Source: Arthrobacter sp. Leaf337
GTDB taxonomy: Bacteria; Actinomycetota; Actinomycetes; Actinomycetales; Micrococcaceae
DNA length: 64,000 bases
Assembly: GCF_001423745.1 (NCBI RefSeq)
Contig: NZ_LMPC01000026.1
Coordinates: 187,250-251,249, forward strand
Direction: 5' to 3'
A model generated the notes under the pieces. It searched no databases. It saw nothing but the letters and a program-made list of their open reading frames with translations, and had not been told where the DNA came from. Below, piece after piece: positions 1-64,000 of the stretch. Position 1 is the stretch's first letter. Each line of letters begins with the position of its first letter. The position numbers and the translations under genes are program-made.

Positions 1-1050
1 CATGACCAGGACCGTGGCCCGGGGCACGTTGATGCCCGCAGTCAGAGCCGCTTTGGGGTTGGCCCCGACTGCGCGGAATTCAAAGCCGACGGTGGAGCGG
101 TTGAGCAGCCACCAGACAAAAACGGTGGCGGCGATGGCCAGGAGAAAGCCCAAGTGGAGCCTGTACTGCGTACCGAGGATCTGCGGATAAACGGCGCTGG
201 GATCCAGGATCGGCGAGATGGGGTTGGACTCCCCCGGCCGCTGGAAGGCCGGCGTGTTCAGGAGGTAGCGCAGGAAGTACAGGGCGATGTAGTTGAACAT
301 GATGGTCAGGATGACCTCGTGGGCCCCGGTGCGGGCCTTCAGCAGGCCCACGAGTCCGCCCCAGAGGGCACCGCCCACGATGCCGGCAATGAGGACCAGC
401 AGCAGGTGCAGGCCCAGCGGCAGGTGCAGCGCGAAGCCGACCCAGGCGGCGAGGATGCCGGCCATGATGATCTGTCCCTGCGCACCGATGTTGAACAGGC
501 CCGCGCGGAATGCCAGTGCGACGCCGAGGCCGGCCGTGATCAGCGGAGTGGCGATGGTGAGGGTTTCCATCAGCGGAGCAAACTGCACAGCGACGCTGGA
601 GCCGCGGGGGTTGAACACCGAGCCTTGGAACAGCGCGACATACGAACGGGTCGCGGCAGTCCAGACGGCCGAGAGGAAGTCCGAGGGGCGGGCAAAGAGG
701 TAGCTCGCGGTGGCGCCCACCTGTTTGTCCGTGCTGGCGATGAGGAGTCCGCCGAGGATCAGGGCAAGCAGGACGGCGAGCACCGACACGATGCCGCTGC
801 CGGTAAAGATCCGCCGGACCAACGTGTCCGCACCGCCAGGAACAATGCCGCTCTGGGCCGAGACGGGAACTGCCGAGGGCTGCATCGCCCCGCCGGCTGT
901 GTCCAGTGCGGTCGCGGCTGCTGCGTCTTCGGCCGGCGTCTTGGGTCCGGGTGCAGTCTTTTCCGGTGCCCGGCCTTCCGGTGCCCGGGTGGCCGGGCTT
1001 TCCGTTGTATTTTCGTCAGCCACGTGCTTGGGCTTGTCCTGTTCACTCAT
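1..1050 (-). CDS. BMP-type nucleoside ABC transporter, permease (partial, cut by left edge)
   Basis: Inner-membrane permease of a BMP-family importer, by context for nucleosides. The reading frame is open from the ATG at 1050 to position 1, so the C-terminus lies outside the window. It has an unusually long, Pro/Ala/Glu-rich cytoplasmic N-terminus (about 70 residues) before the first hydrophobic segment, then the family region with GIGAQGQIIM-like loops (seen here as FNIGAQGQIIMAGILAAW). The start overlaps the end of the ATPase gene by 8 bp, with GGAGGCGACC before the ATG, so the two are translationally coupled. A second permease is expected just beyond the left edge. Family call is good; the substrate is inferred. 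Confidence 0.85.
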   Translation of the reverse strand, partial: MSEQDKPKHVADENTTESPATRAPEGRAPEKTAPGPKTPAEDAAAATALDTAGGAMQPSAVPVSAQSGIVPGGADTLVRRIFTGSGIVSVLAVLLALILGGLLIASTDKQVGATASYLFARPSDFLSAVWTAATRSYVALFQGSVFNPRGSSVAVQFAPLMETLTIATPLITAGLGVALAFRAGLFNIGAQGQIIMAGILAAWVGFALHLPLGLHLLLVLIAGIVGGALWGGLVGLLKARTGAHEVILTIMFNYIALYFLRYLLNTPAFQRPGESNPISPILDPSAVYPQILGTQYRLHLGFLLAIAATVFVWWLLNRSTVGFEFRAVGANPKAALTAGINVPRATVLVM

Positions 1051-2617
1051 GGTCGCCTCCTTCGGCACCGGAGGTGGAAGTCTGTACGGGCGCGTGGGCG
1101 GTGTCCGCGTGGGCGCTTTCCGGGGAAAGCCCCGCCATCATCAGGCCCAGGACGTCGCGGCCGGTGCCTGCGGGCACGATGCCCACCAGCTTGCCTCTGT
1201 AGAGCACGGCGATCCGGTCCGCGAGTTCGATCACTTCATCGAGTTCGGTGGACACAATCATCACCGGAGTGCCCCGGTCGCGTTCAGCCACGATGCGTTT
1301 GTGCAGGAACTCGATGGATCCCACATCCACGCCGCGGGTGGGCTGGGAGGCAATGAACAGCCGCAGCGGCCGGGACAGCTCCCGGGCCATGACCACTTTC
1401 TGCTGGTTTCCGCCGGAAAGCGTTCCCGCGGCCAGTGATCCGGAAGGTGTCCTGACGTCGAACTCGTCGATCCGGGACTTGGCGTTTTCCAGGATCCTGG
1501 CCGGGCTCATGCTGATGCCTTTGGCGTAGGGCGCCTGGTCGTAAAGGTCCAGGACCAGGTTCTCCGCGATCGAGAAGGTGCCGATGAGCCCGTCAACGGT
1601 CCGGTCTTCCGGAACGAAGCCGACGCCGGCCCGGAGTACTTCCTTGACGCTGTGGCCCAGGAGCTCCTCGCCGTCCAGCAGGATTGACCCGTGGCAGCGT
1701 TCCTGCAGGCCAAGGATGGCTTCGGTGAGTTCTGTCTGGCCGTTGCCCTGCACACCTGCCACGGCGAGGATTTCGCCGCGGGCGATGTCGAAGCTGATGC
1801 CGTCCACCACATGCTGGCCGGTGGGGGCGATCACGGTGAGGTCCTTGACCTGGAACGTGGTTTCCTGCGGCTTCGCCGGGGCCTTGTCCAGGGTCAGGTT
1901 CACTGCGCGGCCCACCATCATGGAGGCAAGCTCGGTGGTGGACGCGCCGGGATCCGCAGCGCCCACCACTTTGCCGCGGCGGATGACCGTGATGGTGTCG
2001 GAAACAGCCTTCACTTCGCGAAGTTTGTGCGAGATGAAGACGATCGAGGTGCCGTTGCTTTTCAGCTGGCGCATGATGTCCAGGAGTTCGTCGGTGTCCT
2101 GCGGTGTCAGCACGGCGGTGGGTTCATCGAGGATGAGCACCTTTGCATCGCGGACCAGTGCCTTGATGATTTCCACGCGCTGCTGGACGCCCACGGGGAG
2201 GTCCTCGATCAGGGCGTCGGGGTCGACGTCGAAACCGTATTTGTCGGAGATTTCCTTGATCTTCCGACGGGTGTCATCCAGGTTGAGGAAGCCGCCGGCT
2301 TTGGTGGTTTCGGCGCCGAGCGCCACGTTCTCCGCAACAGTGAACACGGGAACCAGCATGAAGTGCTGGTGCACCATGCCGATGCCTGCAGCCATGGCAT
2401 CGCCCGGGCCGCGGAAGGTGACGGCCTCGCCATCCACCAGGATTTCGCCCTCGCTGGGCTCGTAAAGTCCGTACAGGACATTCATCAGCGTGGATTTGCC
2501 AGCGCCGTTTTCACCAAGCAGGCAATGAATTTGCCCGGGTTCAACAACCACATCGATGTGATCGTTGGCAATAAGGGAGCCGAAGCGTTTGGTGATCCCT
2601 CTGAGTTCAAGTTTCAA
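1043..2617 (-). CDS. BMP-type nucleoside ABC transporter, ATP-binding protein (two ABC domains)
   Basis: Duplicated ABC ATPase that energises nucleoside or sugar uptake. Domain 1 has Walker [10 protein letters not shown] (near residue 35) and Walker [13 protein letters not shown]. Domain 2 has a degenerate Walker A (GVQGNGQTEL, near residue 290) and an intact signature [11 protein letters not shown]. One active and one degenerate site is normal for the YufO/RbsA class. I prefer the TTG at 2617 (MKLELRGITKRFG), preceded by GGTCAGAG; an in-frame TTG lies at 2629. It sits between the BMP lipoprotein gene and the permease gene, and a hairpin separates it from the lipoprotein gene, probably lowering its expression relative to the binding protein. 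Confidence 0.88.
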   Translation of the reverse strand: MKLELRGITKRFGSLIANDHIDVVVEPGQIHCLLGENGAGKSTLMNVLYGLYEPSEGEILVDGEAVTFRGPGDAMAAGIGMVHQHFMLVPVFTVAENVALGAETTKAGGFLNLDDTRRKIKEISDKYGFDVDPDALIEDLPVGVQQRVEIIKALVRDAKVLILDEPTAVLTPQDTDELLDIMRQLKSNGTSIVFISHKLREVKAVSDTITVIRRGKVVGAADPGASTTELASMMVGRAVNLTLDKAPAKPQETTFQVKDLTVIAPTGQHVVDGISFDIARGEILAVAGVQGNGQTELTEAILGLQERCHGSILLDGEELLGHSVKEVLRAGVGFVPEDRTVDGLIGTFSIAENLVLDLYDQAPYAKGISMSPARILENAKSRIDEFDVRTPSGSLAAGTLSGGNQQKVVMARELSRPLRLFIASQPTRGVDVGSIEFLHKRIVAERDRGTPVMIVSTELDEVIELADRIAVLYRGKLVGIVPAGTGRDVLGLMMAGLSPESAHADTAHAPVQTSTSGAEGGDHE

Positions 2618-2744
2618 AACTCTGACCAATCTCGAAGCGTCCGGAAAATGTGCCCGGACGGGATATGTGGCTGCAGCACCAGCCTAGTGCCTGCAGCCCT
2701 TGGCGGAGCGGGCGGCGCTCCTCGGAAAAGCTGACGCCCAACGA

Positions 2745-2792
2745 AAAGCGCCACCGCCCGGAAGTCAGTGACCAACCGGGTGGTGGCGCTTT
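2745..2792 (-). terminator. Hairpin between BMP lipoprotein gene and ATPase gene
   Basis: Arms AAAGCGCCACCGCCCGG (2745-2761) and CCGGGTGGTGGCGCTTT (2776-2792) pair over 17 bp with one G-T pair, and a short T run follows on the minus strand. It lies just after the lipoprotein stop codon. As in many importers, partial termination here would give more binding protein than ATPase and permease. Confidence 0.75.
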
Positions 2793-2802
2793 GCGGAGGA
2801 AG

Positions 2803-3912
2803 TTAGGCCTTCGGGCTCGCTGCCGACTCGACCTTCAGCTTGCCGTCAACGATGTCCTTCTTGATCTGTTCCAGTTCAGTCTTCAGGTCCGCGGGAACCT
2901 GGGACTCAAGTTCGTGGAACGGAGCCAGCTGCACGCCGTCGTTCGCGAGGGTTCCGACGTACGGCGTGTTGCTGAACTTGCCGTCCTTGTCTTCCTTTAC
3001 AACGGTCTCAACAGCTTCGCCCATCTGCTTCATGACGGAGGAGAGCATGAGGTCCTTGTAATCCGGAGCGGTCAGGAAGCCGTCGGAGTCAACCCAGATG
3101 AGCTTGACGTCCTTGCCTGCAGCCTTTGCTTCCTTCAGCGCGGCGCCTGCGCCCTTGCCCACGGGGCCGGCAACAGGCATCACGATGTCGGCGCCCTGGT
3201 CCAGGAAGTTCTGGGTCAGCTGCTTGCCCTTGTCCTGCTTTTCGAAGTCACCGGTGAAGCTGCCGTCCTGCTTGGCCTTGTCCCAGCCAAGGACCTTGAC
3301 GTCCTTGCCCTTTTTCTCGTTGTAGTACTTGACGCCATCGGCGTAGCCGTCCATGAAGATGGTGACGGTGGGGATCTTGATGCCGCCGAAGGTGGCCACC
3401 GTTCCGGTCTTGGTGGAGCCTGCAGCCAGGTACCCGGCGAGGAAGGCGGCCTGGGCGGTGTCGTAGATGATCGGCTTGACGTTGCTGATGGGGGTCTCGT
3501 AGCCGAAGTCGATGATGGCGAAGTGGCTGTCCGGGTTGGCCGTTGCCTGCGCCTTGGTGGCGTCGCCGAGGAGGAAGCCGACGGTGACGGTCAGGTCGCA
3601 GCCTGCGGTGACCATGGCGCGGAGGTTCGGCTCGAAGTCGTTGTTGGTCTTTGATTCGACCTGGTTGACCTTGATCCCAAGGTCCTTCTCAGCCTTCTTG
3701 AGGCCTTCATAGGAGGACTGGTTGAACGACTGGTCGTCGAATCCGCCCGAGTCGGACACGATGCAGCCCGTGTAGTCACTTGCGGTGGCGCTTGCGGTGC
3801 TGCCGGCTTCCGGGGCGGCCCCGCAGCCGGTCAGCAGGAGAGCTGCCGCCCCGGCGGTGGCGACGCCGGTCATTGAACCGCGCTTGAGGGTTGCACGCAG
3901 TGAGTTCTTCAA
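2803..3912 (-). CDS. BMP family ABC transporter substrate-binding lipoprotein
   Basis: Extracytoplasmic binding lipoprotein of the BMP/Med family, whose known members bind nucleosides. The lipobox is ALLLTGCGA near residue 30, followed by a Ser/Thr/Ala linker and the ligand-binding domain (IVSDSGGFDDQSFNQSSYEG at its start). The start is taken as TTG 3912 (LKNSLRATLKRG), preceded by GGAGG 4 nt upstream, giving 369 aa and a normal lipoprotein signal peptide; a start further upstream at 3984 would add a non-signal extension. First gene of the importer, with its own terminator-like hairpin downstream. Confidence 0.9.
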   Translation of the reverse strand: MKNSLRATLKRGSMTGVATAGAAALLLTGCGAAPEAGSTASATASDYTGCIVSDSGGFDDQSFNQSSYEGLKKAEKDLGIKVNQVESKTNNDFEPNLRAMVTAGCDLTVTVGFLLGDATKAQATANPDSHFAIIDFGYETPISNVKPIIYDTAQAAFLAGYLAAGSTKTGTVATFGGIKIPTVTIFMDGYADGVKYYNEKKGKDVKVLGWDKAKQDGSFTGDFEKQDKGKQLTQNFLDQGADIVMPVAGPVGKGAGAALKEAKAAGKDVKLIWVDSDGFLTAPDYKDLMLSSVMKQMGEAVETVVKEDKDGKFSNTPYVGTLANDGVQLAPFHELESQVPADLKTELEQIKKDIVDGKLKVESAASPKA

Positions 3913-4152
3913 TTTTCCTCCAGGAACAAAGAGATAGGCGCTACGACGGGTGTTCAATGAGTGTCCGTTTCGAATGCTCCACACTGAAATTCTGTTTTCA
4001 CTGATGGGTTCGCAGCACTGCGCCGAGGCGCACTGATGACAGTTACTTTAGTGGCCTGGAACACGTCCGGGTACCACAGGGGCACCCGGACGCGGAGATC
4101 GTTGAGAACTTGTTACCTACCGGTAGCCGCTACCGCAAGTCATGTCCATTTC

Positions 4153-5178
4153 CTAGAGCCGGACCAGCATCTTGCCGGTGTTGGCGCCGTCGAGGAGGTC
4201 CATGAAGGCCTGCGGGGCGTTTTCGAGGCCGTCCACTACCGTCTCGTCGTAGCGGACGGTACCGTCAGCCACCCAGGCGGACACGGTCGCCACGAACTCG
4301 GCCATGTGCTGCCAATAGCCGCCGACCAGGAATCCTCTGAGCGTGAGCTGCTTGCCGATGGCCAGCATGAGGTTCCGGGGAGCGGGTGTCGGTTCCGTCG
4401 AGTTGTACTGCGCAATGGCGCCGCACATGGCCACGCGGCCGCCGACCGTGAGCGCGGACAGCGCCGCTTCCAGGTGTTCGCCGCCGACGTTGTCGAAGTA
4501 CACGTCAATCCCGCGCTCCCCGGCTGCTGCCGCGAGCTGCGCGGCCACCGGGCCGTCGTTGTAGTTGAACGCGGCGTCGAAGCCGAGCTCCAGCAGGCGC
4601 GCCACCTTTTCCGGCGACCCTGCGCTGCCAATAACCCGGGAAGCACCCATAGCCTTGGCGATCTGCCCCACGAGCGAACCGACGGCACCTGCTGCCCCCG
4701 AAACGAAGACCACCTCTCCGGGTTTGAATTCCGCGACTTTCAGGAGGCCTGCATATGCCGTCAGGCCCGTCATGCCCAGGGCGCCGAGGAACGCTGATGC
4801 CGGGGCCAGGTCGGTGCGCGCCAGGGACGTGGCGGCGGCGTCCAGTACGGCGTATTCGCGCCAGCCGAGGGAATGCACGACGACGTCCCCCACCTTGCGT
4901 TCATCCGATCGGGACGCGATCACCTCACCGACGGCGCCGCCGTCGAGCGCTGCATCAAGCGCAAAGGGTGCCGAATACGACTTGACGTCGTTCATGCGGC
5001 CGCGCATGTAGGGGTCGACGGAGATGAACTGGTTGCGGACCAGCACCTGGCCGTCCTGCAGTTCCGCGAGGTCGGACTCGGCCAGGCGAAAGTTTTCCGG
5101 GACGGGGCGGCCATGCGGACGGGATGCCAGCTGGATTTCGCGGGTGGCGCGGGGAAGGGTTGCGGTGTTGGCGCTCAT
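4153..5178 (-). CDS. NADP-dependent oxidoreductase, medium-chain dehydrogenase/reductase family
   Basis: Zinc-free MDR enzyme of the prostaglandin-reductase/CurA type, expected to reduce activated double bonds with NADPH in the cytoplasm. The N-terminal part carries SVDPYMRGRM, typical of this subfamily. The nucleotide-binding motif FVSGAAGAVGSLVGQIAKAMG is followed by GSAGSPEKVARL and YFDNVGGEHLEAAL. Length (341 aa) fits the family. It overlaps the end of ohr by 4 bp (ATGA), so it is probably co-expressed with peroxide defence and may detoxify lipid-peroxidation enals; that role is inferred. Confidence 0.88.
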   Translation of the reverse strand: MSANTATLPRATREIQLASRPHGRPVPENFRLAESDLAELQDGQVLVRNQFISVDPYMRGRMNDVKSYSAPFALDAALDGGAVGEVIASRSDERKVGDVVVHSLGWREYAVLDAAATSLARTDLAPASAFLGALGMTGLTAYAGLLKVAEFKPGEVVFVSGAAGAVGSLVGQIAKAMGASRVIGSAGSPEKVARLLELGFDAAFNYNDGPVAAQLAAAAGERGIDVYFDNVGGEHLEAALSALTVGGRVAMCGAIAQYNSTEPTPAPRNLMLAIGKQLTLRGFLVGGYWQHMAEFVATVSAWVADGTVRYDETVVDGLENAPQAFMDLLDGANTGKMLVRL

Positions 5179-5606
5179 GCGGCCACCTCCAGGATCTTGA
5201 TGTCGACGTTGATGTTGCCGCGGGTGGCATTCGAGTAAGGGCAGATCTGGTGCGCCTTGGCCACGAGGGCCTCCGCCGTCGCCAGGTCCAGCGCAGGCAG
5301 GGCGATTTCGAGCTCAGCGGCCAGGCCATAGCCCACGCCGTCCTCGAGCGCGCCGAAGTGGATCTTGGCTGCCACCGCGGAATCCGTGAGGTCGGCCTTT
5401 TCCTTCCGGCCCACCAGTCGCAGGGCGGAGTGGAAGCACGCGGCATAGCCGGCGGCAAAGAGCTGTTCGGGGTTGGTGCCCTGGCCGTTGCCGCCCAGTT
5501 CCACCGGGCTGGCCAGAGTGACGTCAAGCCTGCCGTCCTTGGTGCGGGCGTTCCCGTCCCGCCCTTCGCCCGAGGCGAGTGCTTCAGCTGTGTAAAGAGT
5601 CTTCAC
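5175..5606 (-). CDS. ohr: Organic hydroperoxide resistance protein Ohr
   Basis: OsmC/Ohr family thiol peroxidase that reduces organic hydroperoxides to alcohols in the cytoplasm. Both reactive cysteines are visible, in AACFHSALRL (near residue 57) and HQICPYSNATRGN (near residue 121), and the 143-aa length is standard. The family signature PEQLFAAGYAACF is present. It lies downstream of the ohrR-type gene in the same orientation, and the 4-bp overlap with the following oxidoreductase indicates translational coupling. Confidence 0.95.
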   Translation of the reverse strand: MKTLYTAEALASGEGRDGNARTKDGRLDVTLASPVELGGNGQGTNPEQLFAAGYAACFHSALRLVGRKEKADLTDSAVAAKIHFGALEDGVGYGLAAELEIALPALDLATAEALVAKAHQICPYSNATRGNINVDIKILEVAA

Positions 5607-5669
5607 GTGGTTTCCGTTCTGTTGGGATGAAAATTTCCGGCTGGCCAGTGTCCACCAGGCGCTCCGCCG

Positions 5670-5710
5670 GGGTTCAAGCTGGGTTCAAGCTGGGTTCAAG
5701 CTGGGTTCAA
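5670..5710. repeat. 11-bp tandem repeat, 3.7 copies
   Basis: GGGTTCAAGCT repeats at 5670-5680, 5681-5691 and 5692-5702, with a partial copy at 5703-5710. The last partial copy contains the stop codon of the ohrR-type gene; the rest fills the gap before ohr. Confidence 0.9.
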
Positions 5711-6156
5711 ACGGAGGAATGGAGGGCGGCCGTAAGCCGGCCCAGGGTCTCCCGGAGCTGGTCCAGCTCTGCCGCGGACAGGCCGGCGGCGTCTGCGAGC
5801 TGCTGGGGAATGGCGTTGGCCCGGGCGCTGAGCGCAGCGCCGGAGTCCGTCAGGAAGACCTCCACCCGCCGCTCGTCCTCGGTGGAACGCCTGCGCTCCA
5901 CCAGTCCCAGCGACTCAAGCCTCTTCAGCAGCGGGGACAGGGTGCCTGAGTCCAGGCCCAGCTCCTCCCCCAGCTCCCTGACGCTGCGGGGCTGGTCCTC
6001 CCAGAGCACCAGCATGACCAAATACTGCGGATAGGTCAGGCCCAGCTGGTCCAGCATGGGCCGGTACACGGCAGTGGCCGCCTTCGACGCGGAGTACAGG
6101 GCGAAGCACACCTGCCGGTTCAGGCGGGGGGCGTTGAGTCTGGGAGCGTCGGTCAT
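5707..6156 (-). CDS. ohrR: MarR-family repressor, OhrR type
   Basis: Winged-helix repressor that senses organic hydroperoxides through a reactive cysteine. That cysteine is visible near the N-terminus in LNRQVCFALYSASKA, followed by the typical LGLTYPQYLVMLVLWE. The wing and recognition region is SGTLSPLLKRLESLGLVERRR. I start at ATG 6156 (149 aa) because a -10 box TATCGT lies 7 nt upstream and the operator palindrome sits upstream of that; an in-frame TTG at 6177 would lie inside the operator. ohr follows in the same orientation, so the pair is probably co-regulated. Confidence 0.9.
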   Translation of the reverse strand: MTDAPRLNAPRLNRQVCFALYSASKAATAVYRPMLDQLGLTYPQYLVMLVLWEDQPRSVRELGEELGLDSGTLSPLLKRLESLGLVERRRSTEDERRVEVFLTDSGAALSARANAIPQQLADAAGLSAAELDQLRETLGRLTAALHSSV

Positions 6157-6163
6157 GGATGAA

Positions 6164-6192
6164 ACGATATCGCACAATTAGATTGTGCACAA
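6164..6192 (-). promoter_or_regulatory. ohrR promoter with OhrR operator
   Basis: On the minus strand a -35 TTGTGC (6187-6192) and a -10 TATCGT (6164-6169) are 17 bp apart. Between and partly over them is the palindrome GCACAAT-TAG-ATTGTGC (6172-6188, plus strand). Its core ACAATTAGATTGT resembles known OhrR sites of the TACAATT/AATTGTA type. Bound repressor would occlude the promoter, so autoregulation is expected. Confidence 0.82.
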
Positions 6193-6204
6193 CTCATCCG
6201 CGCC

Positions 6205-6340
6205 GAAAGAGAGCGCAAACTGGCACTTCCGGCCCCGCAGCAGCGCGAACGGACAGTTGAGGCCCCGGGTCGGGGCCTCAACTGTCCGTTCGCGCTGCGG
6301 GGCGGGGGGCTTAAGTGTCCGTTCGCGCTTCGGGGGTGGG
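6205..6340. repeat. Cluster of inverted intergenic repeat units
   Basis: About four related units are packed between the ohrR-type gene and the amidohydrolase gene. Two face each other as a long hairpin: left arm 6233-6266, loop 6267-6271, right arm 6272-6302, matching over 31 bp with a 3-nt insertion. The shared core is GCGCGAACGGACAGTT. A third unit in the same orientation as the right arm lies at about 6309-6335, and a diverged copy of the left arm at about 6213-6236. Confidence 0.8.
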
Positions 6341-6343
6341 GAT

Positions 6344-7543
6344 TTAAAGGTCGCGGATGGTGCGGAGCGCTGCGGCGGTCAGGACCTGGATGCCGTAGCC
6401 CAGTGCACGCTCGTCGAGGATGTAGTCACCCCGATGAAGGTCGTATTCCTCACCGCCGGGCGTTTTGGTGCCCAGCCGCATCATCGCGCCGGGCAGCTCG
6501 GCCAGGAACCAGGCGAAATCCTCTCCGCCCATGGACTGGGGCGTGAGCACGACGGCGCTTTCGGCGATTTCGGCGCGGGCTGCCGCTTCGATGAGCGCGG
6601 TTTCATGCTCGGAGTTGACTACCGGCGGAACACCGCGGGTGTGCTCCAGCCGGACGTCCACGTTGTAGGGCGCCGCCACCTGGTGGACCACTTCATCCAG
6701 GAGTTCGCCGGCGCTGTGCCAGGCGTCGCGGTCCAGGCACCGCATGGTCCCTGCCATGTAGCCGGTGCCGGGAATGGCATTGGGTGCCGAGCCGGCCGAG
6801 ATGTGCCCCCAAACGACGGAGACGCCGCTACGGACATCCACCCGGCGTGACAGAACGGCCGGAACGTTGACGGCGATTTGCGCCAGCGCGAACACGAGGT
6901 CCTCCGTCAGATGCGGCCGGGAGGTGTGGCCGCCGCGTCCGGAAAGCTCGATCCTGATGGTGTCCGAGGCTGACGTGATGGCACCGATCCGGGTGCCGAT
7001 CTTGCCCACGTCGATTCGCGGGTCGCAGTGCAGGGCCAGGATGCGCGGCACACCCTCGAGCACGCCCTGTTCGATGCAGGAATGCGCTCCGCCGGGCATG
7101 GTTTCCTCGGCGGGCTGGAAAATGATCCGGACCGTGCCGCCCAGCGGGGATTCCTGGTGCATGCGGTGCAGCACCAGCGCGATACCGAGCATGGTGGTGG
7201 TGTGGACGTCGTGGCCGCAGGCGTGGGTGACGCCGTGGTTCTTGGACGCAAACGGCAGCCCTGTTTCCTCAATGATGGGGAGGGCATCGATATCACCGCG
7301 GAGTGCCGTGGCAATAGGGCCCTCACCGACGTCGACCGTGAGGCCTGTGCCTTCGAGCCGGCGAGGCTTGAGCCCTGCCGCTTCGAGCCGGTCCGCCAGC
7401 TTGTTCGTGGTCCGGAACTCCTTGAAGGACAGCTCCGGATGCGCATGGAGGTCACGGCGGAAATCGATCAGTTCCGGCAGCAGCGGCTCCAGCCACGGCC
7501 CCACGAGGGCGGTGGGCTCGGTTTCAGTAGTGTAATTGCGCAC
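6344..7543 (-). CDS. M20-family amidohydrolase (aminoacylase/hippurate hydrolase-like)
   Basis: Metal-dependent amidohydrolase cleaving N-acyl amino acids or similar amides, cytoplasmic. Visible motifs are LRGDIDALPI, the metal-binding THACGHDVHTTTMLG, the catalytic-base motif PAEETMPGGAHS and the C-terminal GGEDFAWFLAELPG. Length 399 aa is normal. GTG 7543 is the start; a -10-like TAGAGT lies 6 nt upstream (7550-7555), suggesting a leaderless transcript. The exact substrate cannot be read from sequence. Confidence 0.88.
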   Translation of the reverse strand: MRNYTTETEPTALVGPWLEPLLPELIDFRRDLHAHPELSFKEFRTTNKLADRLEAAGLKPRRLEGTGLTVDVGEGPIATALRGDIDALPIIEETGLPFASKNHGVTHACGHDVHTTTMLGIALVLHRMHQESPLGGTVRIIFQPAEETMPGGAHSCIEQGVLEGVPRILALHCDPRIDVGKIGTRIGAITSASDTIRIELSGRGGHTSRPHLTEDLVFALAQIAVNVPAVLSRRVDVRSGVSVVWGHISAGSAPNAIPGTGYMAGTMRCLDRDAWHSAGELLDEVVHQVAAPYNVDVRLEHTRGVPPVVNSEHETALIEAAARAEIAESAVVLTPQSMGGEDFAWFLAELPGAMMRLGTKTPGGEEYDLHRGDYILDERALGYGIQVLTAAALRTIRDL

Positions 7544-7634
7544 GAAACAACTCTAGCGAGGCTGCTCCGAATACCAGCATCAGTGTCGGAGGTTACGGAT
7601 CCGGGAGCCGGCTCCCGGCGCCGGAAACGGCTCA

Positions 7635-7668
7635 GCCCAGGCTTTCCCGCGGCGGGGAAGGCCTGGGC
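7635..7668 (-). terminator. Terminator after mannose-1-phosphate guanylyltransferase gene
   Basis: Inverted repeat GCCCAGGC...GCCTGGGC with an inner TTTCCCGC/GGCGGGGAA pairing, directly after the stop codon on the minus strand. There is no strong T run. Confidence 0.55.
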
Positions 7669-7678
7669 CGGATCCAAG

Positions 7679-8812
7679 TTAGAGGACGTCGGTGTCGCCG
7701 CTGGCCTTGAGCGCGTCCACGGCGGCTTTAACCCGCTGGGAGTTCGCCATGGTGGTGACCAGCAGGGCATCCGGCGTGTCAACGATAACCACGTCCTTGA
7801 TGCCGATCAGTGCAATAACGCGTTTGGTGTCCGTGACAACCACGCCGCTGGCGTTTTCGGTAAAGACTCGGGCACCTTCGCCGAGGACAGTGACATCGTC
7901 CACTTCCCTGGCACTGTTGAGCCGGCCCACGGAGGCAAAGTCCCCGACGTCGTCCCAACGGAAAGTGCCAGGCACGACGGCGACGTCCCCGGCCGCCGCG
8001 GCAGGCTCCGCCACCGCGTAGTCGATGGCGATCTTCGGAAGCGTGGGCCAAACGCGGGCCGTGACCTCGTCGCGTTCGTCAGTGTCCCAGGCCTGTGCGA
8101 TCTCCGTGAGCCCCTTGAAGAGTTCCGGCTGGTTTTCTTCGAGGTGTTTCAGCATGAGTGACACGGGCGCGACGAACATGCCTGCGTTCCAGACGTACTC
8201 TCCGCTGTCGACATACTGCTGGGCGACGTCCTCGCTGGGCTTTTCGACGAACTCCACCACGGCCTGCGCGCTCGGGGCGTTCTCGATGGACAGCTTCTGG
8301 CCCGCACGGATATAGCCGAACCCGGTGGACGGGTGCGTGGGCTTGATGCCGATGGTGACGATCTTGCCGGACGCCGCCGTGTAGATGGCCTCACGCACAG
8401 CGTCCTGGAAGAGGTCGTCCGGGCTGATCACCTGGTCCGCGGCGAAGGAACCCATGATGGTCTCCGGGTCCCGCTGGTACAGGATGGCTGCCGCGAGGCC
8501 GATGGCCGCGCCGGAGTCCTTGGGCTCGCTTTCCAGCACGAGGTTGGATTCCTGGACCTCGGGAAGCTGGCCGCACACCGCGCTCCGGTGGGCCACGCCG
8601 GTAACAACCAGCACGCCCTTGCCGGCAAGCGGCTCCAGGCGGTCGTAGGTGGCCCGCAACAGCGTGCTGCCTGAACCGGTGAGGTCGTGAAGAAACTTCG
8701 GGGCTGCTGCACGTGACAGGGGCCAGAGGCGGGTCCCCACTCCGCCTGCAGGAATTACCGCAATAAAACGGTCCAGCGGTGAATTCCGGCTTGTCACTAT
8801 GTCTGTAGTCAT
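7679..8812 (-). CDS. manC: Mannose-1-phosphate guanylyltransferase
   Basis: Makes GDP-mannose from mannose 1-phosphate and GTP for glycans and glycolipids. The nucleotidyltransferase signature is VIPAGGVGTRLWPLSR near residue 18, followed by a slightly unusual PKFLHDL in place of PKQFL. The sugar-binding motif VVEFVEKPSED is present. At 377 aa it is the GTase domain alone, without the isomerase domain of bifunctional ManC. I start at ATG 8812: a TAAAGT box (8821-8826) lies 8 nt upstream, suggesting a leaderless mRNA; TTG 8815 is the alternative. Confidence 0.9.
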   Translation of the reverse strand: MTTDIVTSRNSPLDRFIAVIPAGGVGTRLWPLSRAAAPKFLHDLTGSGSTLLRATYDRLEPLAGKGVLVVTGVAHRSAVCGQLPEVQESNLVLESEPKDSGAAIGLAAAILYQRDPETIMGSFAADQVISPDDLFQDAVREAIYTAASGKIVTIGIKPTHPSTGFGYIRAGQKLSIENAPSAQAVVEFVEKPSEDVAQQYVDSGEYVWNAGMFVAPVSLMLKHLEENQPELFKGLTEIAQAWDTDERDEVTARVWPTLPKIAIDYAVAEPAAAAGDVAVVPGTFRWDDVGDFASVGRLNSAREVDDVTVLGEGARVFTENASGVVVTDTKRVIALIGIKDVVIVDTPDALLVTTMANSQRVKAAVDALKASGDTDVL

Positions 8813-8968
8813 CAAGGCCTACTTTAGCCGACCACCACGCGGATACCGGCAGATGCCGCCCCTCCGCGCCCCGCCGACGGCCTTAATGTGGCGTTCGTCT
8901 CAAAAATGCGCAAAAACCGCGCGGGGAGGCGTCACCTAGGAGTTCCTGAATTGAATAAGCTGTGAGCG

Positions 8969-8986
8969 AAGCCTAGATTTAGGCTT
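8969..8986. promoter_or_regulatory. Palindrome upstream of sdhC
   Basis: AAGCCTA-GATT-TAGGCTT is a perfect 7-bp inverted repeat with a 4-bp spacer, about 84 bp before the sdhC start, in the 257-bp gap that must hold the sdh promoter. It could be a regulator site. No matching regulator gene is adjacent. Confidence 0.45.
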
Positions 8987-9069
8987 GAGCTTACGAGTGC
9001 TCTCGCAGCAGGCGTTCCCCCCGCGTGGATCCCATGCCAGCGCCGCTGTGTTGCAGGGAGGTTTATTCA

Positions 9070-9450
9070 GTGCCGACAAAACCAGCTGGCACCTTGTACC
9101 GCGGCCGTGAAGGCATGTGGTCCTGGGTTGGACACCGCATTACCGGTGTAGTGATTTTTTTCTTCTTGTTGGTCCATGTGCTGGACACCTCATTGGTGCG
9201 CGTGTCCCCAGAGGCATACACCGCCGTGATCGGCGCCTACAAGAACCCCCTGATGGCCCTGGGTGAAACGGGCCTCGTCGCAGCGATTGTTTTCCACGCC
9301 TTCAACGGCCTGCGGATCATCGCCGTCGACTTCTGGAAGAAGGGCGCGAAGTACCAGCGCCAGATGCTGTGGACGGTCCTGATCCTCTGGGTCATCGTCA
9401 TGGTGGGCTTCTCCATCCGCCACCTTTCCCTCGCCTTCGGAGGTCACTAA
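9070..9450 (+). CDS. sdhC: Succinate dehydrogenase, cytochrome b556 subunit
   Basis: Membrane anchor that binds heme and quinone in complex II. Three hydrophobic segments are visible (VIFFFLLVHVLD, ETGLVAAIVFHAFNGLR, LWTVLILWVIVMV), with heme-ligand candidates in VFHAFNGLRII and LLVHVLD. The GTG at 9070 is the start: GGGAGG precedes it and the product starts PTKPAGTLYRGREGMWSW, as expected for actinobacterial SdhC (126 aa). First gene of sdhCDAB. Confidence 0.93.
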   Translation: MPTKPAGTLYRGREGMWSWVGHRITGVVIFFFLLVHVLDTSLVRVSPEAYTAVIGAYKNPLMALGETGLVAAIVFHAFNGLRIIAVDFWKKGAKYQRQMLWTVLILWVIVMVGFSIRHLSLAFGGH

Positions 9451-9453
9451 GCC

Positions 9454-9948
9454 ATGACTGCAACCATTCAGAGTCCCCGCAGCGGAAAAGACGGCGGGAA
9501 GCCGGGCGCAGGATTGATTGCCCCCAAGTACCGCCGCAGCGGTGCCTCCAAGGGCAACTTCGAAATGGCGGCCTGGCTGTTCATGCGGCTTTCAGGCGTT
9601 GTCCTGGTGGTCCTGATCTTCGGGCACCTTTTCGTTAACCTCCTGGTGGGCGAAGGCATCCACGCTATCGACTTCGGTTTCGTGGCCGGCAAGTGGGCCG
9701 ATCCCTTCTGGCAGTTCTGGGACCTGGCCATGCTCTGGCTGGCCATGCTGCACGGCACCAACGGCGTCCGCACCATCATCAACGACTACGCCGAGAAGGA
9801 CTCCACCCGCTTCTGGCTGAAGATCGTCCTCTACGCCGCAACAACCGTCATCATCATCCTGGGCACCCTGGTGATCTTCACCTTCAACCCGTGCCCGGTG
9901 GACGTCAACGGCGTACCGCTGCCCGGCGGCTTCTGCCCCGCAGCCTAG
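9454..9948 (+). CDS. sdhD: Succinate dehydrogenase, hydrophobic membrane anchor subunit
   Basis: Second membrane anchor of complex II (164 aa). It has a polar N-terminus of about 35 residues, then three membrane segments (WLFMRLSGVVLVVLIFGHLF, FWDLAMLWLAMLHGTNGVR, IVLYAATTVIIILGTLVIF). Histidines in IFGHLFVN and LHGTNGVRTI are candidate heme or quinone ligands. It begins 3 nt after the sdhC stop and is followed by sdhA 119 bp downstream. Confidence 0.92.
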   Translation: MTATIQSPRSGKDGGKPGAGLIAPKYRRSGASKGNFEMAAWLFMRLSGVVLVVLIFGHLFVNLLVGEGIHAIDFGFVAGKWADPFWQFWDLAMLWLAMLHGTNGVRTIINDYAEKDSTRFWLKIVLYAATTVIIILGTLVIFTFNPCPVDVNGVPLPGGFCPAA

Positions 9949-10067
9949 CGGCACCTTCCCTTCCGGGGGGATCAGCTGTGCCCGCGCTGAGCGGGTCAAC
10001 GGTTTTACGGTGCGGGCTCCGCCCGCCCGTGGTTTTATAGCGAATTTTGAGAGAAAGAGCATCTGGT

Positions 10068-11867
10068 ATGCAGGTCCATAAGTACGACGTCGTCATCGTC
10101 GGTGCCGGTGGCGCTGGCATGCGCGCCGCGATCGAATCCGGTCAGCGCGCGCGCACAGCAGTACTGACCAAGCTCTACCCCACCCGCTCGCACACCGGTG
10201 CGGCGCAGGGTGGCATGTGTGCGGCACTGGCCAATGTCGAGGAAGACAACTGGGAGTGGCACACGTTCGACACGATTAAGGGCGGCGACTACCTGGTGGA
10301 CCAGGACGCGGCCGAGGTCATGGCGAAGGAAGCCATCGACGCCGTGCTGGACCTGGAAAAGATGGGTCTGCCGTTCAACCGCACGCCGGAAGGACGGATT
10401 GACCAGCGCCGCTTCGGCGGCCACACCCGTGACCACGGCAAGGCTCCGGTCCGCCGGGCCTGCTATGCGGCTGACCGCACGGGCCACATGATTCTGCAGA
10501 CCCTGTACCAAAACTGCGTCAAGCACAACGTGGAGTTCTACAACGAGTACTACGTCCTGGACCTCCTGACGGTCGAAGAGGACGCAGTCCGCGAAGACGG
10601 CACGCCCTACAAGCAGAAGCGTGTTGCGGGCGTCGTGTCCTACGACCTTGCTTCCGGTGAACTGCACGTGTTCCAGGCCAAGTCGGTGGTGTTCGCCTCC
10701 GGCGGCGCAGGAAAGGTCTTCAAGACCACCTCCAACGCGCACACCCTGACCGGCGACGGCATGGGCATCGCGTTCCGCCGCGGCATCCCCCTGGAGGACA
10801 TGGAGTTCTTCCAGTTCCACCCGACCGGCCTTGCCGGGTTGGGCATCCTCCTCTCTGAAGCAGCCCGCGGCGAAGGCGCCATCCTGCGCAACTCCGAGGG
10901 TGAACGCTTCATGGAGCGCTATGCCCCCACCATCAAGGACCTCGCACCCCGCGACATCGTGGCCCGCTCCATGGCCAACGAAGTCCGCGAAGGCCGCGGC
11001 TGTGGACCCAACAAGGACTACGTGCTCCTTGACCTGACCCACCTCGAGCCGGCGCACATCGATGCCAAGCTGCCGGACATCACCGAGTTTGCCCGCACCT
11101 ACCTGGGTGTGGAGCCGTACACGGAGCCGGTTCCGGTGTTCCCGACGGCCCACTACGCCATGGGCGGCATCCCCACGAACATCACCACCGAGGTCCTGCA
11201 GGACAACGACACCGTGGTGCCGGGCCTCTACGCGGCCGGTGAAGTGGCCTGCGTTTCGGTCCACGGCTCCAACCGCCTGGGCACCAACTCGCTGCTGGAC
11301 ATCAACGTGTTCGGCAAGCGCGCCGGCATCGCCGCTGCGGAGTACGCCAAGACAGCTGACTTCGTGGAGCTCCCGGCGGACCCGGAGGCGTACACCATCG
11401 AACTGCTGGACATCGCCCGCAACGGCAGCGGCGACGAAAAGGTGGCCGTGATCCGCAAGGAACTCCAGGACACCATGGACGCCAACATGCAGGTGTTCCG
11501 CACGGCAGACACGCTGAACCAGGTTCTCAAGGACATCGAGTCCTTCGAGGCGCGGTACAAGAACATCAGCGTCCAGGACAAGGGCAAGCGCTTCAACCTG
11601 GACCTCCTCGAGGCCGTTGAGCTGGGCTTCCTGCTGGAACTGGCCAAGGTCATGACGGTTGCAGCCCTGCACCGTGAAGAGTCCCGCGGCGGACACTTCC
11701 GCGAGGACTTCCCGGAACGTGACGACGAAAAATTCATGAAGCACTCCATGGCGTACAAGGACGACCACGCCCCGGCGGACGGCTCTGCAGAGGCAATCGC
11801 CGGCATCCGCCTAGCCACCAAACCGGTTGTCTTTACCCGCTACGAGCCGATGGTGAGGAAGTACTAA
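10068..11867 (+). CDS. sdhA: Succinate dehydrogenase, flavoprotein subunit
   Basis: Catalytic FAD subunit that oxidises succinate to fumarate. FAD-binding motif VVIVGAGGAGMRAAIESG is at the N-terminus and RSHTGAAQGGM holds the histidine expected to bind FAD covalently. Active-site motifs FQFHPTGLAG and SEAARGEGAIL are present, and the C-terminus ends TRYEPMVRKY. ATG 10068 follows GAGAAAGAG and gives 599 aa; an upstream in-frame TTG (10047) adds a non-family extension. sdhB starts 1 nt after its stop. Confidence 0.96.
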   Translation: MQVHKYDVVIVGAGGAGMRAAIESGQRARTAVLTKLYPTRSHTGAAQGGMCAALANVEEDNWEWHTFDTIKGGDYLVDQDAAEVMAKEAIDAVLDLEKMGLPFNRTPEGRIDQRRFGGHTRDHGKAPVRRACYAADRTGHMILQTLYQNCVKHNVEFYNEYYVLDLLTVEEDAVREDGTPYKQKRVAGVVSYDLASGELHVFQAKSVVFASGGAGKVFKTTSNAHTLTGDGMGIAFRRGIPLEDMEFFQFHPTGLAGLGILLSEAARGEGAILRNSEGERFMERYAPTIKDLAPRDIVARSMANEVREGRGCGPNKDYVLLDLTHLEPAHIDAKLPDITEFARTYLGVEPYTEPVPVFPTAHYAMGGIPTNITTEVLQDNDTVVPGLYAAGEVACVSVHGSNRLGTNSLLDINVFGKRAGIAAAEYAKTADFVELPADPEAYTIELLDIARNGSGDEKVAVIRKELQDTMDANMQVFRTADTLNQVLKDIESFEARYKNISVQDKGKRFNLDLLEAVELGFLLELAKVMTVAALHREESRGGHFREDFPERDDEKFMKHSMAYKDDHAPADGSAEAIAGIRLATKPVVFTRYEPMVRKY

Positions 11868-11868
11868 G

Positions 11869-12651
11869 ATGTCCGCCGAACTTGCTGAGCCAGCCTCAAA
11901 GATCGAACTGCCCGCACACATCGGAGGCGGCGGAGAGATTCCGACGTTCGACGTCACCCTGCGCGTGCGCCGCTACAACCCGGAAGTTTCCGAGGACGCC
12001 ACCTGGGACGACTTCAAGGTGACCATGTACGGCACCGACCGCGTGCTGGATGCCCTGCACAAGGTCAAGTGGGAAATTGACGGCAGCGTCTCCTTCCGCC
12101 GGTCCTGCGCCCACGGCGTCTGCGGCTCCGATGCCATGCGCATCAACGGCCGCAACCGCCTCGCGTGCAAGACCCTGCTGAAGGACCTGGACACGACCAA
12201 GCCCATCACCGTCGAGCCCATCAAGGGCCTGCCGGTGGAGAAGGACCTGATCGTGGACATGGAGCCGTTCTTCCAGTCCTTCCGTGAAGTCATGCCGTTC
12301 CTTATCAACAAGGGCCACGAGCCCACCAAGGAACGCCTGCAGTCCGCCGAGGACCGCGAACGCTTCGACGACACCACCAAGTGCATCCTGTGCGCCGCGT
12401 GCACCTCCTCCTGCCCGGTGTTCTGGACCGACGGCCAGTACTTCGGCCCGGCAGCGATCGTCAACGCCCACCGCTTCATCTTCGATTCCCGTGATGACGC
12501 CGGCGACATGCGCCTGGAAATCCTCAACGACAAGGAAGGCGTGTGGCGCTGCCGCACCACCTTCAACTGCACCGAGGCATGCCCCCGCGGCATCCAGGTC
12601 ACGCAGGCCATTGCCGAGGTCAAGCAGGCAATTCTGTCCCGCAAGATCTAG
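11869..12651 (+). CDS. sdhB: Succinate dehydrogenase, iron-sulfur subunit
   Basis: Iron-sulfur subunit carrying electrons from SdhA to the membrane anchors. The 2Fe-2S ligands lie in SCAHGVCGSDAM and NRLACKTLL. The 4Fe-4S and 3Fe-4S ligands lie in CILCAACTSSCPVFW and NCTEACPRGIQ. Length 260 aa with a short N-terminal extension is normal for actinobacteria. Last gene of the operon, followed by a strong hairpin. Confidence 0.96.
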   Translation: MSAELAEPASKIELPAHIGGGGEIPTFDVTLRVRRYNPEVSEDATWDDFKVTMYGTDRVLDALHKVKWEIDGSVSFRRSCAHGVCGSDAMRINGRNRLACKTLLKDLDTTKPITVEPIKGLPVEKDLIVDMEPFFQSFREVMPFLINKGHEPTKERLQSAEDRERFDDTTKCILCAACTSSCPVFWTDGQYFGPAAIVNAHRFIFDSRDDAGDMRLEILNDKEGVWRCRTTFNCTEACPRGIQVTQAIAEVKQAILSRKI

Positions 12652-12672
12652 CACCACCGGAACCAAAAGAAG

Positions 12673-12720
12673 TACGACGACGGCGCCTCTCACCTTTCAG
12701 GTGGGGGCGCCGTCGTAGTT
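12673..12720 (+). terminator. sdhCDAB terminator
   Basis: Long hairpin 22 bp after the sdhB stop: TACGACGACGGCGCC (12673-12687) pairs with GGCGCCGTCGTAGT ending at 12719, and an inner TCACC/GGTGGG pairing extends the stem. A short T run follows. Confidence 0.8.
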
Positions 12721-12759
12721 TCACGGCAATTTACCGGCACCAACTGAAAGGGTCCCCCC

Positions 12760-13530
12760 ATGTCCCGCTCCGAAAAAGTCAGCTTCGAAGGATCCACCGG
12801 AGAATTGCTCTCCGGCATCATCGATATCCCGGAAGGACCGGTGAAGGGCTGGGGCGTGTTCTCGCACGGGTTCACCCTGGGCAAGGACAGCCCGTCGGCG
12901 TCCCGGATGTGCAAGGCGCTGGCTGACAACGGCGTGGGGATGCTGCGCTTCGACAACCTGGGCCTGGGCGATTCCGCAGGGTTCTGGTCCGAAGGTTCCT
13001 TTAGCCACAAGGTGGCGGACACCGTCAAGGCGGCAGAGTTCATGCGGACCGAAGGGAAGCCGGTCTCGCTGCTGGTGGGGCATTCCTTCGGCGGTGCCGC
13101 CGTTTTGGCAGCAGCCAAGGAGATTCCGGAGCTCGACGCCGTGGCCACCGTGGGGGCGCCGTTCTCGCCGAAGCATGTGGCCCATGTCTTTGACGCTGCC
13201 CTGGACCGGATCCTGAGTGAAGGCAGCGCGGAAGTGGACCTCGGCGGCAAACGCGTGGAGATCCGCCGGCACTTCGTCGAGGACCTGGAGAACGCGGACC
13301 TGACGGACTGCATCAAGCAGTTGCACAAACCCCTGATGGTGCTGCACTCCCCCACGGACAACACCGTGGGGATCGAGAACGCCAGCACCATCTTCCAGAC
13401 GGCCCGGCACCCGCGCAGCTTCGTCTCCCTGGAAGGCAGCGATCACCTGCTGACCGGCAAGGGCCAGGCCGCCCGTGCGGCGAAGATTATTTCCGCGTGG
13501 GCCGATCAGTACCTCGACGCCGGCCGATAG
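12760..13530 (+). CDS. Alpha/beta hydrolase
   Basis: Serine hydrolase of the alpha/beta fold, 256 aa. The nucleophile elbow is VGHSFGGAAV, the acid is probably the aspartate in HSPTDNTVGI, and the histidine is in LEGSDHLLTG. The oxyanion loop region is FSHGFTLGKDSPS. In related proteins this domain is fused to an OsmC domain; here it stands alone. No signal peptide, so cytoplasmic. The last 44 bp overlap tail-to-tail with the BrkB-family gene. Substrate unknown. Confidence 0.85.
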   Translation: MSRSEKVSFEGSTGELLSGIIDIPEGPVKGWGVFSHGFTLGKDSPSASRMCKALADNGVGMLRFDNLGLGDSAGFWSEGSFSHKVADTVKAAEFMRTEGKPVSLLVGHSFGGAAVLAAAKEIPELDAVATVGAPFSPKHVAHVFDAALDRILSEGSAEVDLGGKRVEIRRHFVEDLENADLTDCIKQLHKPLMVLHSPTDNTVGIENASTIFQTARHPRSFVSLEGSDHLLTGKGQAARAAKIISAWADQYLDAGR

Positions 13531-14713
13531 CCAGGCCCTTGCGTTCCCGCTCCACCGGAGTCTTTCCCGGCTGGACCTGGCGCGAACCCCACCCGGTCGT
13601 TGCCTTGGCTGACGGGGCGTTCTTCAGGTCCTCTTCCCGGATGGCGGACCATGCCGCGGAGACCAGGTAGACCTGGCTGACCAGGTTGAACCAGATAAGC
13701 AGCCCGATGATGATCGCGAACGGCGCGAGAATCGGGTTACGGCCGGCGTTGGCAAGCAGCTCCGTGCTGAAGATCTGCAGCGCAGTGGTACCCACGGCCG
13801 ACAGGACGGTTCCTTCGAGTAACGCCTGCCGGGTAAGTTTCAGACCCGCCGCCAGCCTGAACATGATCAGCGCGGTGACCCAGCCCAACGCCAGCGGCAC
13901 TCCCACCTTGATGGCCGTGGTCAGCGGCCAGGCCATCACCGGATCCAACTGCAGCTGCTCAGTGACCCATCCCGCTGCGGTACCGAAGATCAAGGAAGCG
14001 CCGGCGCTGAGCACCAGCGCCACGCCAAGCAGCAGCAACGTGCCGGTGTCCCGCAGCTTCTGGACTACCGGATTCATCTTCAGCGGTCCGAGCTGCATCA
14101 CGCCCCGCAGGCCTTCCCGGACACCTGCTATCCAGCCGAGGGAGGTCACGATGGTGACGACGGCCGCGATCACCGCGGTCCATCCAAGGCCGGCAGGATT
14201 CAGCAGGTCCTGCGGGTCCACCAGGCCGTCGCCGCCGTCAACCTTCACGAGGCCCGGCGCGCTGGTCGCCACGCTGCTGACGATCCGGTCAAGCAGCGCC
14301 GGTTGGCCGCTCAGCAGCAGCCCCGCCACGGAGAAGCCCGTGGCCAGCAGGCCGGTGATGGAGAAGAACATGTTGAAGCCGATGCCGGCGGCCATGAGCG
14401 GCCCGTGCTGCAGGTTGTAGTGCTGGAATGCGCGCATGGGACGAAAGGCGTTCAGCCGGGCCAGCAGCCACTGGAACATTGCCATCAGCCCCGCCACGGG
14501 GCCGCCGCCGGACCTGCGTGCCTTGCTCCAGTCGACCTTCTTCCGGCTCACTTCCAGCTTCAGCCGGGCGCGCTCCGTGGGCAGCGGAGGATTATTCGCG
14601 GCCTGCGCCCCCTGTGCGGCCTGCGTCGCCGGAGCCGGACGCGCCTCGGGGGTGGTCAGTTTCGATACCAAAGTCGAGTTCTTCCCGTAGCTGCCAAATG
14701 CCATTGATGTCAT
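13487..14713 (-). CDS. YihY/virulence factor BrkB family membrane protein
   Basis: Polytopic inner-membrane protein of the YihY/BrkB family, 408 aa from ATG 14713. About six hydrophobic segments follow a cytoplasmic Ala/Pro/Arg-rich N-terminus of roughly 90 residues; family region begins near FQHYNLQHGPLMAAGIGFNM. The first ATG overlaps the end of the RNA-ligase-like gene by 122 bp; TTG 14671 (VSKLTTPE) is a reasonable alternative that shortens the overlap. The 3' end overlaps the convergent hydrolase gene. Function of the family is not settled. Confidence 0.85.
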   Translation of the reverse strand: MTSMAFGSYGKNSTLVSKLTTPEARPAPATQAAQGAQAANNPPLPTERARLKLEVSRKKVDWSKARRSGGGPVAGLMAMFQWLLARLNAFRPMRAFQHYNLQHGPLMAAGIGFNMFFSITGLLATGFSVAGLLLSGQPALLDRIVSSVATSAPGLVKVDGGDGLVDPQDLLNPAGLGWTAVIAAVVTIVTSLGWIAGVREGLRGVMQLGPLKMNPVVQKLRDTGTLLLLGVALVLSAGASLIFGTAAGWVTEQLQLDPVMAWPLTTAIKVGVPLALGWVTALIMFRLAAGLKLTRQALLEGTVLSAVGTTALQIFSTELLANAGRNPILAPFAIIIGLLIWFNLVSQVYLVSAAWSAIREEDLKNAPSAKATTGWGSRQVQPGKTPVERERKGLAIGRRRGTDRPTRK

Positions 14714-15302
14714 GCTCGTACAGCCCCATGCTAACCACAGGGAAGGTGGCCCGGTAATCCTTCAGCACCGTTTCGGCCTCATCCAGGCTCTCCGGCGCGA
14801 CATCGTGGGCAATGGTCACATGCGGGTGGTAGGCAAAAGGCAGTTCCCGTTCCAGCGGCCCGGTCTGCAGCTGTTCGTGCAGCTTCACGCAGTCACCAAA
14901 ACCGTCTTCAACCTTCAGGAAGACCACCGGGGATACGGGCCGGAAGGAGCCAGTCCCCGCGATGGTGACGGTAAACGGCTCCTGCCTGCGCGCGATCTCG
15001 CGGACATGGCATCGGGTAGCTTCCCAGTCTTTGGTGGGGGTGGTGGTGACCAGTGTGATGTGCGCGGGGATGACACCGGCCATGGGGTCCCCGAAGGAGG
15101 CCCGCCAGCGCCGCAGTTCCTCGGCAATGTCAGGTGGAAACCCCAGGATGACGCCGACGCTCATCCCGTCGGTCCTGGCCTGGCGCTTACCCGGCTCAGT
15201 GCCCCGGACCATGGCAGCGTTATCATCGGCGTCAACGAATTTTCCCTCGCCGCGGTATGCAGGGGAGTTTTCGTTTGCAGTGACTTTGCTGACGGACGAC
15301 AT
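14592..15302 (-). CDS. 2'-5' RNA ligase family protein (2H phosphoesterase)
   Basis: Two-histidine phosphoesterase fold, with both HxT motifs visible: PAHITLVTTT and YHPHVTIAHD. Members act on cyclic or 2'-5' linked phosphates of RNA; the substrate here is unknown. I start at ATG 15302 (236 aa), 5 bp after the trpS stop and with AGGAG at the end of trpS; TTG 15323 overlaps trpS. The C-terminus is Gly/Arg-rich and overlaps the start of the BrkB-family gene. Confidence 0.82.
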   Translation of the reverse strand: MSSVSKVTANENSPAYRGEGKFVDADDNAAMVRGTEPGKRQARTDGMSVGVILGFPPDIAEELRRWRASFGDPMAGVIPAHITLVTTTPTKDWEATRCHVREIARRQEPFTVTIAGTGSFRPVSPVVFLKVEDGFGDCVKLHEQLQTGPLERELPFAYHPHVTIAHDVAPESLDEAETVLKDYRATFPVVSMGLYEHDINGIWQLREELDFGIETDHPRGASGSGDAGRTGGAGRE

Positions 15303-15306
15303 GGGG

Positions 15307-16350
15307 CTAGCGGACTCCTGCAAGGCTCAGGGACGGCAGGAAGCCCATCCGCTCGTAGACCTGGCCGAGGGTCACGGAGGCGATTTCGCGGGCACGTTCG
15401 GCGCCCTGGGCCAGTAGCCTGTCCAGCTCGGCCGGGTCCGCCATGAGTTCATTGGTGCGGTCCCGGAGGGGCGTGATGAAGTCCACCATGACGTCGGCCA
15501 GGTCCTTCTTGAGGTGGCCGTACATCTTGCCTTGGTATTCCGCCTCAAGATCGGCCACGGACTTCCCCGTCAGCGTCGAATAGATGGTGAGCAGGTTGGA
15601 GACGCCGGGCTTGGCTTCGGCGTCGAAGCGGATTTCCGTTCCGGTGTCTGTCACGGCGGACTTGATGCGTTTCGCGGCGATCTTGGGGTCCTCCAGGAGC
15701 TGGATGGAACCGTGGGGCGAGCCGCCTGTTTTCGACATCTTGGCAGTCGGGCTCTGGAGGTCGTAGATCTTGGCGGTGGCCTTGAGGATGGTGGCCTCAG
15801 GCACCGTGAACGTCTGGCCAAAGCGGGTGTTGAAGCGCTGGGCCAGGTTTCGGGTCAGCTCCAGGTGTTGCCGCTGGTCCTCGCCGACCGGGACGAGGTC
15901 GGTCTGGTACAGAAGGATGTCCGCGGCCATCAGGGTCGGGTAGGCGAACAGGCCCAGTGTTGCGGACTCCGTTCCCGACTTCTGCGTCTTGTCCTTGAAC
16001 TGCGTCATCCGGGAGGCTTCGCCAAAGCCGGTGATGCAGTTCAGCGCCCAGGCCAACTGGGCATGCTCGGGGACATGCGACTGGACGAAGAAGATGCTCT
16101 TGTCCGGGTCGATGCCGGCCGCAATGTATTGGGCAGCCACCACGCGGGTGCGCTTGGCCAGCTCTGCCGGTTCGAAATCCACGGTGATGGCGTGGAGGTC
16201 GGGAATGAAGAATACGGCGTCGTATTCCGCCTGCATGTCAACCCAGTTGCGGACGGCGCCAATGTAGTTGCCCAGATGCAGGGAGTCCGCTGTGGGCTTG
16301 GCACCTGAAAGGATGCGCTTCTTGGTCACCGGGGTAGTCGAGCTAGTCAT
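15307..16350 (-). CDS. trpS: Tryptophan--tRNA ligase
   Basis: Class I aminoacyl-tRNA synthetase charging tRNA-Trp. The HIGH-like motif is in [11 protein letters not shown] and the KMSKS motif is [12 protein letters not shown] 16350 ([16 protein letters not shown]) gives 347 aa and avoids the overlap with xth that the longer frame (16425) would need. Downstream, the 2H-phosphoesterase gene starts within a few bases, so the two are probably one transcript. Confidence 0.95.
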
Positions 16351-16370
16351 TGTGAGAAAAACCTTCGGGC

Positions 16371-17204
16371 TTAGAGCTGGTAGTCCACTACCAGCGGGGC
16401 GTGGTCGGAGAAGCGGGTGTCCCATGACGGAGCCCGGTCCACCACTGCCGAAATTGCAGCGGCAGCGAGGGCGGGGGTGGCCATGTGGTAGTCGATGCGC
16501 CAGCCTGTGTCGGTGTCAAAGGCCTTGCCGCGCTGGGACCACCAGGTGTAGGGGCCTTCTACGTTTCCCGCCCGGCCCCTGTGGACATCCCTCCATCCGA
16601 TTTCATCGCCAAAGAAGCGGTCAAAGTAGGCGCGTTCCTCCGGGAGGAAACCGGCGCGCTTCACATTGCCCTTCCAGTTCTTGATATCCAGCTCCGTGTG
16701 GCCAACATTCAGGTCACCCACCACGAGGGCATGGTCGCTGTGCTTTGCCAGCTCCGGAAGGCGGGTGGTCATGACGTCCAGGAACCGGAATTTGTCGTCC
16801 TGCTTCGGGGTCCCGGCCTCACCGGAGTGAACGTAGGCGCTCACTACGGTCAACTGGGCGGCAGCACCGGCGGCATCCCTGACGCGGAAATCCGCCTCCA
16901 CCCAGCGTCCGGCGGTGGCAAAGTAATCGTCGCCGATGTGGGAGCGGGTAGCCAGCGGTTCCTCGCGGGAGGCAATGGCCACGCCCGCGCGGCCCTTGGC
17001 CTCGGCTTCCTCGTGCAGGATGAACCAGCCGTCGCCCAGGAGTTCGCGGACGATCTTGTCCGGTGCCCTGACCTCCTGCAAGCAGAGGATGTCCACCTCG
17101 CGCGGCTCAAGCCACTCCGCCATACCGTTCCGGTAGGCAGCGCGGAGGCCGTTGACGTTTACTGATGCGATACGAAGGTGGTCCTTCTTCAATGCCGAGA
17201 TCAC
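16371..17204 (-). CDS. xthA: Exodeoxyribonuclease III (AP endonuclease)
   Basis: Mg-dependent DNA repair exonuclease and AP endonuclease of the EEP fold. Motifs in order: [23 protein letters not shown] (metal-binding glutamate), [26 protein letters not shown] and [13 protein letters not shown] at the C-terminus. GTG 17204 gives 277 aa. A TAGAGT box (17212-17217) lies 7 nt upstream and overlaps the stop of the preceding gene, suggesting a leaderless start. Confidence 0.92.
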
Positions 17205-17214
17205 CCGCTCCACT

Positions 17215-17778
17215 CTAGTCGATGATGGTTCCGCTGACCGGTTCGTCAGCGCCACCGGAGGACTTGATCATGTCCCTGGCGTTGGTGGCGGTGATTTCGA
17301 TGGTCTCCAGTGCGCGGCGGATGGTGTCATGGTCCGATGCTGCGCCCTTGGCCCGTTCCTGCTCGACGACGCGCACCTGGACCTGGACGATCTTGAAGGA
17401 ATGGTCCAGTTTCATGTCCCGGACTTCGTCGGCTTCGCTACGCGACCGGACCAGTCGTGTGCCGCCGTGATCGGCGCTGCCGGACGACGGCGCCCGGCCG
17501 GTGGCTGCATTGAAGGCGTTCTGCGCTTCGTTGAGTTTGACGGTCGCCTTCTTGGCCGCCTTCTGGATGCTGAAGACGACGAACGCTGCCAGCGCGAGCC
17601 AGAAGCCGGCGATGATCGCCACCACCCAGCCCACGACGTCGTTCTGGTTGGCAGCAAAGATGACGGCCACAACGAAGGCGACGACAAACACCATCATTCC
17701 CGGACCGCTGATACGCAGCATGGAGAACCCGCCCTTGGCCGGGTTGGACGCAGAGTGAGGGTTACCCAAAGTTCGCAT
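17215..17778 (-). CDS. Hypothetical membrane protein with two TM segments and a coiled tail
   Basis: 187 aa with two close membrane segments (about residues 27-44 and 48-70: MMVFVVAFVVAVIFAANQ and VVGWVVAIIAGFWLALAAFV), then a charged cytoplasmic domain rich in Lys, Glu and Arg likely to be helical. I do not recognise a named domain. ATG 17778 is preceded by a -10-like GACAAT (17785-17790) 6 nt upstream, again leaderless in style. It stands between the exporter operon and xth. Confidence 0.75.
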   Translation of the reverse strand: MRTLGNPHSASNPAKGGFSMLRISGPGMMVFVVAFVVAVIFAANQNDVVGWVVAIIAGFWLALAAFVVFSIQKAAKKATVKLNEAQNAFNAATGRAPSSGSADHGGTRLVRSRSEADEVRDMKLDHSFKIVQVQVRVVEQERAKGAASDHDTIRRALETIEITATNARDMIKSSGGADEPVSGTIID

Positions 17779-17836
17779 GGGTCCATTGTCTCAAACGCCG
17801 GAGCAGGAAAATGGACGCTTCCACCCCGGGCGAACG

Positions 17837-18685
17837 TTATTTCAGGAACAGCTTGCGCAGGCGGCCGGCCGTGAGCATGACCCCCAGCACGATCATCACC
17901 AGGTAATACCCGATGTGGATGGCCGTGGCAGGGGTGAAGATTCCCACGCTGATCTGCCGGAGCAGTTCCACACCGTGCCACAGCGGCATTGCCTGGATCA
18001 GCCACTGGATGGACTGCGGGTAGACGCTGAGCGGGTAGAACGTGGCACTGAAGAGGAACATCGGCAGCATCACGAAGTTGATCCAGTCCATCTGCTGGAA
18101 CGTCTTCATGAAGCTCGTGATCCCCATGCCGAAGCTCGCGAAACCGAAGGCGATCAGCACCGAGGCCGGAATCATGAGGATGGCCCATGGCGTGGTGATC
18201 AGTCCCATAACGCCCATGACTGCGGTGAATCCGGTGGCGTAGAGCAGGCCCCGCAGCAATGCCAGGAAGATCTCCCCCATGGCCACGTCCAGCGGACCCA
18301 GTGAGGTGTAGAGCATTCCCTGGTACAGCTTGGCGAAGTTCATCTTGAAGAAGACATTCCACGTGGAGTCGTACACGGCGCCGTTCATCGCGGACACGGC
18401 GAGGAGCGCCGGCGCAATGTAGGCGGCGTAGCTGATCTCCTGGCCGCCGGGTCCGTGGACGGCGCCCACGATGGCCCCCAGGCCCACGCCCATCGAGATC
18501 AGGTACAACACCGGCTCGAAGAAGCCCGAGAGCATCACCATCCAGTTGCTGCTCTTCGTGGCCATCAGCCCGCGGGCAATGACAGCCCTGACGTTCCGGG
18601 AGTACATCGGCCCGAAATGGCGGTTCCGCGCGGCCTCGGTCACGCTGTGGCCGCCCGGGTTGTGACTTTCAGACAGAATGCTCAT
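17837..18685 (-). CDS. ABC-2 type transporter permease (second)
   Basis: Membrane permease of an ABC-2 (DrrB/NodJ-like) exporter, 282 aa. About six hydrophobic segments are visible; SAMNGAVYDSTWNVFFKM and LMLPMFLFSATFYPLSVYP fit the family. Start ATG 18685 overlaps the stop of the upstream permease by 4 bp (ATGA); the longer frame to 18727 would overlap further. Forms one operon with the ATPase and the other permease. Substrate unknown: DrrAB homologues export drugs or lipids. Confidence 0.86.
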   Translation of the reverse strand: MSILSESHNPGGHSVTEAARNRHFGPMYSRNVRAVIARGLMATKSSNWMVMLSGFFEPVLYLISMGVGLGAIVGAVHGPGGQEISYAAYIAPALLAVSAMNGAVYDSTWNVFFKMNFAKLYQGMLYTSLGPLDVAMGEIFLALLRGLLYATGFTAVMGVMGLITTPWAILMIPASVLIAFGFASFGMGITSFMKTFQQMDWINFVMLPMFLFSATFYPLSVYPQSIQWLIQAMPLWHGVELLRQISVGIFTPATAIHIGYYLVMIVLGVMLTAGRLRKLFLK

Positions 18686-19557
18686 TGCCCCAGCCTCCTG
18701 ACGAACTGGCGTTTTGTCAGCAGCCACCCCGCCACGGCGAGGCCTACCAGGAACACGATGTGCAGCATGGTCAGCAACGGCGACTCGTCATAGCCGTAGC
18801 TGAAGACACGGCCCAGCTCAGTGCCGTGCCAGATCGGAGAAATCCAGCCGATCCAGCGCACCACGAGCGGCAGGGAATCGAGCGGGAAGAACGTTCCGGA
18901 GAACAGGAACAACGGGGTCACAATGAACCGCATCACCATGGCAAACTGGCCCTTGTCCTCCTTGATGGAGGCGGCATACGCCATCAGGGGAAGGCCGAAG
19001 GAGAGCCCGGCGAGGGTGGCCACCAGGACGGATACCCAGCCCCAGCCGCTGGGTGACGCACCGAAGAGGGCCACCACCGCGAAGTAGATGGCCGACTGCA
19101 GCAGGAACCTGAGGGTCACGGCCATGATGTGGCCCGCGGCGATTTGCTCAGGCGTGAGCGGGGACGCGTGCGGGCCGTAGTACACCCGCCGCCACTTGAA
19201 CCCGTCCATCACCGGGAACGTGAATTCATTGGCCGCTGTCATAACCGCCGCAGAGATCAGCAGTGCCGGGGCGATGAAGGCGAGGTAGCTGACCCCGCCG
19301 AACACTCCTTCGCTGCTCGTGTCCACCAGCGTGGCCAGGCCCACCCCCATGGCAAACAGGTAGGCCACAGGCTGGCCCACGCCGTACATCACGATGGTCC
19401 AGCCGTAGCTCTTCATGACGCGGAGGACCTGCTCCGCGTAGTAGAAGGCTCCCCAGCGGCGGGCGCGGGCCGCTGACACAGCTGGCGAGTGGGCGCGCAG
19501 CACGGAAGGTCCGCGGCCGCCTGCGTCCGCCACGGACGGCGAAGGCTGCTCAGTCAA
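18682..19557 (-). CDS. ABC-2 type transporter permease (first)
   Basis: Partner permease of the ABC-2 exporter, about 291 aa, with about six membrane segments and the family stretch VTPLFLFSGTFFPLDSLP. I start at TTG 19557 because AGGAG lies 5 nt upstream and it overlaps the ATPase stop; ATG 19590 is the alternative. Similar to its neighbour in length and in the SGTFFPL/SATFYPL segment, so the two probably form a heterodimer. Confidence 0.85.
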   Translation of the reverse strand: MTEQPSPSVADAGGRGPSVLRAHSPAVSAARARRWGAFYYAEQVLRVMKSYGWTIVMYGVGQPVAYLFAMGVGLATLVDTSSEGVFGGVSYLAFIAPALLISAAVMTAANEFTFPVMDGFKWRRVYYGPHASPLTPEQIAAGHIMAVTLRFLLQSAIYFAVVALFGASPSGWGWVSVLVATLAGLSFGLPLMAYAASIKEDKGQFAMVMRFIVTPLFLFSGTFFPLDSLPLVVRWIGWISPIWHGTELGRVFSYGYDESPLLTMLHIVFLVGLAVAGWLLTKRQFVRRLGQ

Positions 19558-20542
19558 CGAGGCTCCTGCCGGTGAGGCGGAGGAAAACATCCTCCAGGGA
19601 CGACCGGCGCACCAGTGAGGTGACCGGCCGGAGTCCGCGGGCCGACACCTGCTCCAGGGCCGCCTCGCCGTCGTGCGCGTAAATCAGCACCCGGTCCGGA
19701 AGCGTCTCCAGCCGTTCGCCAATGCCTTCGAGCTCAGCGCCGATGGTGGCGTTGCGTTCCGATCCGAAGCGAAGCTCCAGGACTTCCCGGGTGGAGTACT
19801 CGCGGATGAGGCTGGCCGGCGAGCCCTCGGCCATGATGCGTCCTTTGTCCACCACGATGAGGCGGTCGCACAGCTGTTCCGCCTCGTCCATGTAGTGCGT
19901 GGTGAGGATGAGCGTGACGCCCTGCTCCTTAAGCCGGAACAGCCTGTCCCAGAGGATGTGCCGGGCCTGCGGGTCCAGGCCCGTGGTGGGCTCGTCCAGC
20001 AGCAGGATCCGGGGTTCGTTGATCAGCGAGCGCGCGATGGTCAGCCGCCGCTTCATACCGCCGGAGAGCGCGTCCACCTTGGATTTCGCCTTGTCCGTCA
20101 GCTGGGCGAACTCCAGCAGCTCATCGGCCTTGGGCCGGAGGTAGCTCATGGGCAGTCCGAAGTAGCGGCCGTAGACCAGGAGGTTGTCGCGGACCCTGAG
20201 TTCCTCGTCGAGGTTGTCCTGTTGCGGCACAACACCGAGGTGGGCGCGGACTTCCGGCCCGTGGCTTTCCGGATCCAGCCCCATGATGGACAGGCTTCCG
20301 GACGTGCGCTGGGAGACGCCGCCGATCATCTTCATGGTGGTGGACTTGCCGGCACCGTTGGGACCAAGCAGGCCGAAGGCCTCACCGGCGGGAACGCTGA
20401 AGGAAATGCCGTCGACGGCGGTGACGTCGCCGTACGTCTTGGTGAGGTTTTCGGCGGTGATGACGTACTGCATCTGGTCGCCCTGGGGCTGGCTGCGGGA
20501 TTGTTGGCTTGAGAGTTCTTCGTTGGACACAAGTTCAGGCAC
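19550..20542 (-). CDS. ABC-2 type exporter, ATP-binding protein (DrrA/NodI-like)
   Basis: ATPase of the exporter, 330 aa. Walker A LLGPNGAGKSTTMKM, Q-loop VVPQQDNLDEEL, signature LSGGMKRRLTIARSL and Walker B LLLDEPTTGLDP are intact, followed by the DrrA-type C-terminal domain (residues about 230-330). GTG 20542 has a -10-like TAACGT (20550-20555) 7 nt upstream; ATG 20473 (MQYVITAENLT) with AGGG before it is an alternative start. First gene of a three-gene operon. Confidence 0.9.
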   Translation of the reverse strand: MPELVSNEELSSQQSRSQPQGDQMQYVITAENLTKTYGDVTAVDGISFSVPAGEAFGLLGPNGAGKSTTMKMIGGVSQRTSGSLSIMGLDPESHGPEVRAHLGVVPQQDNLDEELRVRDNLLVYGRYFGLPMSYLRPKADELLEFAQLTDKAKSKVDALSGGMKRRLTIARSLINEPRILLLDEPTTGLDPQARHILWDRLFRLKEQGVTLILTTHYMDEAEQLCDRLIVVDKGRIMAEGSPASLIREYSTREVLELRFGSERNATIGAELEGIGERLETLPDRVLIYAHDGEAALEQVSARGLRPVTSLVRRSSLEDVFLRLTGRSLVD

Positions 20543-20563
20543 TCACCCCACGTTAGTACGCAC

Positions 20564-20588
20564 GTTCGAACAAATAAAGAGTTCGATC
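20564..20588. promoter_or_regulatory. Repeated GTTCGA motif upstream of exporter operon
   Basis: GTTCGAAC (20564-20571) and GTTCGATC (20581-20588) lie 17 bp apart, just upstream of the probable -10 of the exporter operon. They could be half-sites for an unlinked repressor. No regulator gene is adjacent. Confidence 0.35.
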
Positions 20589-20661
20589 TCAAAAAATCCA
20601 TTCGATTTTGTCGCGTCGGCCGCGGACCCGGCGACCCGCAATCGGGGCCGCCGGAACCCGC

Positions 20662-20937
20662 CTACTTTTCCTCGCCGCGCAGGACCTGCAGGCGCTGTCG
20701 GTACTCCGTCTCATCGATTTCGCCGCGCGCGTAGCGTTCCCGGAGCACCCCTTCGCCGCCCTGCCGGGCAGCCCAGCGGTGGTTAGTCCGCCAAGTGCGC
20801 CGGGCAACGAAGATTAGCAGGCCTATCACCAGGATCCAGAACAGCGGGAACAGCAGGAACCAGGGTGAGAAGCCGCCGTCGTACCACGGCGCGTGGGCGG
20901 GGACGGTCCCAAAAGCAGTGCTTATTGCAGTCAGCAT
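20662..20937 (-). CDS. SHOCT domain-containing small membrane protein
   Basis: 91 aa with one membrane segment (WFLLFPLFWILVIGLLIFVA, about residues 27-46) and a C-terminal SHOCT motif (GGEGVLRERYARGEIDETEY). SHOCT domains are short and mostly uncharacterised oligomerisation modules. ATG 20937 is preceded by GGAG at 5 nt. It lies downstream of the broken two-component pair in the same orientation. Confidence 0.85.
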   Translation of the reverse strand: MLTAISTAFGTVPAHAPWYDGGFSPWFLLFPLFWILVIGLLIFVARRTWRTNHRWAARQGGEGVLRERYARGEIDETEYRQRLQVLRGEEK

Positions 20938-21071
20938 GTCAGCTCCAGACTCTCTCTGCGAGCCGGATTTCGGCTCCGCTTCAAGTCTGGTTTCGGCGCG
21001 CTGCGCCGTCGTCCGGCGGCGGGAGGCACTTGCGGCGTACGCCCTACTACCCGGGGAGGCAGCCGGGTTCC

Positions 21072-21650
21072 TTAGATGCTCCAGCCGGGGCGGACCAGGC
21101 CCGACTCATAAGCCAGCACCACCAGCTGAGCGCGGTCGCGTACCTGCAGCTTGGTCATGATCCGGGAGACATGGGTCTTGGCGGTCAGCGGCGTGATGAA
21201 GAGCCGCCCGGCGATCTCCGCGTTGTTCAGTCCCTCCCCCACCAGCCGGAGCACTTCCCGTTCGCGTTCGGTAATCCGGTCCAGTGCGGCGTCGGACGGC
21301 TTGCCTGTCGCATAGGACTGCACGGCCAGCTGGGCCATGATCCGGCGGGTCACCGACGGCGACAGGAGGGCGTCGCCGTCGTGCACCACGCGGACCGCTC
21401 GGAGCAGTTCCTCCGGTTCTGTGTCCTTGACCAGGAAGCCGGCGGCACCGGCGCGCACAGCCTCGGCGATGTACTCGTCAAGTTCGAAGGTGGTGAGGAT
21501 GATGACCCGCGTTCCGGGAAGCGCCGGGTCGGCCAGGATCGTGCGCGTCGCCTCGAGCCCGTCGCCCTGCGGCATGCGGATGTCCATCAGCACGACGTCG
21601 GGCCTCTCGCGGGCGGCCAGCCTCACGGCGTCGTCGCCGCCAGCCCGGGT
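21072..21650 (-). pseudogene. NarL/LuxR-type response regulator, N-terminus deleted
   Basis: What remains is the rest of a receiver domain (DAVRLAARERPDVVLMDIRM with the phospho-acceptor Asp, then VIILTTFELDEY and the conserved Lys in FLVKDTEPEEL) plus a complete C-terminal LuxR HTH (ITEREREVLRLVGEGLNNAE, TAKTHVSRIMTKL). About 35 residues of a normal receiver, including its start codon and N-terminal acidic pair, are absent: upstream the same strand is histidine kinase sequence in another frame. The frame stays open to 21806 but that extension is not regulator sequence. Either a real deletion or an assembly error. Confidence 0.75.
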
Positions 21651-22737
21651 TGAGCGGCAGGAACCGCACGCTGCCGCCCAGCGCAGCGGCGCGTTCCCGC
21701 ATCCCCCGCAGCCCGTTGCCTTCCGGTGCCCCGGCAGCTCCGCGGCCGTCGTCGTCGACCGTAACGGTGAGGCGTCCGGCGTCGGGTCCGTCCGCCGGAA
21801 TTTCAACCACGACGGCGGTGCTGCGGGCTCCGGCGTGCCTCACCACATTGGTGAGGGCCTCCTGCACGATACGGTACGCGGCCTCTTCGGCTGCGGCGGG
21901 CGGCCCGCCGGTGCCGGGATCCGTCCGGATGTCCAGCTTCACGTCCAGTCCCGTGCGCCGCGCGTTCTCGGCGAGCTCGGGCAGTTTACGCAGCCCGGGA
22001 CCCGATGCAGGGCGGAGCGGCGCGTCATCCCGGAGCACGCCCAGCAGCTGGCGGACTTCGTCCAGTGACTCTTTGCTGGCCGATTTAATGGCTTCCAGGG
22101 CGGGACGGAACTGTTCCGGGTCCCGGTCCCCCAGGTGCAGCGCCACTGATGCGCGGACGTTGATGAGGGACAGGGAATGCGCCACAACGTCATGGATATC
22201 CCGGGCCAGGGCGAGCCGGTATTCGTCCCGGGCGGCCAGCTCCCGGGACTCGCGCTGCCGCCGCCTTTCGGCCACGCGCTCGTGGCGGAACCTGGCACCC
22301 TCCCCCAGCAGCACCAGGATCACCAGCCAGGACGTTCCGGCGACGGCGCGGATCAGGGCGCCTTCGTCCCCGCTGGCCATAAAGAAGGCAGCCAGCGCCG
22401 CCGCGCAGGTCCCGGCCACGGTCCAGGTCTGCCAGCGTCGTCCGGCGGCCGCCGAGAAGACGATGGCCAGCGCCAGGGACAGCAGGACAGGACCCCACGG
22501 GTAGCCTGCGGCAAGGTAGAGGATCGTCGCCGCAGCAGCCGCAGGCAACATCACGCCGGGCCAGCGCCGGCGCAGGGACAGCGCCGCCGGGCCGGCGAGA
22601 AGCAGCACGAAAGCCAGCACGTCAAGGGGCCGGTGCTCGGGCTGCCGCGCAGCGGCGAAGACTGTGCCCACGACCTGGACAACGGCCACGGCGATCACCA
22701 CGAAGGCGGTGGGCGGACCCTGGAATCGGCGCGGCAT
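21478..22737 (-). CDS. NarL-type sensor histidine kinase, C-terminus replaced by out-of-frame sequence
   Basis: Membrane sensor kinase: about five hydrophobic segments (residues 8-150), HisKA_3 dimerisation domain with LARDIHDVVAHSLSLI (phospho-acceptor His near residue 182) and an HATPase domain with EALTNVVRHAG and GNGLRGMRERAAALGG. Family sequence ends at about residue 366 (SVRFLPLNPG, near 21640); the remaining 55 or so Arg-rich residues are the response regulator gene read in the wrong frame. TAGGCT (22744-22749) lies 6 nt before ATG 22737, suggesting a leaderless mRNA. It lost only a short tail and may still be folded, but its partner is broken. Confidence 0.8.
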   Translation of the reverse strand: MPRRFQGPPTAFVVIAVAVVQVVGTVFAAARQPEHRPLDVLAFVLLLAGPAALSLRRRWPGVMLPAAAAATILYLAAGYPWGPVLLSLALAIVFSAAAGRRWQTWTVAGTCAAALAAFFMASGDEGALIRAVAGTSWLVILVLLGEGARFRHERVAERRRQRESRELAARDEYRLALARDIHDVVAHSLSLINVRASVALHLGDRDPEQFRPALEAIKSASKESLDEVRQLLGVLRDDAPLRPASGPGLRKLPELAENARRTGLDVKLDIRTDPGTGGPPAAAEEAAYRIVQEALTNVVRHAGARSTAVVVEIPADGPDAGRLTVTVDDDGRGAAGAPEGNGLRGMRERAAALGGSVRFLPLNPGWRRRRREAGRPREARRRADGHPHAAGRRARGDAHDPGRPGASRNAGHHPHHLRT

Positions 22738-22785
22738 ACTCCGAGCCTAGCGGCGGCGGCGTACCCGCGTCGTCCGCTTAACGGC

Positions 22786-22821
22786 GCAGGGCGCCTACTC
22801 CCGCGGGAGTAGGCGCCCTGC
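22786..22821 (-). terminator. folD terminator
   Basis: Perfect 16-bp inverted repeat (GCAGGGCGCCTACTCC and its complement) with a 4-nt loop, just after the folD stop on the minus strand. No long T run. Confidence 0.75.
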
Positions 22822-22837
22822 CTGCATTCCGTGTAGC

Positions 22838-23749
22838 TTAGGCGACGCCCGCGTGGCGTTCCGCCGCAGCTTTGCGTTCCGCGGCTTCGACCACGTTGGT
22901 CATCAGCAGGGCCACGGTCATGGGACCCACGCCGCCGGGGTTCGGCGAGATCCAGCCGGCCACCTCGGCAGCTGCGGGATCGATGTCGCCATGGACCTTG
23001 CTTTTGCCCGTCTCGGGATCGGTTTCACGGGTGACACCAACGTCGAGCAGCGCCGCGCCCGGCTTCACGTCCGAAGCCTTGACGATGTGCTTGGCACCCG
23101 CCGCGCCCACAATGACGTCCGCCAGCCGCAGCAGCTCCGAGAGGTTCTCGGTGCCGGTGTGCGTCAACGTGACGGTGGCGTTCACTGCCCGCCGGGTCAG
23201 CAGCAGGCCGATCGTGCGGCCGATCGTGACACCACGGCCCACCACCACAACGTGTTTGCCGGCCAGGTTGTATCCGTTGCGTTCCAGGAGCTCAATGACG
23301 CCGCGGGGCGTGCATGGCAGCGGCGAGGTGATCTCACCGTTGACGTTGAGCACCAGCCTGCCGAGGTTGGTCGGGTGCAGGCCGTCTGCATCTTTGGCGG
23401 GGTCGATCCGCTCGAGGATTGCGTCGGTATCCAGGTGCTTGGGCAGTGGCAGCTGCACGATGTACCCATGGCAGGCGGGGTCCGCATTGAGTTCATCAAT
23501 GAGGTCCTCAACCTGGGCCTGGGTCGCATCGGCCGGAAGCTCACGCTGGATCGAGTTCATCCCGATCTCCACAGACTGCTTGTGCTTCATGGACACGTAC
23601 AGCTGCGAGGCAGGGTCCGCGCCAACGAGCACTGTGGCAATGCCCGGGGTGACGCCGCGGGCCTGCAGTGCCGCGACACGCTCGGTCAGCTCGGATTTGA
23701 TGGCGGCTGCAGCTGCCTTGCCGTCAAGGATTTTCGCGGTCTGCGCCAT
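22838..23749 (-). CDS. folD: Methylenetetrahydrofolate dehydrogenase / methenyltetrahydrofolate cyclohydrolase
   Basis: Bifunctional cytoplasmic enzyme interconverting 5,10-methylene-, methenyl- and 10-formyl-tetrahydrofolate with NADP. Catalytic lysine is in [14 protein letters not shown], the substrate loop is [14 protein letters not shown], and the nucleotide motif is [21 protein letters not shown] 23749 ([10 protein letters not shown]) gives 303 aa; GTG starts a few codons upstream overlap glyA. Directly downstream of glyA, whose product makes its methylene-THF substrate. Confidence 0.95.
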
Positions 23750-23757
23750 GGACGGGT

Positions 23758-25065
23758 TCACCACTGTTCGTGCTGCGGGTAGAGCGGGAAGTCGGCGGCG
23801 AGCTTGTCCACGCGGGCCTGCAGGGCCTCGATATCGGTGGCGGAGCCGGCCTTCAGGGCGGTGGCGATGATCTCGGCCACCTCGGTGAATTCCTCGGCGC
23901 CGAAGCCGCGGGTGGCCAGTGCCGGGGTACCGATGCGCAGGCCGGAGGTGACCATCGGCGGGCGGGGGTCGAACGGAACAGCGTTGCGGTTCACGGTGAT
24001 TCCCACGGAGTGCAGGAGGTCCTCTGCCTGCTGGCCGTCCAGCTGCGAGTTGCGCAGGTCCACCAGGACCAGGTGCACATCGGTGCCGCCGGTGAGCACG
24101 GAGACGCCTGCTTCTGCGACGTCAGCCTGGTTCAGGCGGTCGGCGATGATCTTGGCGCCCTCGAGGACGCGCTCCTGGCGCTCCTTGAACTCAGCGGTGC
24201 CGGCGATCTTGAAGGCAACGGCCTTTGCGGCGATGACGTGCATGAGCGGTCCGCCCTGCTGGCCGGGGAAGACGTTGGAGTTGAGCTTCTTGGCCCATTC
24301 CTGCTTGGCCAGGATCACACCGGAGCGGGGGCCTGCGAGGGTCTTGTGCACCGTGGAGGTGACGACGTCGGAGTACGGCACCGGGCTCGGGTGCAGGCCC
24401 GCGGCCACCAGGCCGGCGAAGTGGGCCATGTCGGTCCAGAGCAGCGCGCCGACTTCATCGGCGATCGAGCGGAAGGCTGCGAAGTCCAGGTGGCGCGGGT
24501 AGGCGGACCAGCCGGCGATGATGACCTGCGGCTTCTCGGCGATGGCCTGCTCGCGGAGCTTGTCCATGTCGATGCGGAAGTTGTCCTGCTCCACCTGGTA
24601 GGCAGCCACGCTGTAGAGCTTGCCGGAGAAGTTGAGCTTCATGCCGTGCGTCAGGTGGCCGCCGTGAGCCAGGGACAGGCCCAGGATCTTGTCACCGGGG
24701 GTGATCATGGCGGACAGTGCGGCGGCGTTGGCCTGGGCGCCGGAGTGCGGCTGGACGTTGGCGTACTCTGCGCCGAACAGGTCCTTGACGCGGTCAATCG
24801 CCAGCTGTTCAGCGATGTCCACGTATTCGCAGCCGCCGTAATAGCGGCGGCCCGGGTAACCCTCGGCGTACTTGTTGGTCAGGACGGAGCCCTGGGCTTC
24901 CATGACGGCGCGCGGGGCGAAGTTTTCCGAGGCGATCATTTCCAGGGTGCCGCGCTGGCGGCCAAGCTCCTGGTCCAGTACTGCGGCGATCTCGGGGTCG
25001 AGCTCCGCCAACGGCAGGTTGCTGACGGTGGAGGAAGTGCTAACGGAAGTCGGAGAAGTAGTCAC
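23758..25065 (-). CDS. glyA: Serine hydroxymethyltransferase
   Basis: PLP enzyme converting serine and tetrahydrofolate to glycine and methylene-THF. Signature [19 protein letters not shown] is near residue 45 and the PLP lysine is in [17 protein letters not shown] 25065 is the start: AGGAG lies 8 nt upstream and it gives 435 aa, the normal size. Operon with folD; purU diverges upstream, so the locus is a small one-carbon unit. Confidence 0.96.
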
Positions 25066-25419
25066 GAATAACTCCTGGCTAGGGATGGGCGCTGCTAAGG
25101 TCAGGCTACCGGCTGTGACGTTGCCCGGCCCCTTGATTACGGGGAAACCCGGTGAGGGCAACCCGCTTGAGGGCAGGACATCGCAGAGGAACGGCAGCGG
25201 TTAAACTGCCGGCCGGCAAAACATGACCCTCGGCCCAGGCGTACGATCCGTGGTCTTCGTCAATGCCGCTCCCTGATGGTTAGCCATCCAACGCCAGTTG
25301 CGACCGGATAAGCCTATCAAAACCTTTCCGAATCCCGTCGGAATCCCGCGTGAATCCCGTCCGAGTCCTGTCCGAATCGCGTTGAGAGCGCTGCCTCCGG
25401 CGCGGGTAGGCTGTTATTC
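25066..25419. other. Gene-free region between glyA and purU
   Basis: 354 bp between divergent genes, holding the glyA leader, the purU promoter (TAGGCT at 25407-25412) and an 11-bp tandem repeat (25327-25381). I looked for a glycine or folate riboswitch upstream of glyA and could not identify one by eye. No RNA gene or small coding frame is convincing here. Confidence 0.6.
25327..25381. repeat. 11-bp tandem repeat, 5 degenerate copies
   Basis: Units at 25327, 25338, 25349, 25360 and 25371, consensus TCCGAATCCCG, each 11 bp with one to three changes. They lie just upstream of the probable purU promoter, with the same phase as one DNA helical turn. Confidence 0.85.
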
Positions 25420-26280
25420 GTGACTGAAGACCAGCTGACCTCCGCTTATGTTCTGACCCTCTCCTGCCCGGACCGGCCCGGCATCGTGCATGCCGTGGCG
25501 GGAGCATTGCTCGTGGCCGGCTGCAATATTACGGACTCGCAGCAGTATGGAAGCCACGCAACCGGCACGTTCTTCATGCGCGTCGAAGCCACCACGGACG
25601 CGTCGCAGGCAGAAGTCCACGCCGCGCTGCAGCCCGTGACGGAGGCCTTCGGCATGCAGTGGAGCCTCAACCCCGCCGGCCGGAAGGTCCGCACGCTGCT
25701 GATGGCGAGCAAGTCGGCGCACTGCCTCAACGACCTCCTGTTCCTGCAGCGCTCCGGCACGCTGCCCATCGAGATCCCCGCCATCGTGTCCAACCACCAG
25801 GACCTGGCCGGGCTGGCGGAGTTCTACGGCATTCCCTTCCACTACATCCCGGTCACTGCGGACACCAAGGTCCAGGCAGAGGACCAGCTGCGCAAGATCA
25901 TCGCGGAGCAGGACATCGAGCTGACCGTCCTGGCCCGCTACATGCAGATCCTGTCCAACGAGCTCTGCACGGAGCTCACCGGCAAGGCCATCAACATCCA
26001 TCACTCCTTCCTGCCGTCCTTTAAGGGTGCCAGGCCGTATCACCAGGCCCATGCCCGCGGCGTCAAGCTGATCGGCGCCACGGCGCACTACGTCACGGCC
26101 GCCCTGGACGAAGGGCCCATCATCGAACAGGAAGTCATCCGCGTGGACCACCGCCGCACCGCGGAACAGTTCGTGCAGATGGGCCGCGATGTGGAAGGCC
26201 GCACCCTGGCCCAGGCCGTCCAGTGGCACGCCGAGCACCGCGTGCTGCTGGACGGCAACCGCACCGTCGTCTTCAACTAG
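25420..26280 (+). CDS. purU: Formyltetrahydrofolate deformylase
   Basis: Hydrolyses 10-formyl-THF to formate and THF, balancing one-carbon pools. N-terminal ACT domain (VLTLSCPDRPGIVHAVAG, residues about 10-85) and C-terminal formyl-transferase fold with INIHHSFLPSFKGARPY and TAHYVTAALDEGPII, which hold the Asn/His/Asp catalytic set. 286 aa is standard. GTG 25420 has TAGGCT 7 nt upstream and no Shine-Dalgarno, indicating a leaderless transcript. Confidence 0.95.
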   Translation: MTEDQLTSAYVLTLSCPDRPGIVHAVAGALLVAGCNITDSQQYGSHATGTFFMRVEATTDASQAEVHAALQPVTEAFGMQWSLNPAGRKVRTLLMASKSAHCLNDLLFLQRSGTLPIEIPAIVSNHQDLAGLAEFYGIPFHYIPVTADTKVQAEDQLRKIIAEQDIELTVLARYMQILSNELCTELTGKAINIHHSFLPSFKGARPYHQAHARGVKLIGATAHYVTAALDEGPIIEQEVIRVDHRRTAEQFVQMGRDVEGRTLAQAVQWHAEHRVLLDGNRTVVFN

Positions 26281-26305
26281 GGTCGGGCAGGACGTGGCGC
26301 CGGCC

Positions 26306-26974
26306 ATGGAGGAGTCCGGAACCCTGGGGCGCAGCGGCGAGGACCGGCTGGCAGCGTTCTACAACCAGCGCGCCCTCCTTCATCCGGAGCATCCCCTGAC
26401 TCCGCAGCGGGTGCAGCAGCGGGAACGGTTCATCGCCCGGTTGAAGGCCGAAGGCAGGCACGCCGTACTGGAAATCGGCTCCGGCGGGGGCCTCGACGGC
26501 CTCAAGTTCGTCCAGGCCGGCGTCCATTACACGGGTGTGGACCTCTCCGAGGAACAGGTGCGGCTGGCTACGTCCAAGGGGCTGAATGTCTCGGTCGCGA
26601 GTGTGCGGAGCCTGCCCTTCGCCGACGGCGTTTTCCCGGCACTGTGGACCATGAGCACGCTGCTGCACATCCCCAACAAGGACATCGACGACGTCGTCCG
26701 TGAACTCGTGCGGGTGGCCGCGCCGGGGGCGCCGATCGCCGTCGGGCTCTGGTCCGGTGACGATGAAGAGGTCCTCAACCCCGAAGACGAGATCCAGCCG
26801 CCGCGCTTTTTCAGCCGCCGCAGCGACGCGGCGCTCCAACGGATCTTCGGCCGGCACGGCGAGATTGAGGAATTCGTGACGTGGCCGGAAGGCACGGGCG
26901 CGGAGTCCGGGCCGGGTGCCGGCCACTGGACGCAGCATTACCAGTTCCTGGTCCTCCGCACTCCCCCGCCCTGA
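26306..26974 (+). CDS. Class I SAM-dependent methyltransferase
   Basis: About 222 aa with a Rossmann methyltransferase core: motif I VLEIGSGGGLDGLKF, acidic residue in YTGVDLSEEQ, and the post-motif LPFADGVFPALWTMSTLLHI. Substrate unknown. I start at ATG 26306; an in-frame GTG lies at 26294. The frame continues upstream into purU but that part is not family sequence. Its stop codon is immediately followed by a 66-bp palindrome that also underlies the 3' end of the convergent membrane protein gene. Confidence 0.82.
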   Translation: MEESGTLGRSGEDRLAAFYNQRALLHPEHPLTPQRVQQRERFIARLKAEGRHAVLEIGSGGGLDGLKFVQAGVHYTGVDLSEEQVRLATSKGLNVSVASVRSLPFADGVFPALWTMSTLLHIPNKDIDDVVRELVRVAAPGAPIAVGLWSGDDEEVLNPEDEIQPPRFFSRRSDAALQRIFGRHGEIEEFVTWPEGTGAESGPGAGHWTQHYQFLVLRTPPP

Positions 26975-27642
26975 CCCAACTGACTAGCACTTAACGTCGC
27001 GGAATCCGCGATTGACGACGTTAAGTGCGAGTCAGTTGGGGAAGCGGGGAGGGTCTGCGCTCCCCGGCGGCCGCTGCCCATATATCCGCCCAGCAAAGCG
27101 CTCGCCATTAGGACGAGAGCCCCGACGCGCGCCAGGCCGACGCCGAGGTTGCGGCGGCCCCGGAGCCGCGCGGCCCAGGACCCGGCGAAAATCAGCACGA
27201 CCGCACCATTCAAACCGGCATGGACGATGCCAACCCGCTTCGTTCCGCGGCCGGCCAACGCCCACTCGGCCCATCCGGTCAGTGCGGTGGGCGCCGCGGC
27301 CAGAACGCCAAGGCCCACCAGCCGGGTGGCCGCCCGCTGCGTCCCGGGGTCGGAGTACAGGTCCAGGTACATGGCCATGAACCATGCGCCGAATGGTGCG
27401 TCGGTCAGGATGCCGTGCAGCGGTATTCCGGTTGCATCGCCGTGCAGGAAGCTGCGAAGACGCCGGTTGCGGACCAGCCGGCCAGCCGGCGGCTCGACCG
27501 CACGGACAGCCGGGTCAAGGGCCTCCAGCTGCTCAATCCGCCGCATCAGCCGGCGGAACCGGCCGGGCACTCCGCCACCGTCCGGCCGCAGGTGAAGTCC
27601 TTGCAGCTGCAGCCCTGACGGGCCAAAATCCCGTAGTTCCAT
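26938..27642 (-). CDS. DUF2231-like membrane protein with a repeat-encoded C-terminal tail
   Basis: 234 aa. After a soluble N-terminus (about 85 residues) come four membrane segments typical of DUF2231 (GILTDAPFGAWFMAMYLDLY, RLVGLGVLAAAPTALTGWAE, VHAGLNGAVVLIFAGSW, VGALVLMASALLGGYMG). The last 35 or so residues, starting SPTDSHLTSSIADSATLSAS, are translated from the 66-bp palindrome at 26975-27040 and the end of the convergent methyltransferase gene, so the ancestral stop was probably lost when the repeat arrived. ATG 27642 has a TACCAT box 7 nt upstream. Function unknown. Confidence 0.72.
   Translation of the reverse strand: MELRDFGPSGLQLQGLHLRPDGGGVPGRFRRLMRRIEQLEALDPAVRAVEPPAGRLVRNRRLRSFLHGDATGIPLHGILTDAPFGAWFMAMYLDLYSDPGTQRAATRLVGLGVLAAAPTALTGWAEWALAGRGTKRVGIVHAGLNGAVVLIFAGSWAARLRGRRNLGVGLARVGALVLMASALLGGYMGSGRRGAQTLPASPTDSHLTSSIADSATLSASQLGQGGGVRRTRNW
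26975..27040. repeat. 66-bp palindromic repeat, copy A
   Basis: Arms start CCCAACTGACTAGCACTT and end with its near-complement CAGTTGGG; 24 of 25 arm positions pair around a 16-bp centre. It begins directly after the methyltransferase stop codon and is read through by the minus-strand gene. Two more copies lie at 57308-57373 and 58363-58428. Confidence 0.92.
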
Positions 27643-27747
27643 GGCCCCAATGGTAGTGAGACCCGTCGGCGGCGTCACTAGGTCACAAAGCCCGCCTGTG
27701 GAGCCTGCTTCCGAAGGCCGGCGCGAGCAGTGTCCTAGGCTGGGCAC

Positions 27748-28269
27748 ATGGCTCCTCTTTATCCTTTCGCCGGCACCAGCCCGGACGTCCACCCATCAGT
27801 CTTCGTCGCCCCCAGCGCCTCCGTGATCGGCAAAGCCACCCTCGCCGCGGACGCCAGCGCGTTCTACGGTGTCTCCGTGCGGGCCGACACCGCCGCCATC
27901 ACCGTTGGTGAGGGCAGCAACCTGCAGGACAATGTTGTGCTGCATGCCGACCCGGGATTCCCGTGCAGCGTCGGGGCCCGCGTCAGCGTCGGCCACAGTG
28001 CCGTGGTGCACGGCTGCACGGTCGAGGACGACTGCCTCATCGGCATGAGCGCCACCATCCTGAACGGTGCGGTGATCGGCGCCGGCTCCCTGGTGGCCGC
28101 CGGCGCCGTGGTCCTTGAAGGAACCGTCATCCCGCCCCGGTCATTGGTGGCCGGCGTCCCGGCGAAGGTCCGCCGTGAACTCACCGACGAGGAGTTCGAC
28201 GGCGTGAAGCGCAACGCCGCCCACTACCGCGAGCTCGCGCAGGCGCACCGGGAGCTTCACGCCGGCTAA
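27748..28269 (+). CDS. Gamma-carbonic anhydrase family protein
   Basis: Left-handed beta-helix protein of hexapeptide repeats, 173 aa, forming trimers with metal sites between subunits. The three metal-ligand histidines are seen in VVLHADPG and VGHSAVVHGCTV. Many family members are active carbonic anhydrases, but the activity of this one cannot be read from sequence. ATG 27748 has TAGGCT 6 nt upstream (27736-27741), a leaderless start. Confidence 0.9.
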   Translation: MAPLYPFAGTSPDVHPSVFVAPSASVIGKATLAADASAFYGVSVRADTAAITVGEGSNLQDNVVLHADPGFPCSVGARVSVGHSAVVHGCTVEDDCLIGMSATILNGAVIGAGSLVAAGAVVLEGTVIPPRSLVAGVPAKVRRELTDEEFDGVKRNAAHYRELAQAHRELHAG

Positions 28270-28287
28270 CAGGGTCAGCAGCCCGGG

Positions 28288-30018
28288 CTAGTCCAGGCTG
28301 ATCGGTCCCAGTGCGTCCAGCAGCTCGCCCGGTCCCGGGTTCCCGGCGGCTGACCGGCCGCCCAGGTGGTTCACCACGCCCCACACCGCGTTGAGGCCGG
28401 TGGTGACGGCGCCCTCGGCCCAACCGGCGGTGAAGGACACGTCATCGCCGGCCAGGAAGATCCCGCGCTGGGCTTCCGGCAGCTTGTCCTGCTTGAAGTG
28501 CGTGAACAGCCGCTGCTGGTAACGGTAGTGCCCGGGCAGGTTCGCCTTGAAGGCGCCCATGAAGTTGGGGTCCGCTTCCCAGGAGACGGTGATGGGCTGG
28601 CCGATGATGTGGCTGGCGATGTCCACGCCCGGGTAGATCTGCTCCAGGGAGTGCAGCATGAGCTCCACCCGCTGGTCGGCGTCGAGCGCCAGCCACTTCA
28701 GCGCGTCGTCGTTCCACGTGTAAGAGAGCAGGATGACGGCGGGCTTGTCCGGACCGTCGTCGAGCAGGTAGGTGGCGCGGTTCAGCCGGTCGGTCAGGGT
28801 CATGGACAGGACATCCCGGCCCGTAGCGGGATCGGTGTCCTTCCAGAACGGGCGGTCCACCATCACGAAGGTCTTGGAGGACTGCATGTAGTGCGAGCGC
28901 TCGATCGCCGTCCACAGCTCCGCCGGAAACAGTGCTTCCTCGGTGTGGATCCGGGTGGACAGCAGCCAGGACTGGCACGTGGTGACGACGGCGGGATAGC
29001 TCGCCTCCCGGCCCCAGCGTTCGCGCAGGCGCAGGTCGCCGTTGGCGTCCCGGCTGATGCGGTCCACGGCGCCCCTCGGGGAGCCTGAATGCAGCGACGC
29101 CAGTGACGTTCCTTCCGGCCAGTGGGCCATGCCCGACGGCGCGTGCTGCCACAGCGCCTCGGGGAGCCGCTGCGCTCCCCCGGCAATCAGGCGATGCTGG
29201 TCATCGGCGTCGGTATAGACGACGCGGAGGATTTCGAGGATCGAGTTGGGGAAGTCGGTATCCCAGCCGCCGGTGCCGAACCCCACCTGCCCGAATGCCT
29301 CTCGGTGCGCGAAGCCGGCCTTCTTGAAGGACTCGCTGGCCGCGATGAAGCCGTAGAACGTCTGTTCGTCCATCAGCGGCAGGAGTTCGTTCCAGATCTC
29401 CTTGATCCGGGCCGTGTCCCGCGCCCGGATGGCGTCCTGCATCTCACTGAAGCGGGCGCCGTCGTTCACTGCCGCTTTCCACGCGTCCGCCACTTCACGG
29501 AAGAACGGCGGCAGGTCCGCCGGCGTGCTCGCGTAGTGCTTCTGCCCGGCCAGTTCAATCACGGTGCTGGAGGTGACCGGGGCCAGCGGGTTGGGGAACT
29601 CCTGGGTCTGCAGGCCCAGCAGTTCCACGTAGTGGTAGAACGCCTTGCCGGACACCGGGAACCGCATGCCGCCGAGGTCCGCCACCACGCCGGGAGCCGA
29701 CGGGAAGCTGGCAGTCCGCAGCCGGCCGCCAATCTGGTCGGCCTCGTACATGACCGGGCGTAGGCCCAGCTTCATCAGTTCGTAGGCCGTGACCAGGCCG
29801 GACAGGCCCGCGCCGACCACGGCCACCTGGGTGCCGTACAGCTCTGGCGGGACCGAGCCGAGGCCGTCCGGGTGCGCGAGGTAGTGGTCGTAGCTGAACG
29901 GGAAGTCCGGGTTCAGCATGGTGATGGGGGCGTCGGCAGCCCGGCCCGCGGCGGAGGCGGCTTCGGGGCCCGGGGCCGTAGCGGGGTTGTTGGCCGGCAG
30001 TTCGGTGGCGATGGTCAT
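28288..30018 (-). CDS. davB: Flavin amine oxidase family, probable L-lysine 2-monooxygenase
   Basis: 576-aa FAD enzyme. Rossmann motif VAVVGAGLSGLVTAYELMK starts near residue 68, with GGRLR downstream and C-terminal FAD contacts in GIFLAGDDVSFTAGWAEGA. From memory it closely resembles Pseudomonas DavB along its length, with shared stretches such as NPDFPFSYD, ADLGGMRFPVSG, AFYHYV, FGQVGFGTGGWD and MQSSKTFVMVDRPFWK. DavB converts lysine, O2 to 5-aminovaleramide, CO2 and water. It overlaps the permease gene by 4 bp (ATGA). A related amino acid (arginine, ornithine) is possible as substrate. Confidence 0.82.
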   Translation of the reverse strand: MTIATELPANNPATAPGPEAASAAGRAADAPITMLNPDFPFSYDHYLAHPDGLGSVPPELYGTQVAVVGAGLSGLVTAYELMKLGLRPVMYEADQIGGRLRTASFPSAPGVVADLGGMRFPVSGKAFYHYVELLGLQTQEFPNPLAPVTSSTVIELAGQKHYASTPADLPPFFREVADAWKAAVNDGARFSEMQDAIRARDTARIKEIWNELLPLMDEQTFYGFIAASESFKKAGFAHREAFGQVGFGTGGWDTDFPNSILEILRVVYTDADDQHRLIAGGAQRLPEALWQHAPSGMAHWPEGTSLASLHSGSPRGAVDRISRDANGDLRLRERWGREASYPAVVTTCQSWLLSTRIHTEEALFPAELWTAIERSHYMQSSKTFVMVDRPFWKDTDPATGRDVLSMTLTDRLNRATYLLDDGPDKPAVILLSYTWNDDALKWLALDADQRVELMLHSLEQIYPGVDIASHIIGQPITVSWEADPNFMGAFKANLPGHYRYQQRLFTHFKQDKLPEAQRGIFLAGDDVSFTAGWAEGAVTTGLNAVWGVVNHLGGRSAAGNPGPGELLDALGPISLD

Positions 30019-31553
30019 GAAAGGTCTGCCTTCGTCGGTTCGGGGGTGGACAGTGGTGAAGATTCGCGCCCGCTCAGTTCACGGTATTCCTCGTGGCCCA
30101 GCGCCGCCACCCTGGAGTGCTTCCGGCCGTAGCCGAAGTAGGCTGCGAGGCCCACTAGCATCCAGATGCCGAACACGGCCCAGGTGTCGGCGCCGAGGTT
30201 GGCCATAAGGTACGCACACATAAGCGCGCCGAGGATGGGGGTCAGCGGGAACAGCGGCACGCGGAAGGTGCGCTTGAGTTCGGGCCGGTTGCGGCGCAGG
30301 TAGATGACGGCCACGTTGACCAGGGCAAAGGCGAACAGGGTGCCGATGCTGGTGGCGTCCGCCAGGTCACCGAGCGGAACCAGCCCGGCCGTGAGGGCCA
30401 CGAGGACGCCCACGATCACGGTCCCGGCAACCGGGGTGCCGGTGCGGGAGGAGACGCGGCCGAAGATCCTGGGGATGAGGCCGTCGCGGGACATGGAGAG
30501 CAGGATGCGGGTCTGGCCGTAGAGGACGGTCAGGACGATGCTGGCGATGGCCAGCACGGCGCCGACGGCGAAGACCAGGGCGATCCACGGCTGGCCTGTG
30601 GTTTCCTCGAGGATTTTCACCAGGGCGGCCTCGGTGCCGTCGAACCAGCCCCAGGGACGGGCGCCGATGGCGGCGACAGCCACGAGGACATAGATGGTGG
30701 TGACGATCACCATGGAAAGCATGATGGCGCGCGGCAGGTCCCTTTTGGGATTGCGCGCTTCCTCGCCGGCCGTGGAGGCTGCGTCGAAGCCGATGTAGGA
30801 AAAGAAGACCGTCGAGGCGGCGGCCGAGACGCCTGCCGCGCCCATCGGCAGCAGCGGCTCGAAGTTGCCGGCGTTGAAGGCCGTGAATGCGACGGCGCAG
30901 AAGAAGAGGAGGATGCCTACCTTGATCACCACGATCGCGGTGTTGATCCAGGCGCTCTCCCTGGCCCCGCGAACCAGCAGGATCGTCGCGAGGACCACGA
31001 TGACCATGGCCGGGATGTTCATGATGCCGCCGTCACCGGGCGGCTGCGAGACGGCATCCGGCAGGACCTGCCCGAACACCGCGAGGGTCTCGTTCACGTA
31101 CTGGCCTGCACCGACGGCCACGGCGGCCACCGACACCGCGTACTCCAGCACGAGGCACCAGCCGCAGATCCAGGCCATGCCTTCGCCCATCGTGGCGTAG
31201 GTGTAGGAGTAACTGGAGCCCGCCACCGGGACCAGGCCGGCCATTTCGGCGTAGGACACGGCCGAGAGCAGGGCGGCGAGCCCGGCGATGGCGAACGAAA
31301 TCCAGATGGCGGGACCGGCCAGCGGCACGGATTCGCCGAGGATGACCAGGATGCCGGTTCCCAGCGTGGCCCCGACGCTGATCATGGTCAGCTGCAGAAC
31401 TCCGAAGCTGCGGACCAGCTTGGTGCCGCCATGGCCGTTGTCGGCCTCGCTGACCATTTGGCCGATCGGCTTGCGGCGCAGCAGTTGTGCAGCCAGGTCC
31501 GGACGGCGGGCAGCTGCCGGCGGCCGGCCGGTGAGTGTAGGCACAGTCATCAT
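30015..31553 (-). CDS. APC-family amino acid permease
   Basis: Twelve-TM cationic-amino-acid-type permease, 512 aa from ATG 31553. The start of TM1 is MISVGATLGTGILVILGESV and the family motif FFSYIGFDAASTAGEEARNP is intact. It is translationally coupled to the lysine-monooxygenase gene downstream, so it probably imports that enzyme's substrate, lysine. The frame stays open to 31631, but that N-terminal extension has no transporter features. Alanine-racemase-like gene diverges upstream. Confidence 0.88.
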   Translation of the reverse strand: MMTVPTLTGRPPAAARRPDLAAQLLRRKPIGQMVSEADNGHGGTKLVRSFGVLQLTMISVGATLGTGILVILGESVPLAGPAIWISFAIAGLAALLSAVSYAEMAGLVPVAGSSYSYTYATMGEGMAWICGWCLVLEYAVSVAAVAVGAGQYVNETLAVFGQVLPDAVSQPPGDGGIMNIPAMVIVVLATILLVRGARESAWINTAIVVIKVGILLFFCAVAFTAFNAGNFEPLLPMGAAGVSAAASTVFFSYIGFDAASTAGEEARNPKRDLPRAIMLSMVIVTTIYVLVAVAAIGARPWGWFDGTEAALVKILEETTGQPWIALVFAVGAVLAIASIVLTVLYGQTRILLSMSRDGLIPRIFGRVSSRTGTPVAGTVIVGVLVALTAGLVPLGDLADATSIGTLFAFALVNVAVIYLRRNRPELKRTFRVPLFPLTPILGALMCAYLMANLGADTWAVFGIWMLVGLAAYFGYGRKHSRVAALGHEEYRELSGRESSPLSTPEPTKADLS

Positions 31554-31652
31554 TGACGTCCGTTCGTGAGTAGTTAGCGGCTTTCCCCTGGTACAGCTTA
31601 GGTTTGTGAGCCACCTCTCATCGTTGTGCAAAATGACCTATAGTCTTCTGGC

Positions 31653-32861
31653 ATGAGACTTAATGCACACACCGAGGGCACGCGGAACGCGGCGCTCACC
31701 GGACAGGTCAGCGTTGACCTTTCGGCCATCGCAGACAACATCCGCACTCTCCGCCAGCGCTCCGCGGCACCCCACTTCATGGCGGTGGTGAAGGGCAACG
31801 CCTACGGCCACGGACTTGTTGACGTCGCCCGGACGGCACTGTCGGCCGGCGCGGACTGGCTGGGAACGGCGCAGCTTCATGAGGCGATCGCCCTGCGCCG
31901 CGCAGGCATCACCGCTCCGGTACTGTCCTGGCTGTACCTCGCATCCGCCTCCAGCGAGACAATCCGGGAAGCGCTGGCGTACGACGTCGACGTGTCGCTG
32001 GGCAGCGTCGCCCAGCTCGACGTCGTGGCCGGCATCGCCCGCCAGCTGGGCCGTCCCGCCGTCGTCCATCTTGAACTGGACACGGGGCTGAGTCGCGGCG
32101 GGGCGCGGGCGGAGGACTGGGCGGAACTCGTCACCGCTGCCCGGGCGGCGGAGCGTGACGGCACGCTCTGCGTGCGCGGCGTCTGGACGCATCTGGCCTG
32201 GGCCGACGTTCCGGCACACCCGGCCAATCTGGCGGCGGTGGAGGCTTTCGAAGAAGCCGTCCGTGCGGCCAGGGCGGCGGGCCTGGAACCGGCTCTCCGG
32301 CACGTCTCGAGTTCGGCCAACATCCTTGACCGGCCGGAATTCGCCTTCGACATGGTGCGGGCCGGCCTGGCGTTCTACGGGCTGGCTCCGGCCGACCACC
32401 TGGCTCCGGCCGACTTCGGCCTGCGCCCCGCCCTGACGGTCACGGCCCCGGTGGTGCTGGTGAAGAAAGTGCCGGCCGGGACCGGCGTGAGCTACGAGCA
32501 CCAGGCCATCACGCACGAGCCGCGGTATCTGGGGCTGATCCCGCTGGGCTATGCGGACGGGATCCCCAAGGGCATCACGGGCCGCAGCCTGATCCTCGTC
32601 GGGGGCCGCCGGGTTCCGGTGATCGGCAAGGTCTGCATGGACCAGTTCATGGTGGACCTGGGCCCGGATTCCCTGGGCGTGGCCGTTGGTGACACAGCTG
32701 TGCTATTTGGCGATCCGCGCACCGGGGCCGCGAGCGCCGATGACTGGGGCGCGGCGATCGGCAGCCACGGCGACGAGATCATCAACCGGATTGCCCCGCG
32801 CCTGCCGCGCGCCTACGAGTGCCCGGACTACCAGGAAGCCGGTGCTCCCGGTGGCGCCTGA
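31653..32861 (+). CDS. alr: Alanine racemase family (possibly broad-specificity amino acid racemase)
   Basis: PLP enzyme of the alanine racemase fold, 402 aa. PLP lysine is in MAVVKGNAYGHGLV near residue 49, the second-base tyrosine in GVSYEHQAI, and KVCMDQFMVDLG is typical. ATG 31653 has TATAGT 8 nt upstream (31639-31644) and no Shine-Dalgarno, indicating a leaderless mRNA. In this lysine cluster it may turn D-lysine or another D-amino acid into the L form, rather than, or besides, making D-alanine for the wall. That is inferred from position. Confidence 0.85.
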   Translation: MRLNAHTEGTRNAALTGQVSVDLSAIADNIRTLRQRSAAPHFMAVVKGNAYGHGLVDVARTALSAGADWLGTAQLHEAIALRRAGITAPVLSWLYLASASSETIREALAYDVDVSLGSVAQLDVVAGIARQLGRPAVVHLELDTGLSRGGARAEDWAELVTAARAAERDGTLCVRGVWTHLAWADVPAHPANLAAVEAFEEAVRAARAAGLEPALRHVSSSANILDRPEFAFDMVRAGLAFYGLAPADHLAPADFGLRPALTVTAPVVLVKKVPAGTGVSYEHQAITHEPRYLGLIPLGYADGIPKGITGRSLILVGGRRVPVIGKVCMDQFMVDLGPDSLGVAVGDTAVLFGDPRTGAASADDWGAAIGSHGDEIINRIAPRLPRAYECPDYQEAGAPGGA

Positions 32862-34530
32862 GGCAGCCGTCGAGCGGCTCGGCTTCGTCACGCTGGAGCA
32901 GTTCCTGCAGAAGCTGCCGCCGGAGCTGAGAATACTCCACGACGGCGGCAACGGTGCCGGGATGCTCCGCTGGGTGGAGCCGAGCGAACTGGAGGATCCG
33001 ACGCCCTACCTTCTCGACGGCGAGTTTATCCTCACCGCCGGGTTGCCGTTCCTCGGCGAGGGCGGCCGCGAGGGAAAGGTGGACGCCTATGTGCAGCGGC
33101 TGGTCGGCGCCGGGGTGGGGGCCCTGGGGTTCGGACTGGAGCCGTACTTCGACGCCGTGCCCGGGACCGTGCTGGCGGCATGCCGTCGCCACAACCTGAC
33201 CCTGGTGGAGTTTCCCAGGACTGTTCCGTTTGCGGCGATCGGACTGGCGTTCTCGCAGCTGCTGGAGTCGGACAACGCCAGGGTGTTCCGGCAACTGGCG
33301 GACACCAACCGCCAGCTGATGCGGGCGGTCCTGTCGGCCAGGCCGGAGCACGAACTCCTGGCGGCGTTGGTGCAGCGGGTTCCGGTCTGGGCGCTGCTCG
33401 TCGGGGCCGACGGCAGGATCCGCGCCCGGGCCGCGGCCGACGGCGGAAGCGGCAACAGCAGCGGAACTGGCGCTGCCGGCCCGGCCGGCAACCAGTCCCC
33501 GCCCGCCGCCGTCGAACTCTCCGCTTTGCAGCCGCTGCTGAAACGGCTACTGGGCGGCAGCGGCCCCCGGGTTGAGATGGAGTCCCTCGAGGAACCGCGG
33601 CCGTCCACGGTGTTCGGCCACCCGCTCCGCAGCACCCGGGATGCCAACCTCGGCGCGCTGATCCTGGGCTCCGGCGGACCGCTCACGCCGGCCCAGAACA
33701 GCGTGGTGTCCTCGGTGGTGGGGCTCCTGGAACTGCTGGTGCGGCAGCGGACCAGCGGCTCGCTGGCACCCAGCCAGCTCGCGACCGCGCTGTTGCTGCA
33801 TCCGGACAGCGTGGCCTCCGGCGGCACGAAGCACATCAACGGCCTCAAAGACCTCCTGGCGCAGAGCATCTCCTCCACGCGCTCGGCACACCTGCGGGTT
33901 GTCCAGGGTGTGAAAGCGGAACCCGGCGGTCCTGCGGGAGACAGCCCCGTCCGGGAACTCCTGCAGTGGCGCCGCATATTCGACACCAAGCTGGTGGAGA
34001 TCACTGACTACGGTTTTGCCGCCATCACCCGCCTCAAGGTCGACGATGCCCTGCTGGCAGAGGCGGAGGAACTCGGCTGGCGCCTGGTGATCGGGGATGC
34101 CACCGAGTTCCAGGCCTTGGCGTCCGCGTACCGGCGGGTGACGTCGCTGCGCGCCCGGGTTCAGGCAACCGGCAGGAGCGCCCGCGTGGACGAGGTGACC
34201 TGGTCCGTGGCCGGACTGCTTGGCCGCGAGGCCGGGACCATGCTGGCGGCACGCCTGCTGGAGCCGGTTCTTGGCCAGGAGGATCCCGAGCGGCGCGCCG
34301 CCCAGCTGGCGGTGCTGCGGACGTGGCTCGGAGAGAACGGGAGCTGGGACGCCACGGCGAAAGCCCTGGGCTTGCACCGGAACAGCGTCCGCCGGCAGAT
34401 CAACGCCGTGGCCGAGCTTCTGGAGACCGATCTCAACCAGGCCCAGGTCCGCGCGGAGCTCTGGTTCGCCCTTCAGTACGTGGACGAATCCCCGCCGGCA
34501 ACGGAAGCCGCGCCCTCCCAGTCCGAGTAA
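32842..34530 (+). CDS. PucR-family transcriptional regulator
   Basis: 562 aa. N-terminal PucR domain (FVTLEQFLQKLPPELRIL through FDAVPGTVLAACRRHNLTLV), a variable middle region with a Gly/Ser/Ala linker near residues 205-225, and a C-terminal HTH_30 domain with TAKALGLHRNSVRRQINAV. Members often activate nitrogen-compound catabolism. GTG 32842 follows AGGAA and overlaps the racemase gene by 20 bp, so the two are coupled; it is the likely regulator of this cluster. The 3' end overlaps the convergent amidase gene by 58 bp. Confidence 0.87.
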   Translation: MLPVAPEAAVERLGFVTLEQFLQKLPPELRILHDGGNGAGMLRWVEPSELEDPTPYLLDGEFILTAGLPFLGEGGREGKVDAYVQRLVGAGVGALGFGLEPYFDAVPGTVLAACRRHNLTLVEFPRTVPFAAIGLAFSQLLESDNARVFRQLADTNRQLMRAVLSARPEHELLAALVQRVPVWALLVGADGRIRARAAADGGSGNSSGTGAAGPAGNQSPPAAVELSALQPLLKRLLGGSGPRVEMESLEEPRPSTVFGHPLRSTRDANLGALILGSGGPLTPAQNSVVSSVVGLLELLVRQRTSGSLAPSQLATALLLHPDSVASGGTKHINGLKDLLAQSISSTRSAHLRVVQGVKAEPGGPAGDSPVRELLQWRRIFDTKLVEITDYGFAAITRLKVDDALLAEAEELGWRLVIGDATEFQALASAYRRVTSLRARVQATGRSARVDEVTWSVAGLLGREAGTMLAARLLEPVLGQEDPERRAAQLAVLRTWLGENGSWDATAKALGLHRNSVRRQINAVAELLETDLNQAQVRAELWFALQYVDESPPATEAAPSQSE

Positions 34531-35303
34531 AGCTCCGGCCGGCGCTCCCTGAGGTACGGCACGGCTTCCCGCGCGTTGCGGGCGCTGGCGGCGGACACCT
34601 CGGCGTACAGCAGTTCCGGCGCCGGTCCTGCAGCGGCCAGCAGGGAGCCGTCGGGACCGGCGATGACGCTGCCGCCCAGGAACTCACAGCCGTCTTCCTC
34701 CCCTGAGTGGTTGGCATAGGCCACGGTCAGCTGGCTCTCCAGAGCCCTTGCGCGCAGCAGGACCTGCGGGACGGAGTCGAATCCCCGGGACAGGGCCGTG
34801 GGAACCAGGAGCAGTTCTGCGCCGCGGACCGCGGCGGCACGAACGGCTTCGGGAAACTCGACGTCGTAGCAGATCACCATGGACGTTTTGATGCCCTGGA
34901 AGTCCACGACGGCGGGAGGTTCGGCGGCCGGGCTGAACGCCGTGCGCTCCTCCTCGCCAAACAAGTGGACCTTGGCGTAGTTCAGCACCTCGGCCCCTTC
35001 TCGGTCCACCAGCGTGGAGGTGATCTGCCACCGGCCGTCCGCGGTGACGGCGGGCAGGCTGTACACCAGGGCGATGCGATTCTTCCGCGCGATGCCGGCC
35101 AGCGTCCGGCGGATGGCCGGAAGGCTTGCGGGATCCAGTCCGGACCGGACCCGGAGGGGCGCATACCCCACGGGAAACAGCTCCGGGGTGAGCAGCACCC
35201 CCGCCCCGGCGGACGCGGCCGACCGGGCGGCGTCGTCAATTGCCCCGCAGTTGGTTTCCACATCAAGTACAGCGGCGTTCGCCTGCAGGAGTGCCAGCAG
35301 CAC
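34473..35303 (-). CDS. davA: Nitrilase-superfamily amidase, probable 5-aminovaleramidase
   Basis: 276-aa carbon-nitrogen hydrolase with the complete triad: Glu41 (LLTPELFPVGY), Lys111 (NYAKVHLFGEEE) and Cys145 (SMVICYDVEFPE). DavA, a family member, hydrolyses 5-aminovaleramide to 5-aminovalerate and ammonia, the step after DavB, and is of similar size. GTG 35303 is chosen because AGAGGTGG lies 5 nt upstream; the longer frame (to 35474) adds non-family residues. The Dav assignment rests on the neighbouring DavB-like gene; alone the sequence only gives the superfamily. Confidence 0.75.
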   Translation of the reverse strand: MLLALLQANAAVLDVETNCGAIDDAARSAASAGAGVLLTPELFPVGYAPLRVRSGLDPASLPAIRRTLAGIARKNRIALVYSLPAVTADGRWQITSTLVDREGAEVLNYAKVHLFGEEERTAFSPAAEPPAVVDFQGIKTSMVICYDVEFPEAVRAAAVRGAELLLVPTALSRGFDSVPQVLLRARALESQLTVAYANHSGEEDGCEFLGGSVIAGPDGSLLAAAGPAPELLYAEVSAASARNAREAVPYLRERRPELYSDWEGAASVAGGDSSTY

Positions 35304-35481
35304 CGTTACCACCTCTATAGTCTCCGGGATGCCCGCGGGAAACGCGGGCCGCCTCTTCTTGCAGCCTCTTCCTACCAGCCTAGCGAGGGTGCAGACTGTG
35401 CCGTAGGTGCATTTCCGCCCGGAAACCGGGGCCCGCAGTGCGGAACGTCCGTGCGTGCGGCAAGGGTCCTGCAATGGCGCC

Positions 35482-35507
35482 TTGCGTTAACTTCTTGACT
35501 ACAACGG
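35482..35507 (+). promoter_or_regulatory. Shared 26-bp element upstream of ROK gene (copy 1)
   Basis: TTGCGTTAA, three variable bases, CTTGAC, one variable base, ACAACGG. The same element lies at 36743-36768 before the sugar ABC operon, with 22 of 26 positions equal. CTTGAC doubles as a possible -35 box. Best explained as the operator of the ROK protein encoded next to it. Confidence 0.65.
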
Positions 35508-35531
35508 TGCAGATGGTGCACGCTTCATTGC

Positions 35532-36722
35532 ATGCCCTCATCACCGCGCTCAACGAGGAGCCGAACCAAGAACCCTGGTTCACAGTCCGCCCTGAGGCAC
35601 CTGAACCAGCAACGGATCATCGAGTGCCTCCTGAACGGTCCATCAACCCAGGCGGAACTCGCCCGGCAGACCGGTTTGTCCACCGCCACGGTCTCCAACA
35701 TCGTCAAGATCATGCAGGACGCCGGACTGGCGTCCACGGAGCCGATCACCAGCTCCGGCCGGCGTGCACTGAACGTCCGGCTCAACAGCAACGGGGCGGT
35801 CGCCGTGGGTATCGACTTCGGCCGGCGGCACCTCAGAGTGGTCCTCGCAACCCTGAGTTACCACATCATCGCCGAGGAATCCGTGCTGCTGCCATTAGGC
35901 CATCACGCCGACGAAGGCATCCGGGCCGCCGTCGAACTCCTTGCCAAACTGCTGGCGGAAAGCGGCGTGGAACGCAGCGCCATAGTAGGCGCCGGCGTCG
36001 GAATCCCGGGCCCCATTGACCGCCGGACGGGCACTGTGGCGCAGGGGGCCATCCTTCCCGAGTGGGTGGGCATCAACATCCTGCACTACCTTGAAGAGAC
36101 CCTGAATTTCCCCGTGTTCATTGACAACGACGCCAACCTTGGCGCCCTGGCAGAGGTCACGTGGGGACCCCACAGCGGCATCAGCAACCTGATGTTCATG
36201 AAGATCGGCTCGGGCATTGGCGCCGGGCTGATCCTCAACGGCGCCCCGTACTACGGCAACGTGGGCATCACCGGCGAAATCGGCCACGCCACTATCCACG
36301 AGCACGGCCTCATCTGCCGCTGCGGGAACCGGGGGTGCCTGGAAACCATTGCTTCCACAACCACCATGATCGAGCTCCTCAGCCGCGGCGAGGAGAAACC
36401 GCTCAGCGCGGAGGACATCGTCCGCAAGGCGCTGGAGCGGGACTCCGCGACACTGCGTGTCATCGACGACGCCGGCCTGGCCGTAGGCCGTGCCCTGGGC
36501 AACGTGGCCAACCTCATCAACCCTGAAGTCATTGTGATGGGCGGTCCCCTGGCGGGGCTGGGAGACCTGCTCCTGGACCCCATCCGGCGGGGCCTGGTGC
36601 GCCACGCGGTGCCCGTCATCGGCGAGACCACAACGCTGACAATGTCCTCACTCGGCGACCGGGCGGAGGCCCTCGGGGCGGCCGCCCTCGTTTTCCAGCA
36701 TGCGGGAATCCGCCGCTCCTGA
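35532..36722 (+). CDS. ROK-family transcriptional regulator
   Basis: 396 aa: N-terminal winged HTH (STQAELARQTGLSTATVSNI, residues about 38-60), then a ROK sugar-kinase-like domain with GIDFGRRHLRVVLA, GAGVGIPGPID, and the zinc motif CRCGNRGCLE. NagC/XylR-type proteins of this build repress sugar genes and release DNA on binding a sugar. The linked ABC importer is the expected target. No Shine-Dalgarno is evident before ATG 35532, so the start is less certain than the family. Confidence 0.9.
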   Translation: MPSSPRSTRSRTKNPGSQSALRHLNQQRIIECLLNGPSTQAELARQTGLSTATVSNIVKIMQDAGLASTEPITSSGRRALNVRLNSNGAVAVGIDFGRRHLRVVLATLSYHIIAEESVLLPLGHHADEGIRAAVELLAKLLAESGVERSAIVGAGVGIPGPIDRRTGTVAQGAILPEWVGINILHYLEETLNFPVFIDNDANLGALAEVTWGPHSGISNLMFMKIGSGIGAGLILNGAPYYGNVGITGEIGHATIHEHGLICRCGNRGCLETIASTTTMIELLSRGEEKPLSAEDIVRKALERDSATLRVIDDAGLAVGRALGNVANLINPEVIVMGGPLAGLGDLLLDPIRRGLVRHAVPVIGETTTLTMSSLGDRAEALGAAALVFQHAGIRRS

Positions 36723-36742
36723 ACCTATTCGTTATCTGGCTG

Positions 36743-36768
36743 TTGCGTTAAAGACTTGACGACAACGG
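36743..36768 (+). promoter_or_regulatory. Shared 26-bp element and promoter of the sugar ABC operon (copy 2)
   Basis: Second copy of the element at 35482-35507. Its TTGACG (36756-36761) could be a -35 with TTTACT about 18 bp further as -10, so a bound repressor would cover the promoter. Confidence 0.65.
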
Positions 36769-36853
36769 CTGTGATCAAGTTTACTTTTTCATCAGACGGC
36801 CCTGCGGTTTGCAGGGCGGACAACGAAGTCATGCATTGGAGGCGTAAGGGCAA

Positions 36854-38413
36854 ATGACGTCCCAGACCACGCAAAGCGATCCGATTCTTCTCGAGATGCG
36901 CTCCATCACCAAGGAATTCCCCGGCGTTAAAGCTTTGTCCGAGGTGAGCCTGCGGGTGAAGGCCGGCGAGATCCACGCCATCTGCGGCGAGAACGGCGCC
37001 GGCAAGTCCACCCTCATGAAAGTCCTGTCCGGTGTGTATCCGTTCGGCACGTACGACGGCGACATCGTCTACCAGAACGAAGTCCAGCAGTTCAAGGACA
37101 TCCGGGCCAGCGAGCATGCCGGCATCGTGATCATCCACCAGGAACTGGCGCTCATCCCGGAGCTCTCCATCATGGAGAACATCTTCCTGGGCAACGAGCC
37201 CACCAAACGCGGCATCATCGACTGGGCCGAGGCCCGGACGCGGTCCACTGAACTGCTCGCCCGGGTGGGCCTGCGGGAGGATCCCGATACCGCCATCAAG
37301 GAAATCGGCGTCGGCAAGCAGCAGCTCGTCGAAATCGCCAAGGCGCTGAGCAAATCAGTAAAGCTCCTGATCCTCGACGAGCCCACGGCAGCCCTGAACG
37401 AATCCGACTCCCAGCACCTGCTGGACCTCATGCTGGGGCTCAAGGGCCGCGGCATCACGTCCATCATCATTTCGCACAAGCTGAACGAGATCGAACAGAT
37501 CGCGGACTCCATCACCATCATCCGTGACGGCAAGTCCATCGAGACCCTCGACGTGAAGGCCGACGGCGTGGATGAGGACCGCATCATCAAGGGCATGGTG
37601 GGCCGCACGCTGGAGTCACGCTTCCCGGACCACGAACCGAAAATCGGCGAGGTGTTCTTCGAGGTCAAGGACTGGAACGTGGGCCACCCGCAGATCCAGG
37701 ACCGCCTCGTCTGCAAGAATTCCAACTTCTTCGTCCGCCGCGGCGAGATTGTCGGTTTTGCCGGGCTCATGGGCGCCGGTCGCACCGAGCTCGCCCGTTC
37801 CGTGTTCGGCCGCTCCTACGGACGGTTCATCTCCGGCCACATCTACAAGGACGGTAAGGAGATCACCCTCCGCTCCGTCCGCCACGCGATTGACGCCGGG
37901 CTGGGCTACGTCACCGAGGACCGCAAGTCCCTGGGACTGAACCTCCTCGATGACATCAAGACCACCACCGTCGCGGCGAACCTGAAGAAAATCAGCAAGC
38001 ACAACATCGTGGACCCCAACAAGGAATTCACGGTTGCGGAGCAGTACCGCAAGTCCCTGCGCACCAAGACGCCCTCAGTGGAAGAAGGCGTCGCCAAACT
38101 CTCGGGCGGCAACCAGCAGAAGGTGGTGCTCGCCAAGTGGATGTTCACCGATCCGGACCTGCTGATCCTCGACGAGCCCACCCGCGGCATCGACGTGGGC
38201 GCCAAGTACGAGATCTACGGCATCATCCAGCAGCTGGCCAACCAGGGCAAGGGAGTCATCGTGATCTCCTCCGAACTGCCTGAGCTGCTGGGACTCTCGG
38301 ACCGCATCTACACCATCTTCGAAGGCGCCATCACCGGTGTCCTGAACAAGGATGAAGCCAGCCAGGAAAGCCTGATGAAGCTCATGACATCCGCCCGCAA
38401 GACCGCCGCCTGA
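36854..38413 (+). CDS. gguA: Sugar ABC transporter, ATP-binding protein (GguA/XylG-like)
   Basis: 519-aa double ABC ATPase of the ribose/xylose class. First domain: Walker [15 protein letters not shown], Walker [14 protein letters not shown]. Second domain: degenerate Walker [13 protein letters not shown], signature [14 protein letters not shown] and Walker [14 protein letters not shown]. Followed by permease and ChvE-like binding protein genes, the order of gguAB-chvE with the binding protein last. Substrate probably an aldopentose or galactose; not provable here. Confidence 0.9.
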
Positions 38414-38458
38414 CCTTCTGGATACCTCCAGAACCTTCCAGACACAAGGACCGAAACA

Positions 38459-39730
38459 ATGAACGCGCTCAAGAAGCTATTTGGCGGCAATACCCGCCAA
38501 TTCGGCATGATCTTCGCCCTGGTTGCACTGATCGTCTTTTTCCAGATTTTCACCGAGGGCCGCACGCTCACCCCGGGCAACGTCATCAACCTCTTCAACG
38601 GCAACTCCTACATTCTGATCCTGGCCATCGGCATGGTGCTGGTCATCATCGCCGGCCACATCGACCTCTCCGTGGGCTCGGTGGCAGCTTTTGTCGGCGT
38701 TACCGTGGCCCTGGCCATCCGTGACTGGGGCATCCCCTGGTACGCCGGTGTACTGCTCGGCCTGGCCCTCGGGGCTCTGATCGGGGCCTGGCAAGGGTTC
38801 TGGACCGCCTATGTGGGCATCCCCGCCTTCATCGTGACCCTGGCCGGCATGCTGCTCTTCCGCGGCTTCAACCAGTTCGTCGGCAAGTCCAACACCATCC
38901 CGGTCCCCAACGACTTCCAGTACCTTGGCTCCGGGTACCTCCCCGAGGTGGGGCCGTCCACGGGATACAACAACCTCACCCTGCTGCTGGGCCTGCTGGC
39001 CGTTGCCTTCGTCATCTTCAGCGAAGTCCGTTCACGCCGCCGGGCCATTGCCCTCGGCGCTGAAGTCCCCGAGGCCTGGGTAATGATCCTCAAGCTCGTC
39101 CTGATCTGCGGTGCCATCCTGTACGCCACGTACCTGTTCGCCACCGGCCGTCCGGGAACGTCCTTCCCGATCCCGGGCCTGATCCTGGCCGTCCTGGTCC
39201 TCATCTACGGGTTCATTTCCTCCAAGACCATCGTTGGCCGCCACATCTACGCCGTTGGCGGCAACCGGCACGCAGCCGAGCTGTCCGGCGTGCAGTCCAA
39301 GAAGGTCAACTTCCTGGTCATGATGAACATGTCCATCCTCGCCGGCCTGGCAGGCATGATCTTCGTGGGCCGCTCCACCGCGTCCGGTCCGTTCGACGGC
39401 GTCGGCTGGGAACTGGACGCCATCGCAGCCGTCTTCATCGGCGGCGCTGCCGTGACCGGCGGCGTGGGCACCGTGATCGGCTCGATCGTTGGTGGCCTGG
39501 TGATGGCTGTCCTGAACAACGGCCTGCAGCTCCTGGGCGTCGGTGCCGACCTCACCCAGATCATCAAGGGCCTCGTGCTCCTGATCGCCGTCGCCTTCGA
39601 CGTCTACAACAAGACCCAGGGCAAGAAATCAATCATCGGCATGATGATGAAGAACTTCGGCCGCAGCAGCAGCGAGCTCCAGCCGGATGAGACGACAGCC
39701 ACGAAGGACGCCATCCGCAAGGAAGCCTGA
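38459..39730 (+). CDS. gguB: Sugar ABC transporter, permease (GguB/XylH-like)
   Basis: 423-aa polytopic permease with about 10-11 membrane segments. The loop IIAGHIDLSVGSVAAFVGV and the C-terminal stretch AAVFIGGAAVTGGVGTVIGS are typical of ribose/xylose permeases. It is 45 bp after the ATPase gene and 50 bp before the binding protein gene. Length exceeds RbsC (about 320 aa) and fits the xylose/multiple-monosaccharide branch. Confidence 0.9.
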   Translation: MNALKKLFGGNTRQFGMIFALVALIVFFQIFTEGRTLTPGNVINLFNGNSYILILAIGMVLVIIAGHIDLSVGSVAAFVGVTVALAIRDWGIPWYAGVLLGLALGALIGAWQGFWTAYVGIPAFIVTLAGMLLFRGFNQFVGKSNTIPVPNDFQYLGSGYLPEVGPSTGYNNLTLLLGLLAVAFVIFSEVRSRRRAIALGAEVPEAWVMILKLVLICGAILYATYLFATGRPGTSFPIPGLILAVLVLIYGFISSKTIVGRHIYAVGGNRHAAELSGVQSKKVNFLVMMNMSILAGLAGMIFVGRSTASGPFDGVGWELDAIAAVFIGGAAVTGGVGTVIGSIVGGLVMAVLNNGLQLLGVGADLTQIIKGLVLLIAVAFDVYNKTQGKKSIIGMMMKNFGRSSSELQPDETTATKDAIRKEA

Positions 39731-39780
39731 GCGCTTCCCCACGATTCTCCGCACACCATCTATAGAAAGTGAACCAAGCA

Positions 39781-40878
39781 ATGCAAATGATTGGTAAAGC
39801 AGGAAAGGCAGCAGCAATCGCTGCTATTGCGGCACTGGCGCTGACTGCCTGCGGCCGCGCCGAGACCGGCACCACAGGTGGCAGCAGCGGCGGCGAGGCA
39901 TTCCCCAAGAACTCCTCGATCGGCGTCGCCCTCCCCCAGAAGACCAGTGAAAACTGGGTGCTGGCCGAGAAGCTGTTCAACGACGGCCTGAACGGTTCCG
40001 GGTTCAAGGCCGATGTGCAGTTCGCCAACGGCGGCGTCTCCGAGCAGCAGAACCAGATCAGCGCGATGGTCACCAAGGGTGCAAAGGTCATCATCGTGGG
40101 TGCCATCGACGGCGCCCAGCTGGGCACGCAGCTCAAGCAGGCCAAGGACTCCGGCGCCACCATCATCGCCTACGACCGCCTGCTCCTGAACACGGAGAAC
40201 GTGGACTACTACGTGGCCTACGACAACTTCAAGGTGGGCGAACTCCAGGGCCAGGCGCTGCTGGACGGCATGAAGGCCAAGAAGCCTTCCGGCCCCTACA
40301 ACATCGAGCTCTTCGCCGGTTCCCCGGATGACGCCAACGCAAAGGTCTTCTTCGACGGCGCCATGAGCGTCCTCAAGCCGAAGATCGACGACGGCACCCT
40401 CAAGGTTGTCTCCGGCCAGACCTCGTTCGAGCAGGCTGTCACCCAGGGCTGGAAGGCTGAGAACGCCCAGCGTCGCGCAGACACCCTGCTGACCGGCAGC
40501 TACGGCACCGCGTCCCTGGACGGCGTCCTGTCCCCGAATGACACCCTGGCCCGTGCAGTCCTGACCTCCGTCAAGGCCGCCGGCAAGCCGCTTCCGATCA
40601 TCACCGGCCAGGACTCCGAGGTTGAGTCCGTCAAGTCCATCATGGCCGGCGAGCAGTACTCCACCATCAACAAGGACACCCGCAAGCTCGTTGAGCACGC
40701 AATCACCATGGTCAAGGACATCCAGGCCGGCAAGACGCCTGAGATCAACGATGACAAGTCCTACAACAACAAGGTCAAGACCGTTCCGGCGTACCTGCTG
40801 GATCCGGTGATCGTGACCAAGGAGAACGTCAAGACGGCCTACGTGGACGATCCGGTACTCGGCCCGATCACCAAGTAA
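39781..40878 (+). CDS. chvE: Sugar-binding lipoprotein, ChvE-like
   Basis: 365-aa periplasmic-type sugar-binding protein carrying a lipobox (ALALTACGR, Cys near residue 25), so membrane-anchored. The ligand-binding fold starts SSIGVALPQKTSENW and includes IIAYDRLLLNTENVDYYV, a stretch I associate with ChvE/XylF proteins. ATG 39781 gives a clean signal peptide; GTG 39769 is an alternative. Last gene of the importer operon, followed by a terminator. Confidence 0.88.
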   Translation: MQMIGKAGKAAAIAAIAALALTACGRAETGTTGGSSGGEAFPKNSSIGVALPQKTSENWVLAEKLFNDGLNGSGFKADVQFANGGVSEQQNQISAMVTKGAKVIIVGAIDGAQLGTQLKQAKDSGATIIAYDRLLLNTENVDYYVAYDNFKVGELQGQALLDGMKAKKPSGPYNIELFAGSPDDANAKVFFDGAMSVLKPKIDDGTLKVVSGQTSFEQAVTQGWKAENAQRRADTLLTGSYGTASLDGVLSPNDTLARAVLTSVKAAGKPLPIITGQDSEVESVKSIMAGEQYSTINKDTRKLVEHAITMVKDIQAGKTPEINDDKSYNNKVKTVPAYLLDPVIVTKENVKTAYVDDPVLGPITK

Positions 40879-40911
40879 TTCCGCGCTGAGGCGCCTCCAA
40901 CCGCAGTGACG

Positions 40912-40948
40912 AGCCCCGGCTCACCCGAGAGGGTGGGCCGGGGCTTTT
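40912..40948 (+). terminator. Terminator of the sugar ABC operon
   Basis: AGCCCCGGCTCACCC pairs with GGGTGGGCCGGGGCT around a GAGA loop and is followed by TTTT, the best intrinsic terminator in the window. Confidence 0.88.
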
Positions 40949-41120
40949 GCGTACCCCGGTTCCGCATACCTGCAGCCTGCCTCCTTCAGCCCTCGGCCGT
41001 CGCCCGGGCGCCGGCCTTCACAGCGCAAACATAGCTTCGGCCCGTTCTCCGCACAGCCAAGCGCACCACTGTTGGATCAGCAGCCGGTCATTCCGTCCGG
41101 CCAGAGATTCTAGGAGTACC

Positions 41121-42572
41121 GTGAGCGTCCTCGCCCGAAGTATAGGCAATGCCTTCAGAAACAAGGTCCGGACCGGGGCCGTGGTGGCAGTGCTGGCCGT
41201 GGCGATCGGCCTGGCCCTGTCCATGCTGGTGGCCAACCAGGCGGTTGCCGCCAAAGTCGCTGAACTGAACGCATCCGTGGGCACCGTTTTGACCGTCAAT
41301 CCGGCCGGCGGCCAGGGCTTCGAAGGCGGCGGCGAACCGCTCACGGCAGAGCAGGCCGCCACCGCGGCCGCCGTACCCAACGTCACCAGCGTCGTCGGCA
41401 CCAAGGCGCTGCGGCTGCGCAACGCCACCGAAGCGGCAGCACAAGCCTCCGGTACCCAGGCGGCCGGACCCGGCGGCGGCCAGGGCGGACCCGGCGGGCA
41501 ATCCACCACCACGCTGACCACCAGCCTCACCGCCGCCATCGACGCCGGAACGCTCGGCAACCGCAACCAGGCCAGCGAGGGAACCAGCGGATCAACCGGA
41601 ACCGCCCAGCCGGTGCGCAGTCTGCCTATCACGGCCACCGGAGTCGGCGCCGAGGTGGACAGCACGGGCAAGGCCCTGGCGATCACCGAAGGCACCGGCC
41701 TGGGCGACTACACCGCGGAATCGGCCACCGCGCTCCTCGGCACCACCCTTGCGGAAAAGAACGGCCTTAAGGTCGGTTCCACATTCACCATCAACGACCA
41801 GACCTACACCGTGGCCGGCCTGTTCGACGCCGGCACCACGTTCGGCAACAACGCCCTCTACGTCACCCTCCCCTCCGCCCAGACGCTGGCCGAACTGCCC
41901 GGCGAGCTCTCCACCATGATCGTCACGGTGGACACCCTGGAAAACGTCGATTCCACCAAGACCGCCCTGCAGTCCGCGCTCGGCACCGACAAGGCCGACG
42001 TCACCCAGGGCCAGAACCTCGAAACCGCCGTCAGCTCGCTGGACAGCGTCAAGAACATCTCGTTCATCGCGTTCGTCGCGGCACTGGGCACGGCCGGCCT
42101 GATCATCCTGCTGATCATGGTGATGCTGGTCCGCGAGCGCCGTCGTGAAATCGGTGTGCTCAAGGCGATCGGCGCCCCCAACCGCACCATCGGGCTCCAG
42201 TTTGTCCTGGAGGCGCTGGTTCTCGTGGCGCTCGGCAGCGTGGTGGGCGCCGCCGTCGCCTCCTTCGCCAGCGGCGGCATCGCCTCCGCGCTGATCAGTT
42301 CCAACACCAGTACGACGACGGCGGCAACCACCGGGCGCGGCATGCCTGGCGGGGCGGCCGGGTTCCCCGGCGGCGGCGCCGGCCTTCCAGGCGGCCAGGG
42401 CGGTCCGTTCGGCGGAGCGTCGCAGCTGCTGACCACCGTCACCGCGAGCGCCTCCCCCGGCGTGATCGCCGCCGGTATCGCCGCAGTGTTCGGCGTGGCC
42501 ATTATCGGAGCCCTGCTTCCTGCACTCCTGACCGCCCGCATCCGCCCCATCGAAGTCCTCCGAGGAGAGTAA
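41121..42572 (+). CDS. MacB-like ABC transporter permease (FtsX domain)
   Basis: 483 aa from GTG 41121 (TAGGAG upstream). One N-terminal membrane segment (VVAVLAVAIGLALSMLVAN), a large extracytoplasmic domain (residues about 40-310), then the FtsX core with three membrane segments and the motif RERRREIGVLKAIGAPNR. The extracytoplasmic domain carries Gly/Gln-rich linkers, and the last loop has a run of GG-P-G repeats (GMPGGAAGFPGGGAGLPGG). Paired with the LolD/MacB-type ATPase 2 bp downstream. Probable role: export or mechanotransmission, substrate unknown. Confidence 0.85.
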   Translation: MSVLARSIGNAFRNKVRTGAVVAVLAVAIGLALSMLVANQAVAAKVAELNASVGTVLTVNPAGGQGFEGGGEPLTAEQAATAAAVPNVTSVVGTKALRLRNATEAAAQASGTQAAGPGGGQGGPGGQSTTTLTTSLTAAIDAGTLGNRNQASEGTSGSTGTAQPVRSLPITATGVGAEVDSTGKALAITEGTGLGDYTAESATALLGTTLAEKNGLKVGSTFTINDQTYTVAGLFDAGTTFGNNALYVTLPSAQTLAELPGELSTMIVTVDTLENVDSTKTALQSALGTDKADVTQGQNLETAVSSLDSVKNISFIAFVAALGTAGLIILLIMVMLVRERRREIGVLKAIGAPNRTIGLQFVLEALVLVALGSVVGAAVASFASGGIASALISSNTSTTTAATTGRGMPGGAAGFPGGGAGLPGGQGGPFGGASQLLTTVTASASPGVIAAGIAAVFGVAIIGALLPALLTARIRPIEVLRGE

Positions 42573-42574
42573 CC

Positions 42575-43282
42575 ATGATCGAAGTCAAGAATCTCGTCCG
42601 CACCTTCAAGTCCGGCGACCGCACCATCAAACCCGTCAACGACGTCAGCTTCGAACTCGAACAGGGCACGTTCGCGTCCATCGTGGGCAAAAGCGGCAGC
42701 GGCAAGAGCACCCTGTTGTCCCTGCTGGGTGCGCTGGACAAACCCACCAGCGGAGACGTCGTCGTCAACGGCGTCAGCCTGGCCAGCATGCCGGACGGCA
42801 AGCTGACCGAATACCGGCGCCGCGACATCGGCTTCGTGTTCCAGCAGTTCAACCTCATCCCCAACCTGTCCGCCGTGGACAACGTCATGCTGCCCATGGA
42901 GTTCGCCGGAGTGCGCAAGGCTGTGCGGCTGGCCCGGGCCAAGGAGCTGCTGGAGCAGGTGCAGCTGGATCCGGAGAAGCACGTGCGCCGCATCAACCGT
43001 TTATCCGGCGGCGAGCAGCAGCGCGTGGCGATTGCCCGGGCACTGGCCAATGAGCCCAAGCTCATCCTCGCCGACGAGCCCACGGGCAACCTGGACGAGC
43101 AGACCGGCGAACACATCATCGAACTCCTCAGCTCGCTGAGCCGCGACCACAACACCACCATCCTGGTGGTCACGCACGACCGCCAGCTCGCCAACAAGAC
43201 CGACCGCCGCTTCCGGCTCCAGCAGGGCCGCCTCACCGAAGAGCCCGCCCGCACCAAGGTGGCATCGGCCGCTACGGCGTAA
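42575..43282 (+). CDS. MacB/LolD-type ABC transporter ATP-binding protein
   Basis: 235-aa single-domain ATPase. Walker A VGKSGSGKSTLLSLLG, Q-loop FQQFNLIPNLSAVDNV, signature LSGGEQQRVAIARALA and Walker B LILADEPTGNLDEQTG are intact and typical of the MacB/LolD group. Coupled to the FtsX-type permease gene just upstream. No periplasmic adaptor gene is nearby, as is usual in monoderm bacteria. Confidence 0.92.
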   Translation: MIEVKNLVRTFKSGDRTIKPVNDVSFELEQGTFASIVGKSGSGKSTLLSLLGALDKPTSGDVVVNGVSLASMPDGKLTEYRRRDIGFVFQQFNLIPNLSAVDNVMLPMEFAGVRKAVRLARAKELLEQVQLDPEKHVRRINRLSGGEQQRVAIARALANEPKLILADEPTGNLDEQTGEHIIELLSSLSRDHNTTILVVTHDRQLANKTDRRFRLQQGRLTEEPARTKVASAATA

Positions 43283-43307
43283 ACGGTGTAACGGACCCGG
43301 GGCGCAA

Positions 43308-43450
43308 GCGGGAGCTGAGCAGGGCGAATCCCAAACGCTCTCTCAGCTCCTGCCGCCTTTAATCTGACGCTCTCTCACTTTTCGCGCGAAAAATTCGGAT
43401 CCTCCCTCACTTCCTGCGGGTAATTCCCTACCGCTCCCGCAGTCGGGTGA
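43308..43450. repeat. Cluster of short intergenic repeats
   Basis: An inverted pair GGAGCTGAG (43311-43319) / CTCAGCTCC (43342-43350) is followed by three related direct units near 43334, 43366 and 43398, with shared core CTCTCTCACTTYCTGCG-like sequence. It fills most of the 180-bp gap between the ABC ATPase and the oxidoreductase gene, and the hairpin may act as terminator. Confidence 0.65.
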
Positions 43451-43462
43451 GAGGATGGCACA

Positions 43463-44533
43463 ATGAGTGCCCCCATCGCGAAGCCGTGGCTATTCAGCCA
43501 GTCCGACCAGGATCCCCGTTCTTCCACCGGACGTCCGCTGCGGTGGGGAATAGTGGCGACAGGCAGTATCGCCCGGTCGATGGTGCAGGACCTTGCCCTT
43601 CTCGCTGATGCGGAGCTGTATGCGGTCAGCTCGAGAAGCCAAAAATCGGCTGATGCTTTCGCGGCAGAGTACGGTTTTGCCAGGGCGTACGGGGACGACG
43701 ACGGCGCGCCGGGTTACCGGCGGCTCCTCGCCGACGACTCCGTGGACGTCGTCTATGTGGCCACTCCGCACGCCCAGCACTACGAAGTTGCGCTGGCGGC
43801 CCTCCAGGCGGGCAAGCACGTGCTGTGCGAAAAGGCGCTGACCATCAACGCGCGGGAAGCCGCGGAACTTGTGAACCTCGCGCGTTCCAAGAATCTTTTC
43901 ATGATGGAAGCGATGTGGAGCCGTTTCCTGCCGAGCATGCAGCGGGCCTTCGAGATCGCGGCGTCCGGGGAACTCGGGACAGTCCAGTGGGTCACCGCGG
44001 ATCTCGGCTTCCCGGCGGTCTACTCCCCCAGCGCACGGCTGTGGGCTCTCAAAGACGGCGGTGGGGCCCTCCTTGACCTGACGGTGTATCCCCTGCTGTG
44101 GGCTCTGGGCACCTTGGGTTTCCCGCAGGCCGTCAGCGCTACGGGATCAGTGAACGACGACGGCGTGGACACCCAGAATGCGTTAACCCTGGAGTACCAC
44201 CACGGCGGGCAGGCCCAGCTGACGTCGTCGCTGATGGCCTACGGTCCGCGCGCAGCCACCGTCGCGGGGAGCCTGGGCTATCTACACACCATGGGGTCCA
44301 TCAACAATCCCAGGGAAATCCTGGTCAGGGTCGGCATGGCGGAACCGCGCACCGAGCACTTCGACGTTGTGGGCCGCGGTTATTCTTACGAGCTCCGCGA
44401 GGTCACCAGGTGTATCCAGCAAGGGCTTACGGAGAGCCCGGTCATGCCGCTCGAGGATTCGCTGAATGTCATGCGGCTGTTCGACGGGGTCCGTGCGCAG
44501 CTGGGCGTGAGCTACCCGAATGATGCCCACTAA
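43463..44533 (+). CDS. Gfo/Idh/MocA family oxidoreductase
   Basis: 356 aa. N-terminal Rossmann domain (RWGIVATGSIARSMVQDL, near residue 28) and the family motif CEKALTINAREAAEL holding the EK(P) lysine in the usual position, here CEKAL rather than CEKPL. C-terminal alpha/beta domain carries LLDLTVYPLLWALG. Members oxidise sugars, inositols or dihydrodiols with NAD(P). ATG 43463 follows GAGAGGA. No neighbouring pathway genes identify a substrate. Confidence 0.87.
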   Translation: MSAPIAKPWLFSQSDQDPRSSTGRPLRWGIVATGSIARSMVQDLALLADAELYAVSSRSQKSADAFAAEYGFARAYGDDDGAPGYRRLLADDSVDVVYVATPHAQHYEVALAALQAGKHVLCEKALTINAREAAELVNLARSKNLFMMEAMWSRFLPSMQRAFEIAASGELGTVQWVTADLGFPAVYSPSARLWALKDGGGALLDLTVYPLLWALGTLGFPQAVSATGSVNDDGVDTQNALTLEYHHGGQAQLTSSLMAYGPRAATVAGSLGYLHTMGSINNPREILVRVGMAEPRTEHFDVVGRGYSYELREVTRCIQQGLTESPVMPLEDSLNVMRLFDGVRAQLGVSYPNDAH

Positions 44534-44610
44534 CCCCGATTTGAATGGGCGGGAAATAATCAATTCGCCGGATTATTTGTCGTGAACCTCTGGACTCCAG
44601 ATCTAGGTCG

Positions 44611-44627
44611 TGCCTAGGCTGTAGGCA
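44611..44627 (+). promoter_or_regulatory. Palindrome and possible -10 upstream of the exported protein gene
   Basis: TGCCTA-GGCTG-TAGGCA is a perfect 6-bp inverted repeat, 37 bp before the ATG, and contains TAGGCT, the -10 hexamer used by several other genes here. It may be a regulated promoter. Confidence 0.4.
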
Positions 44628-44663
44628 ATCGTCGATTTTTCGGGGAGCCGGGGGGTGGTGCAC

Positions 44664-45635
44664 ATGGAAGGTTTGTCATGGCGCGCGCTCCGTCCTTTGC
44701 TCCTTGCCGGCGCAGCAGCCACAGCTTGGCTGACCCTGTCAGCCGCCGGCGCCAGCGCTGACGTCGCATCAGATCCCGGTTCATTACTAGGGAACGTCAG
44801 CCCTTCTGTCTCCTCAGCAACCCAAGCCGCAGTCAACCCTCTCGCGGGCACCCTGGTCGCTGTGGCACCTTCTATCGCTCCGGGCGCGGCTGATGCGGGC
44901 AGTGCCGTACTTCCCGCCCAGCCAAGCGCGGCTGAACCTACCGCCCTCCTCCTGCCCCTCACCGGTTCTGCAACCGGCACCGTTGACCAGCTGATTGAAG
45001 CCGTCCCGCTGGTGAACCAGATTGTCCCGGCCGGCACCATCGGCGCCGCCACGGCACCGGTTGTCGAGGCGGCCGACGGAATCGTCGTCGAAATAGCCAA
45101 GCAGGCATTGCCGGCGGCCGGCGAAGCCGTTCCCGCGCTTGATCCCGTCGTGGAGCCGGTTGGCGATCTGCTGCCTGGTGTTGATTTGCTTCCGGATTAT
45201 GGTGCCGCAGCAGCGTTTCCGACTGTTCCGGGCCTCTCCGCCTCGGAAGGTGGATCCGCTGGCGAGGACGCACCATCTTTGGTCCTGAACGTTCGCGCAG
45301 ACGCTGAAAGTTCCCGCGAACTGCCCGTCGCCGACGTCGATAAATCAGCTGTCCTGCATGCCTCAAATCGTTCTGGTACGCCGCCAGCGGCTCCGCATGC
45401 CGGAAGCCTCGAAGCTCCGCACCCGGAGCCCGGAACCCCGGACCCCGCTGCGCTGCCGGCTGTTCCGGGCTCCGGGTCGGGAAGCAGCCAATCCGCAGGC
45501 GGCGGTGCCGGCGGCGCGGCCTGGCTTTCTGACTTTCACATCGACGTTCCGCTGAGTCACGCAGTCCCGGTCAGCGGCCCCCTGCAGAATTCCCCTGCGC
45601 CGGTGTCTTTCGACCCCGGTTCATCTCCTGACTAG
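44664..45635 (+). CDS. Exported Ala/Pro/Val-rich protein of unknown function
   Basis: 323 aa with a Sec signal peptide (LRPLLLAGAAATAWLTLSAA, cleavage probably after GASA). The mature part is low in Cys, Met and aromatic residues, with Ala/Val/Leu/Pro-rich stretches spaced by VPALDPVVEPVGDLLPGVDL-like segments and a Gly/Ser/Pro-rich C-terminus. No wall-sorting signal or membrane anchor, so probably secreted. GTG at 44655 or 44658 are alternative starts. It is 84 bp upstream of a repeat-rich wall protein gene in the same direction, with no terminator seen between; I do not recognise a family. Confidence 0.7.
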   Translation: MEGLSWRALRPLLLAGAAATAWLTLSAAGASADVASDPGSLLGNVSPSVSSATQAAVNPLAGTLVAVAPSIAPGAADAGSAVLPAQPSAAEPTALLLPLTGSATGTVDQLIEAVPLVNQIVPAGTIGAATAPVVEAADGIVVEIAKQALPAAGEAVPALDPVVEPVGDLLPGVDLLPDYGAAAAFPTVPGLSASEGGSAGEDAPSLVLNVRADAESSRELPVADVDKSAVLHASNRSGTPPAAPHAGSLEAPHPEPGTPDPAALPAVPGSGSGSSQSAGGGAGGAAWLSDFHIDVPLSHAVPVSGPLQNSPAPVSFDPGSSPD

Positions 45636-45719
45636 TTAGGGCTTCCCTGCGCCCTGCGCAGAAAACGGCCATCCGGGCTGCCATGGGCGCCCGACAAACA
45701 ACTTTCAGGAGATATCACC

Positions 45720-47033
45720 ATGCACGCAAATATCCGCAGAGGGCTGCTCAGCACCCTCTTCGCCGGCGGGCTCCTAGCCCTCGGCTCCACCGCTGCCAGT
45801 GCAGCGGATACAACAAGCGGTTCCGACGGTCTCATGTCCGGCACTACCGCCACGGTCTCAGCGGCAGTTGCCGCCAACTCGTCGTTGGGCCTACTGGGTG
45901 ACCCAACGCCGGAAAACAGCACGGCCGATCTCGTTGCAGTCGTGGACCTTGGCCTCGGCACCAATACCGGCACTGCAGGAACCGACAACGCGACAGCAGA
46001 TCTTGACGCCGTCGTCGACCTGGGGCTCGGGGTCGGCACAGATTCAGGGACCACAGGAACCGACACCACCACGGCCGACCTCGGAGCAATCGCGGACGTC
46101 AACGTGGGCAACGGCAGGGTCGGCACAGATTCAGGGACCACAGGAACCGACACCACCACGGCCGACCTCGGAGCAATCGCGGACGTCAACGTGGGCAACG
46201 GCAGCATTGGGACGGCGGGCTCTGACACCACCGCCGCCGACGTCGCCGCGGTGCTGGACGTCAATCTCGGCACCAATACCGGCACTGCAGGCGACAACGC
46301 GACAGCAGATCTTGACGCCGTCGTCGACCTGGGGCTCGGGGTCGGCACAGATTCAGGGACCACAGGAACCGACACCACCACGGCCGACCTCGGAGCAATC
46401 GCGGACGTCAACGTGGGCAACGGCACCATTGGGACGGCAGGCTCTAACACCACCGCCGCCGACGTCACCGCGGTGCTGGACGTCAATCTCGGCACCAATA
46501 CCGGCACTGCAGGAACCGACAATACGACAGCAGACCTTGACGCCGTCGTCGACCTGGGGCTCGGGGTCGGCACAGATTCAGGGACCACAGGAACCGACAC
46601 CACCACGGCCGACCTCGGAGCAATCGCGGACGTCAACGTGGGCAACGGCACCTTGACGCCGTCGTCGACCTGGGGCTCGGGGTCGGCACAGATTCAGGGA
46701 CCACAGGAACCGACACCACCACGGCCGACCTCGGAGCAATCGCGGACGTCAACGTGGGCAACGGCAGCATTGGGACGGCAGGCTCTGACACCACCGCCGC
46801 CGACGTCGCCGCGGTGCTGGACGTCAATCTCGGCACCAATACCGGCACTGCAGGCGACAACGCGACAGCAGATCTTGACGCCGTCGTCGACCTGGGGCTC
46901 GGTCTCCTCGCGAACAACGGCACGGATACCGCCGTTGATCTGGGAGTCGATCTCGGTGTTGGCGGATCAACCGACACGGGCACCGACAGCTCAGGCGACC
47001 TTGGCGTTGACCTTGGGATCGACCTCGGCGTAG
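45720..47033 (+). CDS. Repeat-rich exported protein, 5' part of a frameshifted LAXTG wall protein
   Basis: ATG 45720 with AGGAG 8 nt upstream opens a signal peptide (LLSTLFAGGLLALGSTAAS) and then Gly/Asp/Thr-rich repeats of two alternating types: one reading DLGLGVGTDSGTTGTDTT and ADLGAIADVNVGNG, one reading AADVAAVLDVNLGTNTG. The repeat frame is lost at 46650-46653, where GGCACC joins TTGACG; from there to 47033 the product is out-of-frame Pro/Ser/Thr-rich sequence. The true continuation is the next feature. As written the product cannot be wall-anchored. Confidence 0.72.
   Translation: MHANIRRGLLSTLFAGGLLALGSTAASAADTTSGSDGLMSGTTATVSAAVAANSSLGLLGDPTPENSTADLVAVVDLGLGTNTGTAGTDNATADLDAVVDLGLGVGTDSGTTGTDTTTADLGAIADVNVGNGRVGTDSGTTGTDTTTADLGAIADVNVGNGSIGTAGSDTTAADVAAVLDVNLGTNTGTAGDNATADLDAVVDLGLGVGTDSGTTGTDTTTADLGAIADVNVGNGTIGTAGSNTTAADVTAVLDVNLGTNTGTAGTDNTTADLDAVVDLGLGVGTDSGTTGTDTTTADLGAIADVNVGNGTLTPSSTWGSGSAQIQGPQEPTPPRPTSEQSRTSTWATAALGRQALTPPPPTSPRCWTSISAPIPALQATTRQQILTPSSTWGSVSSRTTARIPPLIWESISVLADQPTRAPTAQATLALTLGSTSA
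46003..46890 (+). repeat. Long DNA repeats within the wall protein gene
   Basis: A block of about 113 bp running from TTGACGCCGTCGTCGACC to GTCAACGTGGGCAACGGC occurs almost unchanged from 46003, 46311, 46536 and 46653, plus a shorter copy from 46119. Intervening blocks of roughly 90-110 bp (starting AGCATTGGGACGGC) are also near-identical. The copy from 46653 follows its predecessor directly with the intervening block missing, which causes the frameshift. Confidence 0.88.
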
Positions 47034-47389
47034 ATCTGGGTATCGGTGGACCAGCCACTGGAGGTCCTTCCACCGGAGGTCCTGCAAACGGCGGCACGGT
47101 CCCCGGCGGCACCGTCCCGGGTGGCACCGTCCCGGGTGCTCCTGCAAGTGGCATCGAACCAGGCGGCAACGTCCCGAGCGTCAACAACCCGGGCGGTGCC
47201 GCTACCGGAACCGGTATGAATTCGTCGGCTCCAACGCCGACCGGCACGGGTGCCAAGGTCACGGCAGCTTCCAATTCACCGATGCTGGCCAACACGGGAG
47301 CCAACCTTGAGCTGGCAATCGCTGCCCTTCTCCTCCTCGCCGGCGGCATGATCATCATGCTGGTCCTGGCCCGGCGGAGGAAGGCCTAA
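46652..47389 (+). pseudogene. 3' part of the frameshifted wall protein: repeats, linker and LAXTG sorting signal
   Basis: Read in the frame beginning CTTGACGCC at 46652, the repeats resume, followed by DLGVDLGVGG-type repeats, a Gly/Pro/Thr linker (GGTVPGGTVPGGTVPG) and a C-terminal sorting signal: LANTG, a hydrophobic segment (ELAIAALLLLAGGMIIMLVL) and ARRRKA. LAXTG is the motif of class E sortases of high-GC Gram-positives. A plausible internal GTG start lies at 46754 but lacks a signal peptide, so this part is probably not made as a working protein unless the frame is restored. Confidence 0.72.
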
Positions 47390-47621
47390 GCTGCCGGCGG
47401 GCGGGGGCCGGCATCGCCGTCGCCCTGCCCGCCAAGCCAGCTGGGCCACGGACTGGACTGGCCCGGAAAGCCGCTCAGGGCTCTCCGGGTCAGCCCTCCG
47501 GGCACGGCCATTTCCCCCCGAGGAGGCCCAACTACCAAGTACCCTTATGAAAATGCATACCCGTCCCCGTATCATTCTCTAGAGCGCGTTCCGAGGGAAC
47601 GCTGAAAAGGATGGGGACATC

Positions 47622-48815
47622 GTGGAGAGTTCGCCCAGTCAAACGGCGGAGGTCCTGGCCGGCCGATACCGCCTCGGCGAGGTCATCGGACGCGGCGGCA
47701 TGGCCTCGGTGTACACGGCCAGGGACGAGAACCTTGGCCGCGACGTGGCATTGAAGCTCTTTGCCCCGCAATCGGCTGACGCGGACGAGCTGAAGCGTCA
47801 GGAAGCCGAGATTCAGCTGCTCGCCACCCTGAACCACCCCAGCCTCGTGACGCTGTTCGACGCCGGAATCGACTCGCGCGTGCCTGAAGAGCCCCGCCCG
47901 TTCCTCACGATGGAACTGGTTGAGGGGCAGGACCTCCGCAGCAGGATCCGTCACAGCCCCGTCCCACTGGATGAACTGGCAGTGATCGGAGCCGGCGTGG
48001 CCGATGCCCTGGCGTACGTCCACAACCTGGGCATCATCCACCGTGACATCAAGCCAGCCAACATCCTCCTGGTACAGGTCCGCCCCGGAGAGCCCCTGCG
48101 CCCCAAACTGACCGATTTCGGCATTGCCAGGATCGTCGACGGCACCCGCCTGACCGCCACCGGGACCATGGTGGGAACGGCTGCATACCTGAGCCCGGAA
48201 CAGGCACGGGGCGCCGATCTTGGTCCCGCCAGCGACATCTACTCCCTTGGCCTCGTGTTGCTGGAGTGCATTAAGGGAGCCGTGGAGTACCCAGGCAGCG
48301 CAATTGAATCTGCGGTGGCGCGCCTGCACCGAGCCCCGGAAATCCCCGGCGATGTTCCGGTCGAGTGGGCCACCCTGATCACATCCATGACAGCACTAGA
48401 CCCCATGGACCGCCCGACGGCGGCTGATCTCGAGACCGCCCTTCGGCAGGCCCTGGTCTCCCCGGCGTCAGTGCCCGGCACCGTGTCCGAGGAACCGACG
48501 CGCATTCTTCCGGCACCGCCGTCGCGGCCGCCCCTCGTGCTCCCGGACAGCACGAAGGAAATGGAATCGGGGACCGGCGCCCGCACAACGGCCCAGTTGG
48601 CGGCCAGCCGCGGCGGCCCGCCCCGCGCCCGTATCCGCGCCGCGGGCCGCCGCAAGCTAGCTGCTGTGTTGGCCGCGTTCGCCCTCTTCGTGGTGGGCGC
48701 CCTGATTCTTCTGACGGTCAACACGCCCAACGCGCCGGAGCCTGTTCAGTACCCTGCAGTTACCGGCACGCTGGGAGAACACCTGGAGCAACTACAGAAG
48801 AGTGTGGAACCGTGA
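47622..48815 (+). CDS. Membrane Ser/Thr protein kinase (PknB-like, no PASTA domains)
   Basis: 397 aa. Kinase domain residues about 15-280: glycine loop GRGGMASVY, Lys45 (VALKLF), HRDIKPANILL with Asp142, DFGIARI with Asp165, and AAYLSPEQARG. A Pro/Thr/Arg linker precedes one membrane segment (AAVLAAFALFVVGALILLTV) and a short outer tail of about 30 residues without sensor repeats. GTG 47622 lies after GGGGAC. Its stop overlaps the start of a lipoprotein gene by 4 bp, so the lipoprotein may be its partner or sensor. Confidence 0.9.
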   Translation: MESSPSQTAEVLAGRYRLGEVIGRGGMASVYTARDENLGRDVALKLFAPQSADADELKRQEAEIQLLATLNHPSLVTLFDAGIDSRVPEEPRPFLTMELVEGQDLRSRIRHSPVPLDELAVIGAGVADALAYVHNLGIIHRDIKPANILLVQVRPGEPLRPKLTDFGIARIVDGTRLTATGTMVGTAAYLSPEQARGADLGPASDIYSLGLVLLECIKGAVEYPGSAIESAVARLHRAPEIPGDVPVEWATLITSMTALDPMDRPTAADLETALRQALVSPASVPGTVSEEPTRILPAPPSRPPLVLPDSTKEMESGTGARTTAQLAASRGGPPRARIRAAGRRKLAAVLAAFALFVVGALILLTVNTPNAPEPVQYPAVTGTLGEHLEQLQKSVEP

Positions 48816-49321
48816 CGTCGTGTGCAGACAACCGCCTTCGTATGGTGCCGCCTCGCCGCTGGCGGACGCTAATCGCGGCCGGCCTGCTTTCGGCGGCCCT
48901 CGCCGGCTGCAGTTCCACGGCCCCCGATCTGGAACCTGATGCCGCTCAGACACTGCAGGCAAAGGTGCTAACGGTTTCACAGTCCGCGGCCGGCAACGAC
49001 ACATCCGGCGCCCTCAAGTCGCTCGACGAACTCGTGGTGCAGCTTGACGCTTCAGCGGCCGAGGGAAGCGTGTCGTTCAAACGCCATCAGAGCATCATGA
49101 AGGCCATCGAGGCCGTGCGGGCGGACCTCACTACTGCGCAGGCCGCAGCGAAGGCCCAGGCCGACGCGGCAGCAGCTGCCAAGGCAGCAGCCGATGCGGC
49201 GGCGGCAGAAGCAGCGAAAGCAGCCCCTGCTCCCGCTGCCGAAGTCCCCGCCCCCGCACCTGCACCCGCTCAAGTAGTCCCAGGAAAAGGGGAAAAGGGC
49301 AAAGGTGCCTCAGGACGCTGA
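48812..49321 (+). CDS. Ala-rich lipoprotein coupled to the Ser/Thr kinase
   Basis: 169 aa with a lipobox LSAALAGCSS (Cys33) after an Arg-rich N-terminus. Residues about 40-105 look helical (LKSLDELVVQLDASAAEGSV), then an Ala-rich coiled stretch (AKAQADAAAAAKAAADAAAA) and a Pro/Ala tail ending in Lys/Gly. GTG 48812 overlaps the kinase stop codon (GTGA). I know no named family. The helical-plus-Pro/Ala build would fit a wall-spanning spacer. Role as kinase partner is inferred from the overlap. Confidence 0.8.
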   Translation: MTSCADNRLRMVPPRRWRTLIAAGLLSAALAGCSSTAPDLEPDAAQTLQAKVLTVSQSAAGNDTSGALKSLDELVVQLDASAAEGSVSFKRHQSIMKAIEAVRADLTTAQAAAKAQADAAAAAKAAADAAAAEAAKAAPAPAAEVPAPAPAPAQVVPGKGEKGKGASGR

Positions 49322-49547
49322 CGCCGGTGACGGCGGCCGGAACCACCTGGAGCGTTCGGTAAGAAGGATCCGCCGACCGGGGATCCCGCCGTCGGCCTCC
49401 GCTCCCGGGTAGCCGTACCGCATTTTTTCATCAGTAAACTTACTATTTGCCGCGAATGTCGCTAGGTTTGTTAAGCGTGCCCACGAAGCCCGCAACGAGA
49501 TCAGAACCACGGGCCACCGGCCCGCCAGCTGAAGGAGTGATGTACGC

Positions 49548-50183
49548 ATGGCAACTGTCCAGGAATCCATCAACGTAAGCGTCCCGCTGAGCCAGGCCTA
49601 CAACCAGTGGACCCAGTTCGAGGACTTCCCGCACTTCATGAGCGGCGTGGAAGACGTGCGGCAGCTCGACGACACCACAGTGCACTTCCAGACCAGCATC
49701 GGTGGCGTCAAGAGGGAATACGACGCCCGGATCACCGTCCAGCAGCCGGACCAGCGCGTCACGTGGGAGAGCATCGACGAGCCCCGCAACGCCGGAACAG
49801 TATGGTTCGAAGCACTCAACCCGACTGAAACCAAGGTCAGCGTGGAACTCGCCTGGGAGCCCGACTCCGCGGTCGAAAAGGTGGGGGCGGCGGTGGGCCT
49901 TGATTCCCGCCAGGTGGCCTCGGACCTTAAACGCTTCAAGAAGTTCATCGAGGAACGCGAAGTGGAGACCGGCGCGTGGCGGGAGCGCGTCAGCGAAGGC
50001 GCAGTCAGCGGAGCCGGCGCGGCAACAGCAGCCGGCACGACGGCGGAAATTCCGCTCGACGCCGCGACCGCCGTTCCCCTCGAGGAGGAAGTGGGCTATG
50101 ACGCCGTGCCCACGGAGCAGCCCGTGAACACGGATCCGGATATGGCCACCGAGCCTCCGTTCGGCAAGCACGTCCAGCGCTAG
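49548..50183 (+). CDS. SRPBCC family protein (polyketide-cyclase/START-like)
   Basis: 211 aa. The first 145 residues form an SRPBCC fold (VPLSQAYNQWTQFEDFPHFM, TWESIDEPRNAGTVWF, DLKRFKKFIEER), as in stress-associated cyclase-like proteins. An acidic, Ala/Glu/Pro-rich tail of about 60 residues follows with no recognised domain. ATG 49548 is preceded by GAAGGAG. The 226-bp gap upstream contains AT-rich sequence including AGTAAACTTACT, a possible regulatory inverted repeat. Ligand unknown. Confidence 0.83.
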   Translation: MATVQESINVSVPLSQAYNQWTQFEDFPHFMSGVEDVRQLDDTTVHFQTSIGGVKREYDARITVQQPDQRVTWESIDEPRNAGTVWFEALNPTETKVSVELAWEPDSAVEKVGAAVGLDSRQVASDLKRFKKFIEEREVETGAWRERVSEGAVSGAGAATAAGTTAEIPLDAATAVPLEEEVGYDAVPTEQPVNTDPDMATEPPFGKHVQR

Positions 50184-50220
50184 CTGCAGCAGCCGGCACT
50201 TCGCAGTAGCCTTCAGGCAA

Positions 50221-50263
50221 GCAGAACGCCCCGCCTCCCGTGATGGGAGGCGGGGCGTTCTGC
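50221..50263. terminator. Bidirectional terminator between SRPBCC gene and icd
   Basis: Perfect 19-bp inverted repeat (GCAGAACGCCCCGCCTCCC and complement) with a 5-nt loop, placed between convergent genes, with TTTT shortly after it on the plus strand. Confidence 0.85.
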
Positions 50264-50279
50264 GTTTTGGCGGGTCCGG

Positions 50280-52502
<2,223 letters not shown>

Positions 52503-52791
52503 TGGTGGGGCGTCTCCTGAAGGTATACATACATCTGGAACTCTGGCGTTATTTCAACATTCTTAACTTACCCGAGCAGGGCGCGTCGGCGCCCATCGTG
52601 GCGTTCAGCGACGCGTAGCATGCCCCCGACGGTCGTACTGGCCGGCTCGCGGAGAGACGGAAACCACATCCCACCAGGCACAATACGAAACTTGAGTATC
52701 TATTTACAACAATTGTCACAGTGGGTAGGTTGATCTCCACCAGCGGCGGCCACCACCTGAGGCCGGCGCAAACTTTCTGTTGAGGACACCC
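52503..52791. other. Gene-free region between icd and the secreted protease gene
   Basis: 289 bp of divergent promoter DNA. It contains an AT-rich stretch (about 52690-52725) with CAACAATTGTCA, a partial palindrome that may belong to the protease promoter. No RNA gene or coding frame is convincing. Confidence 0.5.
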
Positions 52792-53781
52792 ATGACGAAA
52801 TCGAAGTCTCTGGCCACCAGCCTCCTGAGCCTGTCCGCCGCCGCCCTGCTTGCCGTCAGTGCAGCTGCCGGAGCTACTGCCGCGCCTGCATCCCCGCAGG
52901 CCCCGTCTCCCCAGGACGGCGGGCAGGTTGCCAGCCAGTCAGTGGACAGCACAAGTGCCGCCAACTACTGGACCGCTGACCGCATGCGTGCCGCTGTCCC
53001 CGGCGACGTGCTCGCCAGCAAAGCGCTGCAGCGCGGTAACGCCTCCCCGGCCGCCGCCGTGGAAAAGGGTTCCAGCACCAAGATTGCCGGCAAGGCAGGC
53101 AACGGCAAACCCGCACCCCTGCACGCCGACGAGAGTCCGGTGTCCCACATCGGCAAGGTCTTCTTCACCTTGGGCGGCAGCAACTACGTCTGCTCCGGCA
53201 ACTCGGTGGTGTCCACCAACAAGAGCACCGTGTCCACCGCCGGCCACTGCATCAACGAGGGCCCGGGCGCCTTCGCCACCAACTTCATCTTCGTCCCGGC
53301 CTACCTGGACGGCGCCGCCCCCTACGGCAAGTGGGCAGCCAAGGCCTTGTATGCCCCCACGCAGTGGAGCTCCGCGGGCGACATGCAGTACGACACGGGC
53401 TTCGCCGTGGTCTCACCGCTCAACGGCCAGAGCCTTGCCGACGTCGTTGGCGCTTCCGGTGTCCAGTTCAACGCAGCCCGCGGCCTGACATACAAGTCCT
53501 ACGGCTACCCCGCAGCGGCGCCGTTCGACGGTTCGTCACTCGTTAGCTGCACCGGGCCGGCCAGCAACGACCCCTACAACCCGCAGTTCCAGTCCCAGGG
53601 CATCCCCTGCGACATGACCGGCGGATCCTCGGGCGGCCCGTGGTTCATCGGCACCAGCTCCGCCGGGTACCAGAACTCCATCAACAGCTACGGTTACGGC
53701 AGCCGGTCCCAGGTCATGTACGGACCGTACTGGGGCTCCGTCATCCAGCAGGCCTACTCGAGTGCATCGTCCGCCAACTGA
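52792..53781 (+). CDS. Secreted trypsin-like serine protease with YWT propeptide motif
   Basis: 329 aa. Signal peptide to about residue 31 (LSAAALLAVSAAAGATAAP), a propeptide carrying YWTADRMRAAVPGDV (residues 59-73), then a chymotrypsin-fold domain with His152 (STAGHC), Asp201 (YDTGFAVV) and Ser280 (GGSSGGPW). Resembles glutamyl-endopeptidase/S1 proteases of actinobacteria. ATG 52792 follows GAGGA at 6 nt. Cysteines 134/153 and 253/273 could form disulfides. A 66-aa protein sharing the YWT motif is encoded 6 bp downstream. Confidence 0.88.
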   Translation: MTKSKSLATSLLSLSAAALLAVSAAAGATAAPASPQAPSPQDGGQVASQSVDSTSAANYWTADRMRAAVPGDVLASKALQRGNASPAAAVEKGSSTKIAGKAGNGKPAPLHADESPVSHIGKVFFTLGGSNYVCSGNSVVSTNKSTVSTAGHCINEGPGAFATNFIFVPAYLDGAAPYGKWAAKALYAPTQWSSAGDMQYDTGFAVVSPLNGQSLADVVGASGVQFNAARGLTYKSYGYPAAAPFDGSSLVSCTGPASNDPYNPQFQSQGIPCDMTGGSSGGPWFIGTSSAGYQNSINSYGYGSRSQVMYGPYWGSVIQQAYSSASSAN

Positions 53782-53787
53782 CAGCCC

Positions 53788-53988
53788 GTGACTACGGATA
53801 ATGCCGCTGCGGAACACGAACCTTCGGATCAAGGGTCCTCGAATGACGACGCCGTGAGCCGCAGCGAGATCAGCCAGGCGCCGGAGGATATCCTCGCCTA
53901 CTGGACGCCGGAGCGCTTGGCCGACGCGAAACCACGCGAGGTCCGGCTCCCCCAACCTGAGGCTGACCACGAACCCGACGGGGACTAA
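53788..53988 (+). CDS. Small acidic protein sharing the protease YWT motif
   Basis: 66 aa from GTG 53788, 6 bp after the protease stop, with no signal peptide. Residues 38-53 read YWTPERLADAKPREVR, which parallels YWTADRMRAAVPGDVL in the protease propeptide. The rest is acidic and probably disordered. Position and short spacing suggest reinitiation after the protease. It is followed by a strong hairpin, supporting a real transcript end after it. Function unknown; a propeptide-like partner is one idea. Confidence 0.65.
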   Translation: MTTDNAAAEHEPSDQGSSNDDAVSRSEISQAPEDILAYWTPERLADAKPREVRLPQPEADHEPDGD

Positions 53989-53996
53989 CTGAATAA

Positions 53997-54040
53997 ACGA
54001 CGACGGCGACCGTCCCCTCCCGGGGGCGGTCGCCGTCGTA
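53997..54040. terminator. Terminator between the small protein gene and purH
   Basis: ACGACGACGGCGACCG (53997-54012) pairs with CGGTCGCCGTCGTA (54027-54040), between convergent genes, so it may serve both. No long T run on either side. Confidence 0.75.
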
Positions 54041-54100
54041 CGCGGTCAGGGTTTCAACAGGCTCAACCACCGGAGCCGGTGACTGGGTCTGTCCGTCTTC

Positions 54101-55771
54101 CTAGTGGAAGAAGTGCCGCGCACCCGTGAAGTACATGGTGATGCCGGCGGCGTTGGCCGCGGCGATGACCTCGTCGTCCCGGACGGAACCGCCGGGCTGG
54201 ACCACGGCACGGACGCCGGCGTCGATCAGGATCTGCAGGCCGTCTGCGAACGGGAAGAAGGCGTCGGAAGCAGCCACCGCACCGCGGGCCCGCTCGGGAG
54301 CGCCGGACGCGTCTGCGTTCGAGGCACCGCCGGCACCCTCAACCTCGGACTCCACGGTCACACCGAGGGTGTTGGCGCGTTCCACGGCCAGCTTGCAGGA
54401 ATCGAGCCGGTTGACCTGGCCCATGCCGATGCCTACAGCGGCGCCGTGGTTCGCCAGCAGGATGGCATTGGACTTGGCCGCGCGGCAGGCGGTCCAGGCG
54501 AACGCCAGATCTGCCAGCGTTGCGTCGTCTGCGGCTTCGCCGGCCGCCAGGGTCCAGTTCGCAGGGTTGTCGCCCTCAGCGTCCACCTTGTCGGTGGCCT
54601 GCACCAGCATGCCGCCGGACACCTGGCGGAACTCCGTCGGGTAGCGGCCGTAGCCCTCGGGGAGTGCCAGCAGGCGGATGTTCTTCTTCTTGGAGAGGAT
54701 CTCCACGGCTTCGTCCTCGAAGTCCGGGGCGATGACCACTTCGGTGAAGATGCCCGCCACGGTGCGAGCCATGCCGGCTGTGACCGTGCGGTTGGACGCG
54801 ATGACGCCGCCGAACGCGGAGACGGGATCGCAGGCGTGGGCCTTGGCGTGGGCGTCGGCGATGGGGTCCGCCGCGTCAGCAGAGCCAACAGCCACGCCGC
54901 ACGGGTTGGCGTGCTTGATGACGGCGACGGCGGGACCGGCGAAGTCGAACGCGGCGCGGAGGGCGGCGTCGGCGTCGACGTAGTTGTTGTAGCTCATGGC
55001 CTTGCCGTGCAGCTGGTCCGCCTGGGCGATGCCGGCCGGAGCAGCCCCGTCAACGTACAGTGCGGCCTGCTGATGCGGGTTTTCGCCGTAGCGGAGCACT
55101 TCGGAACGCTCCAGGGCCACGCCTGCGTAAGCGGGCCAGTCAATCACGCCGTCGCCGTCCTCGTCGAGGAACTGGCTGGCCGTCCAGGTGGCCACGGCGT
55201 TGTCGTAGCTGGCGGTGTGCGCGAAGGCCTTGGCGGCCAGGCGCTGGCGGGTCTTCAGGTCAAAACCGCCCTCGGCGGCGGCGCGGACAACATCGCCGTA
55301 GAAGTTCGGATCCGTGACGATCGTGACAGCAGCGTGGTTCTTCGCCGCGGAGCGCACCATTGCGGGCCCTCCGATGTCGATCTGCTCGACGACGTCGTCC
55401 TGCGCGGCACCGGACTTGACGGTATCCACGAACGGGTAGAGGTTCACAACGACGAGGTCGAACGCCTCAATCTCCATCTTGGCCAGCGTCTCCATGTGGG
55501 CGGGAACCCGGCGGTCGGCCAGGATGCCGCCGTGGACGCGGGGGTGGAGCGTCTTGACACGGCCGTCGAGCATTTCCGGGGAGCCGGTGACTTCCTCGAC
55601 TTCCTGCACCGGGATGCCGGCGGCAGCGATCTTCTTCGCGGTGGACCCGGTGGAAACAATCTTGACGCCTGCTTCGTGCAGGCCCTTCGCGAGCTCCTCC
55701 AGACCGGTCTTGTCGTAGACCGAGATCAGGGCTCGGCGGATGGGAACACGGTCTAGCTGCGTAAAGCTCAC
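54101..55771 (-). CDS. purH: Bifunctional AICAR transformylase / IMP cyclohydrolase
   Basis: 556-aa enzyme for the last two steps of IMP synthesis. N-terminal MGS-like cyclohydrolase domain ([31 protein letters not shown]) and C-terminal transformylase domain with [20 protein letters not shown] and the C-terminal [15 protein letters not shown] 55771 follows CGGAG. Uses 10-formyl-THF, supplied by folD. purN, often its neighbour, lies 2.7 kb away with two genes between. Confidence 0.96.
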
Positions 55772-55923
55772 AAAGGTCTCCGTCTTTTGACACGGTGGGT
55801 GCCGCGGTTGGTGGGGATGAGGCCAGTTTATCGCGTCCCGCCGGATGCCCTCCCTGCGTGCCGGTGTGTGAAGGCCGCGCGCAGACCCGCCACTGCGACG
55901 TAGAGTTTTCCCAGGAGGCCGAG

Positions 55924-57276
55924 ATGAATACTTACACCACTGTGCCCAACGGCGAACAGGTGGTCCAGGAACTGCCGTGGCGGTGGAAGGTCCAGGGCCG
56001 GATCTTCCTGATCGGCGGCCTGGGTTTTATGTTCGATGCCTGGGATGTGACGCTCAACGGGATCCTCATTCCGCTGCTGTCCACCCACTGGGCGCTGTCC
56101 CCCGGCGACGCCGCGTGGATCGGAACGGCGAACCTGGTCGGCATGGCGCTGGGCGCGTTCGCCTGGGGCACCATCGCGGACACTATCGGACGCAAGAAGG
56201 CCTTCACCGCCACCTTGCTGATTTTCTCCCTCTTCACGGTGCTGGGTGCCTTCTCCCCCGATTTCATCTGGTTCTGCGTGTTCCGTTTCATGGCCGGTTT
56301 CGGCTTGGGCGGGTGCATTCCCGTGGACTACGCCCTGGTCGGTGAATTCACGCCGCGGAAGCAGCGCGGCAGAGTGCTCACGGCGATGGACGGCTGGTGG
56401 CCGGTGGGCGCCGCGCTGTGCGGCTTCGTCTCGGCCTGGCTCGTGGCCGCGTTCGCGGACTGGAGGCTGACCATGCTGGTGATGGTGCTGCCGGCCCTGC
56501 TGGTGTTCTGGGTGCGGCGCAGCGTGCCCGAGTCTCCGCTGTTCCTCATCCGCAAGGGCCGCCGCGACGAGGCCGCCAAGGTCATCGACGACCTGGTCAA
56601 GGCCACCGGCGCCGAGCCCCGCGCCTACAGCCTGCCTGAAGCACAGGATGCCCCGCGGCTCTCCGCCGGGAGCGCCTGGCTCCAGCTGGTCCGCGTCTGG
56701 CGTTTCAACTGGAAGATCACCGCGGCCGCCTGGTCCCTGTTCTTCAGCATCCTGCTGGTCTACTACCTGTCCCTGACGTGGATGCCGCGGATCCTCATCG
56801 GCGCCGGTTTCCAGGACTACAAGGCGTTCCTCACGACGGCGTCCATGGCCGCCGTCGGGCTCCTGGGTGTGGTGGTGGCCGCAGTGCTGGTTGAGCGGGT
56901 GGGCCGCAAGTGGATCCTGGCAATTACCGGGCCGCTGTCGGCGCTGACGCTGGTGATCGTGGCATTCGTGGTGGACATCCCGTCGGCCGCTGTGTTCTGG
57001 CTGCTGGTGTTCGGCTTCATCGTGCAGGTGGCCATCCCAGTGCTGTACACGTACGTCTCCGAGCTGTACCCGACGGACCTGCGCGGCACGGGTTTCGGCT
57101 GGGCGTCCACGTTCTCCCGGCTGGGGGCAGGCTTCGGCCCGCTGATTTTCGCCTCTATCCTGTGGCCACAGCTGGGCCTGGCGACGTCGTTCGCGCTGGC
57201 CGGCGGCCTGGTCCTGCTGTCGGTGCTGTGGATGGCGTTCTTCTCCCCCGAGACCAAGCAGCGCACGCTGACGTAA
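55924..57276 (+). CDS. MFS transporter, sugar-porter-like subfamily
   Basis: 450-aa major facilitator with 12 membrane segments. Motif [19 protein letters not shown] after TM2 and the second-half repeat [12 protein letters not shown] are typical, as are [12 protein letters not shown] and [19 protein letters not shown] 55924 is chosen for the AGGAGG 5 nt upstream; the frame stays open to 55795 without transporter sequence. Relatives include niacin, aromatic acid and sugar carriers. It lies opposite in direction to purH and purN, in the segment that separates them. Confidence 0.88.
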
Positions 57277-57307
57277 GCGGCTCATTCGCCAAGCAAGCCC
57301 CCGCTCC

Positions 57308-57373
57308 CCCAACTGACTGGCAGTTAACGTCGCGAAACGCGCTTTTCACGACGTTAACTGCCAGTCACTTGGG
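57308..57373. repeat. 66-bp palindromic repeat, copy B
   Basis: Arms CCCAACTGACTGGCAGTTAA... and the near-complement ending CACTTGGG; 24 of 25 arm positions pair. It lies between the convergent MFS and DUF559 genes and supplies the stop codon of the latter (CCC AAG TGA on the minus strand). Confidence 0.92.
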
Positions 57374-58300
57374 CACCCAGCCGCGGCTCACGAGTGCCGT
57401 GCGGACCTTTGCCACCGCCGGCCGGGCATCGTTGACCATATGCCGCTTGGATATCCGGACAAGTGTCCACCCGCCACGGCTGAAATCCTCTTCACGGGCG
57501 ATGTCCCGGATAACCTGCGCCGCCTCGGAATGCCCGTCGCCGTCATACTCCACCGCCACTTTGTGTTCCGGATAGGCGAGGTCCGGTTGACGCACGACGC
57601 CGGGACGCAGCTCCGCGGGAACGTTCAGTTCGGGCTCCGGCAGGCCCGCGTTCTCCAAAGCCAGCCGCAGGCGGGTTTCCGGCGCCGAATCCGCTCCCAC
57701 GCGCGCCTGTTCCAAAGCGAGCCGGGCTTTGCGGATGCCGGGAGTTCCCTTGTGCCGGTCCAGCATGTCCGCGAGTTCCTCCAGCGTGGCGTGCGGCTCC
57801 GTTCGGGCGTCGAATTCGGGCCGGGGAATCCTCAGCAGGTGATCTGCCACAACGGTCAGTTCATTGATGCTCATCTTCCGTGAGCAATCCAGCCAGGTCC
57901 GTGCAGGGGTGGTAATCAACAAGCCTCCGAGGTTGACGACCTCGTCGGAAAAGAACTGCCCGACATGCCCCACCACGCCTCGGCGACGCGGAATAGCCAT
58001 CGTGTCAGGACGCGAGATATGTATCCGCTCATCGTCCCGATTTGGGAGGTACCCCGGAAGCCCCCACAATACAAAAGCCGTGGTGTGCGAGGCCGCCGAG
58101 AACGGGGTCACCACCATGTACGGCCTGACGAGCTTGAGCCGGTCGAGAGGCTCCCCGGTACTTGGGATGCGGACGCCGCGGCTTGGGACGCGCAGTTCAC
58201 GGAACCTAAGACGCCCGGGAGTCACGCCGGCGTCGACAGCTTCGTAGACAGTGAAGGGTGCATCACCCAGCGGGGCGGGCAGTGGGTTCGGATCTCGCAT
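57365..58300 (-). CDS. DUF559 / AbiEi-like endonuclease-domain protein
   Basis: 311 aa. The C-terminal 100 residues form a Vsr-like restriction-fold domain (DUF559): PDLAYPEHKVAVEYDGDGH, REEDFSRGGWTLVRISKRHM, with the candidate catalytic Asp/Glu in VRQPDLAY and VAVEYDGD. The N-terminal part resembles the actinobacterial AbiEi-like region seen in such proteins. These genes are very common, scattered and of unknown job in actinobacteria. Both ends are bracketed by 66-bp palindromes, and copy B encodes the last residues and stop. Confidence 0.8.
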   Translation of the reverse strand: MRDPNPLPAPLGDAPFTVYEAVDAGVTPGRLRFRELRVPSRGVRIPSTGEPLDRLKLVRPYMVVTPFSAASHTTAFVLWGLPGYLPNRDDERIHISRPDTMAIPRRRGVVGHVGQFFSDEVVNLGGLLITTPARTWLDCSRKMSINELTVVADHLLRIPRPEFDARTEPHATLEELADMLDRHKGTPGIRKARLALEQARVGADSAPETRLRLALENAGLPEPELNVPAELRPGVVRQPDLAYPEHKVAVEYDGDGHSEAAQVIRDIAREEDFSRGGWTLVRISKRHMVNDARPAVAKVRTALVSRGWVPK

Positions 58301-58362
58301 TCCTCATGATTTCAAACGCCGGGCCCGCACTCAGGAGTTATCCACAGAACTGCGCACGATCA

Positions 58363-58428
58363 CCCAACTGACTCGCAGATAACGTCGTGAAAACCGCGTT
58401 TCACGACGTTAAGTGCCAGTCAGTTGGG
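58363..58428. repeat. 66-bp palindromic repeat, copy C
   Basis: Same element as at 26975 and 57308; 22 of 25 arm positions pair, around a centre TGAAAACCGCGTTTCA that itself extends the hairpin. It lies just downstream of purN and upstream of the DUF559 gene. Confidence 0.92.
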
Positions 58429-58445
58429 TGCGCACACGACAAGAA

Positions 58446-59009
58446 TTAGGCCGCGGCGAGCTGCGCCAGGGTCGAGACCAGGAGCCTGCGCTCCACCACC
58501 TTGATGCGTTCGTGCAGGGTGTCCTCGGTGTCGTCGTCGCGGATGGCCACGGCTTCCTGGGCGATGATGGGGCCTGTGTCCACGCCGGCGTCGGCCCAGT
58601 GAACCGTGCAGCCCGTGACTTTGACGCCGTAGGCCATGGCGTCCCGGACACCGTGGGCTCCGGGGAAAGCAGGCAGCAGGGCCGGGTGCGTGTTGAGGTA
58701 TTTCCCGCCGAACGCGTCGATGAACTCGGGGCTGACGATCCGCATGAACCCAGACGACACCACGACGTCGGGCGCATATGCGGCCACTGCTTCGGTCAGC
58801 GCCGAGTTCCAGTCCGCACGGTCGGCGTAGGACTTGAAGTCCACTACGAAGGTCGGGATTCCGGCGGCCGCCGAACGCTCCACGCCGTAGGTCCCGGGCC
58901 GGTCAGCGCCGACGGCGGCTATCTCCACGTCCAGCTCGCCCGCCTTGACGGCGTCAATGACGGCCTGGAGGTTGGAGCCGGTACCGGACACGAGGACAAC
59001 GATGCGCAT
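58446..59009 (-). CDS. purN: Phosphoribosylglycinamide formyltransferase
   Basis: 187-aa GAR transformylase using 10-formyl-THF in purine synthesis. N-terminal VLVSGTGSNLQAVIDAV, catalytic Asn/His region in KYLNTHPALLPAFPGAHGV and the Asp motif HWADAGVDTGPIIAQE. ATG 59009 has TAAGCT (59016-59021) 6 nt upstream, a leaderless pattern, in a gap of only 39 bp shared with the divergent membrane protein gene. Confidence 0.95.
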   Translation of the reverse strand: MRIVVLVSGTGSNLQAVIDAVKAGELDVEIAAVGADRPGTYGVERSAAAGIPTFVVDFKSYADRADWNSALTEAVAAYAPDVVVSSGFMRIVSPEFIDAFGGKYLNTHPALLPAFPGAHGVRDAMAYGVKVTGCTVHWADAGVDTGPIIAQEAVAIRDDDTEDTLHERIKVVERRLLVSTLAQLAAA

Positions 59010-59048
59010 GGCTCTAGCTTATGGGGCCGCTCGCGTAGGCTGGAAAAC
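59010..59048. promoter_or_regulatory. Face-to-face leaderless promoters of purN and the 143-aa membrane protein
   Basis: The 39-bp gap between two start codons holds two -10-like boxes, TAAGCT for purN (59016-59021, minus) and TAGGCT for the membrane protein gene (59036-59041, plus). Each -35 would have to lie in or near the other gene, so the two promoters must compete. Confidence 0.6.
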
Positions 59049-59480
59049 ATGAACCCCCCGAAGGACCCCGCAGGTCCCCAGCAGGCCCGGCAACCCCTCA
59101 CCGAGGCCGCGAAGACGTCGCTGCTGAAGACGCACAACCTGTTCCGTGCATTTATCGTGGCCGTCCTGGGCGCCTTCTTCGTCTATCAGCTGGACGTCAC
59201 CTACGTGTGGCTGACCGCCATCCTGACGGCCGCGAGCATCGTGCTCGGCGTTATGGTGCTGGTCCGGGCCATCAAGCTCAAGGAATCCAAGCTGGTCCTT
59301 TTCGGGACCATCTCGGGGCTGGTGGTGTCGGCGGTGATGGTGCTGCTGATCCTGGTCTCCGCGGTGTTCTTCAACCAGGTCCGCGACTTCCAGCAGTGCT
59401 CCCGCAGCGCACTGACCCAGCAGGCACTTACCCAGTGCCAGACGCAGCTGCAGAAGTCCCTTCCCGCCCAGCTCCGCTGA
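59049..59480 (+). CDS. Conserved-looking small membrane protein
   Basis: 143 aa with three membrane segments (FIVAVLGAFFVYQLDVTYVW, LTAILTAASIVLGVMVLV, VLFGTISGLVVSAVMVLLIL) and a C-terminal outer or inner tail with a Cys pair (FQQCSRSALTQQALTQC). I know no named family. ATG 59049 has TAGGCT 7 nt upstream. The frame stays open far upstream over purN, but that portion is an antisense shadow. Confidence 0.78.
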   Translation: MNPPKDPAGPQQARQPLTEAAKTSLLKTHNLFRAFIVAVLGAFFVYQLDVTYVWLTAILTAASIVLGVMVLVRAIKLKESKLVLFGTISGLVVSAVMVLLILVSAVFFNQVRDFQQCSRSALTQQALTQCQTQLQKSLPAQLR

Positions 59481-59514
59481 TCCTAAGGAAAGTAACGCCC
59501 GACGGCGGCACCTC

Positions 59515-60831
59515 CTACGGCTTGGACACTTCCAGGTCCGCTTCACGCAGTTTCTGCTGGCGTTCCAGCCACGGTCCCGCCGCGTAGCCGATCACGACGC
59601 CGATGGCCACCTCGGTGGCCACCCACAGCGCGGTGCCCAGCGGGTCCGGGCCGATGTCCGTGAGGCGGCCGATCCCGGCCGACCCGCGGGCCATCCAGGC
59701 CAGCCCTCCCGCCATCAGGCCCGCCGCGACGCCGATGATTGCTCCAAGAACGACGGTTGACGCCGATGCCGTGAACCAGCGGGAACGGACCTTGATGGAC
59801 AGCCATTCGTCGAAGTGGTTTTCGCCTTCGCGCAGGAACCACCAGCCTGCCAGTGCACCGGCCAGGACCGGCACCACCAGGGCCACGAAGCCGTAATCCA
59901 GTGATCCGGAGGGCAGCGCGGCGAACACCGGAATGGACGGCAGCGGGCCAACCGCGGTTCCCAGCGGGCCGGCCTGCGAGCCGACGCCCAGGGCGAAGCC
60001 GGACCCGGAGGTCCAGGCGAGCGCAAAGACGGCCAGGTTGGGGAGGAAGCCGAGCTGCGCGATGGTGAGCGCGGCACCGCCCATTGCGCCGGCGTCGAGC
60101 CCTTCATACACGGCGATCACCAGGTCCCAGTGGATAAAGAGGTCCACCGCAAGCAGCGCGGCGGACATGGTGAACGCGGCCATCAGGGCCACGAAGCCGG
60201 CTTTGACCGCGGAGCCGAGGTAGGAACCGGCCCAGCGGGAATGCTGGCTGGTGCGGGCGATCCAGTCGACAGCGTCGACGCCGATGAGCCGGCTCCAGGA
60301 CCCCGCTTCGCGCCGGGCACCCACCACCATGCCCAGGCCGAACGGGACCAGCGGCATCAGCCCGGCGAACCAGAGGAAAATGGCGACGTCGTCGGTGCGG
60401 CACACGAAGCCAGTCGCCATCCCGAAGCCGGCATACACCAGCCAGGAACCCAGCAGGGCCTGCCACAGCTGGTCCGTGTACGAGGCCCGGGCCAGGCGCC
60501 GGCCCGCCCGCCACGCCAGCAGGAACGGGATGAGCGTGAGGCCCAGCGGGATCAGCGACAGCGTGCCCGATTCCGGCTGCGCCGCGGCTTCCCCCGCCAC
60601 GGTCGTCAGATGCAGCGGCACGCCGTGGATCAGCAGCCAGGCCTGGCCGCCAAGCCGGGCCAGGGCGTCGAAGTTGTTGTTCTGGAATCCGGCCGTTGCC
60701 CACACGGCGACGATGGGCGCCAGCACCACCAGCGCGGAAATGACCGCCGCCTGCGCCGACTCGAGCGCCCCCTGCAGCCACAAGGGCATGGGAATGCCAC
60801 GGTCTCCGGTCTGATCAGCGCGCAGTTTCAT
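59515..60831 (-). CDS. DUF6350 family polytopic membrane protein
   Basis: 438 aa from ATG 60831, with roughly ten membrane segments (for example PLWLQGALESAQAAVISALV at the start and GTALWVATEVAIGVVIGYAA near the end). Family recognised from its length, the N-terminal stretch and its usual place next to purN in actinobacteria. Function unknown, although the family is sometimes linked to cell division. The frame is open to 61161 but that part lacks hydrophobic pattern and overlaps another gene. Confidence 0.8.
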   Translation of the reverse strand: MKLRADQTGDRGIPMPLWLQGALESAQAAVISALVVLAPIVAVWATAGFQNNNFDALARLGGQAWLLIHGVPLHLTTVAGEAAAQPESGTLSLIPLGLTLIPFLLAWRAGRRLARASYTDQLWQALLGSWLVYAGFGMATGFVCRTDDVAIFLWFAGLMPLVPFGLGMVVGARREAGSWSRLIGVDAVDWIARTSQHSRWAGSYLGSAVKAGFVALMAAFTMSAALLAVDLFIHWDLVIAVYEGLDAGAMGGAALTIAQLGFLPNLAVFALAWTSGSGFALGVGSQAGPLGTAVGPLPSIPVFAALPSGSLDYGFVALVVPVLAGALAGWWFLREGENHFDEWLSIKVRSRWFTASASTVVLGAIIGVAAGLMAGGLAWMARGSAGIGRLTDIGPDPLGTALWVATEVAIGVVIGYAAGPWLERQQKLREADLEVSKP

Positions 60832-60893
60832 CGTGTTCCATGGTGTCACGGGAGGCGCCCCGGGCCCGTGTGCGACAGGCTCAAAGCCCGGAG

Positions 60894-61499
60894 TTACCAG
60901 AGCTCGTAGTTGTCCGTGCTGATCATGAAGCCGTGGCCCGTCCGAAGATGCGCGCAGGTCATGGCGCCCGGCGCCCGTTCGCACACGATGTTGCCCAGCC
61001 GCACGGTCTGGCCGTCCTGGATCCACGGCCCCGGGAACGCCGGTCCGGCCACTTCCTCCGCCTCCATGGGCGACGTTCCGTTGCCGCACAGCCCGTACTG
61101 GGCGCCGCCGTCGAGCGTTACCACCGCATATCCGCCAAAGTACTCGCTGACCCCCGTGCACTGGCCCTTGATGTCACCGGGCCGGGGCGGGACTTCCGTG
61201 AGCAGGTGGCAGGCAGCAGCGTCGGCGCTGATGGAACACTGCATGTCCTTGCCGGCCGACTGCACCACCACGGGCAGCGGCGCCGCCCACGGCTGCGCGT
61301 TCACCTTGGGCAGGAGCTGCTCGGCCCTGTTGAGGGGGCCGGGGTTGAGGGGGCCGGGGTTGAGGTGCCCCGGTTCGCCCATCCTCAGTATCCCGATAGC
61401 AGGCGCTGTCCCGGCCGGCACGGCCACGCTGCAGCCGGCGGCGGAGATAAGCACGACGACGGCCAGCAGGGTTCGGAGGATCGGTGTTACAAGGCTCAT
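60894..61499 (-). CDS. Putative lipoprotein of unknown function
   Basis: 201 aa with a lipobox VLISAAGCSV (Cys23). The mature part has six further cysteines (in MQCSIS, AACHLL, GQCTGV, GLCGNG, NIVCERA, MTCAHLR), enough for three disulfides, and a short repeat NPGPL encoded by a 15-bp DNA repeat. The C-terminal domain (GHGFMISTDNYELW) resembles small secreted domains of actinobacteria that I cannot name. ATG 61499 is preceded by CAGGACC. Confidence 0.75.
   Translation of the reverse strand: MSLVTPILRTLLAVVVLISAAGCSVAVPAGTAPAIGILRMGEPGHLNPGPLNPGPLNRAEQLLPKVNAQPWAAPLPVVVQSAGKDMQCSISADAAACHLLTEVPPRPGDIKGQCTGVSEYFGGYAVVTLDGGAQYGLCGNGTSPMEAEEVAGPAFPGPWIQDGQTVRLGNIVCERAPGAMTCAHLRTGHGFMISTDNYELW
61330..61365. 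repeat. 15-bp tandem repeat inside the lipoprotein gene
   Basis: TTGAGGGGGCCGGGG twice in a row (61330-61344, 61345-61359) and a third partial copy. In frame (15 bp), so copy changes would add or remove NPGPL without breaking the gene. Confidence 0.85.
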
Positions 61500-61624
61500 G
61501 GTCCTGCCAGTTCAGCAGAACGGGACCGTCCTGTCGCTGGGCAGAACTCCCCATCCCCCAGCGCTTTTTTCGTTACTGAGCCGTAAAATTGGATTGTCCG
61601 CAATCAGTGGTTGGAGGCAGAAAA

Positions 61625-62086
61625 ATGACTACCGCATCGCCACATGCACATGGCGTTCACTTCGGGCGTACCGACGTCCAGAACGTTGGCATGGGTGTAG
61701 GTATTGTCCTGATGTTGGCGGGTGTCCTGGCGTTTATCCCGGGCATTACCCAGCAGTACAGCGAACTAAGGTTCTTGGGGCCTGATTCGCACGCCATGTT
61801 CCTCAACCTGTTCCAGGTATCCATGCTGCTGAACATTGTGCAGCTGGTCATCGGTGCAACAGGCTGGGCAATGTCCCGCAATGGAATGGGCGCCCGGAAC
61901 TTCCTTATGGGCTTTGGCGCGCTGTACATCGTCCTCAGCATCTTCGGGCTCAGTGTCGGAGTGGGATCGGCGGCCAATTTCCTGTCGCTGAACACGCTGG
62001 ATAGCTGGACCCTCATGGTGCTGGGTGTGGTGATGATTGGCGCCGGCTGGATCCTCTCAAGGCATCTGGCCGAGGACCGCAGGTAG
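61625..62086 (+). CDS. DUF4383 domain-containing membrane protein
   Basis: 153 aa with four membrane segments (GMGVGIVLMLAGVLAFIPGI, LFQVSMLLNIVQLVIGATGW, NFLMGFGALYIVLSIFGL, WTLMVLGVVMIGAGWILSRH). The build and the LFQVSMLLNIVQLVIG segment match DUF4383, a family of unknown function. ATG 61625 follows GGAGG at 7 nt; the frame stays open upstream to 61589. A terminator-like hairpin follows 79 bp downstream. Confidence 0.85.
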   Translation: MTTASPHAHGVHFGRTDVQNVGMGVGIVLMLAGVLAFIPGITQQYSELRFLGPDSHAMFLNLFQVSMLLNIVQLVIGATGWAMSRNGMGARNFLMGFGALYIVLSIFGLSVGVGSAANFLSLNTLDSWTLMVLGVVMIGAGWILSRHLAEDRR

Positions 62087-62164
62087 CCCGGATCGCGTAG
62101 CCGGGACATAAGGAGCCGCTAATGAGGAACGCTTCATAGCAATCTGAATGTTTTAACCACCGGT

Positions 62165-62210
62165 TGGTGCAGTTGCCCTGCGTAGGCGCAGGCGGCTGCA
62201 CCAGCTTTTT
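62165..62210 (+). terminator. Terminator after DUF4383 gene
   Basis: TGGTGCAGTTGCCCTGCG pairs imperfectly with CGCAGGCGGCTGCACCA and is followed by a TTTTT run. Confidence 0.75.
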
Positions 62211-62275
62211 GCTTTAAAGGGCACGGCGGCCGGGGCGGGATCGCGGGCAGTGGAGGCCCAGAATCTGCACTCCTG

Positions 62276-62351
62276 TAAAGATTTTCACTTTAATCAAGAA
62301 GAATCATTGACTCGCTAAAAATCTTCACTATAGTTGTGTGAGTTAGCTCAC
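62276..62351 (+). promoter_or_regulatory. Direct repeats and palindrome upstream of the XRE-cupin gene
   Basis: TAAAGATTTTCACTTTA (62276-62292) and TAAAAATCTTCACTATA (62316-62332) match at 14 of 17 positions and are exactly 40 bp apart. The palindrome GTGAG-TTAG-CTCAC (62338-62351) follows. This AT-rich block is unlike its surroundings and probably the operator region for the gene at 62369. Confidence 0.6.
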
Positions 62352-62368
62352 CAACGAAGGATGCGGCA

Positions 62369-62968
62369 ATGACCACCGAGACACCCGCCCCACCGGCCAC
62401 CAGCGAACTTCTGGCGACCGTCGGAAACAAGGTGCGCACCATGCGGAAGGCCAAGGGCATGACCCTGGCCCAGCTCTCGGACATCACCGGCCTCAGCCAG
62501 GCAATCGTCAGCCAGATCGAACGCGGCTTGGCCAACCCTTCCTTCACCACGCTGGCACAGCTGGCCCACGGATTGGACGTCCCCGTAGGGAGGTTCTTCA
62601 TTGGCCAGGATGAATCCAAGTCCCCCGTCGTTCGAAAGTCGGACCGACGCAACCTGAAAAACGTGACCCGCGAGTCGGTGGGCGAAGCAATTCACGAACT
62701 GCTGACCCCCAACCGCGACGGAAACATCGAAGCGCAGTGGATCAGCACGCCCCCGGGGCATGACACCAGCGGCACACCCTTCACCCACAGCGGTGAGGAG
62801 TTCTGCTACATCATCTCGGGCCGCAAGGACGTCTTCCTGGACGGCGTCTGCTACAGCCTTGAGGAGGGCGACTCCATCACGTACTCCTCAGAGATCCCGC
62901 ACTGGTACAAGAACAGCTACGAAGAGGTATGCGTAGCCATCTGGGTCAACGCACCACACGCGTGGTAG
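62369..62968 (+). CDS. XRE-family transcriptional regulator with C-terminal cupin domain
   Basis: 199 aa: N-terminal HTH (residues about 15-70: VGNKVRTMRKAKGMTLAQLS, GLSQAIVSQIERGLANPS) and C-terminal cupin_2 domain (HSGEEFCYIISGRKDVFLDG, YSSEIPHWYKNSYEE). Such proteins usually sense a small metabolite through the cupin and control a nearby transporter or catabolic gene. The MHS-type transporter gene 163 bp downstream is the likely target, and the AT-rich repeats just upstream a likely autoregulatory site. AAGGA precedes ATG 62369. Confidence 0.88.
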   Translation: MTTETPAPPATSELLATVGNKVRTMRKAKGMTLAQLSDITGLSQAIVSQIERGLANPSFTTLAQLAHGLDVPVGRFFIGQDESKSPVVRKSDRRNLKNVTRESVGEAIHELLTPNRDGNIEAQWISTPPGHDTSGTPFTHSGEEFCYIISGRKDVFLDGVCYSLEEGDSITYSSEIPHWYKNSYEEVCVAIWVNAPHAW

Positions 62969-63131
62969 CACTGCCGTCCCCAACCGGCACCTGCGTTTTA
63001 CCCTAACTGTCCGGACACGAACCGTGGCCGCAGACACTCCTTGCATCGTTCGCACGAAGCGCCTTTTCCAACAGGCGTTCCTGCGTCATACCCTCCCACG
63101 CCCATTGCGGCGTAAGCGTAAGGACACTTCC

Positions 63132-64000
63132 ATGCTCGAAACACAAACGGCAGACCCCCAAGAGACGGACAACGCCGTCACGTCCCCCTCCCCCTCGTCC
63201 CGCACCAAGCACGAAAAATTCACCCCCGAGGTCCGCAAGGGCCTGCTGGGCCTCGGCCTCGGCAACGCCCTCGAGTGGTACGACTGGATGGTCTTCGGCC
63301 TCCTCTCTGCCTTCATCGGGCCCAATTTCTTCCCCAATACCGATCCGCTCTCCGCCACCTTGAACGCGCTGGCCGTGTTCGCCGTCGGGTTCGCCTTCCG
63401 TCCGCTGGGCGGGATCCTGCTCGGCACCCTGGCCGACCGCGTGGGCCGCCGCCGGGTCATGCTGCTGTCCATCATGCTCATGGCAGGCACCACGCTGATC
63501 ATCGCCGTCACCCCGAGCTACCAGCAGATCGGCGCGTGGGCCGGCATCATCCTGCTGGTCTGCCGCGTGCTGCAGGGCATTTCCACGGGCATCGAAGCCC
63601 CGCTTTCCACGTCCCATGCCCTGGAACTGGCGCCCGAAGGCCGCGAAGGTTATGTCGCCGGCCTGATGAGCTTCTACGTGAATATCGGCATTCTGCTGGC
63701 CTCACTGATCAGCTTCCTGTGCAGCCTGGTCCTGGGCGGTGCCGTCATGGCCGAGTGGGGCTGGCGCGTGCCGTTCATCGTCGGCGCCCTCTTCGGTTTC
63801 GTGGTCCTCTACCTCCGCCGTTCGCTCCCGGAAACCCTCAAGGCCGAGGAAATGGCCAGCAACACTCCCCGCGCCGTCTGGTCCGGAGTCCGCAAGCACT
63901 GGCTCTCCGTGCTGGCCATCATCTTTGTGGTCGGCGCAGCACAGGCCTACAACTACGCCTGGAACGTTGGCCTTCCCAGCGCCGCCCGCAGCGGGTTCAA
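63132..64000 (+). CDS. MHS-family MFS transporter (partial, cut by right edge)
   Basis: Start of a metabolite:H+ symporter. The first 35 residues are a polar N-terminus (Ser/Pro/Thr-rich), then GLGNALEWYDWMVFGLLSAF, the family hallmark of MHS carriers, and GTLADRVGRRRVMLLSIM after TM2. The reading frame is open to the window end (289 residues). AAGGA lies 7 nt before ATG 63132. MHS proteins import organic acids, betaine or aromatic acids. Downstream of the XRE-cupin regulator. Confidence 0.88.
   Translation, partial: MLETQTADPQETDNAVTSPSPSSRTKHEKFTPEVRKGLLGLGLGNALEWYDWMVFGLLSAFIGPNFFPNTDPLSATLNALAVFAVGFAFRPLGGILLGTLADRVGRRRVMLLSIMLMAGTTLIIAVTPSYQQIGAWAGIILLVCRVLQGISTGIEAPLSTSHALELAPEGREGYVAGLMSFYVNIGILLASLISFLCSLVLGGAVMAEWGWRVPFIVGALFGFVVLYLRRSLPETLKAEEMASNTPRAVWSGVRKHWLSVLAIIFVVGAAQAYNYAWNVGLPSAARSGF

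Follow-up and report, generated by a model that had tools for sequence, protein, structure and literature searches.

A five-gene cluster in Arthrobacter sp. Leaf337, at positions 28288–35303 of the window (the whole 64,000-nucleotide stretch of DNA that was analyzed), probably encodes an arginine oxygenase route in which the racemase is optional; we put the probability of this reading at about two in three. Arginine oxygenase pathways were reported decades ago in coryneform bacteria and Streptomyces griseus, and the route itself is thus not new. The new parts are a racemase subfamily with a fixed gate change and a pattern linking pocket residues of the oxidase to its neighbor genes. No description of an oxidase-racemase-PucR cluster was found in the open-access literature, in which nothing contradicted the earlier note's view that a racemase and PucR with davAB are undescribed.

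Organization and conservation of the cluster

The features of the cluster are as follows (window coordinates).

28288–30018, minus strand: predicted flavin L-amino-acid 2-monooxygenase (oxidase), 576 aa; PF01593 over cut-off
30015–31553, minus strand: APC/CAT-type amino-acid permease, 512 aa from the likeliest start, ATG 31553; PF13520 and PF13906 over cut-off
31606–31621, no strand: dyad GTGAG-N6-CTCA(C/T), candidate PucR operator, conserved in intergenic regions
31639–31644, plus strand: TATAGT, −10-like; the racemase ATG begins 8 nt downstream
31653–32861, plus strand: alanine-racemase-fold gene (racemase), 402 aa; PF01168 and PF00842 over cut-off
32851 (or 32842)–34530, plus strand: PucR-type regulator, likeliest start GTG 32842 or 32851; PF07905 N-terminal domain and PF13556 C-terminal helix-turn-helix, both over cut-off
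34473–35303, minus strand: nitrilase-superfamily amidase, 276 aa, GTG start; PF00795, 130 bits

The five genes, the ATGA coupling and the pucR-racemase overlap had all been called earlier and were found at the same places. The stop codon of the permease gene and the start codon of the oxidase gene overlap in the ATGA at 30015–30018, which indicates that the pair is translationally coupled; the open frame of the permease extends to 31631, with ATG 31553 preferred as its start. The pucR start lies within the 3′ end of the racemase gene (overlap of 11–20 bases), and the amidase gene stands tail to tail with pucR, their 3′ ends overlapping by 58 bases. The catalytic triad of the amidase is intact, and the numbering Glu41, Lys111 and Cys145 given previously is exact; no NCBIfam model scored above its cut-off for this protein.

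Oxidase and permease are divergent from racemase and pucR across a gap of 99 bases (31554–31652). The motif GTGA-N8-TCA was present in 80 of 85 related permease-racemase/pucR gaps as against ∼0.008 per region in single-base shuffles, a comparison that ignores kinship. From its position, PucR is the candidate dyad-binding protein. The racemase mRNA is probably leaderless, since TATAGT stands 8 bases before the ATG.

The oxidase was present in 32 of 36 same-genus genomes, with broken frames in one of the 32 (L077). Permease and pucR adjoined it in all 32, so the arrangement is not due to chance. The conserved linkage of the amidase, the absence of which the earlier note would have counted against its reading, was borne out: the gene was seen in 30 of the 32 clusters, the stretches of the other two (L053 and L061) ending 3.7–3.9 kb past pucR without it, and it was visible in the covered stretch of 45 of 47 racemase-linked loci among the matches listed. 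The racemase was found in 13 of the 32. This same-genus linkage, together with the racemase-ortholog loci, identifies oxidase, permease, PucR and amidase as the core block. Frame-broken loci (L077, L138, L141) were kept unrepaired. Across the whole genus, an oxidase of type B or type N (defined below) was present in 182 of 206 genomes. Outside it, in family f21 (probably Streptomyces), a permease 60–64% identical to that of the cluster was encoded near 9 of 16 type B oxidases.

The possibility that davT and davD lie concealed next to the amidase gene was rejected on reading the relatives L109, L104 and L096. The pucR-amidase inserts of L109 and L104 carry ABC-transporter-like genes, and the frame between the amidase and a ROK regulator in L096 resembles a polysaccharide deacetylase, both assignments coming from sequence reading.

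Substrate pocket and genomic neighbors of the oxidase

The oxidase groups clearly with the lysine/arginine 2-monooxygenase family. The resemblance to DavB noted earlier was substantiated, with 813 bits and 61% identity over residues 30–575 to the Pseudomonas lysine enzyme AIU 813 (PDB 3we0, 5yb6-8; DavB type) as against 202 bits and 33% identity to tryptophan 2-monooxygenase (TMO), with which it did not cluster. The alternatives of a TMO or of a simple amine oxidase were rejected on the 33% identity and on the Val that TMO has at the Asp238 position. Ligand structures of AIU 813 name its pocket residues; the enzyme accepts arginine, lysine and ornithine, prefers lysine, and shows with arginine 6% of its oxidase activity (PMC5832979). 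Most of the published substrate-binding residues are conserved in the Leaf337 oxidase, including Asp238, which provides the negative charge expected opposite the substrate's basic end; the plug loop VGFGTGGW and Arg102, Tyr416, Trp418, Phe473 and Trp516 are shared as well. However, Cys254, Gln258, Ser420, Pro514 and Ala515 of AIU 813 are replaced by Ala, His, Asp, Ala and Gly, respectively. In TMO and PAO, the pocket is widened by Gly in place of Ala515 together with Phe in place of Trp235 (PMC5832979).

The pocket columns were read in 104 loci using AIU 813 numbering. Type A (Asp238, Gln258, Ala515) comprised AIU 813 and 10 loci, one of which, L310, belongs to a different genus of the Leaf337 family. 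Type B (Asp238, His258, Gly515) accounted for 85 loci, of which 47 lie outside the own family and 38 are own-family clusters that include permease and PucR. Type N (Asn238) was found in 4 loci, three of them second copies in same-genus genomes, and the remaining 5, the broken L077 among them, fit no type. The Leaf337 oxidase (Asp238, Ala254, His258, Gly515) is of type B and differs from the lysine-enzyme pocket at both 258 and 515; Gly515 also occurs in TMO and type N and is not by itself a mark of arginine. In a tree of 82 oxidases (same-genus rows thinned to 7 plus Leaf337, root resting on the distant TMO only), the 11 type A rows fell into one well-supported group together with L207. Leaf337 was placed in the neighboring 36-row group, and its own 17-row clade includes L194 and L315, both linked to a guanidinobutyrase-like gene. 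The oxidase alignment, this tree and the core-protein tree described below all exclude L077.

The genes near related oxidases differ with the pocket type. Within the covered stretches, a guanidinobutyrase-like gene was present near 17 of the 47 non-family type B oxidases, at 0–4.2 kb from the oxidase, versus 0 of 10 type A loci (Fisher p 0.025, with rows that are not independent, kinship being ignored); none of the 4 type N loci had it, and 2 of the 5 untyped ones did (L207 and L344). The 17 loci belong to families f14 (7), f7 (5), f17 (2), f22 with Tsukamurella (2) and f115 (1), and their linkage corresponds to five changes on the oxidase tree. The nearest non-family oxidases, L315 (82%) and L194 (76%), are accompanied by a guanidinobutyrase-like gene and a TPP enzyme, a pair 60–64% identical to an adjacent pair on the Leaf337 contig C2. 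A GabT-like aminotransferase was found near 2 of 10 type A oxidases and 1 of 47 non-family type B oxidases (L330). One further type B locus, L333, groups the oxidase with a nitrilase-type amidase, an AMP-ligase and a type I PKS, a gene set that corresponds in composition to the published arginine starter set of Streptomyces, in which three enzymes convert arginine to a 4-guanidinobutanoyl starter (PMC5082578); an arginine oxidase gene has served as a probe for such polyketide clusters (PMC4737276).

The type B pocket, with the guanidinobutyrase and polyketide neighbors of relatives, argues for arginine rather than lysine as the substrate, and the oxidase is probably an L-arginine 2-monooxygenase. 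The Dav-type lysine substrate and the D-lysine feed proposed in the earlier note are therefore probably wrong, and the labels DavA, 5-aminovalerate and D-lysine suit the enzyme, product and substrate concerned less well than arginine-based ones. Several findings speak against arginine. The proven relative AIU 813 prefers lysine, and the guanidinobutyrase-like gene was near none of the 38 own-family clusters and none of the 16 type B loci of f21. Three loci break the pocket-neighbor pattern: L330 combines a His258/Gly515 oxidase with a GabT-like neighbor and no guanidinobutyrase, like two type A loci; L344 has a guanidinobutyrase-like gene at a polyketide locus, yet Gln at 258; and L207 lies nearer to type A on the tree, yet has a ureohydrolase (47%). 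The oxidases of L333 and L344 also have Phe516. Identity alone readily leads to homologs of this enzyme being annotated as lysine monooxygenase; on the pocket and neighbor evidence, a different substrate may be the one used by many copies in actinobacteria.

The linked racemase

The racemase forms, on its residues and linkage, a distinct subfamily of the alanine racemase fold. The best 80 matches from a named collection were taken, giving 76 loci. Among the matches listed, all 47 named orthologs (≥70% identity), from Arthrobacter, Paenarthrobacter, Pseudarthrobacter and Sinomonas, sit between permease and pucR beside the oxidase, the closest being that of Arthrobacter sp. UNC362MFTsu5.1 (96%). 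The 29 loci listed with less than 50% identity had neither oxidase nor permease in the covered stretch, some of these stretches being short. The protein passes the alanine racemase model TIGR00492 (290 bits, cut-off 168), and its PLP lysine Lys47 and catalytic Tyr281 are intact. At the entrance, Asp374, Glu141 and His372 occupy the positions of Tyr354, Lys129 and Ile352 of BsAlr, so that both the inner-gate Tyr354 and the carbamylated Lys129 of Alr are replaced. Among the linked orthologs listed, Asp replaces Tyr354 in 45 of 45 readable sequences, Glu replaces Lys129 in 47 of 47 and His replaces Ile352 in 44 of 46. At 354, the 31 comparison sequences (the 29 unlinked loci among the matches listed, the S. 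lavendulae enzyme and the housekeeping Alr) carry Tyr (27) or His (4) and never Asp; 26 of the 31 carry Lys at 129.

Tyr354 sets the limit to alanine, and the Lys/Arg racemases Lyr (Proteus mirabilis) and Bar (Pseudomonas putida), which have the Alr fold, are described as missing both Tyr354 and Lys129, like the Leaf337 racemase (PMC3485190). These enzymes differ from it in having Thr391/Ala393 at the gate instead of Asp, and Asn beside the conserved PLP-orienting Arg instead of Gly (PMC3485190); Gly149 of Leaf337 stands at this Asn site, beside the position of Arg136. The Leaf337 racemase is also much nearer to actinobacterial Alr, scoring 329 bits against 1vfh and 97–124 bits against PDB chains named lysine or broad-specificity racemase. 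Gln at the Tyr354 site goes with broader specificity, and in AlrTt mutants a charged residue there lowered alanine activity (PMC4517790). It is probable from these residues and the linkage that the protein is a basic amino-acid (D/L-arginine) racemase, with Asp374 presumably facing the basic side chain of the substrate. Two points run against this assignment: in AlrTt a charged gate residue is known for its lowering of alanine activity, and Gly replaces the Asn of the Lys/Arg racemases. An ordinary spare alanine racemase placed here by accident would agree with the TIGR00492 score and the intact Lys47 and Tyr281. Such a spare copy is improbable, however, given the oxidase linkage of all 47 named orthologs listed in four genera, the fixation of both the Tyr-to-Asp and the Lys-to-Glu changes, and the canonical Alr already encoded elsewhere in the genome. 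The Leaf337 racemase offers a clear test case for the way in which an alanine racemase fold could be turned to basic amino acids, and would explain a possible use of D-arginine by a soil bacterium.

The earlier note had assigned racemase and PucR to the oxidase cluster; the linkage bears this out, with the qualification that the racemase is optional, occurring in 18 of 39 own-family clusters (38 plus Leaf337). At E up to 1e-100 it was detected in 14 of 245 family genomes, Leaf337 included, and lay within the cluster in all 14. On a core-protein tree (three proteins), its presence needs seven changes, at least five of them forced by well-supported branches, and it is present in several early branches. 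A late gain was rejected, as 18 of 21 racemase-free clusters retain the promoter-like stretch and the apparent first racemase codons (mostly M-R-x-x-A), which in 7 of the 18 read in frame into PucR. One early gain with repeated loss fits best, and the racemase is probably an optional accessory that has disappeared several times while the oxidase-permease-PucR-amidase block stayed intact. Selection on an operator could also preserve the promoter-like stretch and first codons.

Proposed route and alternative substrates

From the genes, catalytic residues, linkage and pocket signatures observed, and from distant ureohydrolase and GabT genes, we infer the substrates, the operator and the order of steps of the following route. 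The permease would import basic amino acids, and the racemase, where present, would convert D-arginine (perhaps D-lysine and D-ornithine too) to the L-form. The oxidase would then convert L-arginine to 4-guanidinobutyramide, which the amidase, probably a 4-guanidinobutyramide amidase, would hydrolyze to 4-guanidinobutyrate. A guanidinobutyrase-like enzyme encoded on C2 would yield GABA and urea, and GabT would take GABA onward. Acting on the 99-base region, PucR would regulate transcription in both directions in response to a substrate or an intermediate. A keto-acid side product, should the oxidase form one as in AIU 813, could let a TPP branch meet the main route at 4-guanidinobutyrate.

The candidate enzymes for the later steps are encoded away from the cluster. 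The C2 ureohydrolase (C2:222721–223899) is closest in the PDB to the Pseudomonas guanidinobutyrase 3nio, by a small margin over 3-guanidinopropionase (276 versus 267 bits), and it also passes NCBI agmatinase models (TIGR01230 over cut-off); the best match speaks for arginine, the small margin and the agmatinase call against it. For the C2 TPP enzyme, the second-best model was 5-guanidino-2-oxopentanoate decarboxylase (310 bits, below the cut-off of 500). GabT is recognized by TIGR00700 (590 bits, cut-off 507). No arginase was found in the genome, whose only PF00491 matches are the C2 ureohydrolase and HutG. Co-occurrence of ureohydrolase and oxidase is loose, since the ureohydrolase gene is kept in four same-genus genomes lacking the oxidase and is absent from one that has it.

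The proposed order of an arginine monooxygenase followed by an amidase is likewise that of the Streptomyces marginolactone (arginoketide) set (PMC5082578, PMC10322714), the Streptomyces monooxygenase being compared by its description. In that set the acid is activated by a CoA ligase, whereas the Leaf337 acid would be degraded, without PKS or ligase, and Leaf337 adds the permease, racemase and PucR. In P. putida KT2440 a racemase also serves basic amino-acid catabolism, and deletion of the Lys/Arg racemase limits L-Lys and L-Arg catabolism (PMC6034422). That periplasmic Alr supplies D-Lys to the pipecolate path (PMC6034422), whereas the Leaf337 racemase adjoins an oxygenase whose proven relative is L-specific.

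A DavB/DavA route from L-lysine through 5-aminovaleramide to 5-aminovalerate, with a lysine racemase, would account for the near full-length match at 61% identity to a lysine oxidase/monooxygenase, the conserved Asp238 and the amidase linkage, and GabT could act on 5-aminovalerate. It is nevertheless unlikely, because the pocket is unlike that of AIU 813 and of all 10 type A sequences, the aminotransferase and guanidinobutyrase neighbors of types A and B divide as counted above, and CsiD was looked for in the genome and not found, a search that covered the CsiD branch. A general route, with an oxidase acting about equally on arginine, lysine and ornithine and an equally broad racemase and amidase, draws on the acceptance of all three substrates by AIU 813, which has Asp238 in common (PMC5832979), and on the breadth of published Lys and Arg racemases (PMC3485190, PMC6034422); the split of neighbors by pocket type suggests selection for particular omega groups and makes such breadth more doubtful still. 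The arginine route remains the preferred reading. Extended to its fullest form, it is offered tentatively: an arginine oxygenase cluster serving both enantiomers, a new subfamily of racemases whose Asp in place of Tyr354 would grip the basic side chain, and a residue code for the oxygenase family. In this code, Asp238 with Gln258/Ala515 would denote lysine, Asp238 with Ala254/Gly515 (mostly His258) arginine, and Asn238 citrulline; the enzyme for the following step, linked to each type, would be an aminotransferase, a ureohydrolase and a carbamoylase, respectively.

The comparison of the oxidase family thus predicts a citrulline branch, of which no description was found in the open-access literature. 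The sister oxidase of type N (Asn238), which perhaps acts on citrulline, was linked to a carbamoylase in 12 of the 12 copies seen.

Sister oxidases with Asn238

A sister type of the oxidase, in which the substrate-gripping Asp238 (numbering of the Pseudomonas sp. AIU 813 enzyme) is replaced by Asn, was found outside the window, in relatives.

L073, L074, L075, L329 and L384-L390 (loci of related genomes): oxidase with Asn238

The 12 copies of this type are distributed over 11 loci. Genes for an M20 enzyme, a permease and a nitrilase-type amidase accompany every copy, and all 11 loci also encode a PucR/CdaR-type regulator. In model searches, the M20 enzyme of L073 scored over the cut-off for the hydantoinase/carbamoylase model, and the top model for the L073 permease was asparagine permease, with a score below the cut-off. 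These loci fit a citrulline 2-monooxygenase route, in which the product 4-ureidobutyramide would be converted to 4-ureidobutyrate and then to GABA. A literature search limited to open-access papers found no description of such a route.

Guanidinobutyrase-like genes at other loci

The window genome harbors a guanidinobutyrase-like gene away from the cluster.

Contig C2, 222721-223899, and the next gene (L215:8222-11106): guanidinobutyrase-like gene and TPP enzyme gene

The two genes overlap by 4 bases, and the TPP enzyme resembles 2-ketoarginine decarboxylase. Sequence reading places AmtB/PII-like genes adjacent to the guanidinobutyrase-like gene, which is present in 35 of the 36 same-genus genomes (broken in one of the 35). 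In the relative L344, the oxidase (Gln258/Gly515/Phe516) shares its locus with a guanidinobutyrase-like gene, a polyketide synthase end module and a LuxR regulator; the locus is possibly a marginolactone cluster.

Putative racemase remnants and the gene downstream of the oxidase

Among the 21 racemase-free relatives, 18 (e.g., L044, L045, and L062) retain, after a promoter-like stretch, putative initial codons of the lost racemase gene. In seven of these 18, the codons continue in frame into PucR.

Window 27748-28269: gamma-carbonic-anhydrase-like hexapeptide protein (model score 158 bits against a cut-off of 250)

All 32 same-genus loci carry a gene of this kind downstream of the oxidase gene.
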